Assembly: GCA_027036135.1 (NCBI GenBank)
Contig: JALVSY010000016.1
Coordinates: 62,001-126,000 of the forward strand
Length of the DNA stretch: 64,000 bases
Origin: Pyrodictiaceae archaeon
Lineage (GTDB): Archaea > Thermoproteota > Thermoprotei_A > Sulfolobales > Pyrodictiaceae
Direction of reading: 5' to 3'
Shown here: piece after piece, positions 1-64,000 of the stretch
Layout: every line of letters starts with the position of its first letter
Position numbering within the stretch: the stretch's first letter is position 1
The notes under the pieces: model-generated
The model's database searches: none
Seen by the model: only the letters and a program-made list of their open reading frames with translations
Told to the model about the DNA's origin: nothing
Made by a program: the position numbers and the translations under genes

Positions 1-548
1 GGGCAGCAGCGAGCCAGGATTACGATTCCCTTCTCTTCGGCGCACCAAGGCTTGTAAGGAACCTGGCAATCACGGGGAGAAGGAAGCTTCCACGCAAGGA
101 CGTCTATATAGAGGTTAAGCCAGAGCTAATAGAACTCAACACACTCCTCAAGGCACTAGGTATTACACGTGAGCAACTCATAGCCATAGGTATACTCGTT
201 GGCACAGACTATAACCCGGACGGTGTAAAGGGGGTAGGCCCGAAGACCGCGCTCAAAATGGTAAAAGCTCACAAGGACCCAGTAAAGCTTCTACAAAGCT
301 TACCAAGGCACGAGTTCCCTGTAGACCCGGTAAAGATATACGAGTACTTCCTCAATCCTCCAGTAAATACTGATTATAAGCTAGAGTGGCGGGAACCCGG
401 CGAGAAAAAAGTATTCGAGATACTGGTCGAGGAGCACGACTTCAACCCGGAGCGGGTAAAGAATGCCCTAGAGCGCCTCAAGAAGGCCTATCGGGAGCAT
501 ATAAAGGGTAAGCAAACAGGGCTTGACGCCTGGCTAAGGAAACGATAG
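1..548 (+). CDS. fen: Flap endonuclease 1 (FEN-1), C-terminal part
   Basis: Structure-specific 5' flap nuclease that trims Okazaki fragments with PCNA during replication and repair. The reading frame is open from base 3 at the window edge, so the N-terminal half is missing. Visible are the XPG-I-type segment near the edge ([10 protein letters not shown]), the metal-binding [18 protein letters not shown] region with the helix-hairpin-helix that follows it, and a C-terminal PCNA-interacting motif (QTGLDAWL) at the extreme end. The frame is intact to the TAG stop. A start at 258 would lose the catalytic core and is only an internal Met. The family assignment is secure; the true start lies outside the window. 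Confidence 0.95.
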
Positions 549-571
549 AGCCAACTATGCTTAAAGGGATT

Positions 572-1261
572 TTAGTACTCGTGGAGATGCCACCCGTACT
601 CTCCTACTAGAGGTACGAAGAGGACAGGTATCGTAGGCTTTACTTTTATCTCACCATTCTCCTTCTTCTCAACAATGTACAGTACTTGTGAGTAACGATC
701 ACCAACGGGTATAACCATTTTGCCCCCGGGGCGAAGCTGGTCTATGAGAGGCTGAGGTATATCCGGTGCAGCAGCTGTTACAATTATTCTATCGTATGGA
801 GCCTTCTCCGGGTACCCCTTTGTGCCGTCCCCCACAATGACGGTGACGCGGTCAGCGTAGCCTGCCCGCCTAAGATTCTCCTGCGCCCTCTTAGCAAGCT
901 CTGGTATACGCTCAATGCTGTAGACATGCCCCCACTCCTCCCTGGGTGCATCACTCGGCGCTACCATCTCTGCTATAACTGCTGCATGATAGCCAGAGCC
1001 AGTCCCAACCTCAAGCACCTTCATCCCAGTGTCAAGGTCAGCGTACTCGCACATGAGAGCAACCATATGGGGCGCACTAATCGTTTGGCCATGGCCTATG
1101 GGGAGCGGCGTATCCTCGTAAGCTAAGTATCTCAAGTCATCTGGCACAAACAACTCTCTCGGTACACGAAGCATTGCCTTCATTACCTTCTCCGACCTTA
1201 TATACCCTTCCTCAACGAGACTCCTAACTAGGCGTCGCCTAAGCTCCTCAAATCGCTGCAT
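572..1261 (-). CDS. pcm: Protein-L-isoaspartate O-methyltransferase
   Basis: SAM-dependent enzyme that methylates isoaspartyl residues of damaged proteins, a repair function suited to life at high temperature. The 229-residue protein has the family N-terminal VPRELFVP segment (about residue 33), the [11 protein letters not shown] substrate loop, and the SAM motif [14 protein letters not shown] (about residue 83), followed by [10 protein letters not shown]. Length matches the family. ATG start. It lies tail to tail with fen and is divergent from the DUF371 gene. Confidence 0.95.
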
Positions 1262-1338
1262 CGGCAGACCTTATCCCCGTGATGTCTAGGAGGGCATTAC
1301 TCTTCTTAACGCTTAGCTCACATAAGAGCATCGCGATA

Positions 1339-1863
1339 ATGGATGTTTATGTGGCGGACTCTGCCTTGGCGCTGACTCTGTTGAGATGTAGGGGTCATCC
1401 CGACGTACAGGTATCGCATCCAACAACACTTGAGCTCGAAGAAGAATCATTCCTAACAATACGAGGCGACTGTATAGTATGTATTGAGTGTACCGGTGCA
1501 GACGAGCTTCGTAAGCTTGCAGCGGGGAAGGGGCTCGTAAAGCTCTTCATAGTAGCAATGAATCCTTTCCTAAGTCCTTACATAGCCTATGCTATTGTTG
1601 ATGGTTTTCTCCCAGCTAAGCAGCCTAAGAGGCTCATTGTGAGGAAGAGTACTCATCGAGAAAACAGCGTCATTATCTGCTCATCGCTTAGCGCTTTAGA
1701 GCTGCCTAGCGACTTAAGGAAACTGCTTAGGAGCAATTATACCAAGTGCTATGCATTACTCGTCTCCTCTACCCTCGGCGGCGACGTCGACGCGGTATAT
1801 GAACTTGCGGGGTGCATAGTCAAGGACGCGAGTAGCGCTAATGGAGCCGGGGACAAGGTTTAA
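1339..1863 (+). CDS. DUF371 family protein
   Basis: Small archaeal protein of unknown function. The signature is GHPDVQVSHPTTLELE followed by FLTIRGDCIVCIE, matching the DUF371 pattern of a GH..V...H.TTLE block and an RGDCI block. I prefer the ATG at 1339. The frame is open back to GTG 1279, but that start would add 20 residues ahead of the conserved domain and leave only 17 bp to the divergent pcm start. The last 108 bases overlap the 3' end of the convergent methyltransferase gene. The family call is good; the function is unknown. Confidence 0.75.
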   Translation: MDVYVADSALALTLLRCRGHPDVQVSHPTTLELEEESFLTIRGDCIVCIECTGADELRKLAAGKGLVKLFIVAMNPFLSPYIAYAIVDGFLPAKQPKRLIVRKSTHRENSVIICSSLSALELPSDLRKLLRSNYTKCYALLVSSTLGGDVDAVYELAGCIVKDASSANGAGDKV

Positions 1864-2793
1864 GGCCTCCTCTCGTGTCCGTGCCACGACATACACGTGG
1901 ATAATGCATCCCTGTGGGCTACAGAGCCTATGGGCCGTGTCGAGGAATTCTGTTGAGCTATGAGGGAGGTTCATTATAATCCTTGTAAAAACTGGTCTAA
2001 GCACCCTTGGTAATTCCTTGGCGTCCATGTTTAGTACCAGTATTGGTGTTTTGAGCTTCTTCTTGTTCAGCTTAATGGAATCCAGCATGGCTGAGACAGC
2101 CCATGGATTAGCATCATTAGCGACAACTAGCTCCGCTCTACCAAGTGCGCTTATGAGGAGAGAAAAGCCGCCTATACCGGCAAACATGTCAAGAACTACT
2201 TCTCCTGGAGCCACTTGGCTAGCAATCCGGTAGTGCTCGGCGCTGAGACGCGGGTTGATGTAGACCTTCCCTAGGGGGACATGATATACTAGCCCGTGCT
2301 CACGATACTCCGTTACTTCTATTATCTCCCCTGCCAAGTGGACTAGTCTTTGAACCCGGTACTCGCCCTCAGTAACCTCCTTGCCATAAACAGCTCGTAT
2401 ACCCCTAACATTCCTCAACAGCTCCTCGGCTACTTCTTTCTCGCGGCCCCTAATCTCCTCGCTCAGCGATATAATTGCAACGTCACCTACCACTGTGAAG
2501 GAGATAGGAGGCTCCCACTTCTCGCGCGCCTCGCAGCTAGTCTCAACGACTTCCACTACTCCTTCACATATTTGTAGGAACGTGTCACGCACGGCAGTAG
2601 CATCTACTGCTCCTCTAACTGGGAACACTGGGAGCATCGTCCTAATAGGGGAGTACTTCTTAAGAGGCCTGGAGCCGCTTAGCAATAACTGGTTGTCCTT
2701 GAGGTAGCGGCGCAGTGCCTCGCCGCACCATGGCCCAGCTACGAGACATGTGCAGCGCCCCTGCTCCGGTGGCAATGTGATGCTCCGCCGCAT
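1756..2793 (-). CDS. tRNA (guanine-37-N1)-methyltransferase, Trm5/Taw22-like
   Basis: Class I SAM methyltransferase expected to modify G37 of tRNA, either as m1G or as a step of wyosine synthesis. The C-terminal half has a Trm5-type SAM motif, VLDMFAGIGGFSLL (about residue 200), then VANDANPWAVSAM, and the catalytic-loop motif MNLPHSSTEFLD (about residue 275), the NLP form typical of Trm5. The ATG at 2793 overlaps the start of the divergent nadK by 14 bp. An in-frame TTG at 2775 would avoid the overlap. Which tRNA modification it carries out cannot be decided from motifs. Confidence 0.75.
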   Translation of the reverse strand: MRRSITLPPEQGRCTCLVAGPWCGEALRRYLKDNQLLLSGSRPLKKYSPIRTMLPVFPVRGAVDATAVRDTFLQICEGVVEVVETSCEAREKWEPPISFTVVGDVAIISLSEEIRGREKEVAEELLRNVRGIRAVYGKEVTEGEYRVQRLVHLAGEIIEVTEYREHGLVYHVPLGKVYINPRLSAEHYRIASQVAPGEVVLDMFAGIGGFSLLISALGRAELVVANDANPWAVSAMLDSIKLNKKKLKTPILVLNMDAKELPRVLRPVFTRIIMNLPHSSTEFLDTAHRLCSPQGCIIHVYVVARTREEALNLVPGSISATRVLDYAPRKFIYRVDVAAEGRGDE

Positions 2794-3607
2794 AGCAATA
2801 TTCGCGAGACCCGACTTAAGAGAATCTATTATACTTGCTAAGCAGGTATACGAGAAACTGGTAAGGCTTGGTGCTGAGGTGTATTATGACCTATCTGTAG
2901 CTGATAAGGTAGGTGGCCCTGGTATTGACCTAAGATTCGAGGATGTCGACGGCGTTGTTGTCATAGGTGGTGATGGCACCCTCCTCCGCCTACTTCAGCT
3001 CCTCGGCGAAAAATCACCCGTTCTTCACCTAATAAGGCTCGGGCATAGAGCATTCCTTTTCGCCGAGGAGCCTAGTACGGCTATCGAGAAGCTGAGGGAC
3101 TTCGTCTCCGAGAACTACTGGGTGGAGGAGCATAAGCGCCTAAGAATAGAGACCAGTAGCTATATGGGCTTTGCTCTCAACGAGGCAGTGATAACTGCTC
3201 TGGGCTCGAAGATAGTCTACCTAGACGTGAATGTAGGAGACGAGATACTCTATGAGGACCTAGCCGGTGACGGGGTTATAGTGGCGACGCCTCTCGGAAG
3301 CACTGCATACAGCTACAGCGCTGGTGGTCCCGTGGTTCATCCTGCCCTAGATGCTGTTATTGTTACACCGCTTAACCCAATCAATAGGGACATGGGGCCA
3401 ACAGTTCTACCGGGGGATGCCGCGATAGAGGTGGTGATTAAGTATACTTTACGCCCGGTAAAACTAATAATTGATGGAGCGAAGGAACAGCTTCTTACAA
3501 GAGGAGCCCGGGTAAAGGCGTCTCTCCAGGGCCCCTCGGTGCGTTTCGCTAGGTACACTGAGGGAGGGATGCTGAGACTACCATGGAGGAGAAAGTGTTC
3601 GTCCTAG
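2780..3607 (+). CDS. nadK: NAD kinase
   Basis: ATP- or polyphosphate-dependent NAD kinase making NADP. The 275-residue protein begins MLRRIAIFARPDL and carries the diagnostic GGDGTLLR motif (about residue 63), then NEAVI (about residue 138), GDGVIVATPLGSTAYSYSAGGP, and TPLNP. The start at 2780 is preferred over an in-frame ATG at 2750 because homology-like sequence starts at MLRRIA. Its 3' end overlaps nob1 by 25 bases, suggesting translational coupling. Confidence 0.93.
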   Translation: MLRRIAIFARPDLRESIILAKQVYEKLVRLGAEVYYDLSVADKVGGPGIDLRFEDVDGVVVIGGDGTLLRLLQLLGEKSPVLHLIRLGHRAFLFAEEPSTAIEKLRDFVSENYWVEEHKRLRIETSSYMGFALNEAVITALGSKIVYLDVNVGDEILYEDLAGDGVIVATPLGSTAYSYSAGGPVVHPALDAVIVTPLNPINRDMGPTVLPGDAAIEVVIKYTLRPVKLIIDGAKEQLLTRGARVKASLQGPSVRFARYTEGGMLRLPWRRKCSS

Positions 3608-4116
3608 ATACAAGTGGGTTCATAGCTAGGTGGCCTCTCTATGCCCCCCGGGCAACAATATACACGACTAGTCTCGTGCTAAGCGAGGTAAAAGACTCTG
3701 AGAGCAAACAAGGCCTAGAGATAGCACTTCTACTTGACCGCGTTCACGTAGTTGATCCCAGGCAGAGCTATGTTAAGCGAGTAGTCCGTGAAGCGCGTAA
3801 GAGGGGCCTACATATATCCCTGAGCAGGACCGATATATCGGTAGCAGCCCTGGCTCTTCAACTAAGAGAACAGGGGCTAGAGGTAGAGGTTATAACAGAT
3901 GATTACTCGTTGCAAAACCTCCTCGCCCTCCTCGGGATAAAGTATCGGCCGCTAAGAACCCGTGGAATAAGAAGAGTTGAGGAATACATAGTAGTTTGCC
4001 CAGCATGTGGCTACACGTCACGGAACCCTGCTGAGAAGACATGCCCTGTTTGCGGAACTCCTCTCAAGCGTATAAGGAAGAAAGCTTGGAGCAAGAACAA
4101 CAAGACACAATTCTAG
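3583..4116 (+). CDS. nob1: Ribosome maturation endonuclease Nob1
   Basis: PIN-domain endoribonuclease that makes the final 3' cut of 16S rRNA. The N-terminal PIN domain shows VLDTSGFI (catalytic Asp, about residue 8), a conserved SEVKD, SRTDISVAALAL, and VITDDYSLQNL. The C-terminal zinc ribbon is CPACGY and CPVCGTPL, which together with the PIN domain distinguishes Nob1 from VapC-type PIN proteins. At 177 residues it is a typical archaeal length. It overlaps nadK at its start. Confidence 0.92.
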   Translation: MEEKVFVLDTSGFIARWPLYAPRATIYTTSLVLSEVKDSESKQGLEIALLLDRVHVVDPRQSYVKRVVREARKRGLHISLSRTDISVAALALQLREQGLEVEVITDDYSLQNLLALLGIKYRPLRTRGIRRVEEYIVVCPACGYTSRNPAEKTCPVCGTPLKRIRKKAWSKNNKTQF

Positions 4117-4148
4117 GAAAAGATGATTATTCACCTGGGCTAGTAGAG

Positions 4149-4787
4149 GTGCGCGGCAAAAAGATACTCCTCATAGGTTATAGTGTGTTTTCGGGCTTTC
4201 AGCTAAACCCCTCCGAGGAGATAATCACAAGGCTTGACGGCGCTGATATTAACGGGTACAGGGTTGAGGGCCTCCTACTCCCGGTATCCTATCGCTACGT
4301 CCAAGGCACGTTGCCGAGAATACTTGAGGAAGAGCAGCCAGACATAGCTCTAGGCATAGGGCTTGCCCCTAGAGCTACTAGGCCAGTGATAGAGCTCGTG
4401 GCTTCTAATGTTGCTAGCTTCCGTATAAGCGACGACGGCGGGGCCCTGGTAGGCTACGAGTATGTAGCAGGTAGTGGCTTAGAAGCTGTAAGAACAACAC
4501 TGCCAGTAAGCAGCATTCTTGATGAGTGTCGGCGGCGTGGCCTAGATATAGTGGCAGGCGTCAGTATCGGCACTTATCTCTGCGGCATAGCCGGCTATTA
4601 CATAATGAAGTATGCAGAAACCCATAAGAGAATCGGGGGATTCATACATATACCTCCATCAACGGAGCTGGCTATGCGCCACGGGCTCCGGAACTATGTG
4701 TCGCTGAGCATACTCCTCGAGATAATTAAGTGTGTACTAGAGACGGTTACCGGGGCTTTACAAGCCTCGCAACAAAGTAGCCAGTAG
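4149..4787 (+). CDS. pcp: Pyrrolidone-carboxylate peptidase (C15)
   Basis: Cysteine peptidase that removes N-terminal pyroglutamate from peptides. The start of the domain is KILLIGYSVFSGFQLNPSEE; the catalytic Cys lies in the GTYLCGIAGYYIM segment and the catalytic His in GFIHIPP. The frame is open back to 4041, but GTG 4149 gives about 212 residues, the usual size, and follows the Nob1 stop. The 3' end overlaps the convergent RNA methylase by 41 bases. The catalytic Glu was not pinned down by eye. Confidence 0.85.
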   Translation: MRGKKILLIGYSVFSGFQLNPSEEIITRLDGADINGYRVEGLLLPVSYRYVQGTLPRILEEEQPDIALGIGLAPRATRPVIELVASNVASFRISDDGGALVGYEYVAGSGLEAVRTTLPVSSILDECRRRGLDIVAGVSIGTYLCGIAGYYIMKYAETHKRIGGFIHIPPSTELAMRHGLRNYVSLSILLEIIKCVLETVTGALQASQQSSQ

Positions 4788-5913
4788 CGCCATGTACATG
4801 TGGATGGACTCTTATCAAGTAATCAGCCCAAGTGCCTACTCCTTTGCCGAAAACACGGAGAGGAGGCATAACGGGCTTGAATCCTAGCTCCTCGACAGCG
4901 TACTGTATGTTTTCCTCGTTCTCCGAGAGAGTAACGGTGCACGTGGAGTATACTAGTACCCCGCCAGGCTTTAGGAGGCCATAGGCAGCGCGTAGAAATT
5001 GTCGTTGATAAAGCGCGCTATTACGCACGTCTCGGTAACTCTTCTTATCCCATACCTTGGGCAAGACGCCTAGACTAGTACATGGTGGGTCCAGGATAAC
5101 ATAGTCGGCGATTCCTTTGCCAAGCCTTATGTCAGCGTATCGCGAATCGAGCCGAATAACTTCTACACCGCAGTGTCCTAGCCGCTTAAGATTCTCAACA
5201 AGTCTCCTAGTCTTTGACGCGGAGTGATCAAGGGCGATGATGCGCGCCCTTCCCCCAACAAGCTCGTAGACATGTCCTGTCTTACCACCAGGGGCTGCAC
5301 ACATATCAACTATCACACTGCCCGGCGCCGGGTCAAGTACACGCGCCACCAGCATCGAGGATATACTCTGCTCATAGATGAGCCCGTTCCGGGCCCAGAC
5401 CGTGTCGCGGAGACTAGGGACACTATAGAGGGGCCTAACGTTCTCTGCAACAAGTCCTCTTCCCCTGCGCAGGCTGTGAAGAAACTCTTCTACTACAATC
5501 GCATTAGCTACAACAACATCGTTCTCAGCCTTCACAGTGGCCTCCACACCGGGCTTGGCACAGTCATCGATACTCCTAACACCTGGGGCGTATACGTGAG
5601 CCCCCATCATTATGCTCTCAGCAGCCTTCTTTTCAACAACTATGTAGCAACCAGTATCCCTAACACGTTGCGGACCCCTAACCGGGAGCCAAAGGGCCTC
5701 CTCGAGAAACTCGTCGCGATAAACCATGTAGCCCTGGCTCCTCATGTCGTCAAGCAGCTTACCTGAGTCAATCTTTAGCACATTGACGCGTATGTAGTAG
5801 CGAGTAGGAGGCCTTTGAATAGCACTGAAGAAAGCACGGAGCCCATGGATACCATAGACTTGGCGAAGCTCGGCTAGTAACTGCTCATCGTAGCACAGCG
5901 TGGTACACGTCAT
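4747..5913 (-). CDS. NSUN-type RNA cytosine-5 methyltransferase
   Basis: RNA m5C methyltransferase of the NOL1/NOP2/Sun family. The C-terminal catalytic domain has the SAM motif VDMCAAPGGKTGHV (about residue 205), LDPPCTSLGVLPK (the PC Cys) and YSTCTVTLSENEENI (the TC nucleophile Cys). The region between the N-terminus and the catalytic core (about 80-190) is of a size and pattern compatible with an inserted PUA domain. 388 residues is normal for archaeal members. The target, tRNA or rRNA, cannot be assigned. Its 3' end overlaps pcp. Confidence 0.9.
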   Translation of the reverse strand: MTCTTLCYDEQLLAELRQVYGIHGLRAFFSAIQRPPTRYYIRVNVLKIDSGKLLDDMRSQGYMVYRDEFLEEALWLPVRGPQRVRDTGCYIVVEKKAAESIMMGAHVYAPGVRSIDDCAKPGVEATVKAENDVVVANAIVVEEFLHSLRRGRGLVAENVRPLYSVPSLRDTVWARNGLIYEQSISSMLVARVLDPAPGSVIVDMCAAPGGKTGHVYELVGGRARIIALDHSASKTRRLVENLKRLGHCGVEVIRLDSRYADIRLGKGIADYVILDPPCTSLGVLPKVWDKKSYRDVRNSALYQRQFLRAAYGLLKPGGVLVYSTCTVTLSENEENIQYAVEELGFKPVMPPLRVFGKGVGTWADYLIRVHPHVHGATGYFVARLVKPR

Positions 5914-6008
5914 CCCAGATAACCCTAGCTATTCTTCCCTTGGCCTCAGTGCCTAGCATGGGGCTAATTAAGCTACAATGCGTAAACAATGCAGGATAGC
6001 GGAGACTA

Positions 6009-6060
6009 GGAACAAGAAATATTTGAGTGCAGACAGGGACCGGGTGAGGCTCCTTGTTCC
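6009..6060. repeat. Short inverted repeat downstream of livF
   Basis: GGAACAAG at 6009-6016 and CTTGTTCC at 6053-6060 form an 8-bp perfect inverted repeat with a 36-nt spacer, lying between the 3' end of the liv transport genes and the start of the RNA methylase gene. It could be a terminator or processing hairpin; the evidence is only its position and symmetry. Confidence 0.3.
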
Positions 6061-6089
6061 AAAGAAATATCTTGGGTGATGTCCTGCCC

Positions 6090-6809
6090 TTATTGCACTC
6101 CTAGATACGCCTTTATTATCTCCGGGTTCTCTGCGGGCTCCTTGGCGGGGCCTTCCATCCTTATCCTGCCCGTTTCTAGGACGTAGGCATAGTCGGCAAT
6201 GTTTAGCGCGTAGTGCACGTTTTGCTCAACTATGAGTATGGTTAGTTCTTCTTCGTCTCGGATCCTCTTAACGAGATTCATTATCTCGAGAGCAAGCTTT
6301 GGTGCAAGGCCGAGACTGGCCTCGTCTATCATTAGTAGCCTCGGTAGCGCCATGAGCCCGCGCGCTATTGCTAGCATTTGTTGCTCTCCACCGCTTAGCG
6401 TGCCGGCTTTCTGGTTTAGTCGCTCCCGGAGCCTAGGGAAGATGTTGAAGACTCTCTCAAGGCTCTCTTGTATCTTCTGACGAGCGCGCTGATTATAGGC
6501 ACTCATGAGCAGGTTCTCATAGACAGTCATTTGTTGGAAGATATCCCTACCCTCCGGCACCAGTACGATGCCTCTCTCTACTCTGCGGTAACTGGGCAGC
6601 TTTGTTACGTCTTCTCCCGCGAACACTATTCTCCCTTTCCACGCTGGGATTATGCCAACTATGGCTCTCAGAGTAGTGGTTTTACCGGCACCGTTGCTTC
6701 CTATGAGTGCTGTTATGCTTCCCTTCTCAACCTGTATCGATACGTCCCATAGTACTGGTATTTTGCCGTAACCTGTGTGAAGCTTCTCAACACTAAGTAG
6801 TGTCGCCAC
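6090..6809 (-). CDS. livF: Branched-chain amino acid/amide ABC transporter ATPase LivF
   Basis: Second ATPase of a HAAT-family importer, acting at the inner face of the membrane. It has Walker A GSNGAGKTTTLRAI, signature LSGGEQQMLAIARGL, Walker B LLMIDEASLGLAP and the H-loop segment IVEQNVHYAL. 239 residues and an ATG start, 18 bp downstream of livG. It is intact, whereas the permease and binding-protein genes of the same operon are disrupted, so it may have no working partners. Confidence 0.95.
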   Translation of the reverse strand: MATLLSVEKLHTGYGKIPVLWDVSIQVEKGSITALIGSNGAGKTTTLRAIVGIIPAWKGRIVFAGEDVTKLPSYRRVERGIVLVPEGRDIFQQMTVYENLLMSAYNQRARQKIQESLERVFNIFPRLRERLNQKAGTLSGGEQQMLAIARGLMALPRLLMIDEASLGLAPKLALEIMNLVKRIRDEEELTILIVEQNVHYALNIADYAYVLETGRIRMEGPAKEPAENPEIIKAYLGVQ

Positions 6810-6827
6810 CCTGTCCCCCTCCTCTAT

Positions 6828-7592
6828 TCATCCCTGCTTCTTGAATCGTTTCACAAAAGCGAGTGCAAGCTTCGGGTCACCGAGGTACGCTTCTATTACC
6901 CTTGGGTTCGTCGCTATTTCCTCCGGTGTTCCCTCTGCAAGTTTCCTCCCGAGATGCAGTACTACTATTCTATCAGCGATCTCCATCACGGCATGCATTA
7001 CGTGCTCGATCATTACTATTGTGAGGTTGAACTCTTTTTTCGCTAGCTTTACCTTTTCAAGCATATACGATACCTCGGCCGGATTAAGGCCTGCAAAAAC
7101 CTCGTCTAGTAGGAGTAGGCGGGGTTGCCTAGCAAGAGCTCTTGCAAGCTCCAGCCTCTTCTCCAGGGCCACGTTTAGCTGTGCAGCAAGCATGTGTGCA
7201 TGCTTATCAAGCCCAAGGAATTCTAGGATGCGCTTCGCCTCCTCAGCTGCCTCTAAGTCACTTAGTCGCCTATTAGAGAACTTTATCGAGACCAATACGT
7301 TCTCGTATACTGTGAGATCGGGGAATGGCTTCGGTATCTGGAATGTGCGCGCTACTCCGAGCAGTGCTATGCGATGCGGAGGCCACCCCGTCACATCCTT
7401 CCCGAAGATGATTACCCTGCCCTTGTCGGGCTTATAGACACCCGTAATTACGTTGAAGAGCGTAGTCTTGCCAGCACCGTTGGGGCCTATTAGGCCAAGT
7501 ATTTCTCCCTCCTCAACACTCATAGATATTCCTTGGAGCGCTCTTACTCCTCCAAAGCTCTTGTGTATATCCTCAACTTGGAGCACGGGCAC
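6828..7592 (-). CDS. livG: Branched-chain amino acid/amide ABC transporter ATPase LivG
   Basis: First ATPase of the importer. Walker A is GPNGAGKTTLFNVI, the signature region is the LivG-type LNVALEKRLELARALA rather than a canonical LSGGQ, Walker B is LLLLDEVFAGLNP, and the H-loop segment is MIEHVMHAVM. 254 residues. The frame is intact. It lies 24 bp after livM. Confidence 0.95.
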   Translation of the reverse strand: MPVLQVEDIHKSFGGVRALQGISMSVEEGEILGLIGPNGAGKTTLFNVITGVYKPDKGRVIIFGKDVTGWPPHRIALLGVARTFQIPKPFPDLTVYENVLVSIKFSNRRLSDLEAAEEAKRILEFLGLDKHAHMLAAQLNVALEKRLELARALARQPRLLLLDEVFAGLNPAEVSYMLEKVKLAKKEFNLTIVMIEHVMHAVMEIADRIVVLHLGRKLAEGTPEEIATNPRVIEAYLGDPKLALAFVKRFKKQG

Positions 7593-7616
7593 AAAGCATC
7601 ACCTTCCCCGAGGCCC

Positions 7617-8643
7617 TTATTCTAATAGGAAGCGTAGCTTCGTGCTCTTGATTCGTAGCCAGCCAATGATTCCCATGGGTAGTAGCTCTGCTATGACTGC
7701 TATAGTTGCGCCAAATATCACTAGGTGTAGTGATGGGAAGCTCGTCAGGAACGCGGTCTTCACGGCATGGTATATTGCTGTACCAGTTATTGTACCTAGT
7801 ACCGTGCCTGCCCCTCCGAGCATTGTTGCGATTATTGCCTCGATGCTTAACCCTAGGTTGAAGAACTCCCCAGGCAATACTATCATTCGCTTCCAAGCTA
7901 TTATTGCTCCCGCCAAGGCTGGCGTGATGGAGCTGAGCACGAATGCAAGTGTCTTGTACTTCCAGGTATTGACGCCTATTGCCTCAGCAGCGTCCTCGTC
8001 CTCCCTAATGGCTCTTAGTCCTGCGCCGAACTTGCTCCTAGAAACGTATAGGTTGATGAGCAGCCCGAGCGCCACGACGCCTACTAGGAGGAAGTACGCT
8101 ATGTAGTGGACAGCCATTAGGCCATGATACCCGGCTATTGAGTAACCACGGTAATAGGTAGCTGATAGCTGCAAGCCCTCGCTACCACCTAGGTAGTTCA
8201 CGTTAGCCGCTACTACCCGGAACGCCTCAAGCACAGCTATGGTTGCTATCGCGAAGTACGCGCCTCTGAGCCTTAGCACTATGAGGCCTATTAGGTATGC
8301 AGCCCCCCATAGCTGCCAGTACAGCGGCCAGCATCGCTAAGTATATACTAACTCCATGGTAGTACATCAGTACCATGGCAGTGTAGCCGCCTATGCCGTA
8401 GAAGACGGCGTGTCCGAAGCTCACGTACCCAGTGTAGCCGAGTATGACATTAAGCCCAAGTACTATTGAGAACAACACCATGAAGGTGGTTATGGTTTCG
8501 CGGTAGTAGCCTAGGCTTTCAGAATATAATGACCCGGTGCCAAGCCCCAGTAACACAGCTATGATTAGTGCAACGGTTAGGTTGGTTATCAAGCGGCCAC
8601 GCGCTAGTTGACGAAGTATCTGTGCAGCCTCCATTAGCACCAC
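7617..8643 (-). pseudogene. livM: Branched-chain transporter permease LivM, frameshifted
   Basis: Membrane permease of the importer, split between two frames. The N-terminal part (8643 to about 8303) has hydrophobic segments and GLNVILGYTGYVSFGHAVFYGIGGYTAM, the LivM N-terminal signature; it then runs out of frame and stops at 8227. The rest (about 8305 to 7617) continues from AAYLIGLIVLRLRGAYFAIATIA through RAIREDEDAAEAIGVN. The junction is a run of six C on the + strand (8303-8308, six G in the gene). Removing one base restores one continuous protein of about 340 residues. Either a real mutation, a sequencing error, or slippage. The neighbouring genes also carry lesions, favouring decay. 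Confidence 0.85.
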
Positions 8644-8652
8644 CTCTTGGCT

Positions 8653-9501
8653 CTAGAGTTTCGCGAACAACCCAGTCGGCTTTATGACGAGCATTATGAT
8701 AAGCAAGAGGAACGCGACAAGAGGGCCCCAGCTACCACTAGCCACTATGCTCGTTAGCTGCTCAGCTACGCCAAGTATTACACCGTCAACAAGGCTTCCA
8801 AGGGGGTTCCCGAGGCTACCTAGCACAACTATTGTGAACGAGTATAGCTCGTACTTGCTACCAGTCTCTGGGGTAAAGCTATACGCGAGCGCCAATAACG
8901 TTCCCGCTGCGGTCGCAAACAGTACCCCGAGCGCAAACGTCAACATCAATATCTTTGTTACGTTTACCCCCATAAGCGCGGCTGCTTCCTGGTTCATAAC
9001 CACTGCTCTAACAGCCCTACCGAACCACGTCCGGTATATGAGAACGTAGGCACCAATAGCTATTGCTGCGGCTACAATGGCTCCTATAATCTGTATAGTC
9101 ATGATGGGTACGTGCCCGACCTCTATTACGCTAGACTCAACGGGTAGTGTGCGTGCAATACCGCCGAACTTTAGCTCAATAAGCCCGAGGATTATGAGCC
9201 CGAAGCCGAAGGTTGACAAGAGGCTTGCTAGCTCTGGGCCGCCTAGTACGCGGTGAACAAAGAGATAATAGGCAACAACACCGACTATGAAGCCGATGAA
9301 CAGTGTTAGTAGAATAGAAGCCAGTAATGGTACACCATGCATTACTGTCAAGAGATAAGCAAGGTACATGCTCATCGCTATTAGCGCGCCATGGCTTAGA
9401 TTAACGACTCTGAGTATGCCCCAGATAATACTGAGCCCGAGAGCGGCGAGGCCATAGAGGCTCCCAACAACTAGTCAAGCGACAAAGCCTCCCAGTAACA
9501 A
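8653..9501 (-). pseudogene. livH: Branched-chain transporter permease LivH, in-frame stop
   Basis: Second permease of the importer. A start at ATG 9375 gives 240 residues but leaves out the first membrane segment and the conserved block just upstream. In the same frame that block reads LVVGSLYGLAALGLSIIWGI and then LRVVNLSHGALIA, the normal LivH N-terminus. It is cut off by a TGA at 9477-9475, at a place where homologues usually have Gly; GGA to TGA is one base change. Upstream of the stop the frame goes on to a TTG at 9501. No ATG, GTG or TTG lies between the TGA and 9375. The gene is therefore probably truncated. Confidence 0.75.
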
Positions 9502-9506
9502 GCTTC

Positions 9507-9572
9507 CCGAGACCAATCCGCCGACACCTATGCCCTAAACTTAACGATGCATAGTGCATACTGCGGTCTCGT
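9507..9572. repeat. Inverted repeat between livH and livJ
   Basis: CGAGACC at 9507-9513 and GGTCTCG at 9566-9572 are perfect inverted copies within the 147-nt spacer between livJ and livH. The rest of the spacer is AT-rich. It may be a processing or partial termination hairpin that sets different levels of binding protein and permease mRNA; this is inference from position. Confidence 0.3.
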
Positions 9573-9648
9573 GACGTGTTTATTAAGCGTAATTAATGAA
9601 GAGTAAATAAGATACATTATTTTAGGAAAAACCGTTGAGGGGTGGGCG

Positions 9649-11017
9649 CTACTTATTCCAGGGTATCGGGTATATGGGCTTGGCTTGTGCAGCCTCCTCG
9701 GGATATACTATGACCTTTACTAGCTTGCCGTTCTGCTTCTGCCACTGCACTAGCACCATGCTGTGACCTATCTGTAGCCCGTGCTTATCGGCGCCACTGT
9801 AGAACTTTATGTGGCCCCAGAACGTCATTAGGTCGAGGTTGTCTAGTAGCTTTTAGCCTTCTCCGTATCTAGTCCGACGTGCTCTATGACGTACTGGAGT
9901 AGTAGTCCCGCGGCGTAGCCACCGGCTGCGTGGTATCCTGGGAGTTTTCCATACTTGCTCTTATAGGCGTTGACAAACTCCTCGACAGTGGGCCCATACC
10001 ATGGTATGCCTAGCTTCTTCGCGGTCTCAGGGCTGTACTTTACGCCGGGCTCCCATTGGCTGGGGCCAATAACGCCGAGGGCAGCGTCTCCTAGTTCGGC
10101 GAAGGCGGGTTCTGGTGGGGCAACTAGTATAGCGACGTATTTCAGCGTCTTTATCTTTGCCTGGTATAGCTGCTTTACCAGGTTGAAGCCGTCTTGGAAG
10201 TGGCCTCCGCCGAAGATTGCTGTCGCGCCAGAGGACGATATCTTGGCTATGTATGTTGAGAAGTCAGTAGTGCCTGGTGGATAGTGGTCCTCGTAGACTA
10301 TCTTGAAGCCGTGCTCCTCTAGGTACTTCTTCGTGGCAGCAGCTACTGACTTGGCGAATTTGCTGTTCTCGAAGAGCAGTGCTACTTTCTTATTGTTCGG
10401 GTCAAGCTTCATGAGTAGCTCAACGGCCAAGGTCATATACTTACTGGCTGGCGTGTATAGCTGGTAGACGTACTGGTACCCCTTAGTGAATATTGAGTCG
10501 CTAGCAGCACCAGTAGCTATCATAATCTTATGATAACTATCAGTAACGGCGGCAGCAGCGGTCAAGCCACTGCTATATGGGCTAATAAGGTAGTCAACCT
10601 TGTCGCTAGTGATGAGCTTCTGGTACAGCTCCTGCACACGCGCGCTCTTGGACTCGTCGTCGTAGTAGATTAGCTTAACCTTACAAATCCTCCCATCAGG
10701 TAGCTTTATGCCGCCCTTAGAGTTAACTTGCTCAGCCCAGAGCTTGATTCCCTTGAGCTGCTCGGTAGACTCCTCCTGCAATTTACCAGTAAGGGAAGCA
10801 GTGAACCCTATCTTAATCACACAGCCACCAGCACCACTACCAGCTGCGCTAGTCGTGGTTGTTGACTGCGTCGTTATCGTTGCTGGTGGTGTTGTTGCCG
10901 GCGATGTGGCTGTTGCCTTACCACCACCCTTAGACGCATAGTAATAGGCTACACCAGCAATAATAACAATAATGATCACATCACAGCTATAGATATCCAA
11001 ACACCTGCCTTAGACAC
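9649..11017 (-). pseudogene. livJ: Branched-chain transporter substrate-binding protein LivJ, frameshifted
   Basis: Extracellular type 1 periplasmic-binding-fold protein held to the membrane by an N-terminal segment. The central frame (11000 to 9843) shows a hydrophobic stretch, a Thr/Ser-rich linker, CVIKIGFTASLTGKLQEE and the long binding fold. It ends early at a TAG at 9845-9843. The missing C-terminus (LDNLDLMTFWGHIKFYSG and onward to PIPWNK) continues in the next frame to 9649; adding one A to the four-A run (9851-9854 on +) joins them. At the 5' end the central frame has only a TTG start with a poor signal segment. A GTG at 11017 gives SKAGVWISIAV, which needs one added base near 10980 to run into the hydrophobic stretch. 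Confidence 0.8.
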
Positions 11018-11260
11018 CAAGACCTACCACACCCCATGAAAAAGAACTCCTTGTCTATGTAACACCCCACCCCCAGGGGTTTTATCATTAGCCCTACACA
11101 GAATCCCACAAAGCAACATATTCATGAAACGAATTAAGTAACACCCACTAAAGAAAATAAAGACAAGAACAAGACTAGGCCGAGCAAGGATCAAGGAGAC
11201 CCCGTTGTAAAGAAAACCTAATAACCACGACCCAGGGACAAAGAAGAATCCACGGAAACC

Positions 11261-11305
11261 CAGCCAGGGGCCACAAAGGCCTCCAGACAAAGAGGCCCTC
11301 TGGCT

Positions 11306-11306
<1 letters not shown>
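11261..11306. repeat. Hairpin abutting the tRNA-Arg 5' end
   Basis: CAGCCAG at 11261-11267 pairs with CTGGCTG at 11300-11306, and the inner bases GGGGCC (about 11268-11273) pair imperfectly with GGCCCT (11294-11299). A second inner hairpin GGCCTC/GAGGCC lies at 11278-11297. The outer arm ends on the first base of the tRNA. Possible roles are a processing signal or a terminator for leftward transcription; no function is shown. Confidence 0.35.
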
Positions 11307-11383
<77 letters not shown>

Positions 11384-11404
11384 TTATAAAGATACAAATA
11401 AGCT

Positions 11405-11464
11405 CTTACTTCCCTTAACTCCGACGGCTCCTCTTACATAGAGCCGTCTAGCTCTCTGAGTAAG
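11405..11464. repeat. Nested stem-loop downstream of tRNA-Arg
   Basis: The inner stem GACGGCTC (11423-11430) pairs with GAGCCGTC (11441-11448) across a 10-nt loop. An outer stem CTTACT (11405-11410) pairs with AGTAAG (11459-11464). The GC-rich inner stem stands out in an AT-rich surrounding. It could be a terminator, a small RNA or an element end; only the symmetry is observed. Confidence 0.45.
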
Positions 11465-11605
11465 GCTAAACTTAGGATCCTTTTATGCATCTTTATTTGT
11501 TCAACTATTTTAATTCAACTGATTTAAAGTATGCTAGGCATAGGATCTCTACTACAAGGACTACTAATTAATAATCTTATCATGGAAAATAAGATTTTTA
11601 TATTC

Positions 11606-11640
11606 TATTTTCATAATATATAATATATATTATGAAAATA
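11606..11640. repeat. 35-nt perfect palindrome
   Basis: TATTTTCATAATATATA (11606-11622), one central A, then its exact reverse complement TATATATTATGAAAATA (11624-11640). Nothing else in the window has such long perfect symmetry. It lies about 180 bp upstream of the GIY-YIG gene. Candidate roles: protein-binding operator, homing or resolution site, or the tip of a cruciform. Low complexity (TA-rich) weakens the argument, but the TTTTCAT/ATGAAAA outer part is not simple repeat. Confidence 0.6.
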
Positions 11641-11823
11641 TTATGTACTAAAATTCTGTAGATACACTATTATATGTAGCTTCGTGCCGTCTCATGAATA
11701 GTTTATAAGGGAGTAAGTTTACATATTTTTCAAGAGGTTTTCAAATGAATTATACTGTTGTTACTGCTATAGAGAATTGTAGAGAATTGTCTATCAAAGC
11801 ACTGTGCTCTAGGCTCTGTAATT

Positions 11824-12220
11824 GTGTTAAAGCAGACATGTAGTTCGCTTAAGCAACACGAACACGAGGGTGTATATATTTTCGTAGATGATTCAAGCAA
11901 TATCATCTACTATGTTGGTGAAACAAGAAATTTAGCTAGTAGGGTTTATAGAACGCATTGTAAAGGCCTAATAGGGAGCTCCGAGGGTGTTGTTCGCTTT
12001 CTCATGTATATATTTGCTAGGCTGTGTAAAGATGAAAGAATAATAGGGGCCCAAAGTGTTGCTGAGCGTGGAAAAAAATGTTAAAGACGAACTTGTCAAA
12101 TTTATATCAGCATTGACTATATACATAGGTTATTGTAAAGACGAAAAACTCAGTCAAGATAAGCTTCTAGAGGCAGAGATGTGCCTTAAGGAAAAATTAA
12201 AGCCAATATTGAACCCATAA
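11824..12220 (+). pseudogene. GIY-YIG nuclease-domain protein, frameshifted at an A7 run
   Basis: The first 86 codons show a compact GIY-YIG core: GVYIFVDDSSNIIYYVGE, then an Arg in LASRVYRTHC. The frame ends at TAA 12082-12084 just after a run of seven A (12072-12078). In the next frame translation goes on through NVKDELVKFISALTIYIG to KEKLKPILNP and a TAA at 12218-12220, an ending like that of GIY-YIG proteins. Removing one A joins the two parts into about 131 residues. The A run is a classic slippage site, so expression could be restored by slippage; otherwise the gene is broken. Standalone GIY-YIG proteins are often mobile or repair-linked. AT-rich composition suggests transfer. Confidence 0.7.
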
Positions 12221-12271
12221 GATAGAATATCTTTACAATAGTTCAAAGAACTTAGTATTAGGATTCTTAAC

Positions 12272-12305
12272 AGGAGAGCCAAGGGGGATACTCTCCTAGG
12301 CCCCC
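12272..12305. repeat. Hairpin with possible pseudoknot
   Basis: AGGAGAG (12272-12278) pairs with CTCTCCT (12291-12297). The loop holds GGGGG (12283-12287), which could pair with CCCCC at 12301-12305 just outside the stem, an H-type pseudoknot geometry. It sits between the GIY-YIG and the orphan ORF. Function is unknown. Confidence 0.3.
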
Positions 12306-12396
12306 ATACGTGGCTCAGTAGTGGTGCTGTGGCCTGGACCCGGTTATTGCTAGGCGGGCTAGGCTTGTCTGCAGCGAGCTTGAGACCAAGTACACT

Positions 12397-12879
12397 GTGG
12401 ATGGCTTCCTCGTGACCTTGGAGACGCTTGCCACCTGGGCCCTGGACACGTGCCGCGACAAGGGGGTAGTGTGTGCTGCTAAGCTCTTCCGCGAAGTCCT
12501 TGGAGACGAGTGTGTTGAGAGGGAGTTGGCGAGGCTCGCGCCCCACAAGGGGCTAGTGTCTAGCCTGGTGCCGGGGAACCCCCGGTTCCGGAAACTAGCA
12601 GTGCTCCTAGACCACCTGCTCAAGAAACTAGAGAATGTCTCCACGGCGCTTCTCAGGAGCCGGGAGCTATTACCAGTAGCGAGGGCCCCACTCTTCCTCA
12701 TAGAGCACGCCCAGGAAACACATATGCCGATACAGGTAGCAGAGCCACTGGAGCCCCAAGGAGCTAGGGAGCACCGAGAACCAAGCATAATCGAGATAAT
12801 AAAGCCCCGCAAAAAGCCACGAATAATAGAAGAGAAACACAAGCAAAGAGACAACGACATAGAATGGGTAGAACTATAG
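12397..12879 (+). CDS. Orphan ORF with charged C-terminal tail
   Basis: I do not recognise this 160-residue product. It appears helical in its first 100 residues (FLVTLETLATWALDTC, LLDHLLKKLENVSTALL) and ends in a Lys/Arg/Glu-rich tail (IIKPRKKPRIIEEKHKQR). The frame is open upstream to a TAG at 12319-12321 and the added sequence (ARRARLVCSELETKYTV) looks like part of the same protein, but contains no ATG, GTG or TTG. The true start is unclear, or the 5' end is lost. GC content is like the core genome, unlike the AT-rich flanks. Possibly a decayed gene. Confidence 0.4.
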   Translation: MDGFLVTLETLATWALDTCRDKGVVCAAKLFREVLGDECVERELARLAPHKGLVSSLVPGNPRFRKLAVLLDHLLKKLENVSTALLRSRELLPVARAPLFLIEHAQETHMPIQVAEPLEPQGAREHREPSIIEIIKPRKKPRIIEEKHKQRDNDIEWVEL

Positions 12880-12887
12880 TTCTTAAC

Positions 12888-13111
12888 CGTATATTGGAAC
12901 TGGGTCCTAGTTTTTGAGGCAATTCTAGGTACCGTTGGCCAAGTTTTACGAGACCAACTATGGTATCGAGGCTTATAGGCTTATATCTTGTAAGCTCTAT
13001 TGATACGTTGATTGTGCGTTGTTCAGGATTTATTAACGGATAATGACGGAGATCATTATTATGTTTATGGCCGTGTATGAGCCAGCAACCCGGCGGTGGT
13101 GTTGACGGCTT
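12888..13111 (-). pseudogene. Displaced C-terminal part of the metallophosphoesterase
   Basis: Immediately after the stop of the 2H/metallophosphoesterase gene, the +1 frame on the same strand reads KPSTPPPGCWLIHGHKHNND, then LRHYPLINPEQRTINVSIEL. The HGHKH block is the C-terminal metal-binding motif of calcineurin-like phosphoesterases, which the in-frame product lacks. The frame stays open past 12888 into antisense of the orphan ORF, so the natural end is not certain. This shows that the gene was once longer and was shifted near 13110. Confidence 0.7.
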
Positions 13112-14159
13112 ATGTTGTAATATTAAAGCATATTCCTGCGTATTTCATCACTAAGCGGTCGCAGCAAGCATAATTTCTGTCATGGTTTCCGCGTATGAGT
13201 ATCTTTTTGCCATTAAGAATTCTTAAGTATCTCTTCACGTCTCTCCTCCTAAATGCCAGGTCGCCGACTATGTATACGGTGTCGTTTGGTGCTATAATAG
13301 TATTCCAATTATGTATAAGAATTTTGTCCATTTCCTTGGAGTTGAGGAAAGGTCTGGCTGTGTATTTTATGATATTCTCATGTCCCAGGTGGAGATCAGC
13401 TGTAACCCATACTCTTTTTAATCCTTGGCGCGATTGTGGTATTTGACTGTCTACTTCGATGCCCCGAGTTTTGCAATAAACCGTTAAGTCGGCTGCATAC
13501 GTTTTCTCGCTTAGTGCCTCTTTGCGGGTAAGTATCCTGCGTAATATATGGTCATACTCATAGACTATTTTGCCCCTATACAACAGGGTTATTCTCCAAA
13601 CCTCTGATGGTAAGAAGAAACTAAATCCTAGAGCTCTATGTCGCGATATGCTTTCTTGAGGTAAACGGCCTAGCGCTATAGTCGCGTGAAACCAGAACTT
13701 AGAACAATTGTTAAGCCCCTGCGACCTTGAGGACTCCTCTATCAAAGGCTTAATAGCCTCATATACTTCTTTCCGGAGTTTTCTAAGCTCTAAGCTAGGC
13801 TCTATGTTGAATACAAGTACATGGCCTGGGCCTTGCTCCCGCTTCCTTAGCGCTACGCCATCATAATAGAAAGTAACTCTTTCATAATTTTCCGCTACTC
13901 TTGCTACAGTCTGAATCAGACTTAATGGAGCTACACTGCGTTTTAATTCAAAGTTATAGATTAGTGTTATATGAGGTACTTTCATTAAGTATCTGCGCGG
14001 TATTCTCAGCTTCTCAGCTACCTTCTTCGCGCGAAGTCTCAATAGTTTTTTCTCAAGAATAGGTCTTATCTCAAGTAACCACTTGTAACCCTTAGGATGC
14101 TGGATCTTCTTGCCTTTTCTGTGAAACCGTGCTAAAAGACGATGAAGTAAGTCCAGCAT
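13110..14159 (-). CDS. 2H phosphoesterase - calcineurin-like phosphoesterase fusion, frameshifted near its end
   Basis: 349 residues with two catalytic domains. The first (about 60-210) is a 2H phosphoesterase of the LigT/2'-5' RNA ligase type, with HITLIYNF and FHATIALGR as the two HxT motifs. The second (about 248-349) is a metallophosphoesterase: VTADLHLGHENIIKYTARPF, VYIVGDLAF, LIRGNHDR. The last conserved metal motif (HGHKH at 13061-13075) is out of frame after a TAA at 13112-13110, so the coded protein lacks it. Such a pair of activities could process RNA ends (cyclic phosphate opening and phosphate removal). That function is inference. The family of each domain is clear. It lies in an AT-rich island with the GIY-YIG gene. 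Confidence 0.8.
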   Translation of the reverse strand: MLDLLHRLLARFHRKGKKIQHPKGYKWLLEIRPILEKKLLRLRAKKVAEKLRIPRRYLMKVPHITLIYNFELKRSVAPLSLIQTVARVAENYERVTFYYDGVALRKREQGPGHVLVFNIEPSLELRKLRKEVYEAIKPLIEESSRSQGLNNCSKFWFHATIALGRLPQESISRHRALGFSFFLPSEVWRITLLYRGKIVYEYDHILRRILTRKEALSEKTYAADLTVYCKTRGIEVDSQIPQSRQGLKRVWVTADLHLGHENIIKYTARPFLNSKEMDKILIHNWNTIIAPNDTVYIVGDLAFRRRDVKRYLRILNGKKILIRGNHDRNYACCDRLVMKYAGICFNITT

Positions 14160-14439
14160 GCTAGTCTCCCGTTATTCCAAGGCTATTCACTAGATACTAA
14201 TGCAGACAAATAACTTATATATAATGCTCAGCTGCCTTTCAGTAACTATAGCATCTTGTATTTTAATCTAACAGACTTAAGAACTACAACAATGGAGCCT
14301 TTCCATAACTCATTAAAGTATATATGGATATACTCGTTTAGATAATTAATGATACGGTGTCTTTTTTTGTATACTTTTTTACAATGCTTAGTTTTAAAGG
14401 CAATGATTTAACCGATACAAGCTCTAGGGTTAGTTAGTC

Positions 14440-15636
14440 GTGTCTCGGGTTCTTTTCTTGTCGTCTCATGTTGGGTTGGGGCATGTTGCTAGGGATTATG
14501 CTGTCTCCGTTGTTCTTCGGGGGCTTGTCCCGGGTGTTGAGCTGGATTGGTGTAGTGCTGAGCCTGTGAATTCTTTCTTGGATGCTCTCGGGGAGCGTGT
14601 TGTGCCGGATTGTAGGGGGTTGGAGAGCTTTTCCAGGGTTATTGAGGATCTTTATAATGGGCGTATTGGGGGGTTGAGGGAGCTTGGTTCTAGGCTCGGG
14701 GTTCTTCGCCGTAACTGGGAGGTAGTACGTGGTGTCCTGGAAAGTGGTAGGTATGACTTGGTGTTTGCTGATGAGTTCTGGGAGGTTGTGTATGCTGCCC
14801 CGGCTGAGATTAAGGAGGGTATAGTTTTTGGCACTGATATAGTGCATAAGCGGTACTCGTTTAACCCCTTGGACTCGTTTATTAGCTTCGTTCTTAACCG
14901 GTACTTTAAGCGGGTCCTGCCCGGATTCGGCTCTCTCTTATTCCTCAACGATCCCGAGACTCTCGGTGATGCTCGCTGGTACCCGTTGCTGGGTAGACGT
15001 GTCCGCGACTGGGTTGAGGAGCACATGTTTGTCGCGGGGCTTGTTACTAGCTTTGCTCCCGGCGAGGTCCCGGCCCGGTGTGTGGCCCGCGAGAAGCTGG
15101 GCATTGACTGCGACGAGTTCCTCGTGGTAGTTAGTGTTGGTGGTACCTCTACTCGTAGCGAGGCATTGCTGAGCTGCATAGATGCTGCCGCGGAGCACGT
15201 GGTCCGTGTACTAGGGGAGAGGCTTGCTAAACGGGTACGGGTAGTCGCGTTGCCGGGGCCAAGGACGATGTGGGAGCCGAGAAGCGGCTATGTTGAGGCA
15301 CGCGTGGGTGTTGTTCCTAGGCTTCTTGACTACTATGCTGCAGCTGACCTATTCGTGACACGGGCTGGTAGGACCACTACAGCTGATCTCCTATGCCTCG
15401 GGAAGCCCGCGGTTCTTATCCCGATAAGGAAGCACTTCGAGCAAGAAGACATAGCTCGAGACCTCAACGAGAGGTATGGGTACCCAGTTATCCGGGAAGA
15501 TGATTGCAGCGCCGAGAAACTGGTAGCAGGCATACTTGAAGCTATTAGGAGAAGCTACAGTGCTCCAAGAGAGCTGTGCAGGGGCGTGGAGAGGACGGCT
15601 CGCTTCCTAGCAGGGAAGCTAAACGCAGAGACCTAG
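14440..15636 (+). CDS. GT-B fold glycosyltransferase (MurG/UGT-like)
   Basis: Glycosyltransferase of the GT28/GT1 type, 398 residues. The N-terminal Rossmann half begins VLFLSSHVGLGHVARDYAV, the glycine-rich acceptor-site loop of these enzymes. The C-terminal nucleotide-sugar half has VVVSVGGTSTRSEAL, DLFVTRAGRTTTADLL and GKPAVLIPIRKHFEQEDIA, the donor-binding signature. GTG start just after a stop. It is followed closely by two membrane proteins on the same strand, suggesting a role in lipid-linked or membrane glycan assembly. Donor and acceptor cannot be named. Confidence 0.85.
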   Translation: MSRVLFLSSHVGLGHVARDYAVSVVLRGLVPGVELDWCSAEPVNSFLDALGERVVPDCRGLESFSRVIEDLYNGRIGGLRELGSRLGVLRRNWEVVRGVLESGRYDLVFADEFWEVVYAAPAEIKEGIVFGTDIVHKRYSFNPLDSFISFVLNRYFKRVLPGFGSLLFLNDPETLGDARWYPLLGRRVRDWVEEHMFVAGLVTSFAPGEVPARCVAREKLGIDCDEFLVVVSVGGTSTRSEALLSCIDAAAEHVVRVLGERLAKRVRVVALPGPRTMWEPRSGYVEARVGVVPRLLDYYAAADLFVTRAGRTTTADLLCLGKPAVLIPIRKHFEQEDIARDLNERYGYPVIREDDCSAEKLVAGILEAIRRSYSAPRELCRGVERTARFLAGKLNAET

Positions 15637-15660
15637 GCTCATCGTCATCCCCGTCTATCA

Positions 15661-16365
15661 ATGCTGTTGCGGGGTGATGGGGACTCGTTGGAGATAACGG
15701 CTCCCATAATTACTGCTGCGAGCCTTGTTGCGCTACCCCTAGCCAACAAGGTAAAGATGAAGAATAAATTCGGCTTCCTTGCCGCGTTCATGGCTGTGCT
15801 TCTCGGCCAGCTCGTGCTCTGGGTGCTGAGGCCAACAGGGCTGGTGGTTCTCTTCCCCTGGGAGTACCCGTTCCTATACACCATGGCAGCCTGGGCTCTG
15901 TTCAGCACCGTGAAGGCATCGGCTACAAGTATTGCTCTAAGGCATCATCGTGTTCTAGGGCTGTGGTTACTCGTACTAGCATTGTTCCAACCCATGGCCT
16001 CGGCGATAAACGCTGCCACGACGCCTTCTCCCCGTAGTGCCCTACTCATGGTCGGCAATGAGTCCCTGGAAGCCATTGTAGCTGATACTGGGTTGAGGGC
16101 TCAGTGCGGGTACTATTGCTGGCCTCGTGCAGCTGCTCTAGTCTTTACTAGTGTTCCGGAGGGCTATCACTGGGTGACAATGATTGGGATAAATAAGCCT
16201 CTCTTGCTCCTAGTTATAGTTAACAACACTATTGCAGAGACCCGGCTCTTGTCGCCGTGGAGGATATATCGGGTATGGATTCCCCGTGGGGCAGTGATAG
16301 TAGAGACGGCCGATACAAGTCTCTCAGTAGTTAATGGTGCTTATGTAGCTTTGCGGTATCGATGA
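15661..16365 (+). CDS. Membrane protein of unknown function
   Basis: 234 residues, not recognised. About four hydrophobic segments lie in the first 120 residues (for example FLAAFMAVLLGQLVLWVL and VLGLWLLVLALFQPMASA), followed by a soluble C-terminal half with two nearby Cys (QCGYYCW). It sits 25 bp after the glycosyltransferase and 69 bp before the flippase-like protein, so the three are probably one operon. Confidence 0.6.
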   Translation: MLLRGDGDSLEITAPIITAASLVALPLANKVKMKNKFGFLAAFMAVLLGQLVLWVLRPTGLVVLFPWEYPFLYTMAAWALFSTVKASATSIALRHHRVLGLWLLVLALFQPMASAINAATTPSPRSALLMVGNESLEAIVADTGLRAQCGYYCWPRAAALVFTSVPEGYHWVTMIGINKPLLLLVIVNNTIAETRLLSPWRIYRVWIPRGAVIVETADTSLSVVNGAYVALRYR

Positions 16366-16434
16366 GCGCTAGCTAAGGCGATACTTGTATAACTAAGAGG
16401 GGTACAAGTAAGTCTATGTCTTGGCTGCCCCAGG

Positions 16435-17361
16435 GTGACGCTAGCATATCTAGACAAGGTACTAGGAGTACTACGCAGTGTAGAGCCTCTCTACTTCTCC
16501 TACGCTGTGCTCCTCTACTTCGTTATGACTGCTCTCTATGCTCTCCGGCTCCAGATAATTCTCTTCCGGCTAGGTATAAGGATTAGCTTCTTTGACTCCT
16601 TTGTAGCTAATCAGCTAAGCGTAGCATTCAACAATCTCACCCCGAGTTTTCGCGTAGTAGGAGAGGGAGCTAGAGCGGGGTATGTCTACCTACGCGTGGG
16701 TGGTCGCCTTGTAGGCGTGTTGGCGGCGATCGTGTTTGATAAGATAGTTGAGGCACTCCCCCTGGTAGCACTAGCTGTAATCGTTCTACCAGAATCGCTT
16801 AGCACGACAAGTAGTGCTATCTATACCCTCCTAGCAATAGGCATAAGCATTGCTGGTATAGTGGTGGCTGTTCTCTACTGGGACAGGGTAGTCAACTGGC
16901 TGATAGAGAAGGCGAGAAAGAGGGGCTACCGCATAGAGGTCTCCGGGCTAGAACGTAGAGCCCTCGAGTCACTGATGAGGGATAAGCTCCTAGTAGCGGT
17001 AGGGATAGCGATAAGCTTTGCTGCATGGCTGGTGCTCGCGCTCCGTCTTTACCTAGTAGCCCTTTCCATAGGATGGGAGGTAAGATTCTATGATGCGGTT
17101 TTACTCACTGTAGCCTATACAGTGATAAGCATATTCACCATAACTCCGGGAGGCGTGGGCGTAATAGAAGCCTCGCTCACAGGCCTCTTCATGGCCCTTG
17201 GAGCCCCAGCTGACAAGGCTCTAGCAGCATCGCTTGTGGAGAGACTAATATCGTACGGAATAGGTACAGCAGTAGGCATAGTACTTGGCCTCGTCACTGG
17301 CGGCTGGGAGCTATGGAGACGGATGAGGAGGTGGCCAAGAGAGACTCGGGGGAAGAACTAA
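16435..17361 (+). CDS. Flippase-like (LPG synthase TM region/UPF0104) membrane protein
   Basis: 308-residue integral membrane protein of the lysylphosphatidylglycerol synthase transmembrane-region family. Diagnostic segments are LSVAFNNLTPSFRVVGEGARAG in the first third, VFDKIVEALPLV, and the C-terminal FTITPGGVGVIEASLTGLF. Eight or so hydrophobic segments are visible. Archaeal members often sit with glycosyltransferases, as here, and may move lipids or lipid-linked sugars; that role is inference. GTG start. Confidence 0.8.
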   Translation: MTLAYLDKVLGVLRSVEPLYFSYAVLLYFVMTALYALRLQIILFRLGIRISFFDSFVANQLSVAFNNLTPSFRVVGEGARAGYVYLRVGGRLVGVLAAIVFDKIVEALPLVALAVIVLPESLSTTSSAIYTLLAIGISIAGIVVAVLYWDRVVNWLIEKARKRGYRIEVSGLERRALESLMRDKLLVAVGIAISFAAWLVLALRLYLVALSIGWEVRFYDAVLLTVAYTVISIFTITPGGVGVIEASLTGLFMALGAPADKALAASLVERLISYGIGTAVGIVLGLVTGGWELWRRMRRWPRETRGKN

Positions 17362-17387
17362 GCTTATTTATGAACAGGTAGCCCACA

Positions 17388-20300
17388 TCATGTACCAAGA
17401 TAATAATCCCTGAGTTCTTTCGCCTCTAGGTCTCCGGGACTGAGCGAGGCGATTGCTTGGGCTAGTAGCTTTCCTAGCCATGAGTCTAGGACAAGTGGTG
17501 TATTGAAGTCGGCCCCTGCTCTCCGGATCTCGTAATCTCTTTGTGGCGCGTAGCCGGTAGTCACTATGAGGCCCACATGACCTCTCCTCACGAGGCGTAT
17601 AGCTTCGTGGTATCCTAGGCTAGCTAGGCCTCCTACCTCCATGCCGTCAATAGTGTAGGTCTTGTAGCCGGTGCTTGAGAAGAGCTTGGCGGCTTGCTCG
17701 AGAGCCTTGTCTCTTCTTCCGAGAGGATTGTAGACCAGGATTACCTGGTTTCTCCCGGGATACTCGTTGCCCTCGGCGCTGAGCCAGCTCTTCAGCAAAG
17801 CCTCCTCTAGCGTATAGCCGAGGGCTGCTACCTCGCCAGTACTCCTCATCTCGGGGCCTAGGCCAGGGTACGCTCCTCTCAGCCTCTTCCAGCTAAACTG
17901 CGGCGTCTTCACACCATAATAGTTCCTCGGTCTTAGTAGCTTAAACTCCTCGTCTAGGTCCAGGCTTCCCCGGAGGGATGCCTGGGCAGCTGCCTTCGCG
18001 AGATTGTAGCCGGTCACCTTGCTCGTGAACGGCATTGATCTGCTTGCTCTTAGATTGAGTTCGATAACGTAGAGGTCCCCGCCCTTTACGAGGAACTGTA
18101 TATTGAATGGCCCCTTTATCCCCAATACCTCGTTGAGCGTAGCAGCTATCTTGGTCATCTCTCTCACTGTTGACTCGCTTAGCCTGAACCATGGGAGAAC
18201 CATTGTTGAGTCCCCGCTGTGTACGCCGCCAGGCTCTACGTGCTCGATCACGGCCCCGGCAGCTGTCTTCCCATCCCCTACGGCGTCTATTTCCGCCTCA
18301 ACAGCGTCCTCGATAACCTTGGAGACAACCACGGGGTAGCGCGGCGAGATCTTAGTCGCCCTGGCCAGGTATTCTCTGAGCTCGCTCGCCGAGTACGCTA
18401 TGTTCATAGCTGCCCCGCTTAGCACGTAGCTTGGGCGCACGAGAACGGGGTAACCATACTCCTCGGTGAATCTTAGTGCATCATTGATGCTTGTTGCAGC
18501 TATCCAGGGGGGCTGCCTAATACCCAGCTCCTCGAGTAGCTGGGAGAACAGTGCCCGGTTCTCGGCTCTGTGTACGCTCTCTCCCCCCGTGCCTAGTAGC
18601 CTTACCCCTAGCTCCTCTAGCCGCTTAGCAATATTGTTCGATAACTGGCCCCCGAGGAACGCTACAACGCCTACTGGTTTCTCCGCCTCATATATATCCA
18701 GGATGCGCTCCGCGCTTATCTCCTCGAAGTAGAGCTTATCATTAACGTCCCAGTCCGTGGAGACAGTCTCAGGGTTATAGTTGAGCACTATTACTCGGTA
18801 CCCTAGCTTCCTAGCCTCCTCCGAGAACGTTGTCACAGCCCAATCAAACTCAACCGACACACCTATACGGAAGACACCAGCGCCGAGAACCAGTATCTTG
18901 TCCCCATTATCGCCTAGGGCCTCGTCGTCGAACGCGTTATACGTTGTGTAGAGATAGTTTGTCTCCGCAGGCCACTCAGCTGCAAGTGTGTCGATCTTGC
19001 GTACCCGGGCCCTACCAGTTATTCTCCTCCTAAACTCCCTGACGGCGTCCTCGCTGAGACCGGTGAGTAGGGCTATTTGCTCATCACTGAAACCAAGCCG
19101 CTTAGCCTCTGCAACGAGTTCTTCGAAACCAGGGCTGTTTGGCCCCCTTCCCCTTAGCTCCTCCGCTAGCTCAACGACTCGCTTAATCTCATAGATGAAG
19201 TACTTATCAATACCCGTTGCCTCGTAAATCTCGTCGGGGCTTGCTCCTAGCCGTAGCGCCTTGGCTGCGTAGAGGGGCCAGTAGGGCTCCCTCCGCCTCA
19301 GCTTCTCCATAACATCCTCTAGGCTCCCGGGTTCCTCGTAGCTGGGTCCTGCGACGAGTCCTGGCTCGCCTATGTCTAGCATCCTCACTGCCTTCTGGAG
19401 TGCCTCGGCAACGTTCCTACCAATAGCCATTACCTCGCCTATGCTTTTCATCTCACTCCCAATACTCTTATTGGCTCCCTCGAATTTTTGGAGATCCCAG
19501 CGAGGCATCTTAACAGCCACGTAGTCGAGGCTGGGCTCGAAGCATGCGCGTGTCTTTCTAGTTACACGGTTTAATAGCTCGTCTAGGCGGTAACCAAGCG
19601 CGAGCTTAGCCGCGATATAGGCCAGTGGGTACCCAGTGGCTTTGCTTGCCAATGCGCTGCTCCTGCTCATCCGGGGATTGGTCTCTATTACGTAGTATTC
19701 CCAGCTATTCCTCGGATTGAGAGCTAGCTGTACATTACACTCGCCGACGAGGCCTATTGCCTCCGCGACGCGAAGCGAGGCTTCCCGGAGCAACTGGTAC
19801 TCCTGGTCAACAAGCGTCTGGCAAGGAGCAATAACCACAGAGTCCCCGGTATGCACGCCCATTGGGTCAAGGTTCTCGAGACAAGCAACGGCGACTGAGT
19901 TGCCATACTGATCCCTAACGACCTCGAACTCTATCTCCTTCCAATGATGCAGGTACCTCTCAACAAGAACCTCTCTTATACCGCTAGATGCGAATGCCTT
20001 GTCTATGCGCTCTCTTAGCTCGTCCTCGTTCCACGCGACAAAGCTCCCACCACCACCTAGGTTGAAGCTAACCCTAACTATCACTGGGTACCCGATACTC
20101 TGGGCAACAGCGATCGCTTCCCCGGGGCTGCGGGCAGCCCTACTAGGGGGTATGGGTAGTCCATGCTTCTCCATCGTCTCTCTGAACAATGCCCGGCTAA
20201 GAGCAGCCTCGATACCCTCGATAGGTGTACCTAGGACGCGGACGCCGTAGCGTCTGAGTATTCCTCGCTTGTAGAGCTCCACCCCGAGGCTGAGGGCTGT

Positions 20301-20579
20301 CTGGCCACCAAACCCGAGGAGTATCCCGTCCGGTCTCTCCCTCTCTATGACCTTCTCGAGGAACCAGGGCTTAAGGGGGCCTAGGTATACGTGGTCAGCC
20401 AGCCTATAGCTCGTTTGGATCGTGGCCACGTTTGGGTTAACGAGCACGGTCTCGATGCCTTCTTCCCTTAGGGCTCTTAGCGCCTGGCTCCCGCTATAGT
20501 CAAACTCCGCTGCCTCAGCTATCTTTATGGAGCCGCTTCCAAGCACCAATACCTTTCTCACATCTATACTCCTCGGCAA
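17388..20579 (-). CDS. carB: Carbamoyl-phosphate synthase large subunit
   Basis: Makes carbamoyl phosphate from ammonia, bicarbonate and two ATP, for arginine and pyrimidines. One 1063-residue chain with the usual order: first ATP-grasp half beginning VLVLGSGSIKIAEAAEFDYSG, the oligomerisation region around 400-540, the second ATP-grasp half from ILVLGAGVFRIGVSVEFDW, and a C-terminal methylglyoxal-synthase-like regulatory domain (about 930-1063). ATG start, 7 bp after carA. Confidence 0.97.
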   Translation of the reverse strand: MPRSIDVRKVLVLGSGSIKIAEAAEFDYSGSQALRALREEGIETVLVNPNVATIQTSYRLADHVYLGPLKPWFLEKVIERERPDGILLGFGGQTALSLGVELYKRGILRRYGVRVLGTPIEGIEAALSRALFRETMEKHGLPIPPSRAARSPGEAIAVAQSIGYPVIVRVSFNLGGGGSFVAWNEDELRERIDKAFASSGIREVLVERYLHHWKEIEFEVVRDQYGNSVAVACLENLDPMGVHTGDSVVIAPCQTLVDQEYQLLREASLRVAEAIGLVGECNVQLALNPRNSWEYYVIETNPRMSRSSALASKATGYPLAYIAAKLALGYRLDELLNRVTRKTRACFEPSLDYVAVKMPRWDLQKFEGANKSIGSEMKSIGEVMAIGRNVAEALQKAVRMLDIGEPGLVAGPSYEEPGSLEDVMEKLRRREPYWPLYAAKALRLGASPDEIYEATGIDKYFIYEIKRVVELAEELRGRGPNSPGFEELVAEAKRLGFSDEQIALLTGLSEDAVREFRRRITGRARVRKIDTLAAEWPAETNYLYTTYNAFDDEALGDNGDKILVLGAGVFRIGVSVEFDWAVTTFSEEARKLGYRVIVLNYNPETVSTDWDVNDKLYFEEISAERILDIYEAEKPVGVVAFLGGQLSNNIAKRLEELGVRLLGTGGESVHRAENRALFSQLLEELGIRQPPWIAATSINDALRFTEEYGYPVLVRPSYVLSGAAMNIAYSASELREYLARATKISPRYPVVVSKVIEDAVEAEIDAVGDGKTAAGAVIEHVEPGGVHSGDSTMVLPWFRLSESTVREMTKIAATLNEVLGIKGPFNIQFLVKGGDLYVIELNLRASRSMPFTSKVTGYNLAKAAAQASLRGSLDLDEEFKLLRPRNYYGVKTPQFSWKRLRGAYPGLGPEMRSTGEVAALGYTLEEALLKSWLSAEGNEYPGRNQVILVYNPLGRRDKALEQAAKLFSSTGYKTYTIDGMEVGGLASLGYHEAIRLVRRGHVGLIVTTGYAPQRDYEIRRAGADFNTPLVLDSWLGKLLAQAIASLSPGDLEAKELRDYYLGT

Positions 20580-20586
20580 CTCCTCT

Positions 20587-21771
20587 TCACCGGTTCTTCG
20601 ACTCTTCTATGAGCTTAAGGAACTCGTCAAATACCCATGTGGAGTCCCAGGGCCCGGGCCCAGCCTCGGGGTGGAACTGCGTAGCTAGGACGAGTCCATC
20701 CCTTGACCTAACACCCTCGAGAGTCTTATCGTCGGGCTGTATGAACCATGGGACTAGCCCAGTACCCTCTAGGCTCTCGGGATCAATCGCGTAGCCATGA
20801 TTATGGGTGGTTATGTAGCACCTCCCAGTGCCCAGCTCTACTACGGGCTTATTGACCCCGCGGTGTCCATAGGGCAGCTTATATGCTCTAGCACCTAGGC
20901 CTATGCTGAGAAGCTGCATTCCAAGACAAATAGCTAGGACAGGCTTACCGCTGGTAGCTACATGTGCAGCTACCTCGGCTTGGCTTCGCAGCAAAGAGGG
21001 ATTGCCAGGCCCATTGCTTAGTACAACCCCGTCATAGTCCTCTAAGAACTCGTCCGCGGAAGCGGTGCACGGGTACCTCGTGACGCTAATGCCTCTTTCT
21101 AGAAGCCTTCTCAGAATACCATACTTTACCCCACAATCGAGCATCGATACCCTTGCCCTTATCTCGCCAGGCGGATTATGCGTTATGGGCTTCTTTGGCG
21201 AAACTTCTAATGCAAAGACTTTCTCATCGTAGTTTTTGCTCTCCGCAAGTATTCTTGCCAGCTCACTCCACTCGATGGGTTCATTGCAGGGAAACGTTGC
21301 TAGGACTGCCATGAGGACGCCGTGTTCGCGAAGAATTCTTACAAGCAGCCTAGTATCGATACGGTAGATGCCTGGCACATTTTCTTCTCGGAGCCACTCG
21401 TCGAGGCTCATAACCGAGGCATAGTGGCTCGGTGTCGGTAGCTCGGCTGCAACGAAGCCCTCCACTTGGATCCGGTCAGACTCGTAGTCTAGTGGTATAC
21501 CAGCGTATCTCCGAGAAGGACTAGGCACGCCATAATTCCCTATCATTGGGTGGGTCTCTACGAGTATCTGGCCCCGGTAACTGGGATCAGTTAAGCTCTC
21601 CGGATAACCAGTCATAGCTGTAGTGAAAACAGCCTCCCCGACGGCGATGCCTTGTGCGCCGAAGCCGCAGCCCTCGAAGCCAAGCCCGTTGGCTAGGAGG
21701 AGGCGGGCGCAGAGGCCACGTGGACAGCGAAGGAATGGGTACCGATAGATCCTTTCTAGGCCTTGATACAA
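20587..21771 (-). CDS. carA: Carbamoyl-phosphate synthase small (glutaminase) subunit
   Basis: Class I glutamine amidotransferase that feeds ammonia to CarB. The N-terminal domain shows ARLLLANGLGFEGCGFGA and EAVFTTAMTGYPESLTDPSY. The glutaminase domain has the nucleophile in LAICLGMQLLSIGLGA and the catalytic His/Glu in FHPEAGPGP. TTG start at 21771, overlapping the argH stop by 16 bases, so the pair is likely translationally coupled. 394 residues. Confidence 0.96.
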   Translation of the reverse strand: MYQGLERIYRYPFLRCPRGLCARLLLANGLGFEGCGFGAQGIAVGEAVFTTAMTGYPESLTDPSYRGQILVETHPMIGNYGVPSPSRRYAGIPLDYESDRIQVEGFVAAELPTPSHYASVMSLDEWLREENVPGIYRIDTRLLVRILREHGVLMAVLATFPCNEPIEWSELARILAESKNYDEKVFALEVSPKKPITHNPPGEIRARVSMLDCGVKYGILRRLLERGISVTRYPCTASADEFLEDYDGVVLSNGPGNPSLLRSQAEVAAHVATSGKPVLAICLGMQLLSIGLGARAYKLPYGHRGVNKPVVELGTGRCYITTHNHGYAIDPESLEGTGLVPWFIQPDDKTLEGVRSRDGLVLATQFHPEAGPGPWDSTWVFDEFLKLIEESKNR

Positions 21772-23159
21772 GTATTCTTCACCTCTTCGAGAAGCTCCTC
21801 AACCCTCCTCCTGGCAACCCTCAGCCTTGCAGCGAGCTCGGAGACCTGCTTCTCGTCAAGAGCTATCCTGGCCTCAACCCTGCCGAGGTTCACGGTGCTC
21901 TTGCACCCCGTCCTCCTCAGCTCTATGATCTTCTCAACCCAATTGGGGCCCAGCAACTCCTCTGCCAGTTTGCTTAGGGGTCTCTTTCTAAGAAACTCTG
22001 CAACCTCAGCGTATGCCTCCCTAAAGGCTTTACTCTCTCTCAGAGCTAAGAGTTCGGCGAGCTCTACGCTAACCGGGGCATACTCCCAGATGAGCTGTCG
22101 TAACTTATCCTCGTCGAAGCTCATCTTCTCGAACACGTCGGCCAGGATCCTAGCTGCCTCAATCGCGTCTCGGAGAGAAGCGTAGAGAAGGGGATTAGCC
22201 TCTTGGAGATCAAGGTTATAGATATAAGGGAGACCATGCATTATCGTGAGCGCTCCCGCCGCGTATCCAGCTACCTTAGCCGCTCTTGCTCGGAGAACCT
22301 CGAGGGTAACCGGGTTCCTCTTATGAGGCATAGCACTACTAGTAGCAACGTGCTCATCCGGTATCTTTAAGGCGCCGAGGTAGGGCGATGAGTACTGAAT
22401 AAGGTCCCCGGCTATCCTGGATGCCTCCGCGAGGAGCAGGGAGGACACAAGGATAGTCATTACCACGTCAAGCCTACTCCCCGAGGCATAGGGGGCCGGG
22501 AGCACAGAGCCCAAGCCAACTAGCTCTGATAGACGCTCCGGGTTCAATGGTGCAAGCGTTCCTGCCCCAGCACTTGCCCCGAGAGGAGAGCGAGTAACTA
22601 GCTCGAGAACCGTGAGCGCTAGGCGCGTTATAGAGCTAAGAGCCTCCTCCCAGCTGAGCACTAGGCAAGCCACTGTACCAACCTGGCTAGGCTGCTGATG
22701 AGTATGCAGGATTATCGGGGTTCCTCCTTGCCGCGAGGCCAGGCCTAATAGAGCACGCCTTGCGGCGAGTAGACCGTCTAGTAGCTCCAGTAGCTTCTCG
22801 GCGGCATGTAGCCGGAGAGCTGCTGAGACGTGGTCATTCCTGCTCCTGCCAAGCCATAGGAACTTGGCTGCCTCTCCTGCTCTCTCCTCTAGGTGGGCCT
22901 CTGCTGCCTCGAAGACGTCCTCGTAGCCCTCCTTGATATAGTTGCCCTTCTTTATCATCTCGAGGAGAACTGGTGCAAGTCTGCAAACAGCGCTTCGTGG
23001 AACAAGGTCTTTCTCATATAGGTGAGCGAGGTGAGCCGCTAGGATAAACGCGACTTGTTTCTCTATGGCCTTGTCGTGTTCTATGCTAGAGGTGTACCTG
23101 TATACTAGGTCGCCGCCATGTATACCTGTTATCTCCCTGTACCTTGTCATGGCTAGCAC
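21756..23159 (-). CDS. argH: Argininosuccinate lyase
   Basis: Last step of arginine synthesis, splitting argininosuccinate into arginine and fumarate. The fumarase/aspartase signature is seen in TSSAMPHKRNPVTLEVLRA (about residue 270), with SRNDHVSAALRLH near residue 106 and the HTHQQPSQVGT segment. 467 residues, ATG start (an in-frame ATG nine bases on is also possible). It lies between argG and carA. Confidence 0.95.
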   Translation of the reverse strand: MLAMTRYREITGIHGGDLVYRYTSSIEHDKAIEKQVAFILAAHLAHLYEKDLVPRSAVCRLAPVLLEMIKKGNYIKEGYEDVFEAAEAHLEERAGEAAKFLWLGRSRNDHVSAALRLHAAEKLLELLDGLLAARRALLGLASRQGGTPIILHTHQQPSQVGTVACLVLSWEEALSSITRLALTVLELVTRSPLGASAGAGTLAPLNPERLSELVGLGSVLPAPYASGSRLDVVMTILVSSLLLAEASRIAGDLIQYSSPYLGALKIPDEHVATSSAMPHKRNPVTLEVLRARAAKVAGYAAGALTIMHGLPYIYNLDLQEANPLLYASLRDAIEAARILADVFEKMSFDEDKLRQLIWEYAPVSVELAELLALRESKAFREAYAEVAEFLRKRPLSKLAEELLGPNWVEKIIELRRTGCKSTVNLGRVEARIALDEKQVSELAARLRVARRRVEELLEEVKNTCIKA

Positions 23160-23189
23160 CGCTTCTCAAGATAACGCATCCCTCTCTTC

Positions 23190-24374
23190 TCAGATGCCCC
23201 TAGATCTTACAGCAGCGAGGCTATGTCGGCCCCAGATCTTTATGAAGCCCTCGGCCTCCTCGGCTGACGGATACCAGCCTTTATCGTAGTCTATGAGGCT
23301 CTTGCTGTAACTGGTATAGTCGCTGCTTCTCCCGATGACGCTGAGAGAGCCCTTATAAACCTTGACAACTACTTCACCTGTCACCCACTTATTGAGTTCA
23401 TCTATAGCCTTCTCCACTACGAGCCGAAGCGGCTCCACCCATAGGCCTTGGTAGACTAGGTCGCTCCACTGTTCATCTAGGAGCTTCTTGAATCGCAGCT
23501 CCCGGGGCGTATAGACCAGCTTCTCTAGATCCTTGTGTGCCTCGATGAGGGTCAGCGCTGCAGGGGCTTCATAGACCTCGCGGCTCTTGAGCCCAACAAT
23601 CCTATTCTCTATATGGTCTATCCTGCCATAGCCATGGAGCCCTACTAGCCGGTTAAGTAAGCGGACTAACTTCTCCAACCCCATCTTCTCATTATTAATG
23701 CTCACGGGGATGCCCTTCTCGAAACCTATGCTGAGTACTAGTGGCTCGTTGGGGGCCTTCTCGGGCGGAACAGTCCAGGCAAAGACCTCTTCAGGCGGAG
23801 GAGCTGCAGGGTCATCTAGTACCCCACCCTCGATGCTCCTAGACCAGAGGTTCTCGTCAACACTATACTTCTTATGGGCACCTGGTGGCTCGAACCCATG
23901 TCTTCTCAAAATCTCGGCTGATGCTGTTCTCGTGAGCCCTAGTTCGCGTACTGGGGCAATTATTTTTACATCATCGCCTAGGCGGTATTTGAGGACTAGG
24001 TCGAATCGAACCTGGTCGTTACCCTTAGACGTACAGCCATGAGCTACTGCCTCGGCTCCCTCCTTCTTGGCTATCTCGGCTATCTTCTCGGCTATCAGTG
24101 GCCTAGCCAGGGCCGTGCCTAAGGGGTACCTGTCCTCATACAATGCATTAGCCTTAACTGCCTTACTGATATAGTTCTCCGCGAACTCCTTGACAGCATT
24201 GATAGTGTAGTGCTTTACTGCACCGAGCTTATAGGCCCGCTCCTCGACACCAGCTAGGTCATCCTCTTGGCCCACATCAATTGTGACCGTTATGACCTCG
24301 TATCCCTTCTCCCTGAGCAATAAGAGAATAGCTGATGTATCGAGTCCACCCGAGTACGCGAGTACAACCCTCAT
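23190..24374 (-). CDS. argG: Argininosuccinate synthase
   Basis: Condenses citrulline and aspartate using ATP. The N-terminal PP-loop is LAYSGGLDTSAILLLL and the next signature is AHGCTSKGNDQVRFDL; WSRSIEGGVLDDP follows. 394 residues, ATG start. It heads a four-gene operon argG-argH-carA-carB that joins carbamoyl phosphate supply with the end of arginine synthesis. Ornithine carbamoyltransferase is not in the window. Confidence 0.96.
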   Translation of the reverse strand: MRVVLAYSGGLDTSAILLLLREKGYEVITVTIDVGQEDDLAGVEERAYKLGAVKHYTINAVKEFAENYISKAVKANALYEDRYPLGTALARPLIAEKIAEIAKKEGAEAVAHGCTSKGNDQVRFDLVLKYRLGDDVKIIAPVRELGLTRTASAEILRRHGFEPPGAHKKYSVDENLWSRSIEGGVLDDPAAPPPEEVFAWTVPPEKAPNEPLVLSIGFEKGIPVSINNEKMGLEKLVRLLNRLVGLHGYGRIDHIENRIVGLKSREVYEAPAALTLIEAHKDLEKLVYTPRELRFKKLLDEQWSDLVYQGLWVEPLRLVVEKAIDELNKWVTGEVVVKVYKGSLSVIGRSSDYTSYSKSLIDYDKGWYPSAEEAEGFIKIWGRHSLAAVRSRGI

Positions 24375-24403
24375 TACAAGCCCTGGGCGGAGCAGCTACA
24401 ACA

Positions 24404-24453
24404 CGATATGTTAAAGCAAGCGACCTGCTCAGCGCTCCAGGCGTTAATAAATA
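24404..24453. promoter_or_regulatory. Divergent promoter region between argG and the ACT gene
   Basis: On the minus strand CTTTAACATA (about 24406-24415) lies about 30 bp ahead of the argG ATG, the spacing of a leaderless archaeal transcript. On the plus strand TTAATAAATA (24444-24453) fits a TATA element for the ACT-domain gene, with the preferred GTG start at 24499. Both are by-eye matches. Confidence 0.45.
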
Positions 24454-24498
24454 GTGATAAATGGGTCTCTGCGCGCCGGGTGTGGCGGGAGTACTGTC

Positions 24499-25182
24499 GT
24501 GGAGCAGCGTCTCTCAGCCATAGTTAGGAGGATAGTAGATACGGACCCGATACTCCAGGAGTGCCTTGCTCGTGGTGTAGCTAATTACTCTGAGACCGCT
24601 AGGAGGATTAAGCCCCTAGTAGAGAAGGAAGCGGGCACCTCAGCCTCTCTCGAGGCGATAAAAACTGCGCTAATACGCTACGCTCATCGGCTCCGCGAGA
24701 AAGGGGTAGCGCTATCAGCTATGCCTCAGCAGATACTAGCTAGGAGCTCACTCGAGCTACGCATGGGCGTTACAGTAATAGTTGCGAAGCATAGTGCCTT
24801 GGAGAAAATAGTTCGGCTACTCTCAGAGCTACTCGGTAAAGCAAGGCTGCTCTTCGTAATGCAGAGCATCGCGGGAATAGTTGTTATTGTTAGCAAGGAA
24901 TACGCTGACTATGTTCTAGCCAGCCTGAGCGGCGATGTGTTGGAGGTATCTAAGGATCGCTCAGTAATAGTAATAGCTAGCCCAAGGGAGGTGATAACAA
25001 CGCCCGGGTTCCTAGCGTACATAACTGGGCTATTCGCCCGCAACAACATAAACATAGAGCAGATAGAATCAGTGTTCACGGACACGATAATAGTGCTATC
25101 GCCCTCGGACGCGATGAAGGCTTTCCAGCTACTCAATACGGCCATAGAGGAGGCAAAACTGATACAGAGTGAAACGGGCTAG
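24499..25182 (+). CDS. ACT-domain predicted amino-acid metabolism regulator (COG2150-like)
   Basis: 227 residues if started at GTG 24499; the frame is open to GTG 24454, but that start falls on the TATA-like sequence. The N-terminal half is helical (AIVRRIVDTDPILQECLARG, IKTALIRYAHRLREKG). The C-terminal half is an ACT-like pair: LRMGVTVIVAKHSALEKIVR and then FLAYITGLFARNNINIEQIE with TIIVLSPSDAMKAFQLL. This fits the archaeal family annotated as predicted regulator of amino acid metabolism. It lies between the arginine and aspartate-family operons, consistent with sensing an amino acid. Ligand and mechanism are unknown. Confidence 0.65.
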   Translation: MEQRLSAIVRRIVDTDPILQECLARGVANYSETARRIKPLVEKEAGTSASLEAIKTALIRYAHRLREKGVALSAMPQQILARSSLELRMGVTVIVAKHSALEKIVRLLSELLGKARLLFVMQSIAGIVVIVSKEYADYVLASLSGDVLEVSKDRSVIVIASPREVITTPGFLAYITGLFARNNINIEQIESVFTDTIIVLSPSDAMKAFQLLNTAIEEAKLIQSETG

Positions 25183-25190
25183 TCTTTTTC

Positions 25191-26255
25191 CTAAATGAGG
25201 CCGTTTATCTTTATCTTGTAGTATAGCTCTGCTATCAATACGCCGGTGCCAGCAGCGCCACGTATAGTGTTGTGGCCGAGCACGAGGTACTGAAGAACTC
25301 TGCCGCTAAGCCTTATACGTCCAACAGTCACACTCATGCCCCTGCCGTTGAGCCTATCGAGTCGCGGCTGTGGCCTATCAGGCTCGCGGCGCACTATAAC
25401 TGGTTTCTCCGGGGCCGTGGGCAATCCTAGCTCCTGTGGTCTTGGTCCCCAGGACTCGAAGGCCTCTATGACCTCCTTGGGGCCGCCGGGCTCTCTCCCT
25501 AGTACTAGGTGTACTGATTCTAGGTGGCCATCGAGAACTGGTACACGGGTAGTCGTCGCGTAGATGTTTACCTCTAATGGTTTGACCGTGTTATTCTCGA
25601 GCTTACCGAGTATCTTTCTCGACTCGTTGATTATTTTCTCCTCCTCGTTCTTGATGAAGGGGACAATGTTATCAACTATAACGTAGCCGGGTACTCCTCG
25701 GAGCCCGGCTCCGCTGATAGCCTGCATTGTTGTTACGTGTACATCCCTTATACCGAACTTATCGAGTACTGGTTTTAGGCTAAGAGTGAGCACAGCTGTG
25801 CTACAATTAGGTACCTTTAGTATAGCTCCTCTCCATCCCCGCTTCTTTCTCTGCTCCTCTACTAGCCCTATGTGGTTCCAGTTGGCCTCAGGGTTTAGTA
25901 GCGGTATATCTGGTTCTAGGCGATAATTACTAGCATTCGAGACCACTATCTTGCCGCGTCGCGCCAGCTCCAGCTCTATCTCCATAGCGGCCTCCTTGGG
26001 CAGCGCGACGAACACTACCTCGGCCTCCTCTACGCTATCGGGGCTCGTAGCAGCTACAGTGATTTCGGCGACATTGCTGGGCATAGGTGTCTCTAGCAGC
26101 CATTGGACTGTATCGCCGTAGCGCTTTCCAGCTCTCTCTGAGCTAGCGGTGAGCGCGACTAGCTCGAACCAGGGATGACTCGCTAGTAGGGATACGAAGC
26201 GTTGACCAACGAGCCCCGTGGCGCCTAGTACGGCTGCCTTTATCCTATCCACCAC
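25191..26255 (-). CDS. asd: Aspartate-semialdehyde dehydrogenase
   Basis: NADPH-dependent reduction of aspartyl phosphate, second step of the aspartate pathway. The N-terminal nucleotide-binding motif is AAVLGATGLVGQRFVSLL, the catalytic Cys lies in KVPNCSTAVLTL, and the HLESVHLVLG and NTIRGAAGTGVL segments are as in the archaeal/fungal form. 354 residues. The start overlaps the aspartate kinase stop by 16 bases. Confidence 0.95.
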   Translation of the reverse strand: MVDRIKAAVLGATGLVGQRFVSLLASHPWFELVALTASSERAGKRYGDTVQWLLETPMPSNVAEITVAATSPDSVEEAEVVFVALPKEAAMEIELELARRGKIVVSNASNYRLEPDIPLLNPEANWNHIGLVEEQRKKRGWRGAILKVPNCSTAVLTLSLKPVLDKFGIRDVHVTTMQAISGAGLRGVPGYVIVDNIVPFIKNEEEKIINESRKILGKLENNTVKPLEVNIYATTTRVPVLDGHLESVHLVLGREPGGPKEVIEAFESWGPRPQELGLPTAPEKPVIVRREPDRPQPRLDRLNGRGMSVTVGRIRLSGRVLQYLVLGHNTIRGAAGTGVLIAELYYKIKINGLI

Positions 26256-27616
26256 TTAGAGACCACCTCCTCGTGGAGCTTTGAGGCTATGTGCCATGTC
26301 CGAGAGGGCTCAACTATTATTGATAAGATGGGGCTCCCGGGGCTCCACACTGTCCCCATTACCCCGGAGAGCCTCGAGGCTATGGAGAGGAGTGAGGCGC
26401 TTATCTCTGGCTCCTTGACCCCGTACCCGACAATGTTTATCGTGGCTACTTCTCTCTGCTCCACGTTCACCGCTAGTTTGCTAAGTTCCTCGCTGAGAAC
26501 ACTAGCTAGTTTATCCGAGTCCTTCCTTGATACAAGGAGCGTTATGCGGGTCTCTGTTGGTGGCTGGGCCAGGGCCTTTATGTTGACTCCTAGCTTAGCT
26601 GCTATGGAGGTTATGTAGGCCGCGGCTCCTATCCTCTCAACCAGGCCACCACCACTGATGGTTACTGCTGCTAGGTTATCCATCACCGCTATGCCTTTCA
26701 CGGAAGGAGGTTCCTCGGCTTGCTCCACGATGGTCGCCCTGTTTGCCGCGGGCTTTGTTATAGCTACCCTTATGCTCGTGCCTTGCACGGGCTCAAAGGT
26801 TCTTGGATGCATCTTCTTCGCGCCTAGCAACGCTAGCTCCATTGCCTCCTCGTGGCTCAGCCTGGGTATGTGCCGTGCCTCCTTCACGTAGCGCGGATCA
26901 GCGCTATAAACACCGTCAACATCGGTATAGAGCCTGGCCTCTCTTGCTCCAAGGAATCTAGCGAGAAGCGTTGCTGTGTAGTCGCTCCCGCCCCTGCCCA
27001 GCAGGACTAGTTTACCTTCCCTATTGCGCGCAGTAAACCCCATCACGACCGGTACTACGTCGTCCTCTACGAGTGGTTTGAGAGCCTCTCCTACCCATTT
27101 GCTAGACTCAGCATAGTCTATGACTGCGTCGAAGTAGTCCTCGCCTCGCGATACTAGGCCTGCCTCGCCCCCACTGAGCCATGTCGACTCGATGCCCTTG
27201 TCTCGGAGCACGGCCGAGGCCAGTGCAGCTGATAATCGCTCACCGAAAGCTATTATGGAGGCCTTGGCGTGTGGCGTTGCCTCACCAATGACCTTGACGG
27301 CCCATACCAGCTTGAAGAGTTCGTCAAAGAGCCTTGTTAGCTCACCGAGTGTCTGGGAGAGGAGCCCGGGGTTGCTAATCGAGCCCCGAGCTACTGAGAG
27401 ATAGAGAGACATTATGTGCTTGAGCCTCTGCTCCCAGCCCCACCCAGCATCAACGACATCGATTAGTGTATCAGTGACCCCTTTCATAGCTGATACGACT
27501 ACTACTACCCGGTACCCGCTCCTTATCAGCGACCTTACCTCCTCGGCTAATGATAAGTAGCCAGCACTATTCCTCAGCAACGAGCCGCCAAACTTAGCTA
27601 CAACTATGTCGCTCAT
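26240..27616 (-). CDS. lysC: Aspartate kinase
   Basis: Phosphorylates aspartate. The N-terminal kinase domain starts VVAKFGGSLLRNSAGY and has GRGGSDYTATLLARFLGA and YTDVDGVYSADPRYV. Two C-terminal ACT domains are visible (AAVTISGGGLVERIGAAAYI and INIVGYGVKEPEISASLL), as in feedback-regulated enzymes. 458 residues, ATG start, one base after the homoserine dehydrogenase stop. Confidence 0.95.
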   Translation of the reverse strand: MSDIVVAKFGGSLLRNSAGYLSLAEEVRSLIRSGYRVVVVVSAMKGVTDTLIDVVDAGWGWEQRLKHIMSLYLSVARGSISNPGLLSQTLGELTRLFDELFKLVWAVKVIGEATPHAKASIIAFGERLSAALASAVLRDKGIESTWLSGGEAGLVSRGEDYFDAVIDYAESSKWVGEALKPLVEDDVVPVVMGFTARNREGKLVLLGRGGSDYTATLLARFLGAREARLYTDVDGVYSADPRYVKEARHIPRLSHEEAMELALLGAKKMHPRTFEPVQGTSIRVAITKPAANRATIVEQAEEPPSVKGIAVMDNLAAVTISGGGLVERIGAAAYITSIAAKLGVNIKALAQPPTETRITLLVSRKDSDKLASVLSEELSKLAVNVEQREVATINIVGYGVKEPEISASLLSIASRLSGVMGTVWSPGSPILSIIVEPSRTWHIASKLHEEVVSKWWIG

Positions 27617-27617
27617 A

Positions 27618-28649
27618 CTACTCTCCCTCCAATTCCTCTATGGCTAGTAAGAGGTCACTAAACAGAGTAGAAGCCGTGGCCCGGGGCCCGGCACCGGGCC
27701 CGTAGAGCGTTATGGGCTCAGCCTCCTCAGTGACTACCTCAGCTGCGTTCATTACGCCAGTGGTGTTCCAGAGAGAATCACTTGGCTCCAGCTCTGCTAA
27801 GCGGACAACTGGCTTATGCCCCATACATATATCGGCGATGTAGCGTAGTCGCCTACCCTCTCCTCTCAGCCTCTTTACTCGCTTCTCTATCCCGGGCTCA
27901 ATCCTATCCTCCACGTGTACCTCGTGGAGCCCTACTGGCGAACCCAGTGTACAGGACACTATAGCCGCCTTAGCAGCTAGGTCAAATCCATGAAGATCAA
28001 TGCTTGTATCGGGCTCTGCGTAGCCCCTTCTCTGAGCATCACTGATAGCCTCGGCTAGCGAGAGACCCTTCTCGATAAGGGTTAGAACGTAGTTGCTTGT
28101 ACCGTTGAGGGCACCTCTTACTCTCTTGACCCTGCGTCCCCGTAAACCATAGCGCAGCAAGTCTATGAGGGGCGTACCTGCCATTACTGTGGCCTTGTAG
28201 AATAATTTCTTACCCCACTTCGGGCCCAGGAGGGGTGCACAATTCATAGCTAGGGGCGCCTTATCAGCTGTTACAACAGCCCCTCCTCCCTCGAGGACTC
28301 GTCGGAGCCATTTGAGCTGAGGCGGCTCCTCGACATAGATGCTAGGAGTAATATCAACGAGTACATCTATACGGTCCAGCAGCTCGTCTACATGAAGCCC
28401 CTCGTGGCCCAGTCCTTGGTATCTTCCTAGCCCGCCTCGGGGCAAGCTGAGTGCCTCAAGAAGAACTTCTCTGCCTAGCCCATTCTCGTCAAGGATTACT
28501 CCCTTGCTATCAGCTATGAACACTATATTTACCCGATCCCATAGCCCGTGCTGGTCTCCCCTCTCTAGTAGTAGTCTTACGAATTCCCGCCCAACGTTCC
28601 CAAAACCAGCTATGCCTACGGAGAGCCTCGGGGCCAATGCCGCCAACAC
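27618..28649 (-). CDS. hom: Homoserine dehydrogenase
   Basis: Reduces aspartate semialdehyde to homoserine. The nucleotide-binding motif is VGIAGFGNVGREFVRLL; VVTADKAPLAMN and the family signature in LNGTSNYVLTLIEKGLSLAEAI and GYAEPDTSIDLHGFDLAAK follow. 343 residues without a C-terminal ACT domain, the short form common in archaea. It lies 13 bp after the threonine synthase stop. Confidence 0.95.
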   Translation of the reverse strand: MLAALAPRLSVGIAGFGNVGREFVRLLLERGDQHGLWDRVNIVFIADSKGVILDENGLGREVLLEALSLPRGGLGRYQGLGHEGLHVDELLDRIDVLVDITPSIYVEEPPQLKWLRRVLEGGGAVVTADKAPLAMNCAPLLGPKWGKKLFYKATVMAGTPLIDLLRYGLRGRRVKRVRGALNGTSNYVLTLIEKGLSLAEAISDAQRRGYAEPDTSIDLHGFDLAAKAAIVSCTLGSPVGLHEVHVEDRIEPGIEKRVKRLRGEGRRLRYIADICMGHKPVVRLAELEPSDSLWNTTGVMNAAEVVTEEAEPITLYGPGAGPRATASTLFSDLLLAIEELEGE

Positions 28650-28662
28650 CTCTTTTATTAAT

Positions 28663-29793
28663 TCAACTCTCCGAGGGGGCCCCTAGCCTGCTTACTATTC
28701 TTGAAGCCTCCTCGGGATTCCTGGCTATAAGTCTTATAGTATCGGCCTTCATCATCGCGTCCGGGTCTTTTAGCCCATGCCCAGTAAGCACTATGACTAC
28801 TGTCTCCCCCCTCTCTATGAAACCGTCCCCGACTAGGCGAAGCAACCCGGCCAGGCTAGCCGCACTTGCCGGCTCCACAGCTATTCCTTCCCGCCTAGCT
28901 AGTAGGCGCTGAGCACTGAGAATCTCCTCGTCACTAACATCGATGAACACGCCGTTGCTCTCCTCTACCGCTCTTAGAGCCTTTGGCCAGTTAATCGGCT
29001 TACCAATACGTATAGCCGTAGCCACGGTCTCTGGGTGCTCAAAGACAACTGGCTCCCTGAGACCCTTCCTCCAAGCAGAAGCTAGTGGCGCTGCACCACT
29101 GGCCTGTATACCTGCCAGCCTAGGGAGCCTATCTATTAGCCCATAGCGGTGTAGCTCCCGGAACCCTTTCCATATAGCCGATATGTTGCCAGCATTGCCT
29201 ACAGGTACAACGACCCAGTCAGGGACGAAGCCAAGCTGCTCAACTATCTCGAACGCTATTGTCTTCTGGCCCTCGAGCCTCCACGGGTTGAAGCTGTTAA
29301 GGGGATAGAGCTGCCTATTCCTACGAGTAGCCTCCATAACAGCCTCTAGTGCTTTGTCGAAGCTCCCCTCTACCTCTACTATCACTGCCCCATAGAGTAT
29401 GCTCTGGGCCAGCTTACCTAGAGCAATCTTGCCCCGGGGAACAACGATGACTACCTTCATTCCTGCTCGCACAGCATACGCGGCAGCGCTTGAAGCGGTA
29501 TTCCCGGTACTAGCGACAATAACTGCTCGCGCGCCAATACTCCTCGCTAGAGTAACAGCAACGGTCATTCCACGATCCTTGAAACTACCAGTGGGGTTTA
29601 CTCCCTCGTTCTTAGCGAATACTGATACTCCTCTCAGCTCCTCGATTCTATTCAGCCTAGTTAGGGGAGTAGCTCCCTCGCCCAGGCTTATTGGAACAGC
29701 TCCCCTAGGAACTGGTAGTAGTTCACGGTACCTCCATACTCCTGGGCTCCTCTTGCTCCATTGCTCCCAGCTAGGCGGCGCAATGGGCTCCAC
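28663..29793 (-). CDS. thrC: Threonine synthase (N-terminal start unresolved)
   Basis: PLP enzyme making threonine from phosphohomoserine. The PLP lysine is in GSFKDRGMTVAVTLA, followed by ASTGNTASSAAAYA and VPVGNAGNISAIWKGF. GTG 29793 gives 376 residues, but the same frame is open upstream to 29976 and encodes a family-typical zinc ribbon (LRCIKCG and LLCPRCGGLLEVV). No ATG, GTG or TTG lies in that extension. The real start is thus either a rare codon, or a start in another frame with a lesion near 29920-29947. Confidence 0.9.
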   Translation of the reverse strand: MEPIAPPSWEQWSKRSPGVWRYRELLPVPRGAVPISLGEGATPLTRLNRIEELRGVSVFAKNEGVNPTGSFKDRGMTVAVTLARSIGARAVIVASTGNTASSAAAYAVRAGMKVVIVVPRGKIALGKLAQSILYGAVIVEVEGSFDKALEAVMEATRRNRQLYPLNSFNPWRLEGQKTIAFEIVEQLGFVPDWVVVPVGNAGNISAIWKGFRELHRYGLIDRLPRLAGIQASGAAPLASAWRKGLREPVVFEHPETVATAIRIGKPINWPKALRAVEESNGVFIDVSDEEILSAQRLLARREGIAVEPASAASLAGLLRLVGDGFIERGETVVIVLTGHGLKDPDAMMKADTIRLIARNPEEASRIVSRLGAPSES

Positions 29794-29992
29794 TACGACC
29801 TCTAGGAGGCCTCCACAACGGGGGCAGAGAAGGAGCCTAGGAGAAGGCTCATAGACATGGCCGCACTTTATGCATCTAAGCCTTACCCGCTTGTCTCCAA
29901 AGGAGAGCCCTTGCGCTAACTCATACTCGTATCCAAGCGGTTCACCGACAAACCCTTCGCCGAGGTAACCAGGTATTTAAGAGTTGCCCCAC

Positions 29993-31099
29993 CTAACTTT
30001 CCCGCAGCACAAGTGAGAGTTCATCACGGAGGTACTCGAAGCTCTCCAGGCCAACACTTAGGCGCACGAGCCCCGGGGTTATGCCAAGTCTCTTCTTCTC
30101 CTCGTCGCTTAGCCACCTATGACTACTAGTAAATGGGTACGAAGCTATGGAGTCAACAGCTCCCAGGCTAGGCCCGGGCATTATGCCTCTAAGTCTCTGG
30201 AGGACCCTCTTGGCTCTCTCCGAGCTACCGGTATCAAACGAGAGTACGCCACCATAGGTTCCGCCAAAGAGCTTAGACGCCGTAGAATGGTCTGGGTGAC
30301 TGGGCAGGCCGGGGTAGTATACCTTCTCAACGAGTCCGCTCTCCTCCAGCCACTGGGCAAGCCGCATAGCTGTCTCCGAGGCTTGTTTTACTCGTACCTC
30401 GAGGGTCTTGAGCCCCCTATAGGCTAGGTAAGCATCTACTGGCTGAAGAATACTGCCTAGCAGTCTTCTCCACTCCCAGAGACTCCTATGAAGCTCCTCG
30501 TCCACGGAGCCTATGAAGCCTCCTAGGACATCATTGTGCCCCGAGATGTACTTTGTAAGGCTCTCTACAACAACGGCTCCTAGGCTACTGGGCCTATATA
30601 TCACCGGAGTGGCGAACGTGTTATCAACAACTAGTATGCAATCACTCCTTGTACACTCCCTGCTTATCTCGGGTAGTGGTGGGACACGGAGAGTAGGATT
30701 AGCCATTGTCTCCACGAGAACCATGTCAACTTTCTCGATGAGAGCAAGTAGCTCATCCCATGGAGGTCCTGCAAGGAGTAATCCTTTGCCCAGTAGCTTC
30801 TCGGCTAGCTGCCTCGTAGAGCCATAAACGAGCCTAGAGACAAGTACTCGTTTACCCCTAGAAACAGCCTCGTGAAACAATGCTGAGAGAGCAGCCATGC
30901 CGGTATTGAACGCTAGCCCGTAACGGGTCTCCTCGATGCAGGAGAGAACACGCTCAAGAAGCATAGTGGTTGGGTTATTTTCCCGCCCATACTTGACCTC
31001 CGCTAGAGGGTCGTGGAACTCGCCAAGGTAGCGGTAAACCACCGATAAGTGCAACGGTGGAACCGCCTCGTCTCCCCGAGGGAAACACCGCTCAAACAC
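29993..31099 (-). CDS. Cys/Met metabolism PLP enzyme (cystathionine gamma-synthase-like)
   Basis: 368 residues of the MetB/MetC/MetZ family: YGRENNPTTMLLE near the start, VDNTFATPVIYRPSSLGA, and the PLP lysine in VESLTKYISGHNDVLGG. It lies between homoserine kinase and threonine synthase, so phosphohomoserine or homoserine is its likely partner substrate, which suggests a synthase of cystathionine or homocysteine. Lyase activity cannot be excluded by motifs. Confidence 0.85.
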   Translation of the reverse strand: MFERCFPRGDEAVPPLHLSVVYRYLGEFHDPLAEVKYGRENNPTTMLLERVLSCIEETRYGLAFNTGMAALSALFHEAVSRGKRVLVSRLVYGSTRQLAEKLLGKGLLLAGPPWDELLALIEKVDMVLVETMANPTLRVPPLPEISRECTRSDCILVVDNTFATPVIYRPSSLGAVVVESLTKYISGHNDVLGGFIGSVDEELHRSLWEWRRLLGSILQPVDAYLAYRGLKTLEVRVKQASETAMRLAQWLEESGLVEKVYYPGLPSHPDHSTASKLFGGTYGGVLSFDTGSSERAKRVLQRLRGIMPGPSLGAVDSIASYPFTSSHRWLSDEEKKRLGITPGLVRLSVGLESFEYLRDELSLVLRES

Positions 31100-31108
31100 T
31101 TTCCCTTC

Positions 31109-32098
31109 TCACCCCGTGCTCTTCACAAGCTCCAGGGCCCCTGGAGCCAGTGTGGCTATCCTTGTCTCGGCATCGCCCCCACACTCCCTGTAAGCATCTA
31201 GCATCGCCCTAGCTATCATTGATGCCCTTGTCTCGCTCCACGCCAACGCTATCATACTTGGCCCGGCACCGCTAAGCGATACCCCCGGCGCTCCCACCGA
31301 GAGCGCTGCCTCACGGACAGCCCAGTAGCAGTCAACGTACCGAGACCTGGCTCTCTCAATGATCTCATCGCTCATCATGAGCTCCCCGACTAGCTCCAAG
31401 TCGCCCTCAAGCAACGCTAGAACCATTAATGCGGTCTTGCCACCAAAGTTCCTAGCAGCCAGGGAGACCTCAACGCTACGCGGAATAACCGAGCGCATAA
31501 ACCTAGTCTTTTGCTTCCGGGGAGCTCTGCTGGGCACGAGTATAGCAAAGAAGAGGGGCTTGCTTGGCCGTACCTGCTTAGCGACAAGCCGGTTACCAAT
31601 AGTGGTTACTAGAACGAAGCCACCTAGCAGACTAGCAGCAACGTTGTCAAAATGCGGTGTACCAGCGGCCACGGTCTCGCCAAGCCCCGCTACATAGACT
31701 AGCTCGCTTCTAGTTATCCTCTGTCCAAGTATGCTGCTCAAGGCGGCCACGGTGGCAGCCGCAGAGGCACCACTACTGCCAAGCCCGCGGCCTGGAGGCA
31801 CGCCTTTGTATACGCTTAGCTCTACTCGACCCCCGAAACCGAGCCTGCTCAGCAGCTCCTCGGCGGCTCGCTGGGCAGAGGCCGCTCCACCGCTTCCTTC
31901 AGCAAAGGGCCCAACAACCTTCACCACCTCAACGCCCTGGTTCTTTTTCTCGTCATAGCAGGCAGTAACCTCGTCATAGTAACTAGTATGAGCTACAGCT
32001 AGTACATCAAATCCTGGACCAAGATTAGCACTGCTCGAATATGCTCGAGCGCTCGCACACATTGCTGGCACTTTGAGATTAGACCCCCTCTTTACCAA
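31109..32098 (-). CDS. thrB: Homoserine kinase
   Basis: GHMP kinase that makes phosphohomoserine. The N-terminal SSANLGPGFDVLAVA and the ATP loop PPGRGLGSSGASAAATVAAL are diagnostic; GVSLSGAGPSMIAL is the third motif. 329 residues from ATG 32098; an in-frame ATG 12 codons on, just ahead of the conserved SSANLGPG, would fit the usual length better. First gene of the aspartate-family operon thrB-metB-like-thrC-hom-lysC-asd. Confidence 0.94.
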   Translation of the reverse strand: MVKRGSNLKVPAMCASARAYSSSANLGPGFDVLAVAHTSYYDEVTACYDEKKNQGVEVVKVVGPFAEGSGGAASAQRAAEELLSRLGFGGRVELSVYKGVPPGRGLGSSGASAAATVAALSSILGQRITRSELVYVAGLGETVAAGTPHFDNVAASLLGGFVLVTTIGNRLVAKQVRPSKPLFFAILVPSRAPRKQKTRFMRSVIPRSVEVSLAARNFGGKTALMVLALLEGDLELVGELMMSDEIIERARSRYVDCYWAVREAALSVGAPGVSLSGAGPSMIALAWSETRASMIARAMLDAYRECGGDAETRIATLAPGALELVKSTG

Positions 32099-32247
32099 TA
32101 GAGCACGCCAGTAACATTAATAGCGCGGCATCTGCTTATGTCTTGTTGCTTGTTATAGATGATTTCTTTTACTTCACTGCATAGAAACGCTAACTATATT
32201 AACTGGCCAGTTGGTCTACATGAATAGACTACTAGGTGCATGGTAAG

Positions 32248-33420
32248 ATGAGTAACGCGGTAATAGAGAGAATAAAGGGCATGAGCGTTGCGTGGTTCTC
32301 GTTCAACCTAGCAACCTCAGCAATAATATTATCCAGCTTTATTTTAGGCTTCATAGATCATATAGGATTGTTAATCGACTTAGCAAAGGTATTAGCAATA
32401 ATAAACTCTGCAGTCTTCGTATTTATAGTTGTACTGTATTCGATACGAGTGATCATTGGATGGCAGAGCTTCAAGGCGCTTCTTCGCAACCCGGTACAGG
32501 GCCCCTTCCTAACAGTAATATCTATAGCAACGATGGTTCTATCTCTTGACTGGAGCCTTGTCCTGCACAACATAATGATAGCCACTGTACTCTTTTATAC
32601 AGGATTAATCCTACATACGATATTGTTCTTAACGGTTATGTACTACCTCGAAAGACATCAAGGTATTGAAATACACTACATGAATCCTAGCTGGTACATG
32701 CCAGCCGTAGGCAACGTGCTAGCACCATTCGTTGGCATGGTGCTTGTGGCAAAGGGTATACCGGTTCCCAGAAGCCTCCTCGGAATCTATCTTGGAACAG
32801 GAACCATAATGTGGCTTGCGTTGTTCGCTATATGGCTATACAGAGCAATATTCTATTCCCCGCAGCCAGCAAGACTTATGGCAACGATGTGGATAAACCT
32901 GGCGCCACCAGCTGTAATACCATTGTCCTATGAAGCCCTGCTGGGGTTTACCCCAAGGGTTTACCGAGAACTCTTTAGAGAAGCGATGAAGAGTCCGGTA
33001 AGCCCCTTAGCTGTTAAGCTACTTATCGATATGTATGACTTGTTCTATTACACGTTCTGGGGCACGGCAGGTTTTCTCTTCGCCCTAGTAATGATATTGA
33101 CAATAGGGTATTTCGCAAGGAAAGAAATAGAGTTCGCTGAAAGTTGGTGGGCGTTCACATTCCCTCTAGCCGCGTACGTAATATCTACTGTCCATCTCTA
33201 TCTGCATCATCCTAGCGAGCACTGGTTGCTATACTATGCATGGTTCCTCTATATACTAACATGGATATCCTATATAGTGACGACGAGTCTGAGCATATAC
33301 TACGGATACGAAGAGACGGTAAAGAAGGTACCTAAGGAGAGGCTACCGCCGGCTGCAAGACCTTTATCAGAGGATCTAACCAAAGAGAATAGCAAGAAAA
33401 ATGGTAAGTATAAGGAGTAA
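32248..33420 (+). CDS. TDT/SLAC1 family transporter (C4-dicarboxylate/malic acid type)
   Basis: Integral membrane protein with about ten hydrophobic segments, resembling the tellurite-resistance/dicarboxylate transporter (TDT) family that includes yeast Mae1 and plant SLAC1. Features include NLATSAIILSSFILGF in helix 1, the middle block NPSWYMPAVGNVLAPFVGMV, and a final helix pair around FPLAAYVIST. ATG 32248 is preferred to GTG 32236. A charged tail of about 35 residues ends the protein. It is 90 bp upstream of malic enzyme on the same strand, which supports malate or a related dicarboxylate as cargo. Substrate and direction are inference. Confidence 0.75.
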   Translation: MSNAVIERIKGMSVAWFSFNLATSAIILSSFILGFIDHIGLLIDLAKVLAIINSAVFVFIVVLYSIRVIIGWQSFKALLRNPVQGPFLTVISIATMVLSLDWSLVLHNIMIATVLFYTGLILHTILFLTVMYYLERHQGIEIHYMNPSWYMPAVGNVLAPFVGMVLVAKGIPVPRSLLGIYLGTGTIMWLALFAIWLYRAIFYSPQPARLMATMWINLAPPAVIPLSYEALLGFTPRVYRELFREAMKSPVSPLAVKLLIDMYDLFYYTFWGTAGFLFALVMILTIGYFARKEIEFAESWWAFTFPLAAYVISTVHLYLHHPSEHWLLYYAWFLYILTWISYIVTTSLSIYYGYEETVKKVPKERLPPAARPLSEDLTKENSKKNGKYKE

Positions 33421-33510
33421 TTCTGTTTCTCCGGTACGGCGCAATACGTTTTAGGCCTTCAGCTTCCTCATTATCTCCATGGATGCGTTCGTTGGGGTGT
33501 ATGTGTCGTA

Positions 33511-34902
33511 ATGGGTGAAGAGCGCAAGACTATTGACTGGTATGAGTTTGCTCGTCGTCTCCACAAGTTCTATGAGGGGAAAATAGAGGTTCTCCCAAAG
33601 GTCCCCATAGGCAAGATGGACTACTACTCGATCTGGTACACTCCTGGCGTGGCTGGGCCAGCGAAGGATGATGCCGAGAACCCGGACGAGACTTTTCATA
33701 ATACATGGAGATGGAACGCCATAGCGGTTGTTAGTGATGGTACACGTGTACTCGGGCTTGGGAAGATAGGGCCTGAGGGAGCCCTACCCGTAATGGAGGG
33801 TAAGGCTCTTCTCTTCAAGGGCCTTGGAGGCGTAGACGCTATTCCCCTCGTGCACCGTGCACGTGACCCAGAGAAATTCCTGGAACTCCTAGAGCTCATA
33901 GAGCCTAGCTTCGGAGGCATAAACCTAGAAGATATCGAGAGCCCTAAGTGCTTCTACATACTCGACGAGGCGAGGAAGCGCCTCAACATCCCGGTGTGGC
34001 ATGACGATCAGCAAGGCACGGCAACAGTGACGCTGGCCGGCCTCATTAATGCAGCAAAGCTCACGGGAAGGGACCTTAGGAGGTCAAAGATAGTCCTAAT
34101 CGGCGCGGGTGCAGCGAACATCGCGCTATATAGGTTGTTAAAGGCTTATGGGGTCCCCCCGAAGAACATAACAGTTCTCGACTCCAAAGGGATACTGCAC
34201 CCCGGTAGACCCGATATAGAGAAGCTGAAGAAGGAGCATCCCTGGAAGTACCAGATAGCAATAGAGACCAACGGTGGCTGGAAAGGCCCAGTCGATGGCG
34301 GTATACCGGAGGCGCTGGACGGCGCCGAGATCGTCGTGGCCGCGTCGAGGCCAGGCCCTGGCGTGATTAAGAAAGAATGGGTAGCGAAAATGGAGAAGGA
34401 CGGAATACTATTCGCCGAGGCAAACCCTGTCCCGGAGATATGGCCCTGGGAAGCCAAGGAGGCAGGCGTCAAGGTGGTTGGCACTGGTCGCAGCGACTTC
34501 CCCAACCAAGTTAACAATAGCCTCGCCTTCCCGCCAATATTCCGCGGAGTACTAGACGTAAGAGCTAGGACAATAACCGATGAAATGGCAATAGCTGCTG
34601 CAGAGGCATTAGCCAAGTACGCCGAGGAGAAGGGCCTCCACGAGGACTATATACTCCCCACGATGGAGGAGTTTGATGTATTCCCAAGAGTAGCTGCAGC
34701 AACGGCCGCTAAGGCTGTCGAGCAGGGTGTGGCGAGGCTCAAGAGAAGCTATGAGGAAGAACTAGAGATAGCTGAGAAAATAATCAAGTCAACTCTCGAG
34801 AAGTATGAGACACTATACCGAGCTGGCCTTATCAAGGCGCTCCCAGAGGACATAGAGAGGGCTATAGAGGGCCTAAGGAAGCAGAGAGAATCGGGGCACT
34901 AA
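33511..34902 (+). CDS. Malic enzyme (malate dehydrogenase, decarboxylating)
   Basis: Oxidative decarboxylation of malate to pyruvate and CO2 with NAD(P). The N-terminal catalytic part has WYTPGVAGPAKD, GKALLFKGLGGVDAIPL (catalytic Lys), and the metal site NLEDIESPKCF plus VWHDDQQGTATVTLAGL. The cofactor domain starts IVLIGAGAANIALYRLL. 463 residues. ATG start after a short spacer from the transporter. The long C-terminal helix region (about 400-463) is highly charged. Confidence 0.93.
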   Translation: MGEERKTIDWYEFARRLHKFYEGKIEVLPKVPIGKMDYYSIWYTPGVAGPAKDDAENPDETFHNTWRWNAIAVVSDGTRVLGLGKIGPEGALPVMEGKALLFKGLGGVDAIPLVHRARDPEKFLELLELIEPSFGGINLEDIESPKCFYILDEARKRLNIPVWHDDQQGTATVTLAGLINAAKLTGRDLRRSKIVLIGAGAANIALYRLLKAYGVPPKNITVLDSKGILHPGRPDIEKLKKEHPWKYQIAIETNGGWKGPVDGGIPEALDGAEIVVAASRPGPGVIKKEWVAKMEKDGILFAEANPVPEIWPWEAKEAGVKVVGTGRSDFPNQVNNSLAFPPIFRGVLDVRARTITDEMAIAAAEALAKYAEEKGLHEDYILPTMEEFDVFPRVAAATAAKAVEQGVARLKRSYEEELEIAEKIIKSTLEKYETLYRAGLIKALPEDIERAIEGLRKQRESGH

Positions 34903-34954
34903 TTATCTAAAACTTTTCACATTTTACCTGCCCGGAGATCCTCTCGAGGAATGG

Positions 34955-36004
34955 GTGAACAAGGTATTTGTGCTCAAGCCGCAGTACCCGGACAAGCCCC
35001 CAGCCCGGGTCGATCCCGGGAAAGCAGTAATCAAGAAAGTGGAGCTAAATGAGCTTGTATTAGATAGGAAGCTGATAAGACAGCTAGTATCCCTTCTCTC
35101 CGAGGCCCATTACCGCATGGAGCCCGACTACATACTCACCTTGCTCGAGTCGACGACTCATAGGATATACTCGGTGATGCTAGAGGGCATACCGGTCGCC
35201 GTAGCCGATGTAACTGTGGAGAAACCAGAGTACCCGGAGAAAGCCAGGCTAAGCCTCAAGCTATTATCCATAGTGCTTGGCGAGGAGCCCGGGTTCTGTG
35301 CTGCACGTGTTGTCAGGATAGCTGTTCATCCCTCGTTGCAGCGCAGAGGCCTAGGCTCAAAGCTGCTAAGAGCCATAGAGGAGGACACGCTGAGAGAGGG
35401 CTGCACGGTCGTCACAGCTCTCTATGGTAGACACGATGTTATAGGGTTCTGGCTAAATAACAACTACAAGGTCTACTATATTAGCCCAAGGTTCAACAAG
35501 GTAACAGGTGAGAAGAACATAGCAGTAATCAAGCCACTAACACCAGGAGCAAGCAAGGTCGTGAACCAAGCCATTCGAGGCTTCACGAAGCACCTCCTCC
35601 TAGCCCTTCACAGTATCTACCGAGACGTAGCAGCCGAGAACATCGCTGACATAATAATGTCTACAACTAGTCTCGGGAAAGTACTCGGTATCGAACAAAA
35701 CCTAGAAGAGGTAAGGCACGCCCTACAAGTGCTAGGGACTGACAGGGAGCACCTAGAACAAGTAGCATCAACCATCTACTTAGCCGCTCTCTCCTCGCTA
35801 CCAGGCAGCGCCAAGAGACTCGCAAGAGACGAGCTAGTAGCACTAATAGCGTATATCCTCCAGGGGAAGCCACTAAACGATGTAGCCAATATACTGGGCT
35901 CACCACTACACGCTACACGGGAGAAAATAGCCCAAGCAGCAACAAAGCTGCTCCAATACATAGCCAATGAAGAAGCATCTCCACGCAGCACCGAGCCCCA
36001 CTAG
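34955..36004 (+). CDS. TmcA-like GNAT acetyltransferase lacking the helicase half
   Basis: 349 residues. The GNAT core resembles that of TmcA, the tRNA-Met cytidine acetyltransferase: ARVVRIAVHPSLQRRGLGSK (acetyl-CoA loop), then VIGFWLNNNYKVYYISPRFN, NKVTGEKNIAVIKPL, followed by the helical C-terminal domain that TmcA uses to contact tRNA. The usual N-terminal DUF1726 and Walker-type helicase domains are absent; upstream sequence is the end of malic enzyme, so this is a standalone protein and not a truncated reading. GTG start. It may acetylate RNA without ATP or work with a separate partner. Confidence 0.7.
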   Translation: MNKVFVLKPQYPDKPPARVDPGKAVIKKVELNELVLDRKLIRQLVSLLSEAHYRMEPDYILTLLESTTHRIYSVMLEGIPVAVADVTVEKPEYPEKARLSLKLLSIVLGEEPGFCAARVVRIAVHPSLQRRGLGSKLLRAIEEDTLREGCTVVTALYGRHDVIGFWLNNNYKVYYISPRFNKVTGEKNIAVIKPLTPGASKVVNQAIRGFTKHLLLALHSIYRDVAAENIADIIMSTTSLGKVLGIEQNLEEVRHALQVLGTDREHLEQVASTIYLAALSSLPGSAKRLARDELVALIAYILQGKPLNDVANILGSPLHATREKIAQAATKLLQYIANEEASPRSTEPH

Positions 36005-36202
36005 GCCGTGACGAGAGGGCAAGGTGCAGAGGCCCCTTATTTACCAAAAGCATTGAAAAGGGTCAAGTATTTATTATACTGAAAAACATAAATAATAAAA
36101 TATATAATATTATCCTAAAATAGGCTAAGTATCTTAATAAAAAGCAGCGATTGATAGCATTCAACTATTATACAAGATCGTTATGCTTTTCGTTTTCTAA
36201 GG

Positions 36203-38200
36203 CTAAGGGCTTTTATGCGTCGGCAGGTCGGGCGGGTGCGGCGGTATACCACCACCGCTGCTTGGGTTAAACTCCACCTCGTAAGTCATTATAAAGGGCG
36301 CAATAGGGCTAAACGCACCAGCAGTATTACTATAACCTAGATACTGATCATATCTATATATAACTACATGTACTTGTACACCAGGCGGTACATTGCTTAT
36401 TCTCTCTAGTTTCACGACAGTTGTAGACGCATCTCTGCTCGTATATGCAAAGCTCAGCACCATGCTAACAATGCTTAAGAGCTTCTTCGCTGCCTGGGAC
36501 GCCACAGATACAACGAGCTTTTTAAGAGCCTGCTGAGCAATACCAGTAGCAAGACCTGCTAAGGCCCCCGCGTTAGCTGAATGCATACCAACAACATCTA
36601 TAGTCTCATTGGACACGCTACTACTAGTTATAACTTTATCATAAATCTTTACTAGCGTTATATCAACGTCCGATATCTCGTCAGAGTATTTCGTGTAGAG
36701 TTCATTGTATTTGCTATCCCATGGCCCTAGAGTTGTTCCGTGTAATGTATTTTGTAGTATCACGTCATCGTATAGCGGTGTAAACGCTATTATTGGGACC
36801 ACGCGCCAGAACATATGGAGTTCCCCGTCATAATAATTATAGATATAGACGGGTTCAACGTAGTAATCTATATAGACTCCGTCGCCGTGCCATGTCCGTT
36901 CTATATTCGCCGTTATATAGCTTATTTGATGATCTGCCGCCTTTATTGGGGACATCGATGCACCTCCTAAACCTATAAGGAGTAGACTGTGTTCTTTTCC
37001 TAGTATGATTTCTCCTAGTGCTGTTACGCCGCATTTATAGTAATGATACTTAGCCTGAGCCATAGATACAATTATTGTTGGGTTACCTCTTGCACAGTTA
37101 CTACCGCATTTACCTATTAGTGTTATTAGTGGCATCTCGTGGAGTAGTTCTTTCTTATTTACTGGTGTGATGCTTTTCCACTCTACGTTTTTGCCAGCCA
37201 GTCTTGACCAGAAGGTGCTTAGCTTCATTAGGCCGGGGTTGATGTAGTGGTACCAGTGGGTGATTGCTGCTTCTACTGGTGCTACGCAGGAGGAGGGTAC
37301 GTAGACTGCTGAGCCGAAGACTTTGCGGAAAGTGTTGTAGACTTGCTGCGGGTTTGCCCCGGAGAGGTGGTTGGCGAAGCTTTGCGGCATGTTTGAATAG
37401 TATAGCGAGGTGAGTGCTATGAAGTCGTCGTAGCTGAAGTCGTAGCCGTACTCTGATTGATAGATTATGTAGTTGTCTGGGGTTACTACGTCGTTGCAGG
37501 TTAGGCTGTATGTTGTGGGCTCTATTTTTGCGTTCTTTGGTGGCTTTGGTGTACTCATATTGTAGACTCTATGGACTATGGCGCTATAGACTGGTGTTGC
37601 ATTGACTACGGCGAAGTTGCTTGGAGGCACTATGAGGATGCTTCTGTGAGTATATATGTAGTAGGGATCCCTCATTACCGCGTAGAACGCTTTCTCGGGA
37701 TCGTGTAGGTCTTTTAGGGCTACGTCATAGCTACCTATCACCGCTGTGGCTATGTAGTGGTGCCCCTTGTCGTCATAGAGGTAGAGGGTTATAGTAATAG
37801 TTGAGGCCTCTCTGGTGCCTATCTGCGTCGATGAATATGCCGGAATAGTGCCTCTCCTAGATAGCTCTGCTAGTGCTTTCTTGGAGAACCTGATTATCCG
37901 CTGTGCGGGTAGTGTCACTGATATGCTCTGGGCTCCTCGTGGTATAGTCTTCGTAACTGCAATACCCCAGATTCCTGGTGCTGTTCCTTTTACCCTGACC
38001 CAGCCATAGAGCCCCTTAGCTCCTGGTACAAGCCTATTGATACCCGTGACAACTACTGTGAGGCTGCTATTTTGGTGTATAAACCTCGGTATTATGAGGA
38101 ACGCTGTTGCCGCTACAGTGCTAGCTAATAGTATAGCTACTATTAGAAGAGAGAGGCTCTTCATAAGTGCTGCCCTATTTCCTAGAACCATACCTGGCAC
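36203..38200 (-). CDS. Large exported or membrane-anchored protein, unknown
   Basis: 665 residues, not recognised. The N-terminus has a hydrophobic signal or anchor (SLSLLIVAILLASTVAATAF); a start at the in-frame ATG 38164 would place it at the very N-terminus. The rest is rich in Tyr, Thr, Ser and beta-like segments, with several Cys (LIGKCGSNCARG). A hydrophobic Ala-rich stretch near 545-590 (ALAGLATGIAQQALKKLV) could be a second membrane or pore-like helix. It ends in a Pro-rich tail. The sequence suggests a surface protein. It is flanked by AT-rich DNA on both sides. Confidence 0.7.
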   Translation of the reverse strand: MPGMVLGNRAALMKSLSLLIVAILLASTVAATAFLIIPRFIHQNSSLTVVVTGINRLVPGAKGLYGWVRVKGTAPGIWGIAVTKTIPRGAQSISVTLPAQRIIRFSKKALAELSRRGTIPAYSSTQIGTREASTITITLYLYDDKGHHYIATAVIGSYDVALKDLHDPEKAFYAVMRDPYYIYTHRSILIVPPSNFAVVNATPVYSAIVHRVYNMSTPKPPKNAKIEPTTYSLTCNDVVTPDNYIIYQSEYGYDFSYDDFIALTSLYYSNMPQSFANHLSGANPQQVYNTFRKVFGSAVYVPSSCVAPVEAAITHWYHYINPGLMKLSTFWSRLAGKNVEWKSITPVNKKELLHEMPLITLIGKCGSNCARGNPTIIVSMAQAKYHYYKCGVTALGEIILGKEHSLLLIGLGGASMSPIKAADHQISYITANIERTWHGDGVYIDYYVEPVYIYNYYDGELHMFWRVVPIIAFTPLYDDVILQNTLHGTTLGPWDSKYNELYTKYSDEISDVDITLVKIYDKVITSSSVSNETIDVVGMHSANAGALAGLATGIAQQALKKLVVSVASQAAKKLLSIVSMVLSFAYTSRDASTTVVKLERISNVPPGVQVHVVIYRYDQYLGYSNTAGAFSPIAPFIMTYEVEFNPSSGGGIPPHPPDLPTHKSP

Positions 38201-38210
38201 CGTTTTAGCG

Positions 38211-38293
38211 TTATATTATAGATAGCACCCGCTAACTATAAGAGCTAAACGTCTATAGAGTAAAAGTTATAGCGGGTGTTATCTATAATATAA
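38211..38293. repeat. 24-bp inverted repeat in an intergenic promoter region
   Basis: TTATATTATAGATAGCACCC followed by GCTA (38211-38234) is repeated in inverted orientation at 38270-38293 with one mismatch, separated by 35 nt. Each arm couples a TATA-like stretch with a GC-rich CACCCGCTA core. It lies just ahead of the exported-protein gene and after archaemetzincin. Candidates are a two-site operator, a hairpin terminator or a mobile-element remnant. Confidence 0.75.
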
Positions 38294-38305
38294 TGGCTTC
38301 TTTCG

Positions 38306-38869
38306 CTACTCTAGTATGTATTCCTTGGATACTGTGATGCCTTTCGACATTAGCTTTGCTGCGCAACGGGTACAGTATGCTGGTTTCTTGTAGTCTACTT
38401 CTAGGATGCTGTTGCTGAAGCTCATTACGCATAGTGGGTTCGGGCAGTGTTCTAGGCCGAAGGCGTGGCCTAGTTCGTGCATGGATTCCTTGAGCAGTCT
38501 CTCCATGAATAGCTCCTTGTCCGGCTCATAGCCGTAGTACTCTGGTCTCAGCCTCGGCGTGTACACAACCGCTACACCCTCCCCGAGGAGCGCCTCGCCG
38601 AAGACAAAGTTAAGGGCATCAGCATACGCGTCTACCCCCGCAACCACTAGTACAGCGTCTGTGCTCAGGGCTTCTCGTAGAGCAGCTGCAGCGAAGAGTA
38701 TTTGTTCGCTGCGATACTGGCCACGGGCCTCGTTATAGGATCCAGGCGGCGGCTCCATTTCCTTGTCCACGGCCTCTACAGTAGCTCCGGGGTAGACTCT
38801 TGAGAGTAGCCTTGCTAGCTCTAGTACTGTGTTCTTGTCCTCTAGCATCGGGACCAGTACTAGTCTCAA
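38306..38869 (-). CDS. amzA: Archaemetzincin metalloprotease
   Basis: Zinc metalloprotease of the M54 family, 187 residues. The zinc motif MHELGHAFGLEHC is followed by the PNPLCVMSFSNS methionine turn and a second zinc site using CTRCAAKLM. These extra cysteines mark archaemetzincin. ATG start. Substrate unknown in archaea. Confidence 0.93.
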   Translation of the reverse strand: MRLVLVPMLEDKNTVLELARLLSRVYPGATVEAVDKEMEPPPGSYNEARGQYRSEQILFAAAALREALSTDAVLVVAGVDAYADALNFVFGEALLGEGVAVVYTPRLRPEYYGYEPDKELFMERLLKESMHELGHAFGLEHCPNPLCVMSFSNSILEVDYKKPAYCTRCAAKLMSKGITVSKEYILE

Positions 38870-38893
38870 GACTAGGCCGTCACTCCCCCTAGA

Positions 38894-38998
38894 CTATCTC
38901 TGGGCCATGTAGGCTAGGAGGTGGAGCAGGAACGCTAGGAGGAACAAGAGGGAGCCTATCACTATGGCTAGGAGTCTTCCCCGCTTATTACTCGCCAA
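38894..38998 (-). CDS. Possible small single-pass membrane protein
   Basis: A 34-codon frame from TTG 38998: a basic start (ASNKRGR), then LLAIVIGSLLFLLAFLLHLL as one membrane helix, ending YMAQR. It is upstream of archaemetzincin on the same strand and its positive-inside pattern is right for a small membrane protein. The frame is open further upstream without a better start. Weak but plausible. Confidence 0.4.
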   Translation of the reverse strand: MASNKRGRLLAIVIGSLLFLLAFLLHLLAYMAQR

Positions 38999-39108
38999 GG
39001 CTGGGGCGCTCTCCGGGAAAAGTACCAGTTACCTGCATAGCGGATTAAATATCGTTAACCACCAGGCTAGCCCGGGGAATCGGGTAAGGCGTCCTACTGG
39101 GGATATCA

Positions 39109-40578
39109 TTGAAGCCCTACGAGCTACCTGCCTGGAGACTCCGCGAGGAATTAGCCAAGGGAAACATAGGGGTCGATGAATACGTTGGCTCCATCTTTGA
39201 CAGGATTGAGCGCCTCGAGAAAACATTGAACGCATATATTACGCTGCGTAGCCGCGAGGAGCTAGAGACTGATATGAAGGAAGCTATTAGGAGAGGAGGC
39301 AAATTAGCTGGAGTGCTTGTCGCGGTTAAGGACAATATCCATGTTGAGGATCTGCCTGTTACCTGTGGCTCCCAAATGCTGGGCAACTATATAGCACCAT
39401 ATAATGCCACTGTTGTGGAGAGGCTTGCCGCCGAGGGAGCAGTAGTGATTGGGAAGACGAATATGGATGAGTTCGCAATGGGCTCCACGGGGGAGACGAG
39501 TGCCTATGGCGCTACGAGGAATCCCTGGGACACGGATAGGGTCCCCGGTGGTAGTAGTAGTGGTTCTGCAGCAGCCCTGGCAGCTGGTCTCGCGACCCTC
39601 GCTCTCGGCAGCGATACGGGGGGCAGCATACGGCTGCCTGCCTCGTGGACCGGGCTTTATGGGCTTAAGCCAAGCTATGGCCTTGTCTCCCGCTTCGGTC
39701 TCGTAGCATACGCTGATAGCCTCGAACAGATAGGCCCCATGGCACGGGATACTCGGGACCTAGCACTATTACTCGACGTTATAGCCGGCTTCGATCCCCG
39801 CGACGCTACAAGTATCCGTGAGAAGCCGAGAGGACTCCTAGAGGCCGTTGAGAAAGGCTATAGCGAGGAGCTACGCGGCCGCAGAATAGTGCTTGTAAAG
39901 GACTTCCTTAGCCATCCCGGGGTCGATAAGGTTGTTAAGTCGCTGCTAGGGAGAGCCGCCTCCCTGCTTGAGCACCTCGGAGCAGAGGTTGTTGAAGCAG
40001 AGCTTGGGAACAAGGTGGTAGACTATGCTCTTCCAGCTTACTATGTAATAGCCATGGCCGAGGCTAGTAGTAACCTGGCAAGGTACGACGGAGTACGCTA
40101 TGGCCCCAAGGAGCCTCCGAGGCCCTGGGAGAGCTGGAACGAGTACTACTCGAGGATAAGGGCCAAGTACTTCGGCACAGAGGTTAAGATGAGGATAATG
40201 CTTGGTTCTTGGATGCTTAGTGCTGGATACCGAGACCAGTACTATATAAGGGCGCTTAGGCTCCGAAGACTTGTTAGGGATCAGCTGCTAAGCCTGCTCA
40301 AAGAGAGTGATGCATTACTGCTCCCATCTGCTGTTACTCTTCCCCCGAGACTAGGCGAGGTAATAGACGACCCTGAGAAAATGTACGCGCTGGACCTGGC
40401 TAACGTGCTTGCCAACCTAGCCGGTTTACCGGCAATAACGGTTCCGATTAGCCGTGTCGCCGGGATACCCATGGGGGTACAGCTGCTTGGTAATTATCTA
40501 AATGAGCCCGGGCTTTTACAAATAGCTGCTGCATTAGAGAGCACTACAAAGCTAAGAGACCTAGTTGCGGAGCCTTAA
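39109..40578 (+). CDS. gatA: Aspartyl/glutamyl-tRNA amidotransferase subunit A
   Basis: Amidase subunit that releases ammonia from glutamine for transamidation of Asp-tRNA-Asn or Glu-tRNA-Gln. Ser-cisSer-Lys triad: VAVKDNIHVEDLP (Lys), GGSSSGSAAALAAGLA, and GSDTGGSIRLPASWTGLYG. 489 residues. TTG start at 39109. GatB and GatC are not in the window. Length and motifs fit GatA rather than a general amidase, though motifs alone are not fully decisive. Confidence 0.9.
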   Translation: MKPYELPAWRLREELAKGNIGVDEYVGSIFDRIERLEKTLNAYITLRSREELETDMKEAIRRGGKLAGVLVAVKDNIHVEDLPVTCGSQMLGNYIAPYNATVVERLAAEGAVVIGKTNMDEFAMGSTGETSAYGATRNPWDTDRVPGGSSSGSAAALAAGLATLALGSDTGGSIRLPASWTGLYGLKPSYGLVSRFGLVAYADSLEQIGPMARDTRDLALLLDVIAGFDPRDATSIREKPRGLLEAVEKGYSEELRGRRIVLVKDFLSHPGVDKVVKSLLGRAASLLEHLGAEVVEAELGNKVVDYALPAYYVIAMAEASSNLARYDGVRYGPKEPPRPWESWNEYYSRIRAKYFGTEVKMRIMLGSWMLSAGYRDQYYIRALRLRRLVRDQLLSLLKESDALLLPSAVTLPPRLGEVIDDPEKMYALDLANVLANLAGLPAITVPISRVAGIPMGVQLLGNYLNEPGLLQIAAALESTTKLRDLVAEP

Positions 40579-40695
40579 AAATATGCTCGGTAGCCCGCCT
40601 CTCTGCTCTTCTCCTGGCTAAGAGTTGTTGCTCGTTGCTGTACAGCCGAAGTTCTATTAGTTCCTAGGATACTTGAGTAGGAAAATGGTGAGTAT

Positions 40696-41118
40696 ATGGT
40701 ATATATCGATAAAAATGAATTAAGAGAAAATAATTCTAAAGACGTATATCCTACCAAGGACATACTGGGGAGACCAATAAAAGACCTCTCGAATACCGAG
40801 TGGTGGGGCATTCCGAGAAAAGAAATAGAGTGGTATCCTCGCATAGACTATGAGCGATGCATAGGCTGCGGCCTATGTTTCTTCACTTGCAGTGGAAGAG
40901 TAGTATATGACTGGGACTTTGAGAAAATGAGGCCAGTAGTCGCACGCCCCTATAACTGCATGGTGGGGTGCGATACATGCGCCAAGATGTGTCCTAGGGA
41001 TGCGATACTCTTTCCTCCCCTCGGGTATCTGAGAAAGCTACGCGACAAGGCACAAGCCATTGTACAGTCCAGGCAGAGGCTTAGGGAGCTACGCGAAAAG
41101 ATCTGTACGAGTAAATAG
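40696..41118 (+). CDS. Two-cluster 4Fe-4S ferredoxin-like protein
   Basis: 140 residues. A first cluster motif CIGCGLCFFTCSGRVVYDW and a second CMVGCDTCAKMCPRDAI can each bind one [4Fe-4S] cluster. The N-terminal 45 residues and C-terminal basic helix (QAIVQSRQRLRELREKI) are extra. It probably acts as an electron carrier; the partner is not evident from neighbours. Confidence 0.85.
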   Translation: MVYIDKNELRENNSKDVYPTKDILGRPIKDLSNTEWWGIPRKEIEWYPRIDYERCIGCGLCFFTCSGRVVYDWDFEKMRPVVARPYNCMVGCDTCAKMCPRDAILFPPLGYLRKLRDKAQAIVQSRQRLRELREKICTSK

Positions 41119-41158
41119 CTACGCAAGTAAATCGGAACTAGGGCCAAAGGGAACGCTG

Positions 41159-41533
41159 TTAGAGAGGGGCGTCTTCCTCGCTAAGGATTTTTCTCGGCTC
41201 GATAGCGATATAGGCCCATCCATTATTAAGATGGATCGTTGCGGCGCGGAGAGCGAGCCACGTTTCGGGACTAACCTGGGTAACTATGTCGAGGCCGCGG
41301 CGATTTCGGTAAACCTGGGCTCCGAGTCTGAAGAGGTATGAGGCTAGGTCGCGGAGCCCAAGCTTGACTGGGATGCGGATAACTATGAGCTCGTACTCGA
41401 GGCGTAGAATGACTTCTCCATTACTCATATACGTGTACGCCTCTATGTCGTCGAAAAACATTCTCATGGACTCCATTACTTCTGAGATTCGGGGTAGGCC
41501 CCTCTTGTCTCGTGCATCTAGTACTTTGTTCAC
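41159..41533 (-). CDS. Hypothetical protein
   Basis: 124 residues, family not recognised. Mixed alpha/beta composition, with no Cys and no membrane segment (VILRLEYELIVIRIPVKLG, ATIHLNNGWAYIAIEP). It lies alone, convergent with the ferredoxin gene. Codon use is like the neighbours, supporting a real gene. Confidence 0.55.
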   Translation of the reverse strand: MNKVLDARDKRGLPRISEVMESMRMFFDDIEAYTYMSNGEVILRLEYELIVIRIPVKLGLRDLASYLFRLGAQVYRNRRGLDIVTQVSPETWLALRAATIHLNNGWAYIAIEPRKILSEEDAPL

Positions 41534-41690
41534 ATGTGTTCACCCACAGAGGGGAATTAGTGAACCCACTTGGTGGCCTCGTAGAAACACCTTGGTGGGA
41601 GGAACTAGTATATTTGCTTTATGTCCTCTCTAGTACCGTATCTGCCCGCTACATATCTACACGGTTTCCTTCCCTGTAGCAGAGTGAGTG

Positions 41691-42827
41691 CTAATGAAAC
41701 ATCCCCATGGCGGCCATGGCTACGAAGTATATCATGAGAAGTGCTAGCCCAAAGGGCACACCGATCCTCATCCACTCCTTTGATTTTATCTTCAGTCTTG
41801 CCGCCGCTACTATGTTTGGTATGTTGCCTGGTATCATCATTCCACCGGATATGAGGAGACCCATCAGTGCGGAGCGTATCTGGTCTATATGTAGGAATGG
41901 GCCTATCTCCGCTGCTGCCAGCGTGGCGTTATCAACTATCGCTGAGACCATGTTCACCCAGTAGATTATATATGAGGGTATCTTGGAGAAGTACCACTCT
42001 ATTAGTGGAGTGAATCCTGTACCGAGAAGCTCTAGCGCTGCAACGAAGATGTATACGCGTATGGCGCGAAGAGTTATGCCCGCTAGTGTTTCCTCGTACT
42101 CTAGTTCCTCGAATACCGATAGGTCTATATTACTTGCTACCCCTTTGCCTGCGCACAGAGCAGTGTAAAGTGCAACACCTATAACACCCGGTATTACTAG
42201 GTCGCCGAGCTTCTTGAGCAGGAAGTCGAAGCCAGCGTGATATGGTGGTCCAGAGAGCTTGTGGACAACAATGGTTGCTAATGGTTCTCCTACCGGTGTT
42301 AGCGCAGCTCCCATGCCTAGGGCGAATGCCGCGAGTACTGTGACCTCTACCTTCTTGCTCCGTGGGAGAGGGAGCGCAGCCATTATCTCGGAGTAAAGCA
42401 CTGCCGCGACTATTACCGAGATTATGCTGCTTGTTAATCCGAGAAGCGTTACTATAATAAATATGAACCAGGTTAGCCCAAGCTTTGTTAGCAGTTTCCC
42501 TATGCCACGGTAAATAGGTCTATAGTAGTAATAGAAGGCGAGCCCAGCGAGAAACACTACCTGTGTTATCCCGATTGGTATTCCGTGGAGCATTACGGGG
42601 GCTAGCAATGCGTTCTTAGCTAGTTTAGGGACCTCGCTTCCCGGCAATATACCGGCAAGATATATTGATGTAACAGCTATTATACCCATTAGGAGGAAGA
42701 AGGGCTCTAAGTTCTCCTCTACCTTACGGGACACTAATGGTAAGACGAGAACAAGTACCAATATACCAAAGAGAGTAGCAACAACACCAAGTACAGGCTC
42801 ACCAATATTAAGGGTAATCATCTCCAT
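41691..42827 (-). CDS. DUF1646 / putative ion transporter
   Basis: 378 residues with ten or more hydrophobic segments. The middle contains ALGMGAALTPVGEPLATIVVHKLSG and the C-terminal half ISGGMMIPGNIPNIVAAARL, the paired Pro/Gly-rich re-entrant motifs of the ion-transporter superfamily to which DUF1646, NhaD and ArsB belong. Likely a cation or anion transporter. Substrate unknown. ATG start. Confidence 0.65.
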   Translation of the reverse strand: MEMITLNIGEPVLGVVATLFGILVLVLVLPLVSRKVEENLEPFFLLMGIIAVTSIYLAGILPGSEVPKLAKNALLAPVMLHGIPIGITQVVFLAGLAFYYYYRPIYRGIGKLLTKLGLTWFIFIIVTLLGLTSSIISVIVAAVLYSEIMAALPLPRSKKVEVTVLAAFALGMGAALTPVGEPLATIVVHKLSGPPYHAGFDFLLKKLGDLVIPGVIGVALYTALCAGKGVASNIDLSVFEELEYEETLAGITLRAIRVYIFVAALELLGTGFTPLIEWYFSKIPSYIIYWVNMVSAIVDNATLAAAEIGPFLHIDQIRSALMGLLISGGMMIPGNIPNIVAAARLKIKSKEWMRIGVPFGLALLMIYFVAMAAMGMFH

Positions 42828-43316
42828 GGCTTCTCCCTTGCCGAAATCGATAAACGCAATGGCAAAGACCGAGTCGCTTCTTCGCGTGGGTCTCTTATCG
42901 GGCCTAGAGTATTAAGAGGTTTAGGCGCTTAATGCAAGCGCTCATGCAGGAAAAGACCAGAGGCGTATCGGAAAAGCTAGGACAAGTCAAAGGCTATATG
43001 GGTTTAACTATTCCTTTGTCTAAACTAGTGCTAGTTACCCGGTATGGGTAGAGATGATTAGTGCTAGTGAAAAAGCAATAAGAGAATAAGCACAAGGACT
43101 AGGTAGAGCAGGCTCATTTTCCCTGCACCTATCTCGTATGCACAATATCGGTAGGGATTTATTAGCTATTTTTGTACTGTAGCCTGGTTACAGTAGGGAC
43201 TGAAGAGCTAAGCGTCCTGAACGTTATTGGCTCAATAATGTCCGGGGGTAAGGCTGAATAGAGGCTAGATAGTTCAAGAGGTCACCAAGGACTCCGAGCG
43301 GAGGTGCCATGGGGTC
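42828..43316. other. Intergenic region, no gene recognised
   Basis: About 490 bases between divergent genes. I see no supportable gene beyond a 35-codon frame (42944-43051) without features, and no clear C/D-box or H/ACA motif pair. It probably holds the promoters of the transporter (leftward) and of the ubiquitin-like protein operon (rightward). Confidence 0.4.
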
Positions 43317-43520
43317 TTGGCGGTCAAGGTGCGAATCCTCGGCGATGGAGAGAAGGAGGTAGCATACAGGGAGGGTATGAGGGTCGTTGATGTTCTCCGC
43401 GAACTCAGCTTGCTCGAGAACGAGTACGTTGTTGTGCGCCGGGGAAAAGTTGTAGCTGAGGACGAGGAACTCGTTGATGGGGACGAGCTAGTCTTGTACC
43501 CGGTGGTGTCTGGTGGCTAA
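43317..43520 (+). CDS. Ubiquitin-like sulfur carrier protein (SAMP/MoaD/ThiS type)
   Basis: 67-residue beta-grasp protein ending in Gly-Gly, the C-terminus that is adenylated and thiocarboxylated in sulfur carriers. Signature segments: EGMRVVDVLRELSLL and the final DGDELVLYPVVSGG. TTG start; an ATG eight bases upstream is in another frame. It overlaps the tRNA thiolase gene by 8 bases, so it is probably the sulfur donor for tRNA 2-thiolation; it could also modify proteins like SAMPs. Confidence 0.88.
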   Translation: MAVKVRILGDGEKEVAYREGMRVVDVLRELSLLENEYVVVRRGKVVAEDEELVDGDELVLYPVVSGG

Positions 43521-44538
43521 GTGCAGTATCTGTGGAAGACCGGCAATATACGTCTCTAGGGCCTCTGGGCTAGCTTTCTGCGAGAAGCACTTCCTTGAGT
43601 ACTTTAGCAGGAAAGTCAGGAGAACGATGCGCAAGTACCGGATGTTTGGGCCACGTGAGCACATCGTGGTCGCCGTGTCGGGTGGCAAGGACTCTATGTC
43701 TCTTCTTCACTTCCTCCACAACTTGTCCAAGAGAGTGCCTGGGTGGCGTGTTACAGCTCTTCTAATCGATGAGGGGATTAAGGGGTACCGCGAGTATACG
43801 ATTAAGCGCTTTTTCCGCTTCGTTGAGGAGAACAATATTGATTACAAGATAGTGGGCTTCAGGGAGGAGATAGGCTACACGCTCGACGAAATAGTAAAGA
43901 TGGGAAGAGAGCGGGGGCTCCCCTATCTTCCTTGTACCTATTGCGGTGTCTTTCGACGCTACCTCCTCAACAAGGCAGCTAGGGAGATGGGTGGAACAGT
44001 TGTCGCGACAGGCCATAATCTCGACGACATAGTGCAGACCTATCTCATGAACATAATTGGTAATGATTGGGCAAAGATAGTCCGCTTAGGCCCGGTCTCT
44101 GGGCCTTCTCATCACCCGAAGTTCGTTAGGAAGGTTAAGCCCTTCTACGAGGTGCTCGAGAAGGAGACCACGATATATGCTATAATCCATGGGCTCTACG
44201 ACGGCTTCGAGGAGTGCCCTTATGCGCCCCTCAGTATACGCTGGAACATAAGGAAGATGATTAACCAGCTCGAGGAGAGAAGCCCTGGGGCCAAGTACTC
44301 GTTGCTGAGGAGCCTCGAGACAGCTATAGATATCCTGAGGAAGCATGGCATTGGCGAGGAGGAGCAACTATATACTTGCGCGATATGCGGGGAGCCCTCT
44401 GCCCACCCTATTTGCAGGGCTTGCCAACTAAAACTAGAGCTAGGTATACTAAGGCTCAGCGAGGAGCGCATACGGAGCCTACCCGAGAAGGCACGCAGAA
44501 TGGTTGAAGCAGCTATTCGGAGAGGCGAGAAGAGATGA
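43513..44538 (+). CDS. ttuA: tRNA 2-thiolation enzyme, TtuA/Ncs6-like
   Basis: PP-loop ATPase that thiolates tRNA uridine or ribothymidine, giving thermostability or decoding accuracy. Order: N-terminal zinc finger (CSICGRPAIYVSR and FCEKHF), PP-loop VVAVSGGKDSMSLLHFL, catalytic Cys region PYLPCTYCGVFRRYLL and ATGHNLDD, C-terminal zinc finger CAICGEPSAHPICRAC. 341 residues, GTG start. Whether it acts at position 54 (TtuA) or 34 (Ncs6) is not settled. Confidence 0.92.
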   Translation: MAKCSICGRPAIYVSRASGLAFCEKHFLEYFSRKVRRTMRKYRMFGPREHIVVAVSGGKDSMSLLHFLHNLSKRVPGWRVTALLIDEGIKGYREYTIKRFFRFVEENNIDYKIVGFREEIGYTLDEIVKMGRERGLPYLPCTYCGVFRRYLLNKAAREMGGTVVATGHNLDDIVQTYLMNIIGNDWAKIVRLGPVSGPSHHPKFVRKVKPFYEVLEKETTIYAIIHGLYDGFEECPYAPLSIRWNIRKMINQLEERSPGAKYSLLRSLETAIDILRKHGIGEEEQLYTCAICGEPSAHPICRACQLKLELGILRLSEERIRSLPEKARRMVEAAIRRGEKR

Positions 44539-44984
44539 GCTGCTTCTATAGGCTTCCCCGAGCAATAGATATCAATGCCGCCTCTAGGGTGCTGCGCTCT
44601 AGGCGGAAACTACTCATAGTCGGTAGGTGCCTTGAGGCTGAGAAGCCCTGGGTTCTCGAGAAGTTCCCCGAGGAGGAGTATGCTAAGATAACTGTATGCC
44701 TAGAGGCAGAGCACGTTAACCACGTGGGCTTCAAGGTAGCAGGAATACTTGCTAGGGTGCCCTTCGAGGAGGTAGCGGTAGTGACTACTGACGGTAGTAT
44801 GCACTGTGTACAGCTCCACTTCATGCTAGAGGAGATATATAAGATAATGAAGCCAAGTGCTAAGAGAAGACACTTCGTCGTCCACGGCGATGAGTTGGTA
44901 GAGGTGCCCCCGGAGGCTGTTAGGACAGCACGCTACTTGTCAAAAGTAGCTAGTCTCCTCGGGAAGAAAGCTGGGCAAGCTTAG
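44535..44984 (+). CDS. Hypothetical protein coupled to the tRNA thiolase
   Basis: 149 residues, not recognised. Its ATG overlaps the TtuA-like stop (ATGA), so it is probably translated together with it. A helix-rich alpha/beta protein with three Cys (one in ITVCLEAEHVNHVG and one in GSMHCVQLHFMLEEIYK). The coupling suggests a role linked to sulfur transfer or redox, but nothing proves it. Confidence 0.65.
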   Translation: MSCFYRLPRAIDINAASRVLRSRRKLLIVGRCLEAEKPWVLEKFPEEEYAKITVCLEAEHVNHVGFKVAGILARVPFEEVAVVTTDGSMHCVQLHFMLEEIYKIMKPSAKRRHFVVHGDELVEVPPEAVRTARYLSKVASLLGKKAGQA

Positions 44985-45381
44985 CGAGGTCATCTAGGTC
45001 CTCATTGCTCATGAAGCCTAGTTGCTGCTTACACAGAATCCTAGGATTAACAATGCCTTGCTCAACCATGGAGTATAGTCGGTCAACGAAGCGATAGAAA
45101 TCCCTATAGTTACGGTAACCCCAGTAACCGAATATGAACGCTATTAGGCTAGCAAGTGCAGCAACCAGCGGCCCCGTTGAGAACATGTACTTAGCGATAC
45201 CAACGAACACAACCCAGGCAGTCACTATCAGGCCTATAGTAAGCCACTTGGTTATAGAGGCGGCTATCTCCGCCTCGCGCCTAGCCCTAGCAAGGAAATC
45301 GAGAATCTCGTCACGACTACATGGCATAGGCTCTAACAAGTAGCGATAAACACCGCGAACCACTAGCGAGCCCCAAGGCAC
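44950..45381 (-). CDS. Hypothetical membrane protein with two TM segments
   Basis: 143 residues. A soluble N-terminus, two adjacent hydrophobic segments (LTIGLIVTAWVVFVGIA and PLVAALASLIAFIFGYWGY), then an amphipathic region. No recognisable family. Its 3' end overlaps the upstream convergent gene by 35 bases. Confidence 0.6.
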   Translation of the reverse strand: MPWGSLVVRGVYRYLLEPMPCSRDEILDFLARARREAEIAASITKWLTIGLIVTAWVVFVGIAKYMFSTGPLVAALASLIAFIFGYWGYRNYRDFYRFVDRLYSMVEQGIVNPRILCKQQLGFMSNEDLDDLAKLAQLSSRGD

Positions 45382-45534
45382 ACAGTCCCGGTAAGGAGAG
45401 CAATAAGCGCCTCGCCTCCTACAATCTTCTTTAGGCTTCTCGTTATTGGTTTTTAGCTACGGTATTTGCCCTGCGATGTAGAGCAGACACTTATTAAAGG
45501 GTTAGATTGATACTGAATAGCTGGGTATACAATA

Positions 45535-45786
45535 ATGAGTTTGGCTATCGAGACAAGGGTTGGAAAGAAGAGAGTAGTTGTTATACCCAAGGCAATTGCA
45601 GAAGCAGTTGGGTTATCAGAGGGCCAGAGAATCAGGATCCGGGCAGAGGACGGAAGAGTAATCATAGAGCCTGTTAGAGATGCCCTCTGGCTTGCACTGC
45701 ACGGAAGAAAGATAGGCTACATTGAGGCAGAGGAGCTGGAGGAGGAGAGCCTTCGTGAGCAGGAGAAACTCGCGTCTACTACTTGA
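45535..45786 (+). CDS. vapB: AbrB/MazE-type antitoxin
   Basis: 83 residues with a swapped-hairpin AbrB domain: KKRVVVIPKAIAEAVGLSEG and IRIRAEDGRVIIEPV, followed by a C-terminal acidic tail typical of an antitoxin that wraps its PIN partner. It overlaps the PIN toxin gene by 32 bases and probably represses its own operon. Confidence 0.85.
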   Translation: MSLAIETRVGKKRVVVIPKAIAEAVGLSEGQRIRIRAEDGRVIIEPVRDALWLALHGRKIGYIEAEELEEESLREQEKLASTT

Positions 45787-46195
45787 CACCTCCTTTCTTC
45801 TCCCAGTACTGGGTTTCGAGACTTCCCAGAGAGTTATGAAGACGTTACCAAGCTTAGCCAGGTACGAGCTCTACTATAATGAGATAAGCTTGCTAGAGGC
45901 TCTCTGGAAAATCGTAAAGATTCTAAGAGACAAGTCACCAAGCGATATTGAAAGAGTTGTTGAAGGTGTACAAGCAATTATAGATACTATGACCCATGCA
46001 TCCTTGACGAGCGATGCTGTAAGACAAGCTATACTTATGTATATAATGGGTCATCGTGACATGATTGATAATATTCTCTACTCAATAGCCTTGGCACATG
46101 ATTTAGTATTACTGACAGTGGATAATAACTTGGTAAGATTTATACATGAGCATAATCTCTCAAAGGAGCACATAATTACGCCCGAGGAACTCTGA
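45755..46195 (+). CDS. vapC: PIN-domain toxin (VapC-like)
   Basis: 146 residues from GTG 45755. PIN ribonuclease acidic residues are visible: LLLDTSFLLPVLGFE (first Asp), the conserved Glu in YNEISLLEALWKI, and the C-terminal IDNILYSIALAHDLVLLTVD. The frame is open from 45722, but GTG 45755 removes a non-homologous basic leader. Partner of the AbrB-type antitoxin. The target is unknown. Confidence 0.85.
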   Translation: MSRRNSRLLLDTSFLLPVLGFETSQRVMKTLPSLARYELYYNEISLLEALWKIVKILRDKSPSDIERVVEGVQAIIDTMTHASLTSDAVRQAILMYIMGHRDMIDNILYSIALAHDLVLLTVDNNLVRFIHEHNLSKEHIITPEEL

Positions 46196-46401
46196 GTTTC
46201 ATCTATCCCTCTGGTAACCGAATAATAGCAGGCGCAAAGAGTATTGAAGCCTATGATTACTCGTGGTGCGGTATCTAGCTCGTTGTTCTGATAAGCTTGC
46301 TCTGTTATCTATTAGCCTGCTATTAGTGGAAGTTGTAAATACCTCTCCTAGGGGTAGTTAGTATCGGGGTGCACCAATCCTCCTAGGGGGGTGCAAAAGG
46401 C

Positions 46402-47088
46402 GTGGTTAAGACTGTTGTATTCGTTGGGAAAGATGTAATAGAGGAGAATGCTAAGCTAGCTCAGCGTCTCCGCGAGCTTTACGACAAGTACGGTGTAATT
46501 GTCTATGAGTTCCTAGGTGGCCCGGGTAGCGGGAAGACTAGTCTTATCGAGAGGCTTGTCCCCATTATGTTGCGAGAGTATAGGCCGGAGCGGATACTCT
46601 ACATAGGCGGTGATGTAGCGACAACACTTGATACCGAGAGGATAGCGAAGCTGGGCATAAGGACTGTGCAGATAAACACTGGGGGCACATGCCACCTTGA
46701 GGTACCTCATATCGAGGCTACGCTGAAGCAGCTTGGTGGAGAGGAGATCCTAAGAGACCTCGACGTAATAATCATAGAGAACGTGGGCAACCTTATATGC
46801 CCGTTTAACTTCCCGCTAGGCGCGCATGCACGGATAATGGTTGTTAGCGTCGCTGAGGGCAAGGACAAGTTCATAAAGCACCCGGTTAGCACCAAGGTCA
46901 GCGACATAATAGTGATAAACAAGATAGACCTGGCCAAGGCTGTCGGGGTCAACGTAGACTATATGATAAAGACTGCTAAGGAGATAAACCCGAGAGCACC
47001 AATAATTCTTGCAAGCGCTAAGACTGGTGAAGGCGTAGAGAAGCTATACCAGGTTATGAAGGAGCACATAAAACGAGAAAGAACCTAG
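46402..47088 (+). CDS. hypB: Hydrogenase nickel-insertion GTPase HypB
   Basis: G3E-family GTPase delivering nickel to [NiFe] hydrogenase. P-loop GGPGSGKTSLIERL (about residue 39), GGDVATTLDTERIA, CHLEVPHIE (metal site), ENVGNLICP, and the guanine motif VINKIDLAKA. 228 residues. No His-rich N-terminus. GTG start preceded by a purine-rich GGGGGGTGC. First gene of the maturation set. Confidence 0.95.
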   Translation: MVKTVVFVGKDVIEENAKLAQRLRELYDKYGVIVYEFLGGPGSGKTSLIERLVPIMLREYRPERILYIGGDVATTLDTERIAKLGIRTVQINTGGTCHLEVPHIEATLKQLGGEEILRDLDVIIIENVGNLICPFNFPLGAHARIMVVSVAEGKDKFIKHPVSTKVSDIIVINKIDLAKAVGVNVDYMIKTAKEINPRAPIILASAKTGEGVEKLYQVMKEHIKRERT

Positions 47089-47116
47089 GCCTTTTAGTCA
47101 CGGGGACTGGGGCTCC

Positions 47117-47542
47117 TTGCACGAAACCAGCATAGCACTAAGCATACTAGCCGCAATAGAGGATGTCTTCAACCAGACCCCGGGGGCAAAGAAGATAACC
47201 AAGATAAAGCTGAGAATAGGGATGCTAAGCCTCATAGACATAGAGGCGCTCAAGTTCGCGCTAATGGTCGCGTCCCGAGGAACCCCTGCCGAGGGCGCAG
47301 AGGTAGAGTACACTATTGAGCCGCCCGTGTTCCGCTGCAACAAGTGCGGCTACGAGTGGAGCATTGAGGAAGATGAGTTAAACAAGCTAGTGGAGGAGTA
47401 TGGGCTACAATCGGCTATGCACCTACACCCCGATATAATAACGAAGTATTTTCATTGTCCGCGATGCGGCTCAACAGACATAGAGATTAAGCGGGGAAGA
47501 GGAGTCATAATAGAGAGCGTTGAGATAGATACAGAGGCCTAA
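47117..47542 (+). CDS. hypA: Hydrogenase nickel metallochaperone HypA
   Basis: Binds nickel through an N-terminal His2 and zinc through two CxxC sites. The TTG start gives the invariant MHE N-terminus. The zinc sites are CNKCGYEW and CPRCGSTDIE, separated by a long insert of about 40 residues, as found in archaeal HypA. 141 residues. It is 28 bp after hypB. Confidence 0.93.
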   Translation: MHETSIALSILAAIEDVFNQTPGAKKITKIKLRIGMLSLIDIEALKFALMVASRGTPAEGAEVEYTIEPPVFRCNKCGYEWSIEEDELNKLVEEYGLQSAMHLHPDIITKYFHCPRCGSTDIEIKRGRGVIIESVEIDTEA

Positions 47543-47617
47543 GCCATTCCCCCCATTCATTTTTATACGATAACATATTGTAGCATAATAGACTAGATAC
47601 TTGTTGAGGCTGGGATA

Positions 47618-48034
47618 ATGGTTGTTAAGACCGGCATAGCTTTCCCAGACAAGGTCTACGAGGAACTGAATAGAATAACTAAGGAAATGGGCTACACGAG
47701 TATATCAAAGGCTGTTAGGGACGCTGTCGAGCTGTTTATAGCCTTCAATAAATGGTGGTCGGCACGTGGAGGCGTAGCCGGAGTAATACTAGTTATGTTG
47801 CCGCGCTCAGCTGAGCAGAGCCAGCGCAGACTAACAACGATACTTAGCTCAGCAGACACTGTTCTCAGCTACTACTATACTTCTCTCGGCGATTATGCCA
47901 TCTACATAGTTGTTGTCGCTGGCCAGGGACCTGGAGTGAAAAAGCTCTACAAGGAGCTAACACGAATCGAGGGTGTCCTTGCTGTCCAGCCCTCGCTCCT
48001 GCCGCTCCCGCTAGAGAAGACCCATAAGAGCTAG
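47618..48034 (+). CDS. NikR-like ribbon-helix-helix regulator without nickel ligands
   Basis: 138 residues with a CopG-type ribbon-helix-helix domain (TGIAFPDKVYEELNRITKEM, SISKAVRDAVELF) and a C-terminal ACT-like domain, the arrangement of the nickel regulator NikR. The NikR ligand set (three His and one Cys within the ACT-like domain) is absent: the region reads VLSYYYTSLGDYAIYIVVVA. It may sense something else or act without metal. Its position between hyp and structural hydrogenase genes suggests it controls the hydrogenase. Confidence 0.7.
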   Translation: MVVKTGIAFPDKVYEELNRITKEMGYTSISKAVRDAVELFIAFNKWWSARGGVAGVILVMLPRSAEQSQRRLTTILSSADTVLSYYYTSLGDYAIYIVVVAGQGPGVKKLYKELTRIEGVLAVQPSLLPLPLEKTHKS

Positions 48035-48553
48035 GAATCGTGTCGCGTCATCAAGCTTCTTGGTAAACTCGTTAAACCATGCAAGGACTAGGTCTCTGCG
48101 CTTAGCAACATAATCCATAGTGTCAGGCAAGTACATCACCTTGGCCCCCAGTGCCTGGAACGGAGCAAGGATCTCCGGATACTTCTCGGTATCCACTAGC
48201 TTCTTGTCCACAAGGCTTAGCCTGCGACTCCATACATCGACCTCGAAAGTCGATAAGAGGTGAGGATGATGACCCACCGCGACAGGAACCATGTATGGAT
48301 AATACTCCTTTACCTCCCCGCCACAGACCAGCCCGATTTTCACGCCCCATACACTGACATAGTCCGAGTCGAGAACAAGATAGTTGCAGTTCTCGCCCTC
48401 CTCGCTAGCAGGGATGAGCGATGCATAGAGTACTCCTTTACCCTTATCGTTTAAGACAAGTATAGTGCGCTTATCTATCCTCTTAGCAGCTATAGGAAAG
48501 CCCCGGCGTAACGCTTCCCTAACAGCTCCTATGGCTAAACTAGCTAGCTCCAA
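48011..48553 (-). CDS. Hypothetical protein in the hydrogenase locus
   Basis: 180 residues, not recognised. Mixed alpha/beta without membrane segments; contains a GHHPHLLSTFEVDVW segment with three His and a C-terminal helix (RRDLVLAWFNEFTKKLDD). It lies between the NikR-like gene and the large subunit, and its 3' end overlaps the regulator by 24 bases. Possible accessory role inferred only from place. Confidence 0.55.
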   Translation of the reverse strand: MELASLAIGAVREALRRGFPIAAKRIDKRTILVLNDKGKGVLYASLIPASEEGENCNYLVLDSDYVSVWGVKIGLVCGGEVKEYYPYMVPVAVGHHPHLLSTFEVDVWSRRLSLVDKKLVDTEKYPEILAPFQALGAKVMYLPDTMDYVAKRRDLVLAWFNEFTKKLDDATRFLALMGLL

Positions 48554-48720
48554 GACCGCTAAGCACCTCCTTGCTAGTAGCTTGCCGAGTTATTCACATC
48601 TAGCATTAGGCCGAGTTAAGGCTATAATAGTGGATTGTCCGTGAATAGGGAACCAGAGGAAATTATTTCAAAAACTGTTAGGGAAGGAATTTTTGCTTGC
48701 GTTTGCTATGAAAAATTGAG

Positions 48721-50673
48721 TTAGCTGTAGTGTGTCGATGTTATCATCTTCTTTACAGTCTTGATTGTTCTCCCGTTCTTAGTGAATGTTATGTGTGCTG
48801 CACATGCTAGACATGGGTCGAAGCTCCTTATTGCTCTGACATAGTCTAGTCCTGTCCAGTTCTTGGGGTTCGTCTCCTCGGTTATGTAGGTGTTTACTGC
48901 GCTTTCCTCAAACGGGCTTCTACCATAGATATCGTAGGGACTTACATTACCAGTGGTTGGTGCATGTATCTGTATATTGAGTACTTTGCCGCTGCGTTGT
49001 ACCATCCAGTGCCTCACGGTTCCTCTTGGTGCCTCGATGAAGCCTACGCCGAATGTTATCCTGTTCGGCTTCTTCCAGGGCCTGCTAGCGTACTTCTTGC
49101 CCTTAGCTATGTACTCTTGTGCCTTTGTGATGTTGTTCCATGCCCCGACGACGTCTATCATCATGTTAAATGCCCTGGCCCATAGCCTATATATGGTAGA
49201 GCTATAGTCTGGTACTTTCCACTCGAAGCTCATCTCCTCGCAGACGCTCCCCGGTAGCTCATCGGTGCATGCCCGTGGTAGTGTTACCTTTAGTACTCCG
49301 TTGCCATTGCTCTTGAAGAGCCCTAGGTAGTCGCTTGCTACCTGCATGCTTGTTACCTTGAGCCTAGCGTATGGCCCTACCTCGAACGGTGTTATAGTGC
49401 CATCCTTCCATACTAGCCTGACGTGTGTCGCCCAGCTGTACTTGCCGTCCCAGTTCCTTGCTGTCGGGTTCGGTATTGTCACTTTTAGCCATGGGTGGAA
49501 TACTGGTGCGTTAATAGTCTTTCCGAGGATGTCGCTTGTATATTTTGTCCACTTGCCCCAGTTCAGTGTATTGCCTAGCGGGTCCTTGAACCCCATCTTC
49601 TCTAGCTCGCCGTACCATGGTAGCTCGTGCACTTTGTCTGCCCAGTCCTTGTAGAACGCGTGCTGTACATGCTCGAAGATGCTGACCTGGTACTCTGCAT
49701 AGCTATCGGTCACTAGTTTGCCGCGGAGCACGACACCAGGCTTAATTATTCTCTTCCTAGCGGCCTTGTCGATTCCCTTATAGAACTCCTCCCACTCTAC
49801 ATAGCACTCCTTGTCCCAGGCACCGCAGCCACCTATGCTCGCATACTCCTCTGGGTCATCGAATATACCGCCACTACCAATAGCGCCTACCGTTGACTTC
49901 GCAGGGTTCGGGTTATAGCTCATACCGTTCTCTGCATAGTTGTGCTTGTTGACGTAGAAGTCGAAGAGATCCCAGAGCACCGTGTACACGAACTTAGCCC
50001 ATGCCGTTAGCTTTACTAGGCGGAACATGTAACCCATCAGTATGTACTCGTGGTTCGTCAAGTCAGTGGCTACACCGCCTGGTACTAGTGTTGATGGGTG
50101 ACTATGTCTACCATATATTAGTACGCCTGCTTCTCGCGCAATTCTCTGGAACGTTACTGCTAGTTGCCATAGCTTACCAGTTATCGGTGTCAAGGCATTC
50201 ATTATATCAGCTATTGTTGTGAAGCCATGTATGTCGCGGTGCTCGGCAAGAGTCTTCTTAGCATCCTCGTAGACACTCTTAGTCATTAGAGCTACTACTG
50301 GGCTGCTGTAGTCCGGGCCCTCCAGCATTAGCAGTATTATAGTGTGGTCGTAGACATGATCCGTCACGGCATAGGCCATGTTTCTTAGAGCTACACCTAG
50401 CGGTGTCGGCGAGACACCATATACCATGTCCGCGGTTATTACGTCTGCGTTGGCGTGGCTTGCTCCGCAGACTCCGCAGACACGGCTAGTTACGTGCGGC
50501 AAGTCCTCCGGCGGCCTACCTAGCCCAAATACCTCGAAGCCGCGGAACATTGTAACGAAGCTCCTAACACTACTTGGTATTGCTCTCCTCTTATCGGTAT
50601 CAACTATTACTCGTAGACCTAGATGGCCCTCGATACGCGTTATGGGGTCTATTATCATCTTGCGCTGTACCAT
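48721..50673 (-). CDS. [NiFe] hydrogenase large subunit
   Basis: Catalytic subunit with the Ni-Fe(CN)2CO site. N-terminal motif ITRIEGHLGLRV and first Cys pair in RVCGVCGASHANAD; second Cys pair in DPCLACAAH, followed by a 23-residue C-terminal tail that the maturation protease should remove after the His. 650 residues, group 1 (uptake, membrane-associated) type. It lies downstream of the cytochrome b gene and the small subunit in the same operon. Confidence 0.97.
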   Translation of the reverse strand: MVQRKMIIDPITRIEGHLGLRVIVDTDKRRAIPSSVRSFVTMFRGFEVFGLGRPPEDLPHVTSRVCGVCGASHANADVITADMVYGVSPTPLGVALRNMAYAVTDHVYDHTIILLMLEGPDYSSPVVALMTKSVYEDAKKTLAEHRDIHGFTTIADIMNALTPITGKLWQLAVTFQRIAREAGVLIYGRHSHPSTLVPGGVATDLTNHEYILMGYMFRLVKLTAWAKFVYTVLWDLFDFYVNKHNYAENGMSYNPNPAKSTVGAIGSGGIFDDPEEYASIGGCGAWDKECYVEWEEFYKGIDKAARKRIIKPGVVLRGKLVTDSYAEYQVSIFEHVQHAFYKDWADKVHELPWYGELEKMGFKDPLGNTLNWGKWTKYTSDILGKTINAPVFHPWLKVTIPNPTARNWDGKYSWATHVRLVWKDGTITPFEVGPYARLKVTSMQVASDYLGLFKSNGNGVLKVTLPRACTDELPGSVCEEMSFEWKVPDYSSTIYRLWARAFNMMIDVVGAWNNITKAQEYIAKGKKYASRPWKKPNRITFGVGFIEAPRGTVRHWMVQRSGKVLNIQIHAPTTGNVSPYDIYGRSPFEESAVNTYITEETNPKNWTGLDYVRAIRSFDPCLACAAHITFTKNGRTIKTVKKMITSTHYS

Positions 50674-50799
50674 ACCTACTCACCCACCCATAAACCTCCT
50701 TGTCTCTGCAAACATCACCTATTTATACATAACTATGTACATGAAATCCGGAGTATGTAACTAAATAAATACGTACATTATCTAAAAAACTATTATGGA

Positions 50800-51843
50800 T
50801 CAAGTCTTTGTCTCCTCCTTTACAACACCCTTTTTGACGAGGTACTCGTACCAAGCTGGGTGTTCCTCCTTGATGCGGGCAAGCGGCATCTTGCCATGTA
50901 TGTATGTTGGATCCATTGGGAACGTTGATGGGTTCAGATGCACATAGACTATGTGTACCATTAGTATCCACGAGATTGCTAGTACAGCTTCCTTGACATG
51001 CGTTATCCAGAATACTCCATTAAGTACCTGGGGGCCCCATATGCTCATTATTGCGCCTGGTATGCCTAGTACTGCCATACCCCAGTAGACGCCCCAGTAC
51101 TCGAACATCTCCTCACAATCATACTTGTGAATCTTCGGCATCTTGCCGAGCTTTGGATGAATAGTGTACAGCAATCTGTTAATAAGATCCTTGAAGAACT
51201 GTAGCGTGAATATTCTCAGTATAGGCCACTTGTCGAGCATGCTTTCTCTTCTGGACGGCGAGAATAGATCCATGAAGAACCTTGTTGTGTAGTAGCCGAA
51301 GTGTAGCAGTACTATTACTCCCATAAGCCACCCTGATATCACGTGTATCTTTACGTAGAGATCTCTGCTTACGTACAGCATGTGCCAATATGGGTTATTA
51401 GCAAGATACATCTCGAACCCGGTAAAGGCACATAGTATGAACGTTATGATTACCCAGATGTGCTGTATTCTCTGCCATAGCGAGAATCTTAGTACCCATA
51501 TATCACGCTTGCCTTCCTCGCTCTTGTAGTAGAGTCTCCACTTCTTTTGCTCTCGTGCTCGTATAGCAAAGTTGCCCAGGCTCCACCATGTACCAAAGAA
51601 CCCAAGTAGTATTATCAGTATGTCGAAGGCGACACTTAGGAAGTCACGCCACCATAAAGTACTCTTTAGATTCATCTCTGATAAGAGCTTGAAGAACTGG
51701 TGAAGGCCGCCTTCTGCCTCGAAGGGCTTCCAGCCTAGGAAGTATATTATTGTCCAGGTGCCGCCAACGAATATGGTAACTAGTATCCAATCGGCTATCA
51801 GATACGCCGTCCACAGACGCTTAGTAGTTGTGGTCGCGCTCAT
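50800..51843 (-). CDS. Cytochrome b subunit of the hydrogenase (Isp1/HyaC-like)
   Basis: 347 residues with about five hydrophobic segments. Possible haem ligands are His in IQHIWVIITFILCAFTGFEM, KIHVISGWLMGVIVLLHFG, and WILMVHIVYVHLNP. It should carry electrons from the small subunit to the quinone pool. It is placed between small and large subunit genes, the order known for Isp1 in Isp-type hydrogenases; an Isp2 (HdrD-like) gene is not present here. Confidence 0.85.
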   Translation of the reverse strand: MSATTTTKRLWTAYLIADWILVTIFVGGTWTIIYFLGWKPFEAEGGLHQFFKLLSEMNLKSTLWWRDFLSVAFDILIILLGFFGTWWSLGNFAIRAREQKKWRLYYKSEEGKRDIWVLRFSLWQRIQHIWVIITFILCAFTGFEMYLANNPYWHMLYVSRDLYVKIHVISGWLMGVIVLLHFGYYTTRFFMDLFSPSRRESMLDKWPILRIFTLQFFKDLINRLLYTIHPKLGKMPKIHKYDCEEMFEYWGVYWGMAVLGIPGAIMSIWGPQVLNGVFWITHVKEAVLAISWILMVHIVYVHLNPSTFPMDPTYIHGKMPLARIKEEHPAWYEYLVKKGVVKEETKT

Positions 51844-51863
51844 CTTATCACCCTTACCTAGTT

Positions 51864-53297
51864 TTATGCTTGAGCCTTGCTACGCAGATGAGCCCATATT
51901 CCGGCAATAACGCCTATAGTTATGAGCGAGGCTGCTCCTATCTCTACGTCGCGCTTTAGCTCCTCCACACTTGCACCAACGTATGGTAGCTTCTGGTAGA
52001 AGGGCTCAAAGGAGTCAGTGAATCCGGGCTCTGTACAGCCTATACAGACGCCTCCAGTCCTTGTTGGCCCGCCTACACCGTTCACCCATCCAACCTTGTT
52101 CCATGGGCAGTGGCTTATTGGGCCCTTGCAACCGACCGCGTAGAGACACTGTGCCGTGTTCTCGCCAGGATACTTCCTGAAGTCTCCGGCAGCATACCAT
52201 GCTGCTCTCGGGCACTGCTGGTGTGTTGTCTTGCCGAAAATGTACTTGGGTCTCCAGTACTGGTCTAGCTCTGGTAGGGGTAGCTTACCTAGAGCCCATA
52301 GTATCAGGTTGGCTATTACTCTTAGCTGGCCGTTACCGTTAGCCGGGCATCCCGGAACCGCTACTGCTGGGCGGCAATCGCTCCTTATCTCGCCTGGTGC
52401 TAGCTTGCAGCCTCCGTAGACGAATTTGCGGAAGGGAGCCGCTTCTGGCACTAGGTCTACGAAGCCCTTGAAGTGCCTCCTCTTGTCGGGGAAGAAGCCG
52501 ACCGCACCGGTTGGGCTGTAGCTCCAGCCCTTGCTGCCCCACTTCTCAAACAAGTCGTAACCCATCTTCTTCATAAAGTCTTTTTCAATAACCCTATCAG
52601 CTATTAGGCCACCATAGCAAGCACAATTACCAACAGATATTACTGCTACAGCGTTCTTCAAGAGTCTCCTTATCCACTCAGCACAGCTAATGGGTTTCCC
52701 GTTCTCCTCTCCTATGTAGCAGAAGTAGTCAACTGAGTCGGGTACATTGGTTACTCCGTGCTCTCTTAGTATCTTGCTATCAACTGATATACTTCCCTCG
52801 ATTACGAGTACGTATGGGTTAAGCTTGCCAGCTTCAGCCATTTCTAGTATATCTATCGGACTGGTTAGGAGTATGCCGGGGTTGTAGCCGAGTTTTAGGA
52901 AGGTTTCGAGAGTCTTCCTTAGCGGGTCATTTTGCGGCAGGCTCTGGACGAATTTTTGTAGCTGTTCAGGGCTCATCTTTAGGAACTGTTCTGCATAGCT
53001 GGGTGTCTTTTCACCCCAGCTGAGCATCACCGTCTCATGGTATACTAGCTTAACGGTGCCAGGACCAACTACGGAACTCATACCTCCTAGAATAGCTACA
53101 AGATCCGGGTCGGTTGCCTGTATTAGTGCGGTGGTATTGCCGGCGCAGTCCTGTGCCTCGAACCATATTATGTTAATGCTGCCCTTCTTGACGGCATCCA
53201 TTGCTGCCTTTACTACCTTGCCCCAGTCGAGAGTAGCGAAGAACGCCGTTGTGCCTGCTAGTTTTAGGAATTCTCTCCTAGAGAGTTTGAGACTCAT
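51864..53297 (-). CDS. [NiFe] hydrogenase small subunit with Tat signal
   Basis: Electron-transfer subunit with Fe-S clusters. ATG 53297 gives a Tat signal (SRREFLKLAG) at the N-terminus; an upstream start at 53453 adds an unrelated leader. The proximal site begins WFEAQDCAGNTTAL, with Asn in place of the usual second Cys of CxxC; VGNCACYGG and VPGCPANGNG supply others. Distal and medial sites are HQQCPRAAWYAAGDF, CLYAVGCKGPISHCPWN and GGVCIGCTEPGF. A C-terminal membrane helix (ASLITIGVIAGIWAHL) anchors it on the outer face. 477 residues. Confidence 0.96.
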   Translation of the reverse strand: MSLKLSRREFLKLAGTTAFFATLDWGKVVKAAMDAVKKGSINIIWFEAQDCAGNTTALIQATDPDLVAILGGMSSVVGPGTVKLVYHETVMLSWGEKTPSYAEQFLKMSPEQLQKFVQSLPQNDPLRKTLETFLKLGYNPGILLTSPIDILEMAEAGKLNPYVLVIEGSISVDSKILREHGVTNVPDSVDYFCYIGEENGKPISCAEWIRRLLKNAVAVISVGNCACYGGLIADRVIEKDFMKKMGYDLFEKWGSKGWSYSPTGAVGFFPDKRRHFKGFVDLVPEAAPFRKFVYGGCKLAPGEIRSDCRPAVAVPGCPANGNGQLRVIANLILWALGKLPLPELDQYWRPKYIFGKTTHQQCPRAAWYAAGDFRKYPGENTAQCLYAVGCKGPISHCPWNKVGWVNGVGGPTRTGGVCIGCTEPGFTDSFEPFYQKLPYVGASVEELKRDVEIGAASLITIGVIAGIWAHLRSKAQA

Positions 53298-53697
53298 CCT
53301 GGTGCACCCCGCATGGAGAGATAGTGCACATTGTGGCGGTCTACTTGTATTTCTTTTGTACACCCTAACATTCTCGGTAGATAATTGCTTACGTGACACG
53401 GTTAAAAACCTATCTACTGGAAACGAAAAGATTCTAATACAGTTCTTTAACACTGTAAAAAAGTGCCGTATCTACATGGATTCTTATTACGATTCTACGA
53501 CCTTTCACGCCGTTTAAATAAAAGTTAATCAAATGCTTTCTTATACTTCATTTTTATTATATATATGCATAATTTTTATTTAAGATATTTACGAAAATAT
53601 ATAAATAAAGGGCTTAGCTCAAATAAATCATCGAAACCATGTACTAAATACCTGTATATACCTCGGAGCCCAATATAAGACATTAATACCGTGGAGA
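53298..53697. promoter_or_regulatory. AT-rich divergent promoter region of the hydrogenase operon
   Basis: About 400 bases without a supportable gene. On the minus strand GGTTTTTAACCG (53398-53409) is a palindromic TATA-like candidate about 100 bp ahead of the small-subunit start. The part from 53520 to 53610 is strongly AT-rich, with runs such as ATTTTTATTATATATATG, and faces both the small-subunit gene and the rightward unknown gene. The palindrome could be an operator. Confidence 0.4.
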
Positions 53698-54093
53698 GTG
53701 GATAAGGATATGAGTAGCAATGCCCCTAACCTAGAGAAGTGTGACCCACGAGACATCATAGACAAGGTTACACGCGCCCTTCAGAGCCCGGAGTGGAATA
53801 AGTGGTTAAACGAGACTATGCAAGCCTTTGCAGCAGCACTAACGGGTGTTGCTGAGCGGAGAATGAATGACGCGGTTGCCGCGTTGTTTTTAGCACAAGT
53901 TGGTAGTAGTAGTTATGCAGCAGCACGCATGCTTGGCAAGTCCCCCGAGGAAGCCCTTGAGGAAGCTCAGCAAGACCTCTGTAGAATATACACTGCTGCT
54001 CTATGGTTTCTAAGAGAGAGCTTTGAGGCAGGCACTCTCGAAGAGAACTATAAGAACGCACTATCAATGCTAAGTAAGCCCGAGAAGAAGTAG
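53698..54093 (+). CDS. Hypothetical helical protein next to hydrogenase
   Basis: 131 residues (GTG 53698; ATG 53710 is also possible). All-helical character: DIIDKVTRALQSPEWNKWLN, ALTGVAERRMNDAVAALFLA, EEALEEAQQDLCRIYTAALW. Two Cys. Divergent from the small subunit and upstream of the maturation protease. Not recognised; perhaps a chaperone or assembly factor, by position only. Confidence 0.6.
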   Translation: MDKDMSSNAPNLEKCDPRDIIDKVTRALQSPEWNKWLNETMQAFAAALTGVAERRMNDAVAALFLAQVGSSSYAAARMLGKSPEEALEEAQQDLCRIYTAALWFLRESFEAGTLEENYKNALSMLSKPEKK

Positions 54094-54142
54094 TCTCTAT
54101 ACCATTATTGTTTTCTTCAAGTATTCTAGTAGGGCTCGCTCG

Positions 54143-54544
54143 GTGATATCTTTGCCGAGCGTTAATGAAGAAAGGAGGAAGGCACTCATAGAGGCTCTTA
54201 GGGAGGTGGCTAGGCTAGCTGGTAGCGTTAATCGATTCGTTGAAGAGGTTAAGGAGGAATTCTTGGAGAGTATCGAGACCGCTATTGGTTATCCTCTCCG
54301 CCCGGAAAAGAGAGCCCTATTGGAGCTGTATAAGCTTAAGCGTATTAATGCCGAGAGCCCCGGAGAGCTTAAGAAGCTTATAGCCCGTTATATGGGGTTA
54401 GAGGACGGGGTGGATATTGTTGGATACCTCCGCTCGCTTGGTAGCAATAGTGCCGGACACCATGGAGAAAGGGGGCCAGGATCTACTATCAATGGTTCTG
54501 AGGCTCAAGGACGAGAAGAGAATAGGGAAATGCATAGTTCTTGA
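54143..54544 (+). CDS. Hypothetical protein upstream of the maturation protease
   Basis: 133 residues from GTG 54143. Helical: KALIEALREVARLAGSVNRF, EVKEEFLESIETAIGYPL, KRALLELYKLKRINAESPGE. The last 30 residues are Gly/Ser/His-rich and overlap the next gene by about 86 bases. Family not recognised. Confidence 0.55.
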   Translation: MISLPSVNEERRKALIEALREVARLAGSVNRFVEEVKEEFLESIETAIGYPLRPEKRALLELYKLKRINAESPGELKKLIARYMGLEDGVDIVGYLRSLGSNSAGHHGERGPGSTINGSEAQGREENREMHSS

Positions 54545-54872
54545 AGCCGATATGGATGCCCTAGCCCTGCTAGACGAGCTCAAGAGACTTAACGCCGACA
54601 CATTAGTAGTGCTCGGACCTCTTCACCGCGAAGGCCGGAGGAGAGGGGTCTATGTCTCCGAAGTGAAGCCCGAGAAAGGCCCAGAGAATCCCTCGAGGCT
54701 TGTAAAGGAGCTATGGGGGAACCTTACTGGTAGCCTGCGGCTAGAGGACTATGTGGCTGCACTCCGCATACTCTATGACCGTGTTTTCTATGTTGCTGAG
54801 TGCGAGCCCGGCGAGGAGAGTAGGTGTAGCGATGTTGTTGAGAAGTGGCTCAGGGAGTACTGTGAGGCCTAG
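54459..54872 (+). CDS. Unknown protein, possibly a divergent hydrogenase-protease relative
   Basis: 137 residues from ATG 54459; the frame is open back to 54417. The middle, ALLDELKRLNADTLVVLGPL then GVYVSEVKP, and the end VFYVAECEPGEESRCSDVV, run parallel to the central and C-terminal part of HyaD/HycI-type proteases (strand, acidic loop, then HEL or YVFE, then a G-x-P segment). The metal ligands of HyaD are not seen. The overlap with genes on both sides argues for coupled translation. Relation to the protease is a by-eye suggestion. Confidence 0.5.
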   Translation, partial: TMEKGGQDLLSMVLRLKDEKRIGKCIVLEADMDALALLDELKRLNADTLVVLGPLHREGRRRGVYVSEVKPEKGPENPSRLVKELWGNLTGSLRLEDYVAALRILYDRVFYVAECEPGEESRCSDVVEKWLREYCEA

Positions 54873-55419
54873 GGTACTTGTATTTGGTATGGGGAACACC
54901 TTCTACGGGGACGACGGGATAGGTTATTGCCTAGCCAAGGCGCTGAGGGAATGTGCTAGCCTGGAGGGAGTTGAGCTAGTCTCCATACAAGCGCTTAACC
55001 CCGGTCACAGCAGCCTCCTCGAGGGCTATGATCACGTAGTCTTCATAGATGCTCTTGTCGATCCAGAAGCTCCTCAAGATGCAGAAATAATTGTGCATGA
55101 GCTGGATCCGTCAAAGCTAGACTCGGCTGACATAGTCCTAGCTATAGAGGGTATAGAGCCGCACAGCCTCGACCCATTAAAGCTACTGGTCTTAGCGAGG
55201 GCTGCTAACCTGTTTCACGGCAAGGGCTACCTCATAGGGATAAGGCCTGAGAGAATAGAGTTCAACAAACCATTGTCGCAAAATGTTATCAAAAGGGGGA
55301 TGAAGGCGGTCACTAAGCTAGAAGAGATTATGAATAAACTCGGCCTCAGACCGAGAATAGACTATGGATGCGTTGAGGGGTTTCTGCGGAGCAGGTGCCG
55401 CGGCCCATTACTTGACTAG
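54862..55419 (+). CDS. hyaD: Hydrogenase maturation protease (HyaD/HycI family)
   Basis: Nickel-dependent endopeptidase that trims the large subunit C-terminus after nickel insertion. Start at GTG 54862 gives RPRVLVFGMGNTFYGDDGIG, with the family Gly-Asn and Asp-Asp/Gly ligand region, then VVFIDALVDPEAPQDAE and VHELDPSK. 185 residues. The frame is open further upstream (54751), but that leader is antisense-like noise. It overlaps the previous gene by 11 bases and the convergent hypF by 4. Confidence 0.88.
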   Translation: MRPRVLVFGMGNTFYGDDGIGYCLAKALRECASLEGVELVSIQALNPGHSSLLEGYDHVVFIDALVDPEAPQDAEIIVHELDPSKLDSADIVLAIEGIEPHSLDPLKLLVLARAANLFHGKGYLIGIRPERIEFNKPLSQNVIKRGMKAVTKLEEIMNKLGLRPRIDYGCVEGFLRSRCRGPLLD

Positions 55420-57743
55420 TGTCGCGGCTTCTCAAGCTCATCGATGCGGGCAGCTGCAACCATGATTTGTCCGACAGCCACTCCGCCGTCTCCAGGCGGC
55501 AACTTTCTCTGCAAGAGAAGCTCTAAGCCATGCCTGCGTAGAGCTTGTCTTATTCCCTGGACTATGTATGTATTTACTGCTGCTCCACCAGTAACGAGTA
55601 CTTGTGGCTCAGTGTTCTTCGCTAGCCTTGCTGCCGCCTCTCCCATTGCTCTACCAAGGGCTTTCTGAAGAGTCATAGCCATGTCCATTAACTGGTATTT
55701 TTCAATATTTTCCAGAACCCATCCTAGGAGGCGCCGAGTATCAACTACTAGTCTCCCATCGAGCATTATTAGCGGCGGTGTGTATCCCAGGTCTCTGCCC
55801 CCTCTCGCCGCTGCTTCTAGCCTCATAGCCGGCTCACCCTCGTAGCCACGGTGCCACGAGACGCCGAGGAGTGCTGAGAAGGAGTCAAGTGTCCTACCCA
55901 TACTGGTTGTTAGCGGTGAGCCCCTACCTGCTTGGCGATAAGCTATGCGTGCCTCTAGCTCGCCGTGAGGAAGCTTATCCCTGCTAAGCAGCCCCCTGCT
56001 CGAGAGCAGCTCTATTACCTCTTCCTCGCTGTACCCGCTTGCCCTCATCAAGCCGATGAGGGCCCTTACTGGCCACTCTACGGCACGCTCTCCCCCGGGT
56101 AGTGTGAATGGGTATAGGCTCGCCCCTCTGGTGAAGTCCTCGTAGCTCGCTACGAGGACCTCGCCGCCCCAGACGGTGCCGTCAAGCCCATACCCCGTGC
56201 CATCGATTGTTATTGCTACTCGCTTCTCCCCAGGACCTATCCCGTGCTCGGCCATGGCGCTAGCAGCGTGCGCATGGTGATGCTGAACCTCGACTAGTTC
56301 GGCGCCATACTCTTCTGCCAGGCGAGCCGCGAGCCCCCTGTTATGGTATCCCGGGTGCATGTCGAGAGCAATGAATCTTGGCCGTAGCCCGTAGACTCTT
56401 ATGAACCATCTAAGCTCTTTCTCTAGGTCCTCGACCTGGCCTGGCTCATCCATGTCGCCGATGAACTGGGTGGGTACGACCTTGTCCTCGAACGATACTG
56501 CTCCCGCCGATTGTAGCTCAGCGCCGACAGCTACCCCCTCCGGCAGCTCTGTGTTGACGCGTATCCATGCAGGTGCGTAGCCTCTCGCGCGGCGCAGGAA
56601 GACTAGCTCTCCATCAGTGTAGCGTAGCACGCTGTCATCTACTCGGTGGACTATCTCCCTCTCATGAGTAATCACGTAATCCGCTATGCTAGCTAGATGA
56701 GTAAAGACGCACTCTATGTCTGTACACATCGGGTACCCTGTCTCGTTGCCACTCGTCATTATTAGGAAGCCATCGCTTAGCTCCTCTAGCAACATTACCT
56801 GGAACCCGGTATACGGCAACATTACCCCAATGGTATCCAGCCCGGGTGCCACTAGCTCAGATACCGGGGAGCCGCTGCGCTTTGGTAGGAGCAGTATAGG
56901 TCTCTCAGCGCTACGCAAGACAGCACAGGCACCGGGCGGTGGCTCAGCTATCTTCTCTACGACGCTGCAATCCCTTGCCATGAGCGCGAATGGCTTGGTA
57001 GGCCTCCTCTTCCTCCGACGAAGCTCTGCTACCACGTCATCGCGGCTAGCGAGCGCGGCAAGGTGATAGCCTCCGACACCCTTTATAGCAAGTATGTAGC
57101 CCTCCTCTATGCGCCTAGCAGCCCACCTAACCGGGTCATCAACCTCTATGACTCGGCCACTCATGTCATAGACTATTGTTCTCGGGCCACAATGCTTACA
57201 GCTAATTCCCTGAGCGTGGAACCGCCTGATGTTCTCCGGGTCCTCGTAGTCATGCCTACAATCAAGACATAGGGGGAAGCCCCTCATCGATGTATTCTCT
57301 CTATCATAGGGGACATCATACATCATCGAGAATCTTGGCCCGCACCAAGCACAGCTATTCCACGGGTAGCGATAATAGCGAGTAGACGGGTCATGAATCT
57401 CCCTTACACAATGCGGACAAATGCCGAAATCTGGTGGTATCATACTCCTCTTGCTCTTTCTCTTCTCGCTCCGCTTTATCATGAAGCGCTCATAGCCCCT
57501 TGGAGAGGTCTCCTCTACTTCGAGTTCCTCGATCCTAGCTGGGGGCGGCTTCTCCTCGTAGAGCCCTTTGAGAAAGCTCTCGAGCTGCTCCGGGTCTCCC
57601 TCTATCCATATCTCGACCTCGCTACCGCCGAGATTGATGACGTAGCCGCTTAGCTTCCTAGAGACAGCTAGTCTATAGACGAAGGGGCGGAACCCAACAC
57701 CTTGCACTATGCCAGTGACTCTTAGCCGAATCGCCTTCCTCAA
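55416..57743 (-). CDS. hypF: Carbamoyltransferase HypF
   Basis: Makes the cyanide ligand precursor from carbamoyl phosphate for HypE. Order: acylphosphatase domain (VTGIVQGVGFRPFVYRL), two zinc fingers (CPHCVREIHDP with CAWCGPRFS, and CLDCRHDYED with CKHCGP), YrdC-like domain (IKGVGGYHLAALASRDDVVA), and Kae1-like domain (VQHHHAHAASAMAEHG, ITIDGTGYGLDGTVWGGE). 775 residues, full length. Carbamoyl phosphate comes from CarAB, encoded in the same window. Confidence 0.96.
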   Translation of the reverse strand: MRKAIRLRVTGIVQGVGFRPFVYRLAVSRKLSGYVINLGGSEVEIWIEGDPEQLESFLKGLYEEKPPPARIEELEVEETSPRGYERFMIKRSEKRKSKRSMIPPDFGICPHCVREIHDPSTRYYRYPWNSCAWCGPRFSMMYDVPYDRENTSMRGFPLCLDCRHDYEDPENIRRFHAQGISCKHCGPRTIVYDMSGRVIEVDDPVRWAARRIEEGYILAIKGVGGYHLAALASRDDVVAELRRRKRRPTKPFALMARDCSVVEKIAEPPPGACAVLRSAERPILLLPKRSGSPVSELVAPGLDTIGVMLPYTGFQVMLLEELSDGFLIMTSGNETGYPMCTDIECVFTHLASIADYVITHEREIVHRVDDSVLRYTDGELVFLRRARGYAPAWIRVNTELPEGVAVGAELQSAGAVSFEDKVVPTQFIGDMDEPGQVEDLEKELRWFIRVYGLRPRFIALDMHPGYHNRGLAARLAEEYGAELVEVQHHHAHAASAMAEHGIGPGEKRVAITIDGTGYGLDGTVWGGEVLVASYEDFTRGASLYPFTLPGGERAVEWPVRALIGLMRASGYSEEEVIELLSSRGLLSRDKLPHGELEARIAYRQAGRGSPLTTSMGRTLDSFSALLGVSWHRGYEGEPAMRLEAAARGGRDLGYTPPLIMLDGRLVVDTRRLLGWVLENIEKYQLMDMAMTLQKALGRAMGEAAARLAKNTEPQVLVTGGAAVNTYIVQGIRQALRRHGLELLLQRKLPPGDGGVAVGQIMVAAARIDELEKPRH

Positions 57744-57897
57744 CTCATAAGCACCGTAGAGTCTTCAAAGAGCATAGGAGTACTTGTTTCAACTCCACGT
57801 TAGGATGTATGTTAATAACAAAAAGGAGGAGTATTGTTGCTCCTTCTAGTAGAGATGGAATACGCTTCGAAGCCGCTACGCTGCCTCTGCCGATTCG

Positions 57898-58959
57898 TTA
57901 GCATATGCGTGGCACTATTTCGCCGCTCGGCGGCTCGAGTATCCGTACTCCGCCCGTCACACTTCTCAACAATACTCTACCAACATGCCTCGGATCCTTG
58001 GCCTCGTATACCTGGCCTATTATGCTAGCCTCTTTGTAGCCAAGGCTATGGATATACTCTAGTATCTCCTCCGCCTTGTCTCCCTGCACTGCGAGTACTG
58101 CTGCTCCCTCGTTAGCTAGGCTAAGGGGATCCACTCCCAGCATCTCCGCGTATTCCTTCACTTGCGGCCTTATCGGTATTTTCTCTTCCTCTATCACTAT
58201 TACTGTCTTGGTTTTCTCTGCCCAGTCATTGACCAGCATTGCTATGCCTCCACGGGTCGGGTCGCCTGCTCCATGTATATAGGGACGGTACTTCTCTAGG
58301 AGTGGGAGCATGAGGCTTGTTAGGGGCTTTACATCGCTCTCAACGTCGAACTTTACTCCTATTGATTGCTGTGCAGCCAGTATTGCTGCCCCGTGATCGC
58401 CTACGTACCCTGTCACGATTATCTTGTCCCCGGGTTTTATCTCGCGGTCATCAATAGGTTTCCCCTCTACTATCCCTATACCGGTCGAGGCTATTACTAT
58501 CCCGTCTACTTGGCCCTTCGGCATGACCTTGAAGTCCCCACCTATTATTGCTACATCGTTGCTAGTGAGTGTTGAGACATAGCTATCTATGATCTTCTTT
58601 AGCTGCTCCGTGGGAAACCCTTCCTCAGCTATTATCGCGTCGAGAGCAGCCACGGGCTTGGCGCCAACCATTAGGAGGTCGTTTATAGTGCCGCTTGCAG
58701 CTAGTTTCCCTATGTTGCCCCCGGGGAAGAATATCGGCTTAACAGTATAGGAGTCAATGGTGACTGCTATGTACTTGTCCCGGGCTATGGGGATGAGTGC
58801 TGAGTCGTCCAGCGCGTCTAGCCCTGTCCCGCCCTCAACTCTCCAGTACTTGGGCGGAACTGAGTCCACTATCAAGTGCTTAATCAAGTCTTCTGTTTCT
58901 TTTCCACCGGCGCCGTGAGCGAGTGTTAGTAGCCGCCAGAGCCTCACATACCAAGTCAC
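57898..58959 (-). CDS. hypE: Hydrogenase maturation protein HypE
   Basis: AIR-synthase-like enzyme that dehydrates the carbamoyl group on its C-terminal Cys to thiocyanate. It ends in the invariant PRIC. N-terminal LTLAHGAGGKETEDLIKHL, DDSALIPI, GGDFKVMPKGQVDG and GDPTRGGIAMLVND are seen. 353 residues. The start overlaps the hypC stop by 4 bases. Confidence 0.95.
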   Translation of the reverse strand: MTWYVRLWRLLTLAHGAGGKETEDLIKHLIVDSVPPKYWRVEGGTGLDALDDSALIPIARDKYIAVTIDSYTVKPIFFPGGNIGKLAASGTINDLLMVGAKPVAALDAIIAEEGFPTEQLKKIIDSYVSTLTSNDVAIIGGDFKVMPKGQVDGIVIASTGIGIVEGKPIDDREIKPGDKIIVTGYVGDHGAAILAAQQSIGVKFDVESDVKPLTSLMLPLLEKYRPYIHGAGDPTRGGIAMLVNDWAEKTKTVIVIEEEKIPIRPQVKEYAEMLGVDPLSLANEGAAVLAVQGDKAEEILEYIHSLGYKEASIIGQVYEAKDPRHVGRVLLRSVTGGVRILEPPSGEIVPRIC

Positions 58960-59234
58960 TTAGTCTCACCCTTCTCTGACCCGATGTATTCGAAGAGCTG
59001 GCTAGCCTTTGTCTCAAGATCCTCTATGAACTCGTTTATCGCCTTAACTAGCTCTTCTGCGCGCTCCGGCTTAAGCTTCTCAATAATGATGCCAGCATGT
59101 ACTATGACTATGTCGCCTGGCTTAAGGTCCTCGTAGGCACCGCCATAGACTTCGCGTAGAACACCGTCACCGAAATCAACTAGTACGATGTCGCCTTTTA
59201 CCTCTTTTACCTCGGCCGGGATACCTAGGCACAT
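58956..59234 (-). CDS. hypC: Hydrogenase assembly chaperone HypC
   Basis: 92 residues. It begins MCLGIPAEVKEV with the essential Cys2 that binds iron and the large subunit. The OB-fold sequence VLVDFGDGVLREVYG and GDIVIVHAG follow, and a C-terminal acidic helix. It works with HypD; lies between hypD and hypE. Confidence 0.93.
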   Translation of the reverse strand: MCLGIPAEVKEVKGDIVLVDFGDGVLREVYGGAYEDLKPGDIVIVHAGIIIEKLKPERAEELVKAINEFIEDLETKASQLFEYIGSEKGETK

Positions 59235-59302
59235 ATCTTTGACCCCTCCTATTCACTTACCTATTGCACTTAATCTGGGCCTCGTCTAAAAAGCTAGAGA
59301 GA

Positions 59303-60541
59303 CTAGACGATTCCAAGGCTCTTTGCTATATCCTCTGCGAGTCCCCCGCCACCGAACCTTGCCCATACAGCACATGTGCCTTCACTGCTAACCATGCACG
59401 GCCCGTAGGGTGTGCCCGGTGTACAAGTCTTCATGAAGTGTGGACAATCAGTTGGCTTGGCTAATCCCAGAGTTACCTCAGCGCATTTACACCCTGGTGG
59501 CAGGTCATATTTCCATTCCTCGGGGCTTAGCTCCTTTATGCCATACTGGTGAAGAGCATCAACCGCTCTATACTTCTCGCGGAAGGCTAGCCCGCTCTCT
59601 GGCACGAAGCCTATGCCGCGCCAAGCTGCATCAACTACTTCGCAGCACTCGCTTATCTGCCGCTGCGCAATAACATTCCCTTCCCACGTGACCACACGCG
59701 TATACTCATTTACTAGCCGTGGCTTACCCTCCACGTGTTGTCGCAATATCTCGAGAATGGCTAGCAATATATCGATAGGTTCAAAGCCGGCAACAACAGT
59801 AGGTATACCGTAATCATCTACAACGAATCTCCATGCACGAGCACCAACAATTGTAGAGACGTGGCCTGGTGCAATAACCCCCCTTATAGGGTTATCGCGA
59901 TGATTCTCGAACGTATACTTCATTATTGGGGGTGTTAGGCGGTGAACATTGATTATCGTGAGGTTCCTTGGCACATGACCCTTAACGACAGGAGAGGCGG
60001 TTGAGGGAGCTGTGGTCTCGAAACCTACCGCGAAGAAGACACTCTCCTTGCCATCCTCTCTTGCCATACGTATAGCGTCAAGAATACCGTAAACAACGAC
60101 AACGTTGCCTCCAGCAGCCCTGGCCTCCTCGAGGCTACGTATATCCTTGCCCCGTTTACCGGAGCCAGGAAGCTTATATGCATCACCAAAAGTGAACACT
60201 CTTATACCCTCAAGGCTCAGCTTTATAGCAACATCAACATAGTATGCTGGCGTGATACAAACCGGGCAACCAGGACCCGCTACGAGCTCGATCTCTGGTG
60301 GCATTAGGCTACGGAGACCAAAGTGAGTAATAGTATACTCATGGGTGCCACAGAAATCCATTATCTTTATCGGTGACTGCCCAGTTTTCTCCACAGCATT
60401 TGGAGCTAGCTCGTGTATTTTCTTAACAATCTTCCTAGCGTACTCGTTTCTCCGCAGGAACTCCTCGAGCCTCTTGATAAGCTCTGCTCCGCCTTGCTGC
60501 AAGATTAGTGCACCACTCCACTTAGCCCGGAGCACCGGCAA
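59303..60541 (-). CDS. hypD: Hydrogenase maturation protein HypD
   Basis: Iron-sulfur protein where the Fe(CN)2CO unit is assembled with HypC. The CGTHE motif is in IKIMDFCGTHEYTITHFG, then GPGCPVCITPAYYVD, FFAVGFETTAPSTA, and the [4Fe-4S] Cys set CKCAEVTLGLAKPTDCPHFM with CTPGTPYGPCMVSSEGTCAV. 412 residues, with a longer N-terminal leader than usual (first 18 residues may not be translated). Confidence 0.95.
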   Translation of the reverse strand: MPVLRAKWSGALILQQGGAELIKRLEEFLRRNEYARKIVKKIHELAPNAVEKTGQSPIKIMDFCGTHEYTITHFGLRSLMPPEIELVAGPGCPVCITPAYYVDVAIKLSLEGIRVFTFGDAYKLPGSGKRGKDIRSLEEARAAGGNVVVVYGILDAIRMAREDGKESVFFAVGFETTAPSTASPVVKGHVPRNLTIINVHRLTPPIMKYTFENHRDNPIRGVIAPGHVSTIVGARAWRFVVDDYGIPTVVAGFEPIDILLAILEILRQHVEGKPRLVNEYTRVVTWEGNVIAQRQISECCEVVDAAWRGIGFVPESGLAFREKYRAVDALHQYGIKELSPEEWKYDLPPGCKCAEVTLGLAKPTDCPHFMKTCTPGTPYGPCMVSSEGTCAVWARFGGGGLAEDIAKSLGIV

Positions 60542-60578
60542 CTAGGGGTACAAGAATTTTTTGTAATGCCTTCTATCT

Positions 60579-61517
60579 CTATACTTTTACACTCACTTGC
60601 AGAGGCTCTGTTGTAAGCCTTAACGAATAGAAACGCCTATCTAGGATGCCTGCTAGGCGCTTCATTATTGCCTGCTTATTCTCCATCCCCGGTACCATGA
60701 TAAGAACCCTTTTTTTCAGATACCATCCCCGAAGAGCGCCCTCCTCGACTAACCGATCAAGAATACCTGCTAGCTTATCTTCGGCCATCCCGGTATCTAC
60801 GCTAAAGCCGCGGGCCTCCTGCAGAAAAGCCTCGAGCCCCGGCCTGGATAGAAGCCGTGCAAGTCTGGGCGATGCAGCCTCGTAGAGCCTCTTCCCGAGA
60901 ACCTTATGCATTTCTCTAGTCTCCATGGAGCCTAGAACTGCTGCGAGGATCTCTAAGCGTGGCACGGGGTAGCTCTCTACACTTGCTATCCCAGGCCCGC
61001 CGGGCGCCACGCGTATCTCTAGACCACGTCCATGGAGCATTGCTACTACGTCTCCTAGACCTGTCTCGGCCCTAATTTCGGCCTCATGCGCGATACTAGC
61101 AGACTCTAGTAGGCCCATTCCGCTGAGAAGACCGGCGCCAAGGGCTATGCCGAGGGCTATGCCAGCGGAGACAGCGAAACCGGCGCCGAGTGGGACCGGG
61201 GAGGATATGCGTATATGCGCGGGCGTAGCGCTGTTCATTAGGTTAAGGGTTTCAGAGGCTATGCTCGGCAAGCCGCTTAGCTGCTTACCCTCCACGGTTA
61301 TGTCGATGCGCCACTCCTTTGCCGGTACAGCCTCTACCTCGATGCCCGGCTCCATTAATAACCCGGCACCCAGGCTACCCGATAGAAGCGGACTATGCCT
61401 CCAGACTGGTATCCAGAGCCCCGTAACGTGCAACGGGATCCATAGCTTGACGCGCTTTACCAAGCAGTATTCCCGGAATACGTTATCCATCCTCCCAAAA
61501 GAATTATTGTTAATCAT
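60579..61517 (-). CDS. Pantoate kinase (archaeal GHMP kinase)
   Basis: GHMP-superfamily kinase of the archaeal CoA pathway, phosphorylating pantoate. The ATP loop is SSPVPLGAGFAVSAGIALGI; early motif PLHVTGLWIPVW and GLGDVVAMLHGRGLEIRV are family-like. 312 residues from ATG 61517. A TTG at the LVKRVKLWIPLHVTG position would remove an 18-residue non-homologous leader. Divergent from coaBC, the other CoA gene here. Confidence 0.85.
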   Translation of the reverse strand: MINNNSFGRMDNVFREYCLVKRVKLWIPLHVTGLWIPVWRHSPLLSGSLGAGLLMEPGIEVEAVPAKEWRIDITVEGKQLSGLPSIASETLNLMNSATPAHIRISSPVPLGAGFAVSAGIALGIALGAGLLSGMGLLESASIAHEAEIRAETGLGDVVAMLHGRGLEIRVAPGGPGIASVESYPVPRLEILAAVLGSMETREMHKVLGKRLYEAASPRLARLLSRPGLEAFLQEARGFSVDTGMAEDKLAGILDRLVEEGALRGWYLKKRVLIMVPGMENKQAIMKRLAGILDRRFYSLRLTTEPLQVSVKV

Positions 61518-61602
61518 TGTATGGCTTCTCCCGGCTCTGTACGGGCTCCTTAATACCCGGCTAGGCCCCGTTCTATGAGCTGGGGGAAGGGTTTCTCCTA
61601 GG

Positions 61603-62871
61603 GTGCGCTATCTATTGGAAGCTCTACACCCCAGTCTTGGTATAATAGGCGAGCTAGAGGGCGAGTTGCGCGGCAAATGCATAGTGCTCGGTGTTACTGG
61701 TAGCGCCGCGGTTTATCGTAGCATTGATCTCTCGCGCCTTCTAATGAGGCTTGGCGCGAGGATAAAAGTAGTAATGACTCCTGCTGCCACCGAGCTAGTC
61801 TCGCCCACGCTCTTTGAATGGGCCACCGGATACCCAGTAGTGACTCACCTTACTGGCTCGATAGAGCACGTCCTGCTCCCCCGTAGCTGCGACGCCGTGG
61901 TTATCGCGCCTGCCTCCCTGGATACACTGGCTGAGATAGCTCAGTTTCGTGCTTCGACCCCGGTCTCGGCCTTGGCGCAGGAAGCCCTTGGACTGGGCAA
62001 GCCCGTGCTCCTTGTACCAGCGATGCACCTTGGTATGTGGAGGAGGGCGAGACCACTCGTTGCTGAGCTTAGGCGACAGGGGCTCCATGTCCTTGAGCCC
62101 TACGTGGAGGGTGAGCAGGCCAAGTACCCATCAACCGAGCTCATAGCTTGGTGGATCGAGGCCACACTGACAAGAGGGAGAGATCTTGAGGGTAGACATG
62201 TGCTCGTAACTGCTGGGCCTAGCCGCGAGCCCATAGACGCTGTACGTGTCATAACCAATCCGTCCTCGGGGAAAATGGGCCTATACTTGGCGCTCGAAGC
62301 CGCCTGGAGAGGAGCAGAAGTAACGCTACTGCATGGGCCTCTCTGCGTAAACTTGTCGCCGCAGTGGAGGAACTATGTGAAGAGCTACGAGTTTGTGCGC
62401 GCCGAGGAGGCTGCTAGGCTCATAAAGGAGCATGTTAGGGGCAAGGATGTAGCTCTTTACGCGGCTGCTATAAGCGACTATGCTCCCGCCGAGGAAGAGA
62501 GCGGCAAGATAGACTCCCACCATGTACAAGAAGTGATTATAAGGCTGAAGCAGACGCCAAAAGTCATATCTGTTGGCGTGGAGGCGGAGCCGCGCGCCAT
62601 CCACATAGGCTTCGCAGCCGAGGCGACAACGCTGAGGGAGAGGCTCATCGAGAGGGCTAAGAAGAAGCTCGAGCACTACAGGCTAGACGCCGTAGCCGCT
62701 AATAGCGTTGTTGAGCCAGGAGCCGGGTTCTGGGCTGAGACCAACCACGTCTACCTAGTGACATGGAGGGGCAACGTGGTAGAGATACCCAGGATGCACA
62801 AGAGACTGGTTGCGAGAAGAATACTCGATGCAGCTAAGGAGCTACTAGAGAAGGGGCCGCGGCCTCGCTAA
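61603..62871 (+). CDS. coaBC: Phosphopantothenoylcysteine decarboxylase/synthase (CoaBC)
   Basis: Bifunctional flavoprotein joining cysteine to phosphopantothenate and decarboxylating it. The CoaC half shows KCIVLGVTGSAAVYRSIDL, VVIAPASLDTLAEIA and LVPAMHLGMWRRA; the CoaB half shows VLVTAGPSREPIDAVRVITN, GKMGLYLALEAAWRGAEVTL and AAISDYAP. 422 residues. GTG start. It forms a divergent pair with pantoate kinase. Confidence 0.95.
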   Translation: MRYLLEALHPSLGIIGELEGELRGKCIVLGVTGSAAVYRSIDLSRLLMRLGARIKVVMTPAATELVSPTLFEWATGYPVVTHLTGSIEHVLLPRSCDAVVIAPASLDTLAEIAQFRASTPVSALAQEALGLGKPVLLVPAMHLGMWRRARPLVAELRRQGLHVLEPYVEGEQAKYPSTELIAWWIEATLTRGRDLEGRHVLVTAGPSREPIDAVRVITNPSSGKMGLYLALEAAWRGAEVTLLHGPLCVNLSPQWRNYVKSYEFVRAEEAARLIKEHVRGKDVALYAAAISDYAPAEEESGKIDSHHVQEVIIRLKQTPKVISVGVEAEPRAIHIGFAAEATTLRERLIERAKKKLEHYRLDAVAANSVVEPGAGFWAETNHVYLVTWRGNVVEIPRMHKRLVARRILDAAKELLEKGPRPR

Positions 62872-63293
62872 GCAGGCTCGGTTCCGCGGGGAGGTTTGCC
62901 AGCGTATTGGACAGCGTCCTCGAGGTCACGGAAGACCCTAACACATAGCCTCTTGCGGCCACGGAGCCTCATCTTTAGTGGAACGAGGTAGTAAACACTC
63001 CCCGTGAACGGGTCATCGGGTACCCAGAGCACAAGTATACGGTATCCCGTCTCGGCCACTGCTAGCTCCATTGCCCTGGATAATAGGGGCCTAGCCCTGT
63101 CTCCGCATGCTCTCATACGTGGCACTTCTAGCTGGTATGGCGGCTGCTGCCTCTTCTCATAGACGCGGCCACGGCCAGCGATCCACACTGTTACTGCTGC
63201 TGTGCCCCCGGGTAGTAGGCGCTCCTCTTCCTCCTCTATCTCTATCGGCTCGAGTTCCTCCTCGGGCTCGAGCTCCGGCAGCTCGAGCGCCAA
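62868..63293 (-). CDS. Hypothetical protein with acidic N-terminus
   Basis: 141 residues. The first 30 are almost all Glu, Leu, Pro, Ile (ELPELEPEEELEPIEIEEEE), followed by a compact domain (AAVTVWIAGRGRVYE, YRILVLWVPDDPFTGSVYYL, RKRLCVRVFRDLEDAVQYA). The acidic tail could bind a basic partner or be disordered. Family not recognised. It overlaps coaBC by 4 bases. Confidence 0.55.
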   Translation of the reverse strand: MALELPELEPEEELEPIEIEEEEERLLPGGTAAVTVWIAGRGRVYEKRQQPPYQLEVPRMRACGDRARPLLSRAMELAVAETGYRILVLWVPDDPFTGSVYYLVPLKMRLRGRKRLCVRVFRDLEDAVQYAGKPPRGTEPA

Positions 63294-63388
63294 GCCCCTT
63301 CCCCGATCTATATAAGTTCTAGGCGTCTCTTGTGGTTATAAGCATAGCCCATGGATTTGATTGATCCAGTGATAATAGTACGGTACTA

Positions 63389-64000
63389 CTAGGCCTGCCT
63401 AGCTCGCCAAGCGACACCATTCTCTGTGGCCAGGGGCTCTACTAGGTCCTCCTCCTCTAGCCACGCTATTACCGAGACGAGGGCTGTTCTATTAAGGAGT
63501 AGCTGGCGGGGATTAGGCTCTGCAGCGGATAGATCTCGAGTCGCTAAGTAGGCTAGCTTGTCCAGGGTTAGTGGGCCGTGCTCCCTAATGGCTCCTAGTA
63601 CGTACTCCTTTACCCTCTTCACTGCCTGTATGTTCGCGTCTATCATCGCTACCGCTCTCTTCGCTTCAGCAACCGGGCCGTGGCCAGGAACTATCCTGTA
63701 GCCGGCTTCTGCTAGTTCTCTTAGCCTTGCTAGGCTCTCTCGCCACTCTCTTAGATCAGCTGCAAAGGGTATACCGAACCTAGCCAATACTCTTTCGCCG
63801 AGAACCGCGTCGCCCGCTGCAACTACCTGGTCGTCTTCGATAACGATGCCGCTGTGGCCATGCGTATGCCCGTGGAGGTCCAGGCTCCGGATACCTGGCA
63901 ATACTTCCTCGCTCCATCCGAAGGTATTGGTTACTCTTAGGGCTACTGGCGGCATGGCTGCTAAGGCTTCCGAGATAACACCGCCATAAACGACATTGAA
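63389..64000 (-). CDS. Metallo-beta-lactamase-fold protein, N-terminus cut by window edge
   Basis: The C-terminal part of an MBL-fold hydrolase: LHGHTHGHSGIVIEDD, AAGDAVLGERVLARFG (metal Asp), IVPGHGPV (metal His), then a helical tail and winged-helix-like C-terminus (VLGAIREHGPLTLDKLAYLA). The frame is open to the window end beyond ATG 63955, so the first metal site HxHxDH must lie outside. Substrate not predictable. Confidence 0.8.
   Translation of the reverse strand, partial: FNVVYGGVISEALAAMPPVALRVTNTFGWSEEVLPGIRSLDLHGHTHGHSGIVIEDDQVVAAGDAVLGERVLARFGIPFAADLREWRESLARLRELAEAGYRIVPGHGPVAEAKRAVAMIDANIQAVKRVKEYVLGAIREHGPLTLDKLAYLATRDLSAAEPNPRQLLLNRTALVSVIAWLEEEDLVEPLATENGVAWRARQA

Follow-up and report, generated by a model that had tools for sequence, protein, structure and literature searches.

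Probable recent pseudogenisation of a Liv-type ABC importer operon in a Pyrodictiaceae archaeon

A stretch of 64,000 nucleotides (the window) on contig C16 of a Pyrodictiaceae genome (G000; 2.2 Mb, 99.6 % complete) carries a five-gene operon in which three genes appear to be broken. Does this reflect the genuine decay of one importer or a faulty piece of assembly and, if the decay is genuine, when did it begin and what made the importer dispensable? The initial annotation of this DNA had reported four disruptions in livM, livH and livJ, with livF and livG open and nearly everything else in the window clean, and had read them as the decay of a single importer that lost its outer parts before its ATPases.

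The operon is transcribed from the minus strand in the order livJ-livH-livM-livG-livF (Table 1). Its sequence places it securely, but at family level only, among the Liv-type (HAAT, hydrophobic amino-acid uptake) ABC importers, with which it shares the same five parts and the matching Pfam domains, here combined in one operon. PF00005 is found in both LivF and LivG, and PF12399 in the tail of LivG. PF02653 (BPD_transp_2) scores above the cut-off in livH and in both livM fragments and is intact in the nearest relative, while PF13458 (periplasmic-binding-protein type I) matches the interrupted livJ ORF at 2.8e-53 and the intact protein of that relative at 9.1e-60. In contrast to the family, the substrate is not secure, since the best NCBIfam matches on the operon mix Liv and urea Urt models, all below the equivalog cut-offs. 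As the proteins score below the cut-offs for both the E. coli Liv and the Urt systems, the substrate may be branched-chain amino acids, other amino acids or a urea-like compound. What distinguishes the window operon from other Liv-type importers is that three of its five genes are disrupted.

Table 1. Genes of the Liv-type operon and positions of the four lesions (window coordinates)
Feature	Position	Strand	Description
livF	6090-6809	(-)	Liv-type ABC ATPase, open frame, catalytic motifs present
livG	6828-7592	(-)	Liv-type ABC ATPase, BCA_ABC_TP_C tail, open frame
livM	7617-8643	(-)	permease pseudogene; frameshift splits gene
livH	8653-9516	(-)	permease pseudogene; probable conserved start is an in-frame TTG near 9516
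livJ	9649-11020	(-)	substrate-binding protein pseudogene, Peripla_BP_6; two frameshifts
Lesion 1 (livM)	8303-8308	(-) gene	six C on the + strand, five in the sister genome; one-base gain
Lesion 2 (livH)	9475-9477	(-)	in-frame TGA, C-to-A change; Gly in the sister genome, G004 and G013
Lesion 3 (livJ)	9852-9853	(-)	one-base loss; removes the last ~67 LivJ residues
Lesion 4 (livJ)	10975-10984	(-)	5-bp tandem duplication, ATCAC ATCAC on the + strand, signal-anchor region

The lesions, spread over livM, livH and livJ, are of mixed types (a nonsense substitution, a 5-bp tandem duplication and two single-base indels), which disfavours homopolymer error as their only source. The livM frameshift yields two ORFs, 8227-8643 and 7617-8279, and LivM is predicted to end after 138 residues, compared to 341 for the sister protein. 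LivH would terminate at the nonsense codon, about 14 codons past its probable TTG start. In livJ, the duplication (ATCAC at 10975-10979 repeated at 10980-10984) shifts the frame, also about 14 codons past the probable start, and LivJ would end there; the internal LivJ ORF is still without its last ~67 residues. As judged from the predicted products, the lesions would abolish transport, leaving neither a complete binding protein nor a complete permease pair. Upstream of livH, ATA stands at 9529-9531 in place of an ATG; this was considered as a fifth lesion but dropped, the conserved start being more likely the in-frame TTG that is common to the sister genome and G004.

The relatives used for comparison are the sister genome, i.e., the nearest relative (G001, the MAG "Pyrodictiaceae archaeon isolate A1_metabat1_scaf2bin.004", which is incomplete), the complete relative G004 and the more distant G013 ("Pyrodictium sp. 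isolate DIMAG01"). The sister contig G001:C25 is syntenic and aligns over the operon at ~91 % DNA identity. All five liv frames are open in G001, G004 and G013. The sister-genome comparison that had been proposed with the initial annotation confirmed the four lesions base by base, none of them being present in any of the three relatives. Since the sister and two further relatives have open frames, the lesions arose in the lineage of the window.

How unusual such a cluster is on this contig was judged from a census in which 228 orthologous genes (69,733 aa) from G004 were compared with ~400 kb of C16, window included. Only two other real internal frameshifts were found, both in the ~340 kb of contig outside the window, and the lesion cluster is thus not due to chance. 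One affects a PAC2-family gene (C16:35879-36642), which has lost one base in a C-rich stretch and is open in G001 and G004; the other affects a conserved gene whose product has cysteine motifs (CNFYCPWC; C16:260532-260875), where one base is lost beside a G run and the frame is open in G004. Both single-base losses may be assembly errors. The background, 2 lesions in the ~206 kb of coding sequence that was compared, predicts ~0.03 lesions in 3.3 kb. The four observed in ~3.3 kb have a Poisson probability of ~4e-8 (~4e-6 at the upper-bound rate) before correction for picking the cluster; selection of the worst spot costs a factor of ~60 and leaves it significant. A census with G001 proteins agrees with that based on G004. 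Among the other window genes with an ortholog in G001 or G004, no convincing internal lesion was found. Further stop calls in the window are explained by N-termini extended too far upstream, by ragged gene ends or by antisense ORFs judged spurious; two more, at codon 36 in L114_18862 and codon 14 in L110_-1, were not counted, as they lie upstream of or at the likely starts. The description of one broken gene set in an otherwise nearly clean window is therefore correct.

The timing of the decay is a different matter. Relative to the sister, dN/dS is 0.030 for livG, 0.034 for livM and 0.041 for livH, values that imply strong purifying selection on the operon for nearly all the time since the two lineages split. 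They do not support the idea of a long decay; the loss would be very recent. A relaxation of selection in the permease genes does not show in these absolute ratios, yet a modest excess of replacements can be seen on the window branch. When polarised with G004, replacements on the window and sister branches are 23:6 in the liv genes versus 374:272 in 88 control genes (one-sided p=0.015). With all 90 controls the two-sided value is p=0.05, and the test is weak, p varying from 0.015 to 0.05 with the choice of controls and sidedness. Among randomly drawn five-gene sets, 2.2 % reach the liv ratio; five genes that lie next to each other never do (0 of 75 sets). livM, livH and livJ alone give 14:5, which is not significant, and the intact ATPase genes livF and livG give 9:1 (p~0.04). 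A recount with two outgroups on another alignment gives 30:8 for the operon without the nonsense change and 12:1 for livF and livG, livF having seven replacements on the window branch and none on that of the sister. The changes in LivF include G89D, P92Q, G188E and L225P; its catalytic motifs are untouched. The proposal that the outer parts were lost before the ATPases is not supported by this result, since livF and livG share the branch excess, and the time elapsed may simply have been too short for their frames to break.

In a rough hand check, the excess amounts to ~15 replacements over ~8 expected, to be compared with ~640 if the whole branch had been neutral, i.e., ~2–4 % of the branch. 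Because dN/dS is still low and the branch excess only modest, the onset of decay appears to be late and would fall roughly within the last 2–4 % of the window's branch. Such an interval could plausibly yield, over 3.3 kb, about one nonsense mutation and a small number of indels.

A few other genes in the window are also divergent. In the NiFe hydrogenase operon (48721-53453), replacements on the window branch are in strong excess for the large subunit (24:6), the cytochrome b-like subunit (44:17) and the small subunit (25:8). Its cytochrome b-like protein is 77 % identical to that of the sister, while sister and G004 are 86 % identical; gene exchange or changed selection are possible causes. 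A SLAC1-family anion channel gene (32236-33420) and a GHMP-kinase-family gene (60579-61517) have 76–78 % identity to the sister, and most of their neighbours 90–98 %.

Clustered and confined to one lineage, the liv lesions are best read as the decay of one importer, as initially supposed, and we consider it probable that they represent recent, ordinary pseudogenisation of a single Liv-type operon that became dispensable late in the lineage of this archaeon of the Pyrodictium group. A sequencing or assembly error, concentrated where coverage or polishing was poor and hiding an intact operon, would account for the fact that dN/dS in livM, livH and livG is as low as in functional genes. Moreover, the two single-base losses in conserved genes elsewhere on C16 indicate that the assembly probably contains some indel errors; the two liv lesions that are single-base indels resemble those losses at G/C-rich spots, and either may individually be an error. 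This reading is nevertheless unlikely in view of the very small number of such lesions expected in 3.3 kb. In addition, errors seldom take the form of a Gly-to-stop substitution or of a 5-bp tandem duplication that is exact, and the branch excess of replacements in the liv genes extends to the intact livF and livG.

Continued function of the genes, whether through recoding (frameshift slippage or readthrough) or through internal restart, is highly improbable. On the coding strand the livM break does fall within a run of G, and downstream internal ORFs exist in livH (ATG at 9375) and livJ (TTG ORF 9843-11000). However, four separate events of different kinds would be required, no site is common to the relatives, whose frames are open, and restart would deprive LivH of its first membrane segments and still leave LivJ without its C-terminus. 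Equally hard to credit is a selective loss of the transport function in which the LivF and LivG ATPases are kept to serve other permeases. Both genes are intact and G000 has three other permease pairs, but the two other Liv-type operons possess their own ATPase pairs, the third permease pair has a fused ATPase, and livF and livG display excess replacements rather than extra constraint.

If the operon is indeed undergoing pseudogenisation, what made it dispensable? The host's own biosynthesis had been invoked, with reference to the Arg and Thr genes next door. Genes for carbamoyl-phosphate synthase, argininosuccinate synthase, aspartate kinase and threonine synthase do adjoin the operon, but they do not replace the uptake of Leu, Ile and Val. 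Furthermore, ketol-acid reductoisomerase (PF01450) was not found in G000 or in its four genus-mates G001–G004, while PF01450 is present in 14 of 14 control genomes and in two genomes from outside the genus but within the family. Judging from this absence, G000 probably needs external branched-chain amino acids, and the pattern suggests branched-chain auxotrophy across the genus (G000–G004).

Redundancy seems a better explanation. G000 has two other intact Liv-type operons, on C7 (~1.094-1.101 Mb) and C30 (~22-27 kb), each comprising one binding protein together with a pair of permeases and a pair of ATPases; it also has a third PF02653 permease pair, adjoined by a fused double ATPase. PF13458 binding proteins number seven in G004, four in the incomplete G001, and two intact ones plus the broken LivJ in G000. 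The C7 operon also holds an AMP-binding (acyl-CoA synthetase-like) gene (L048, 9966-11606) between its permease and LivG-like genes, and its importer may carry a different, non-amino-acid substrate, so that redundancy is not proven. The idea of a shared ATPase for the C7 operon was abandoned as a second ATPase gene is present there. Redundancy with other importers would have relaxed selection on the whole of livJ-livH-livM-livG-livF, the disruptions in livM, livH and livJ would have followed, and livF and livG would remain open only because the decay is young. More speculatively, and with considerable doubt, a lineage lacking PF01450, and hence probably reliant on external branched-chain amino acids, might be in the process of shrinking its set of Liv-type importers and have been caught within the first few percent of a branch since one operon was lost, with the ATPase genes already relaxing while their frames are still open.

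Lineage-specific pseudogenisation of redundant nutrient importers is known in prokaryotes. The present case shares with it the clustering of disabling mutations in one operon, the open frames in relatives and the retention of paralogous systems, and is distinctive only in that it has been caught early, with low dN/dS persisting, and in a hyperthermophilic archaeon. In the literature, titles and abstracts yielded nothing directly relevant on liv pseudogenes or on branched-chain transport in Pyrodictium. The locus provides a small, clean example of how pseudogenisation starts in a hyperthermophilic archaeon and leaves the general picture unchanged. Annotators should not take LivM, LivH and LivJ of this strain to be functional, and its other Liv-type importers are the ones on which metabolic models should be based.
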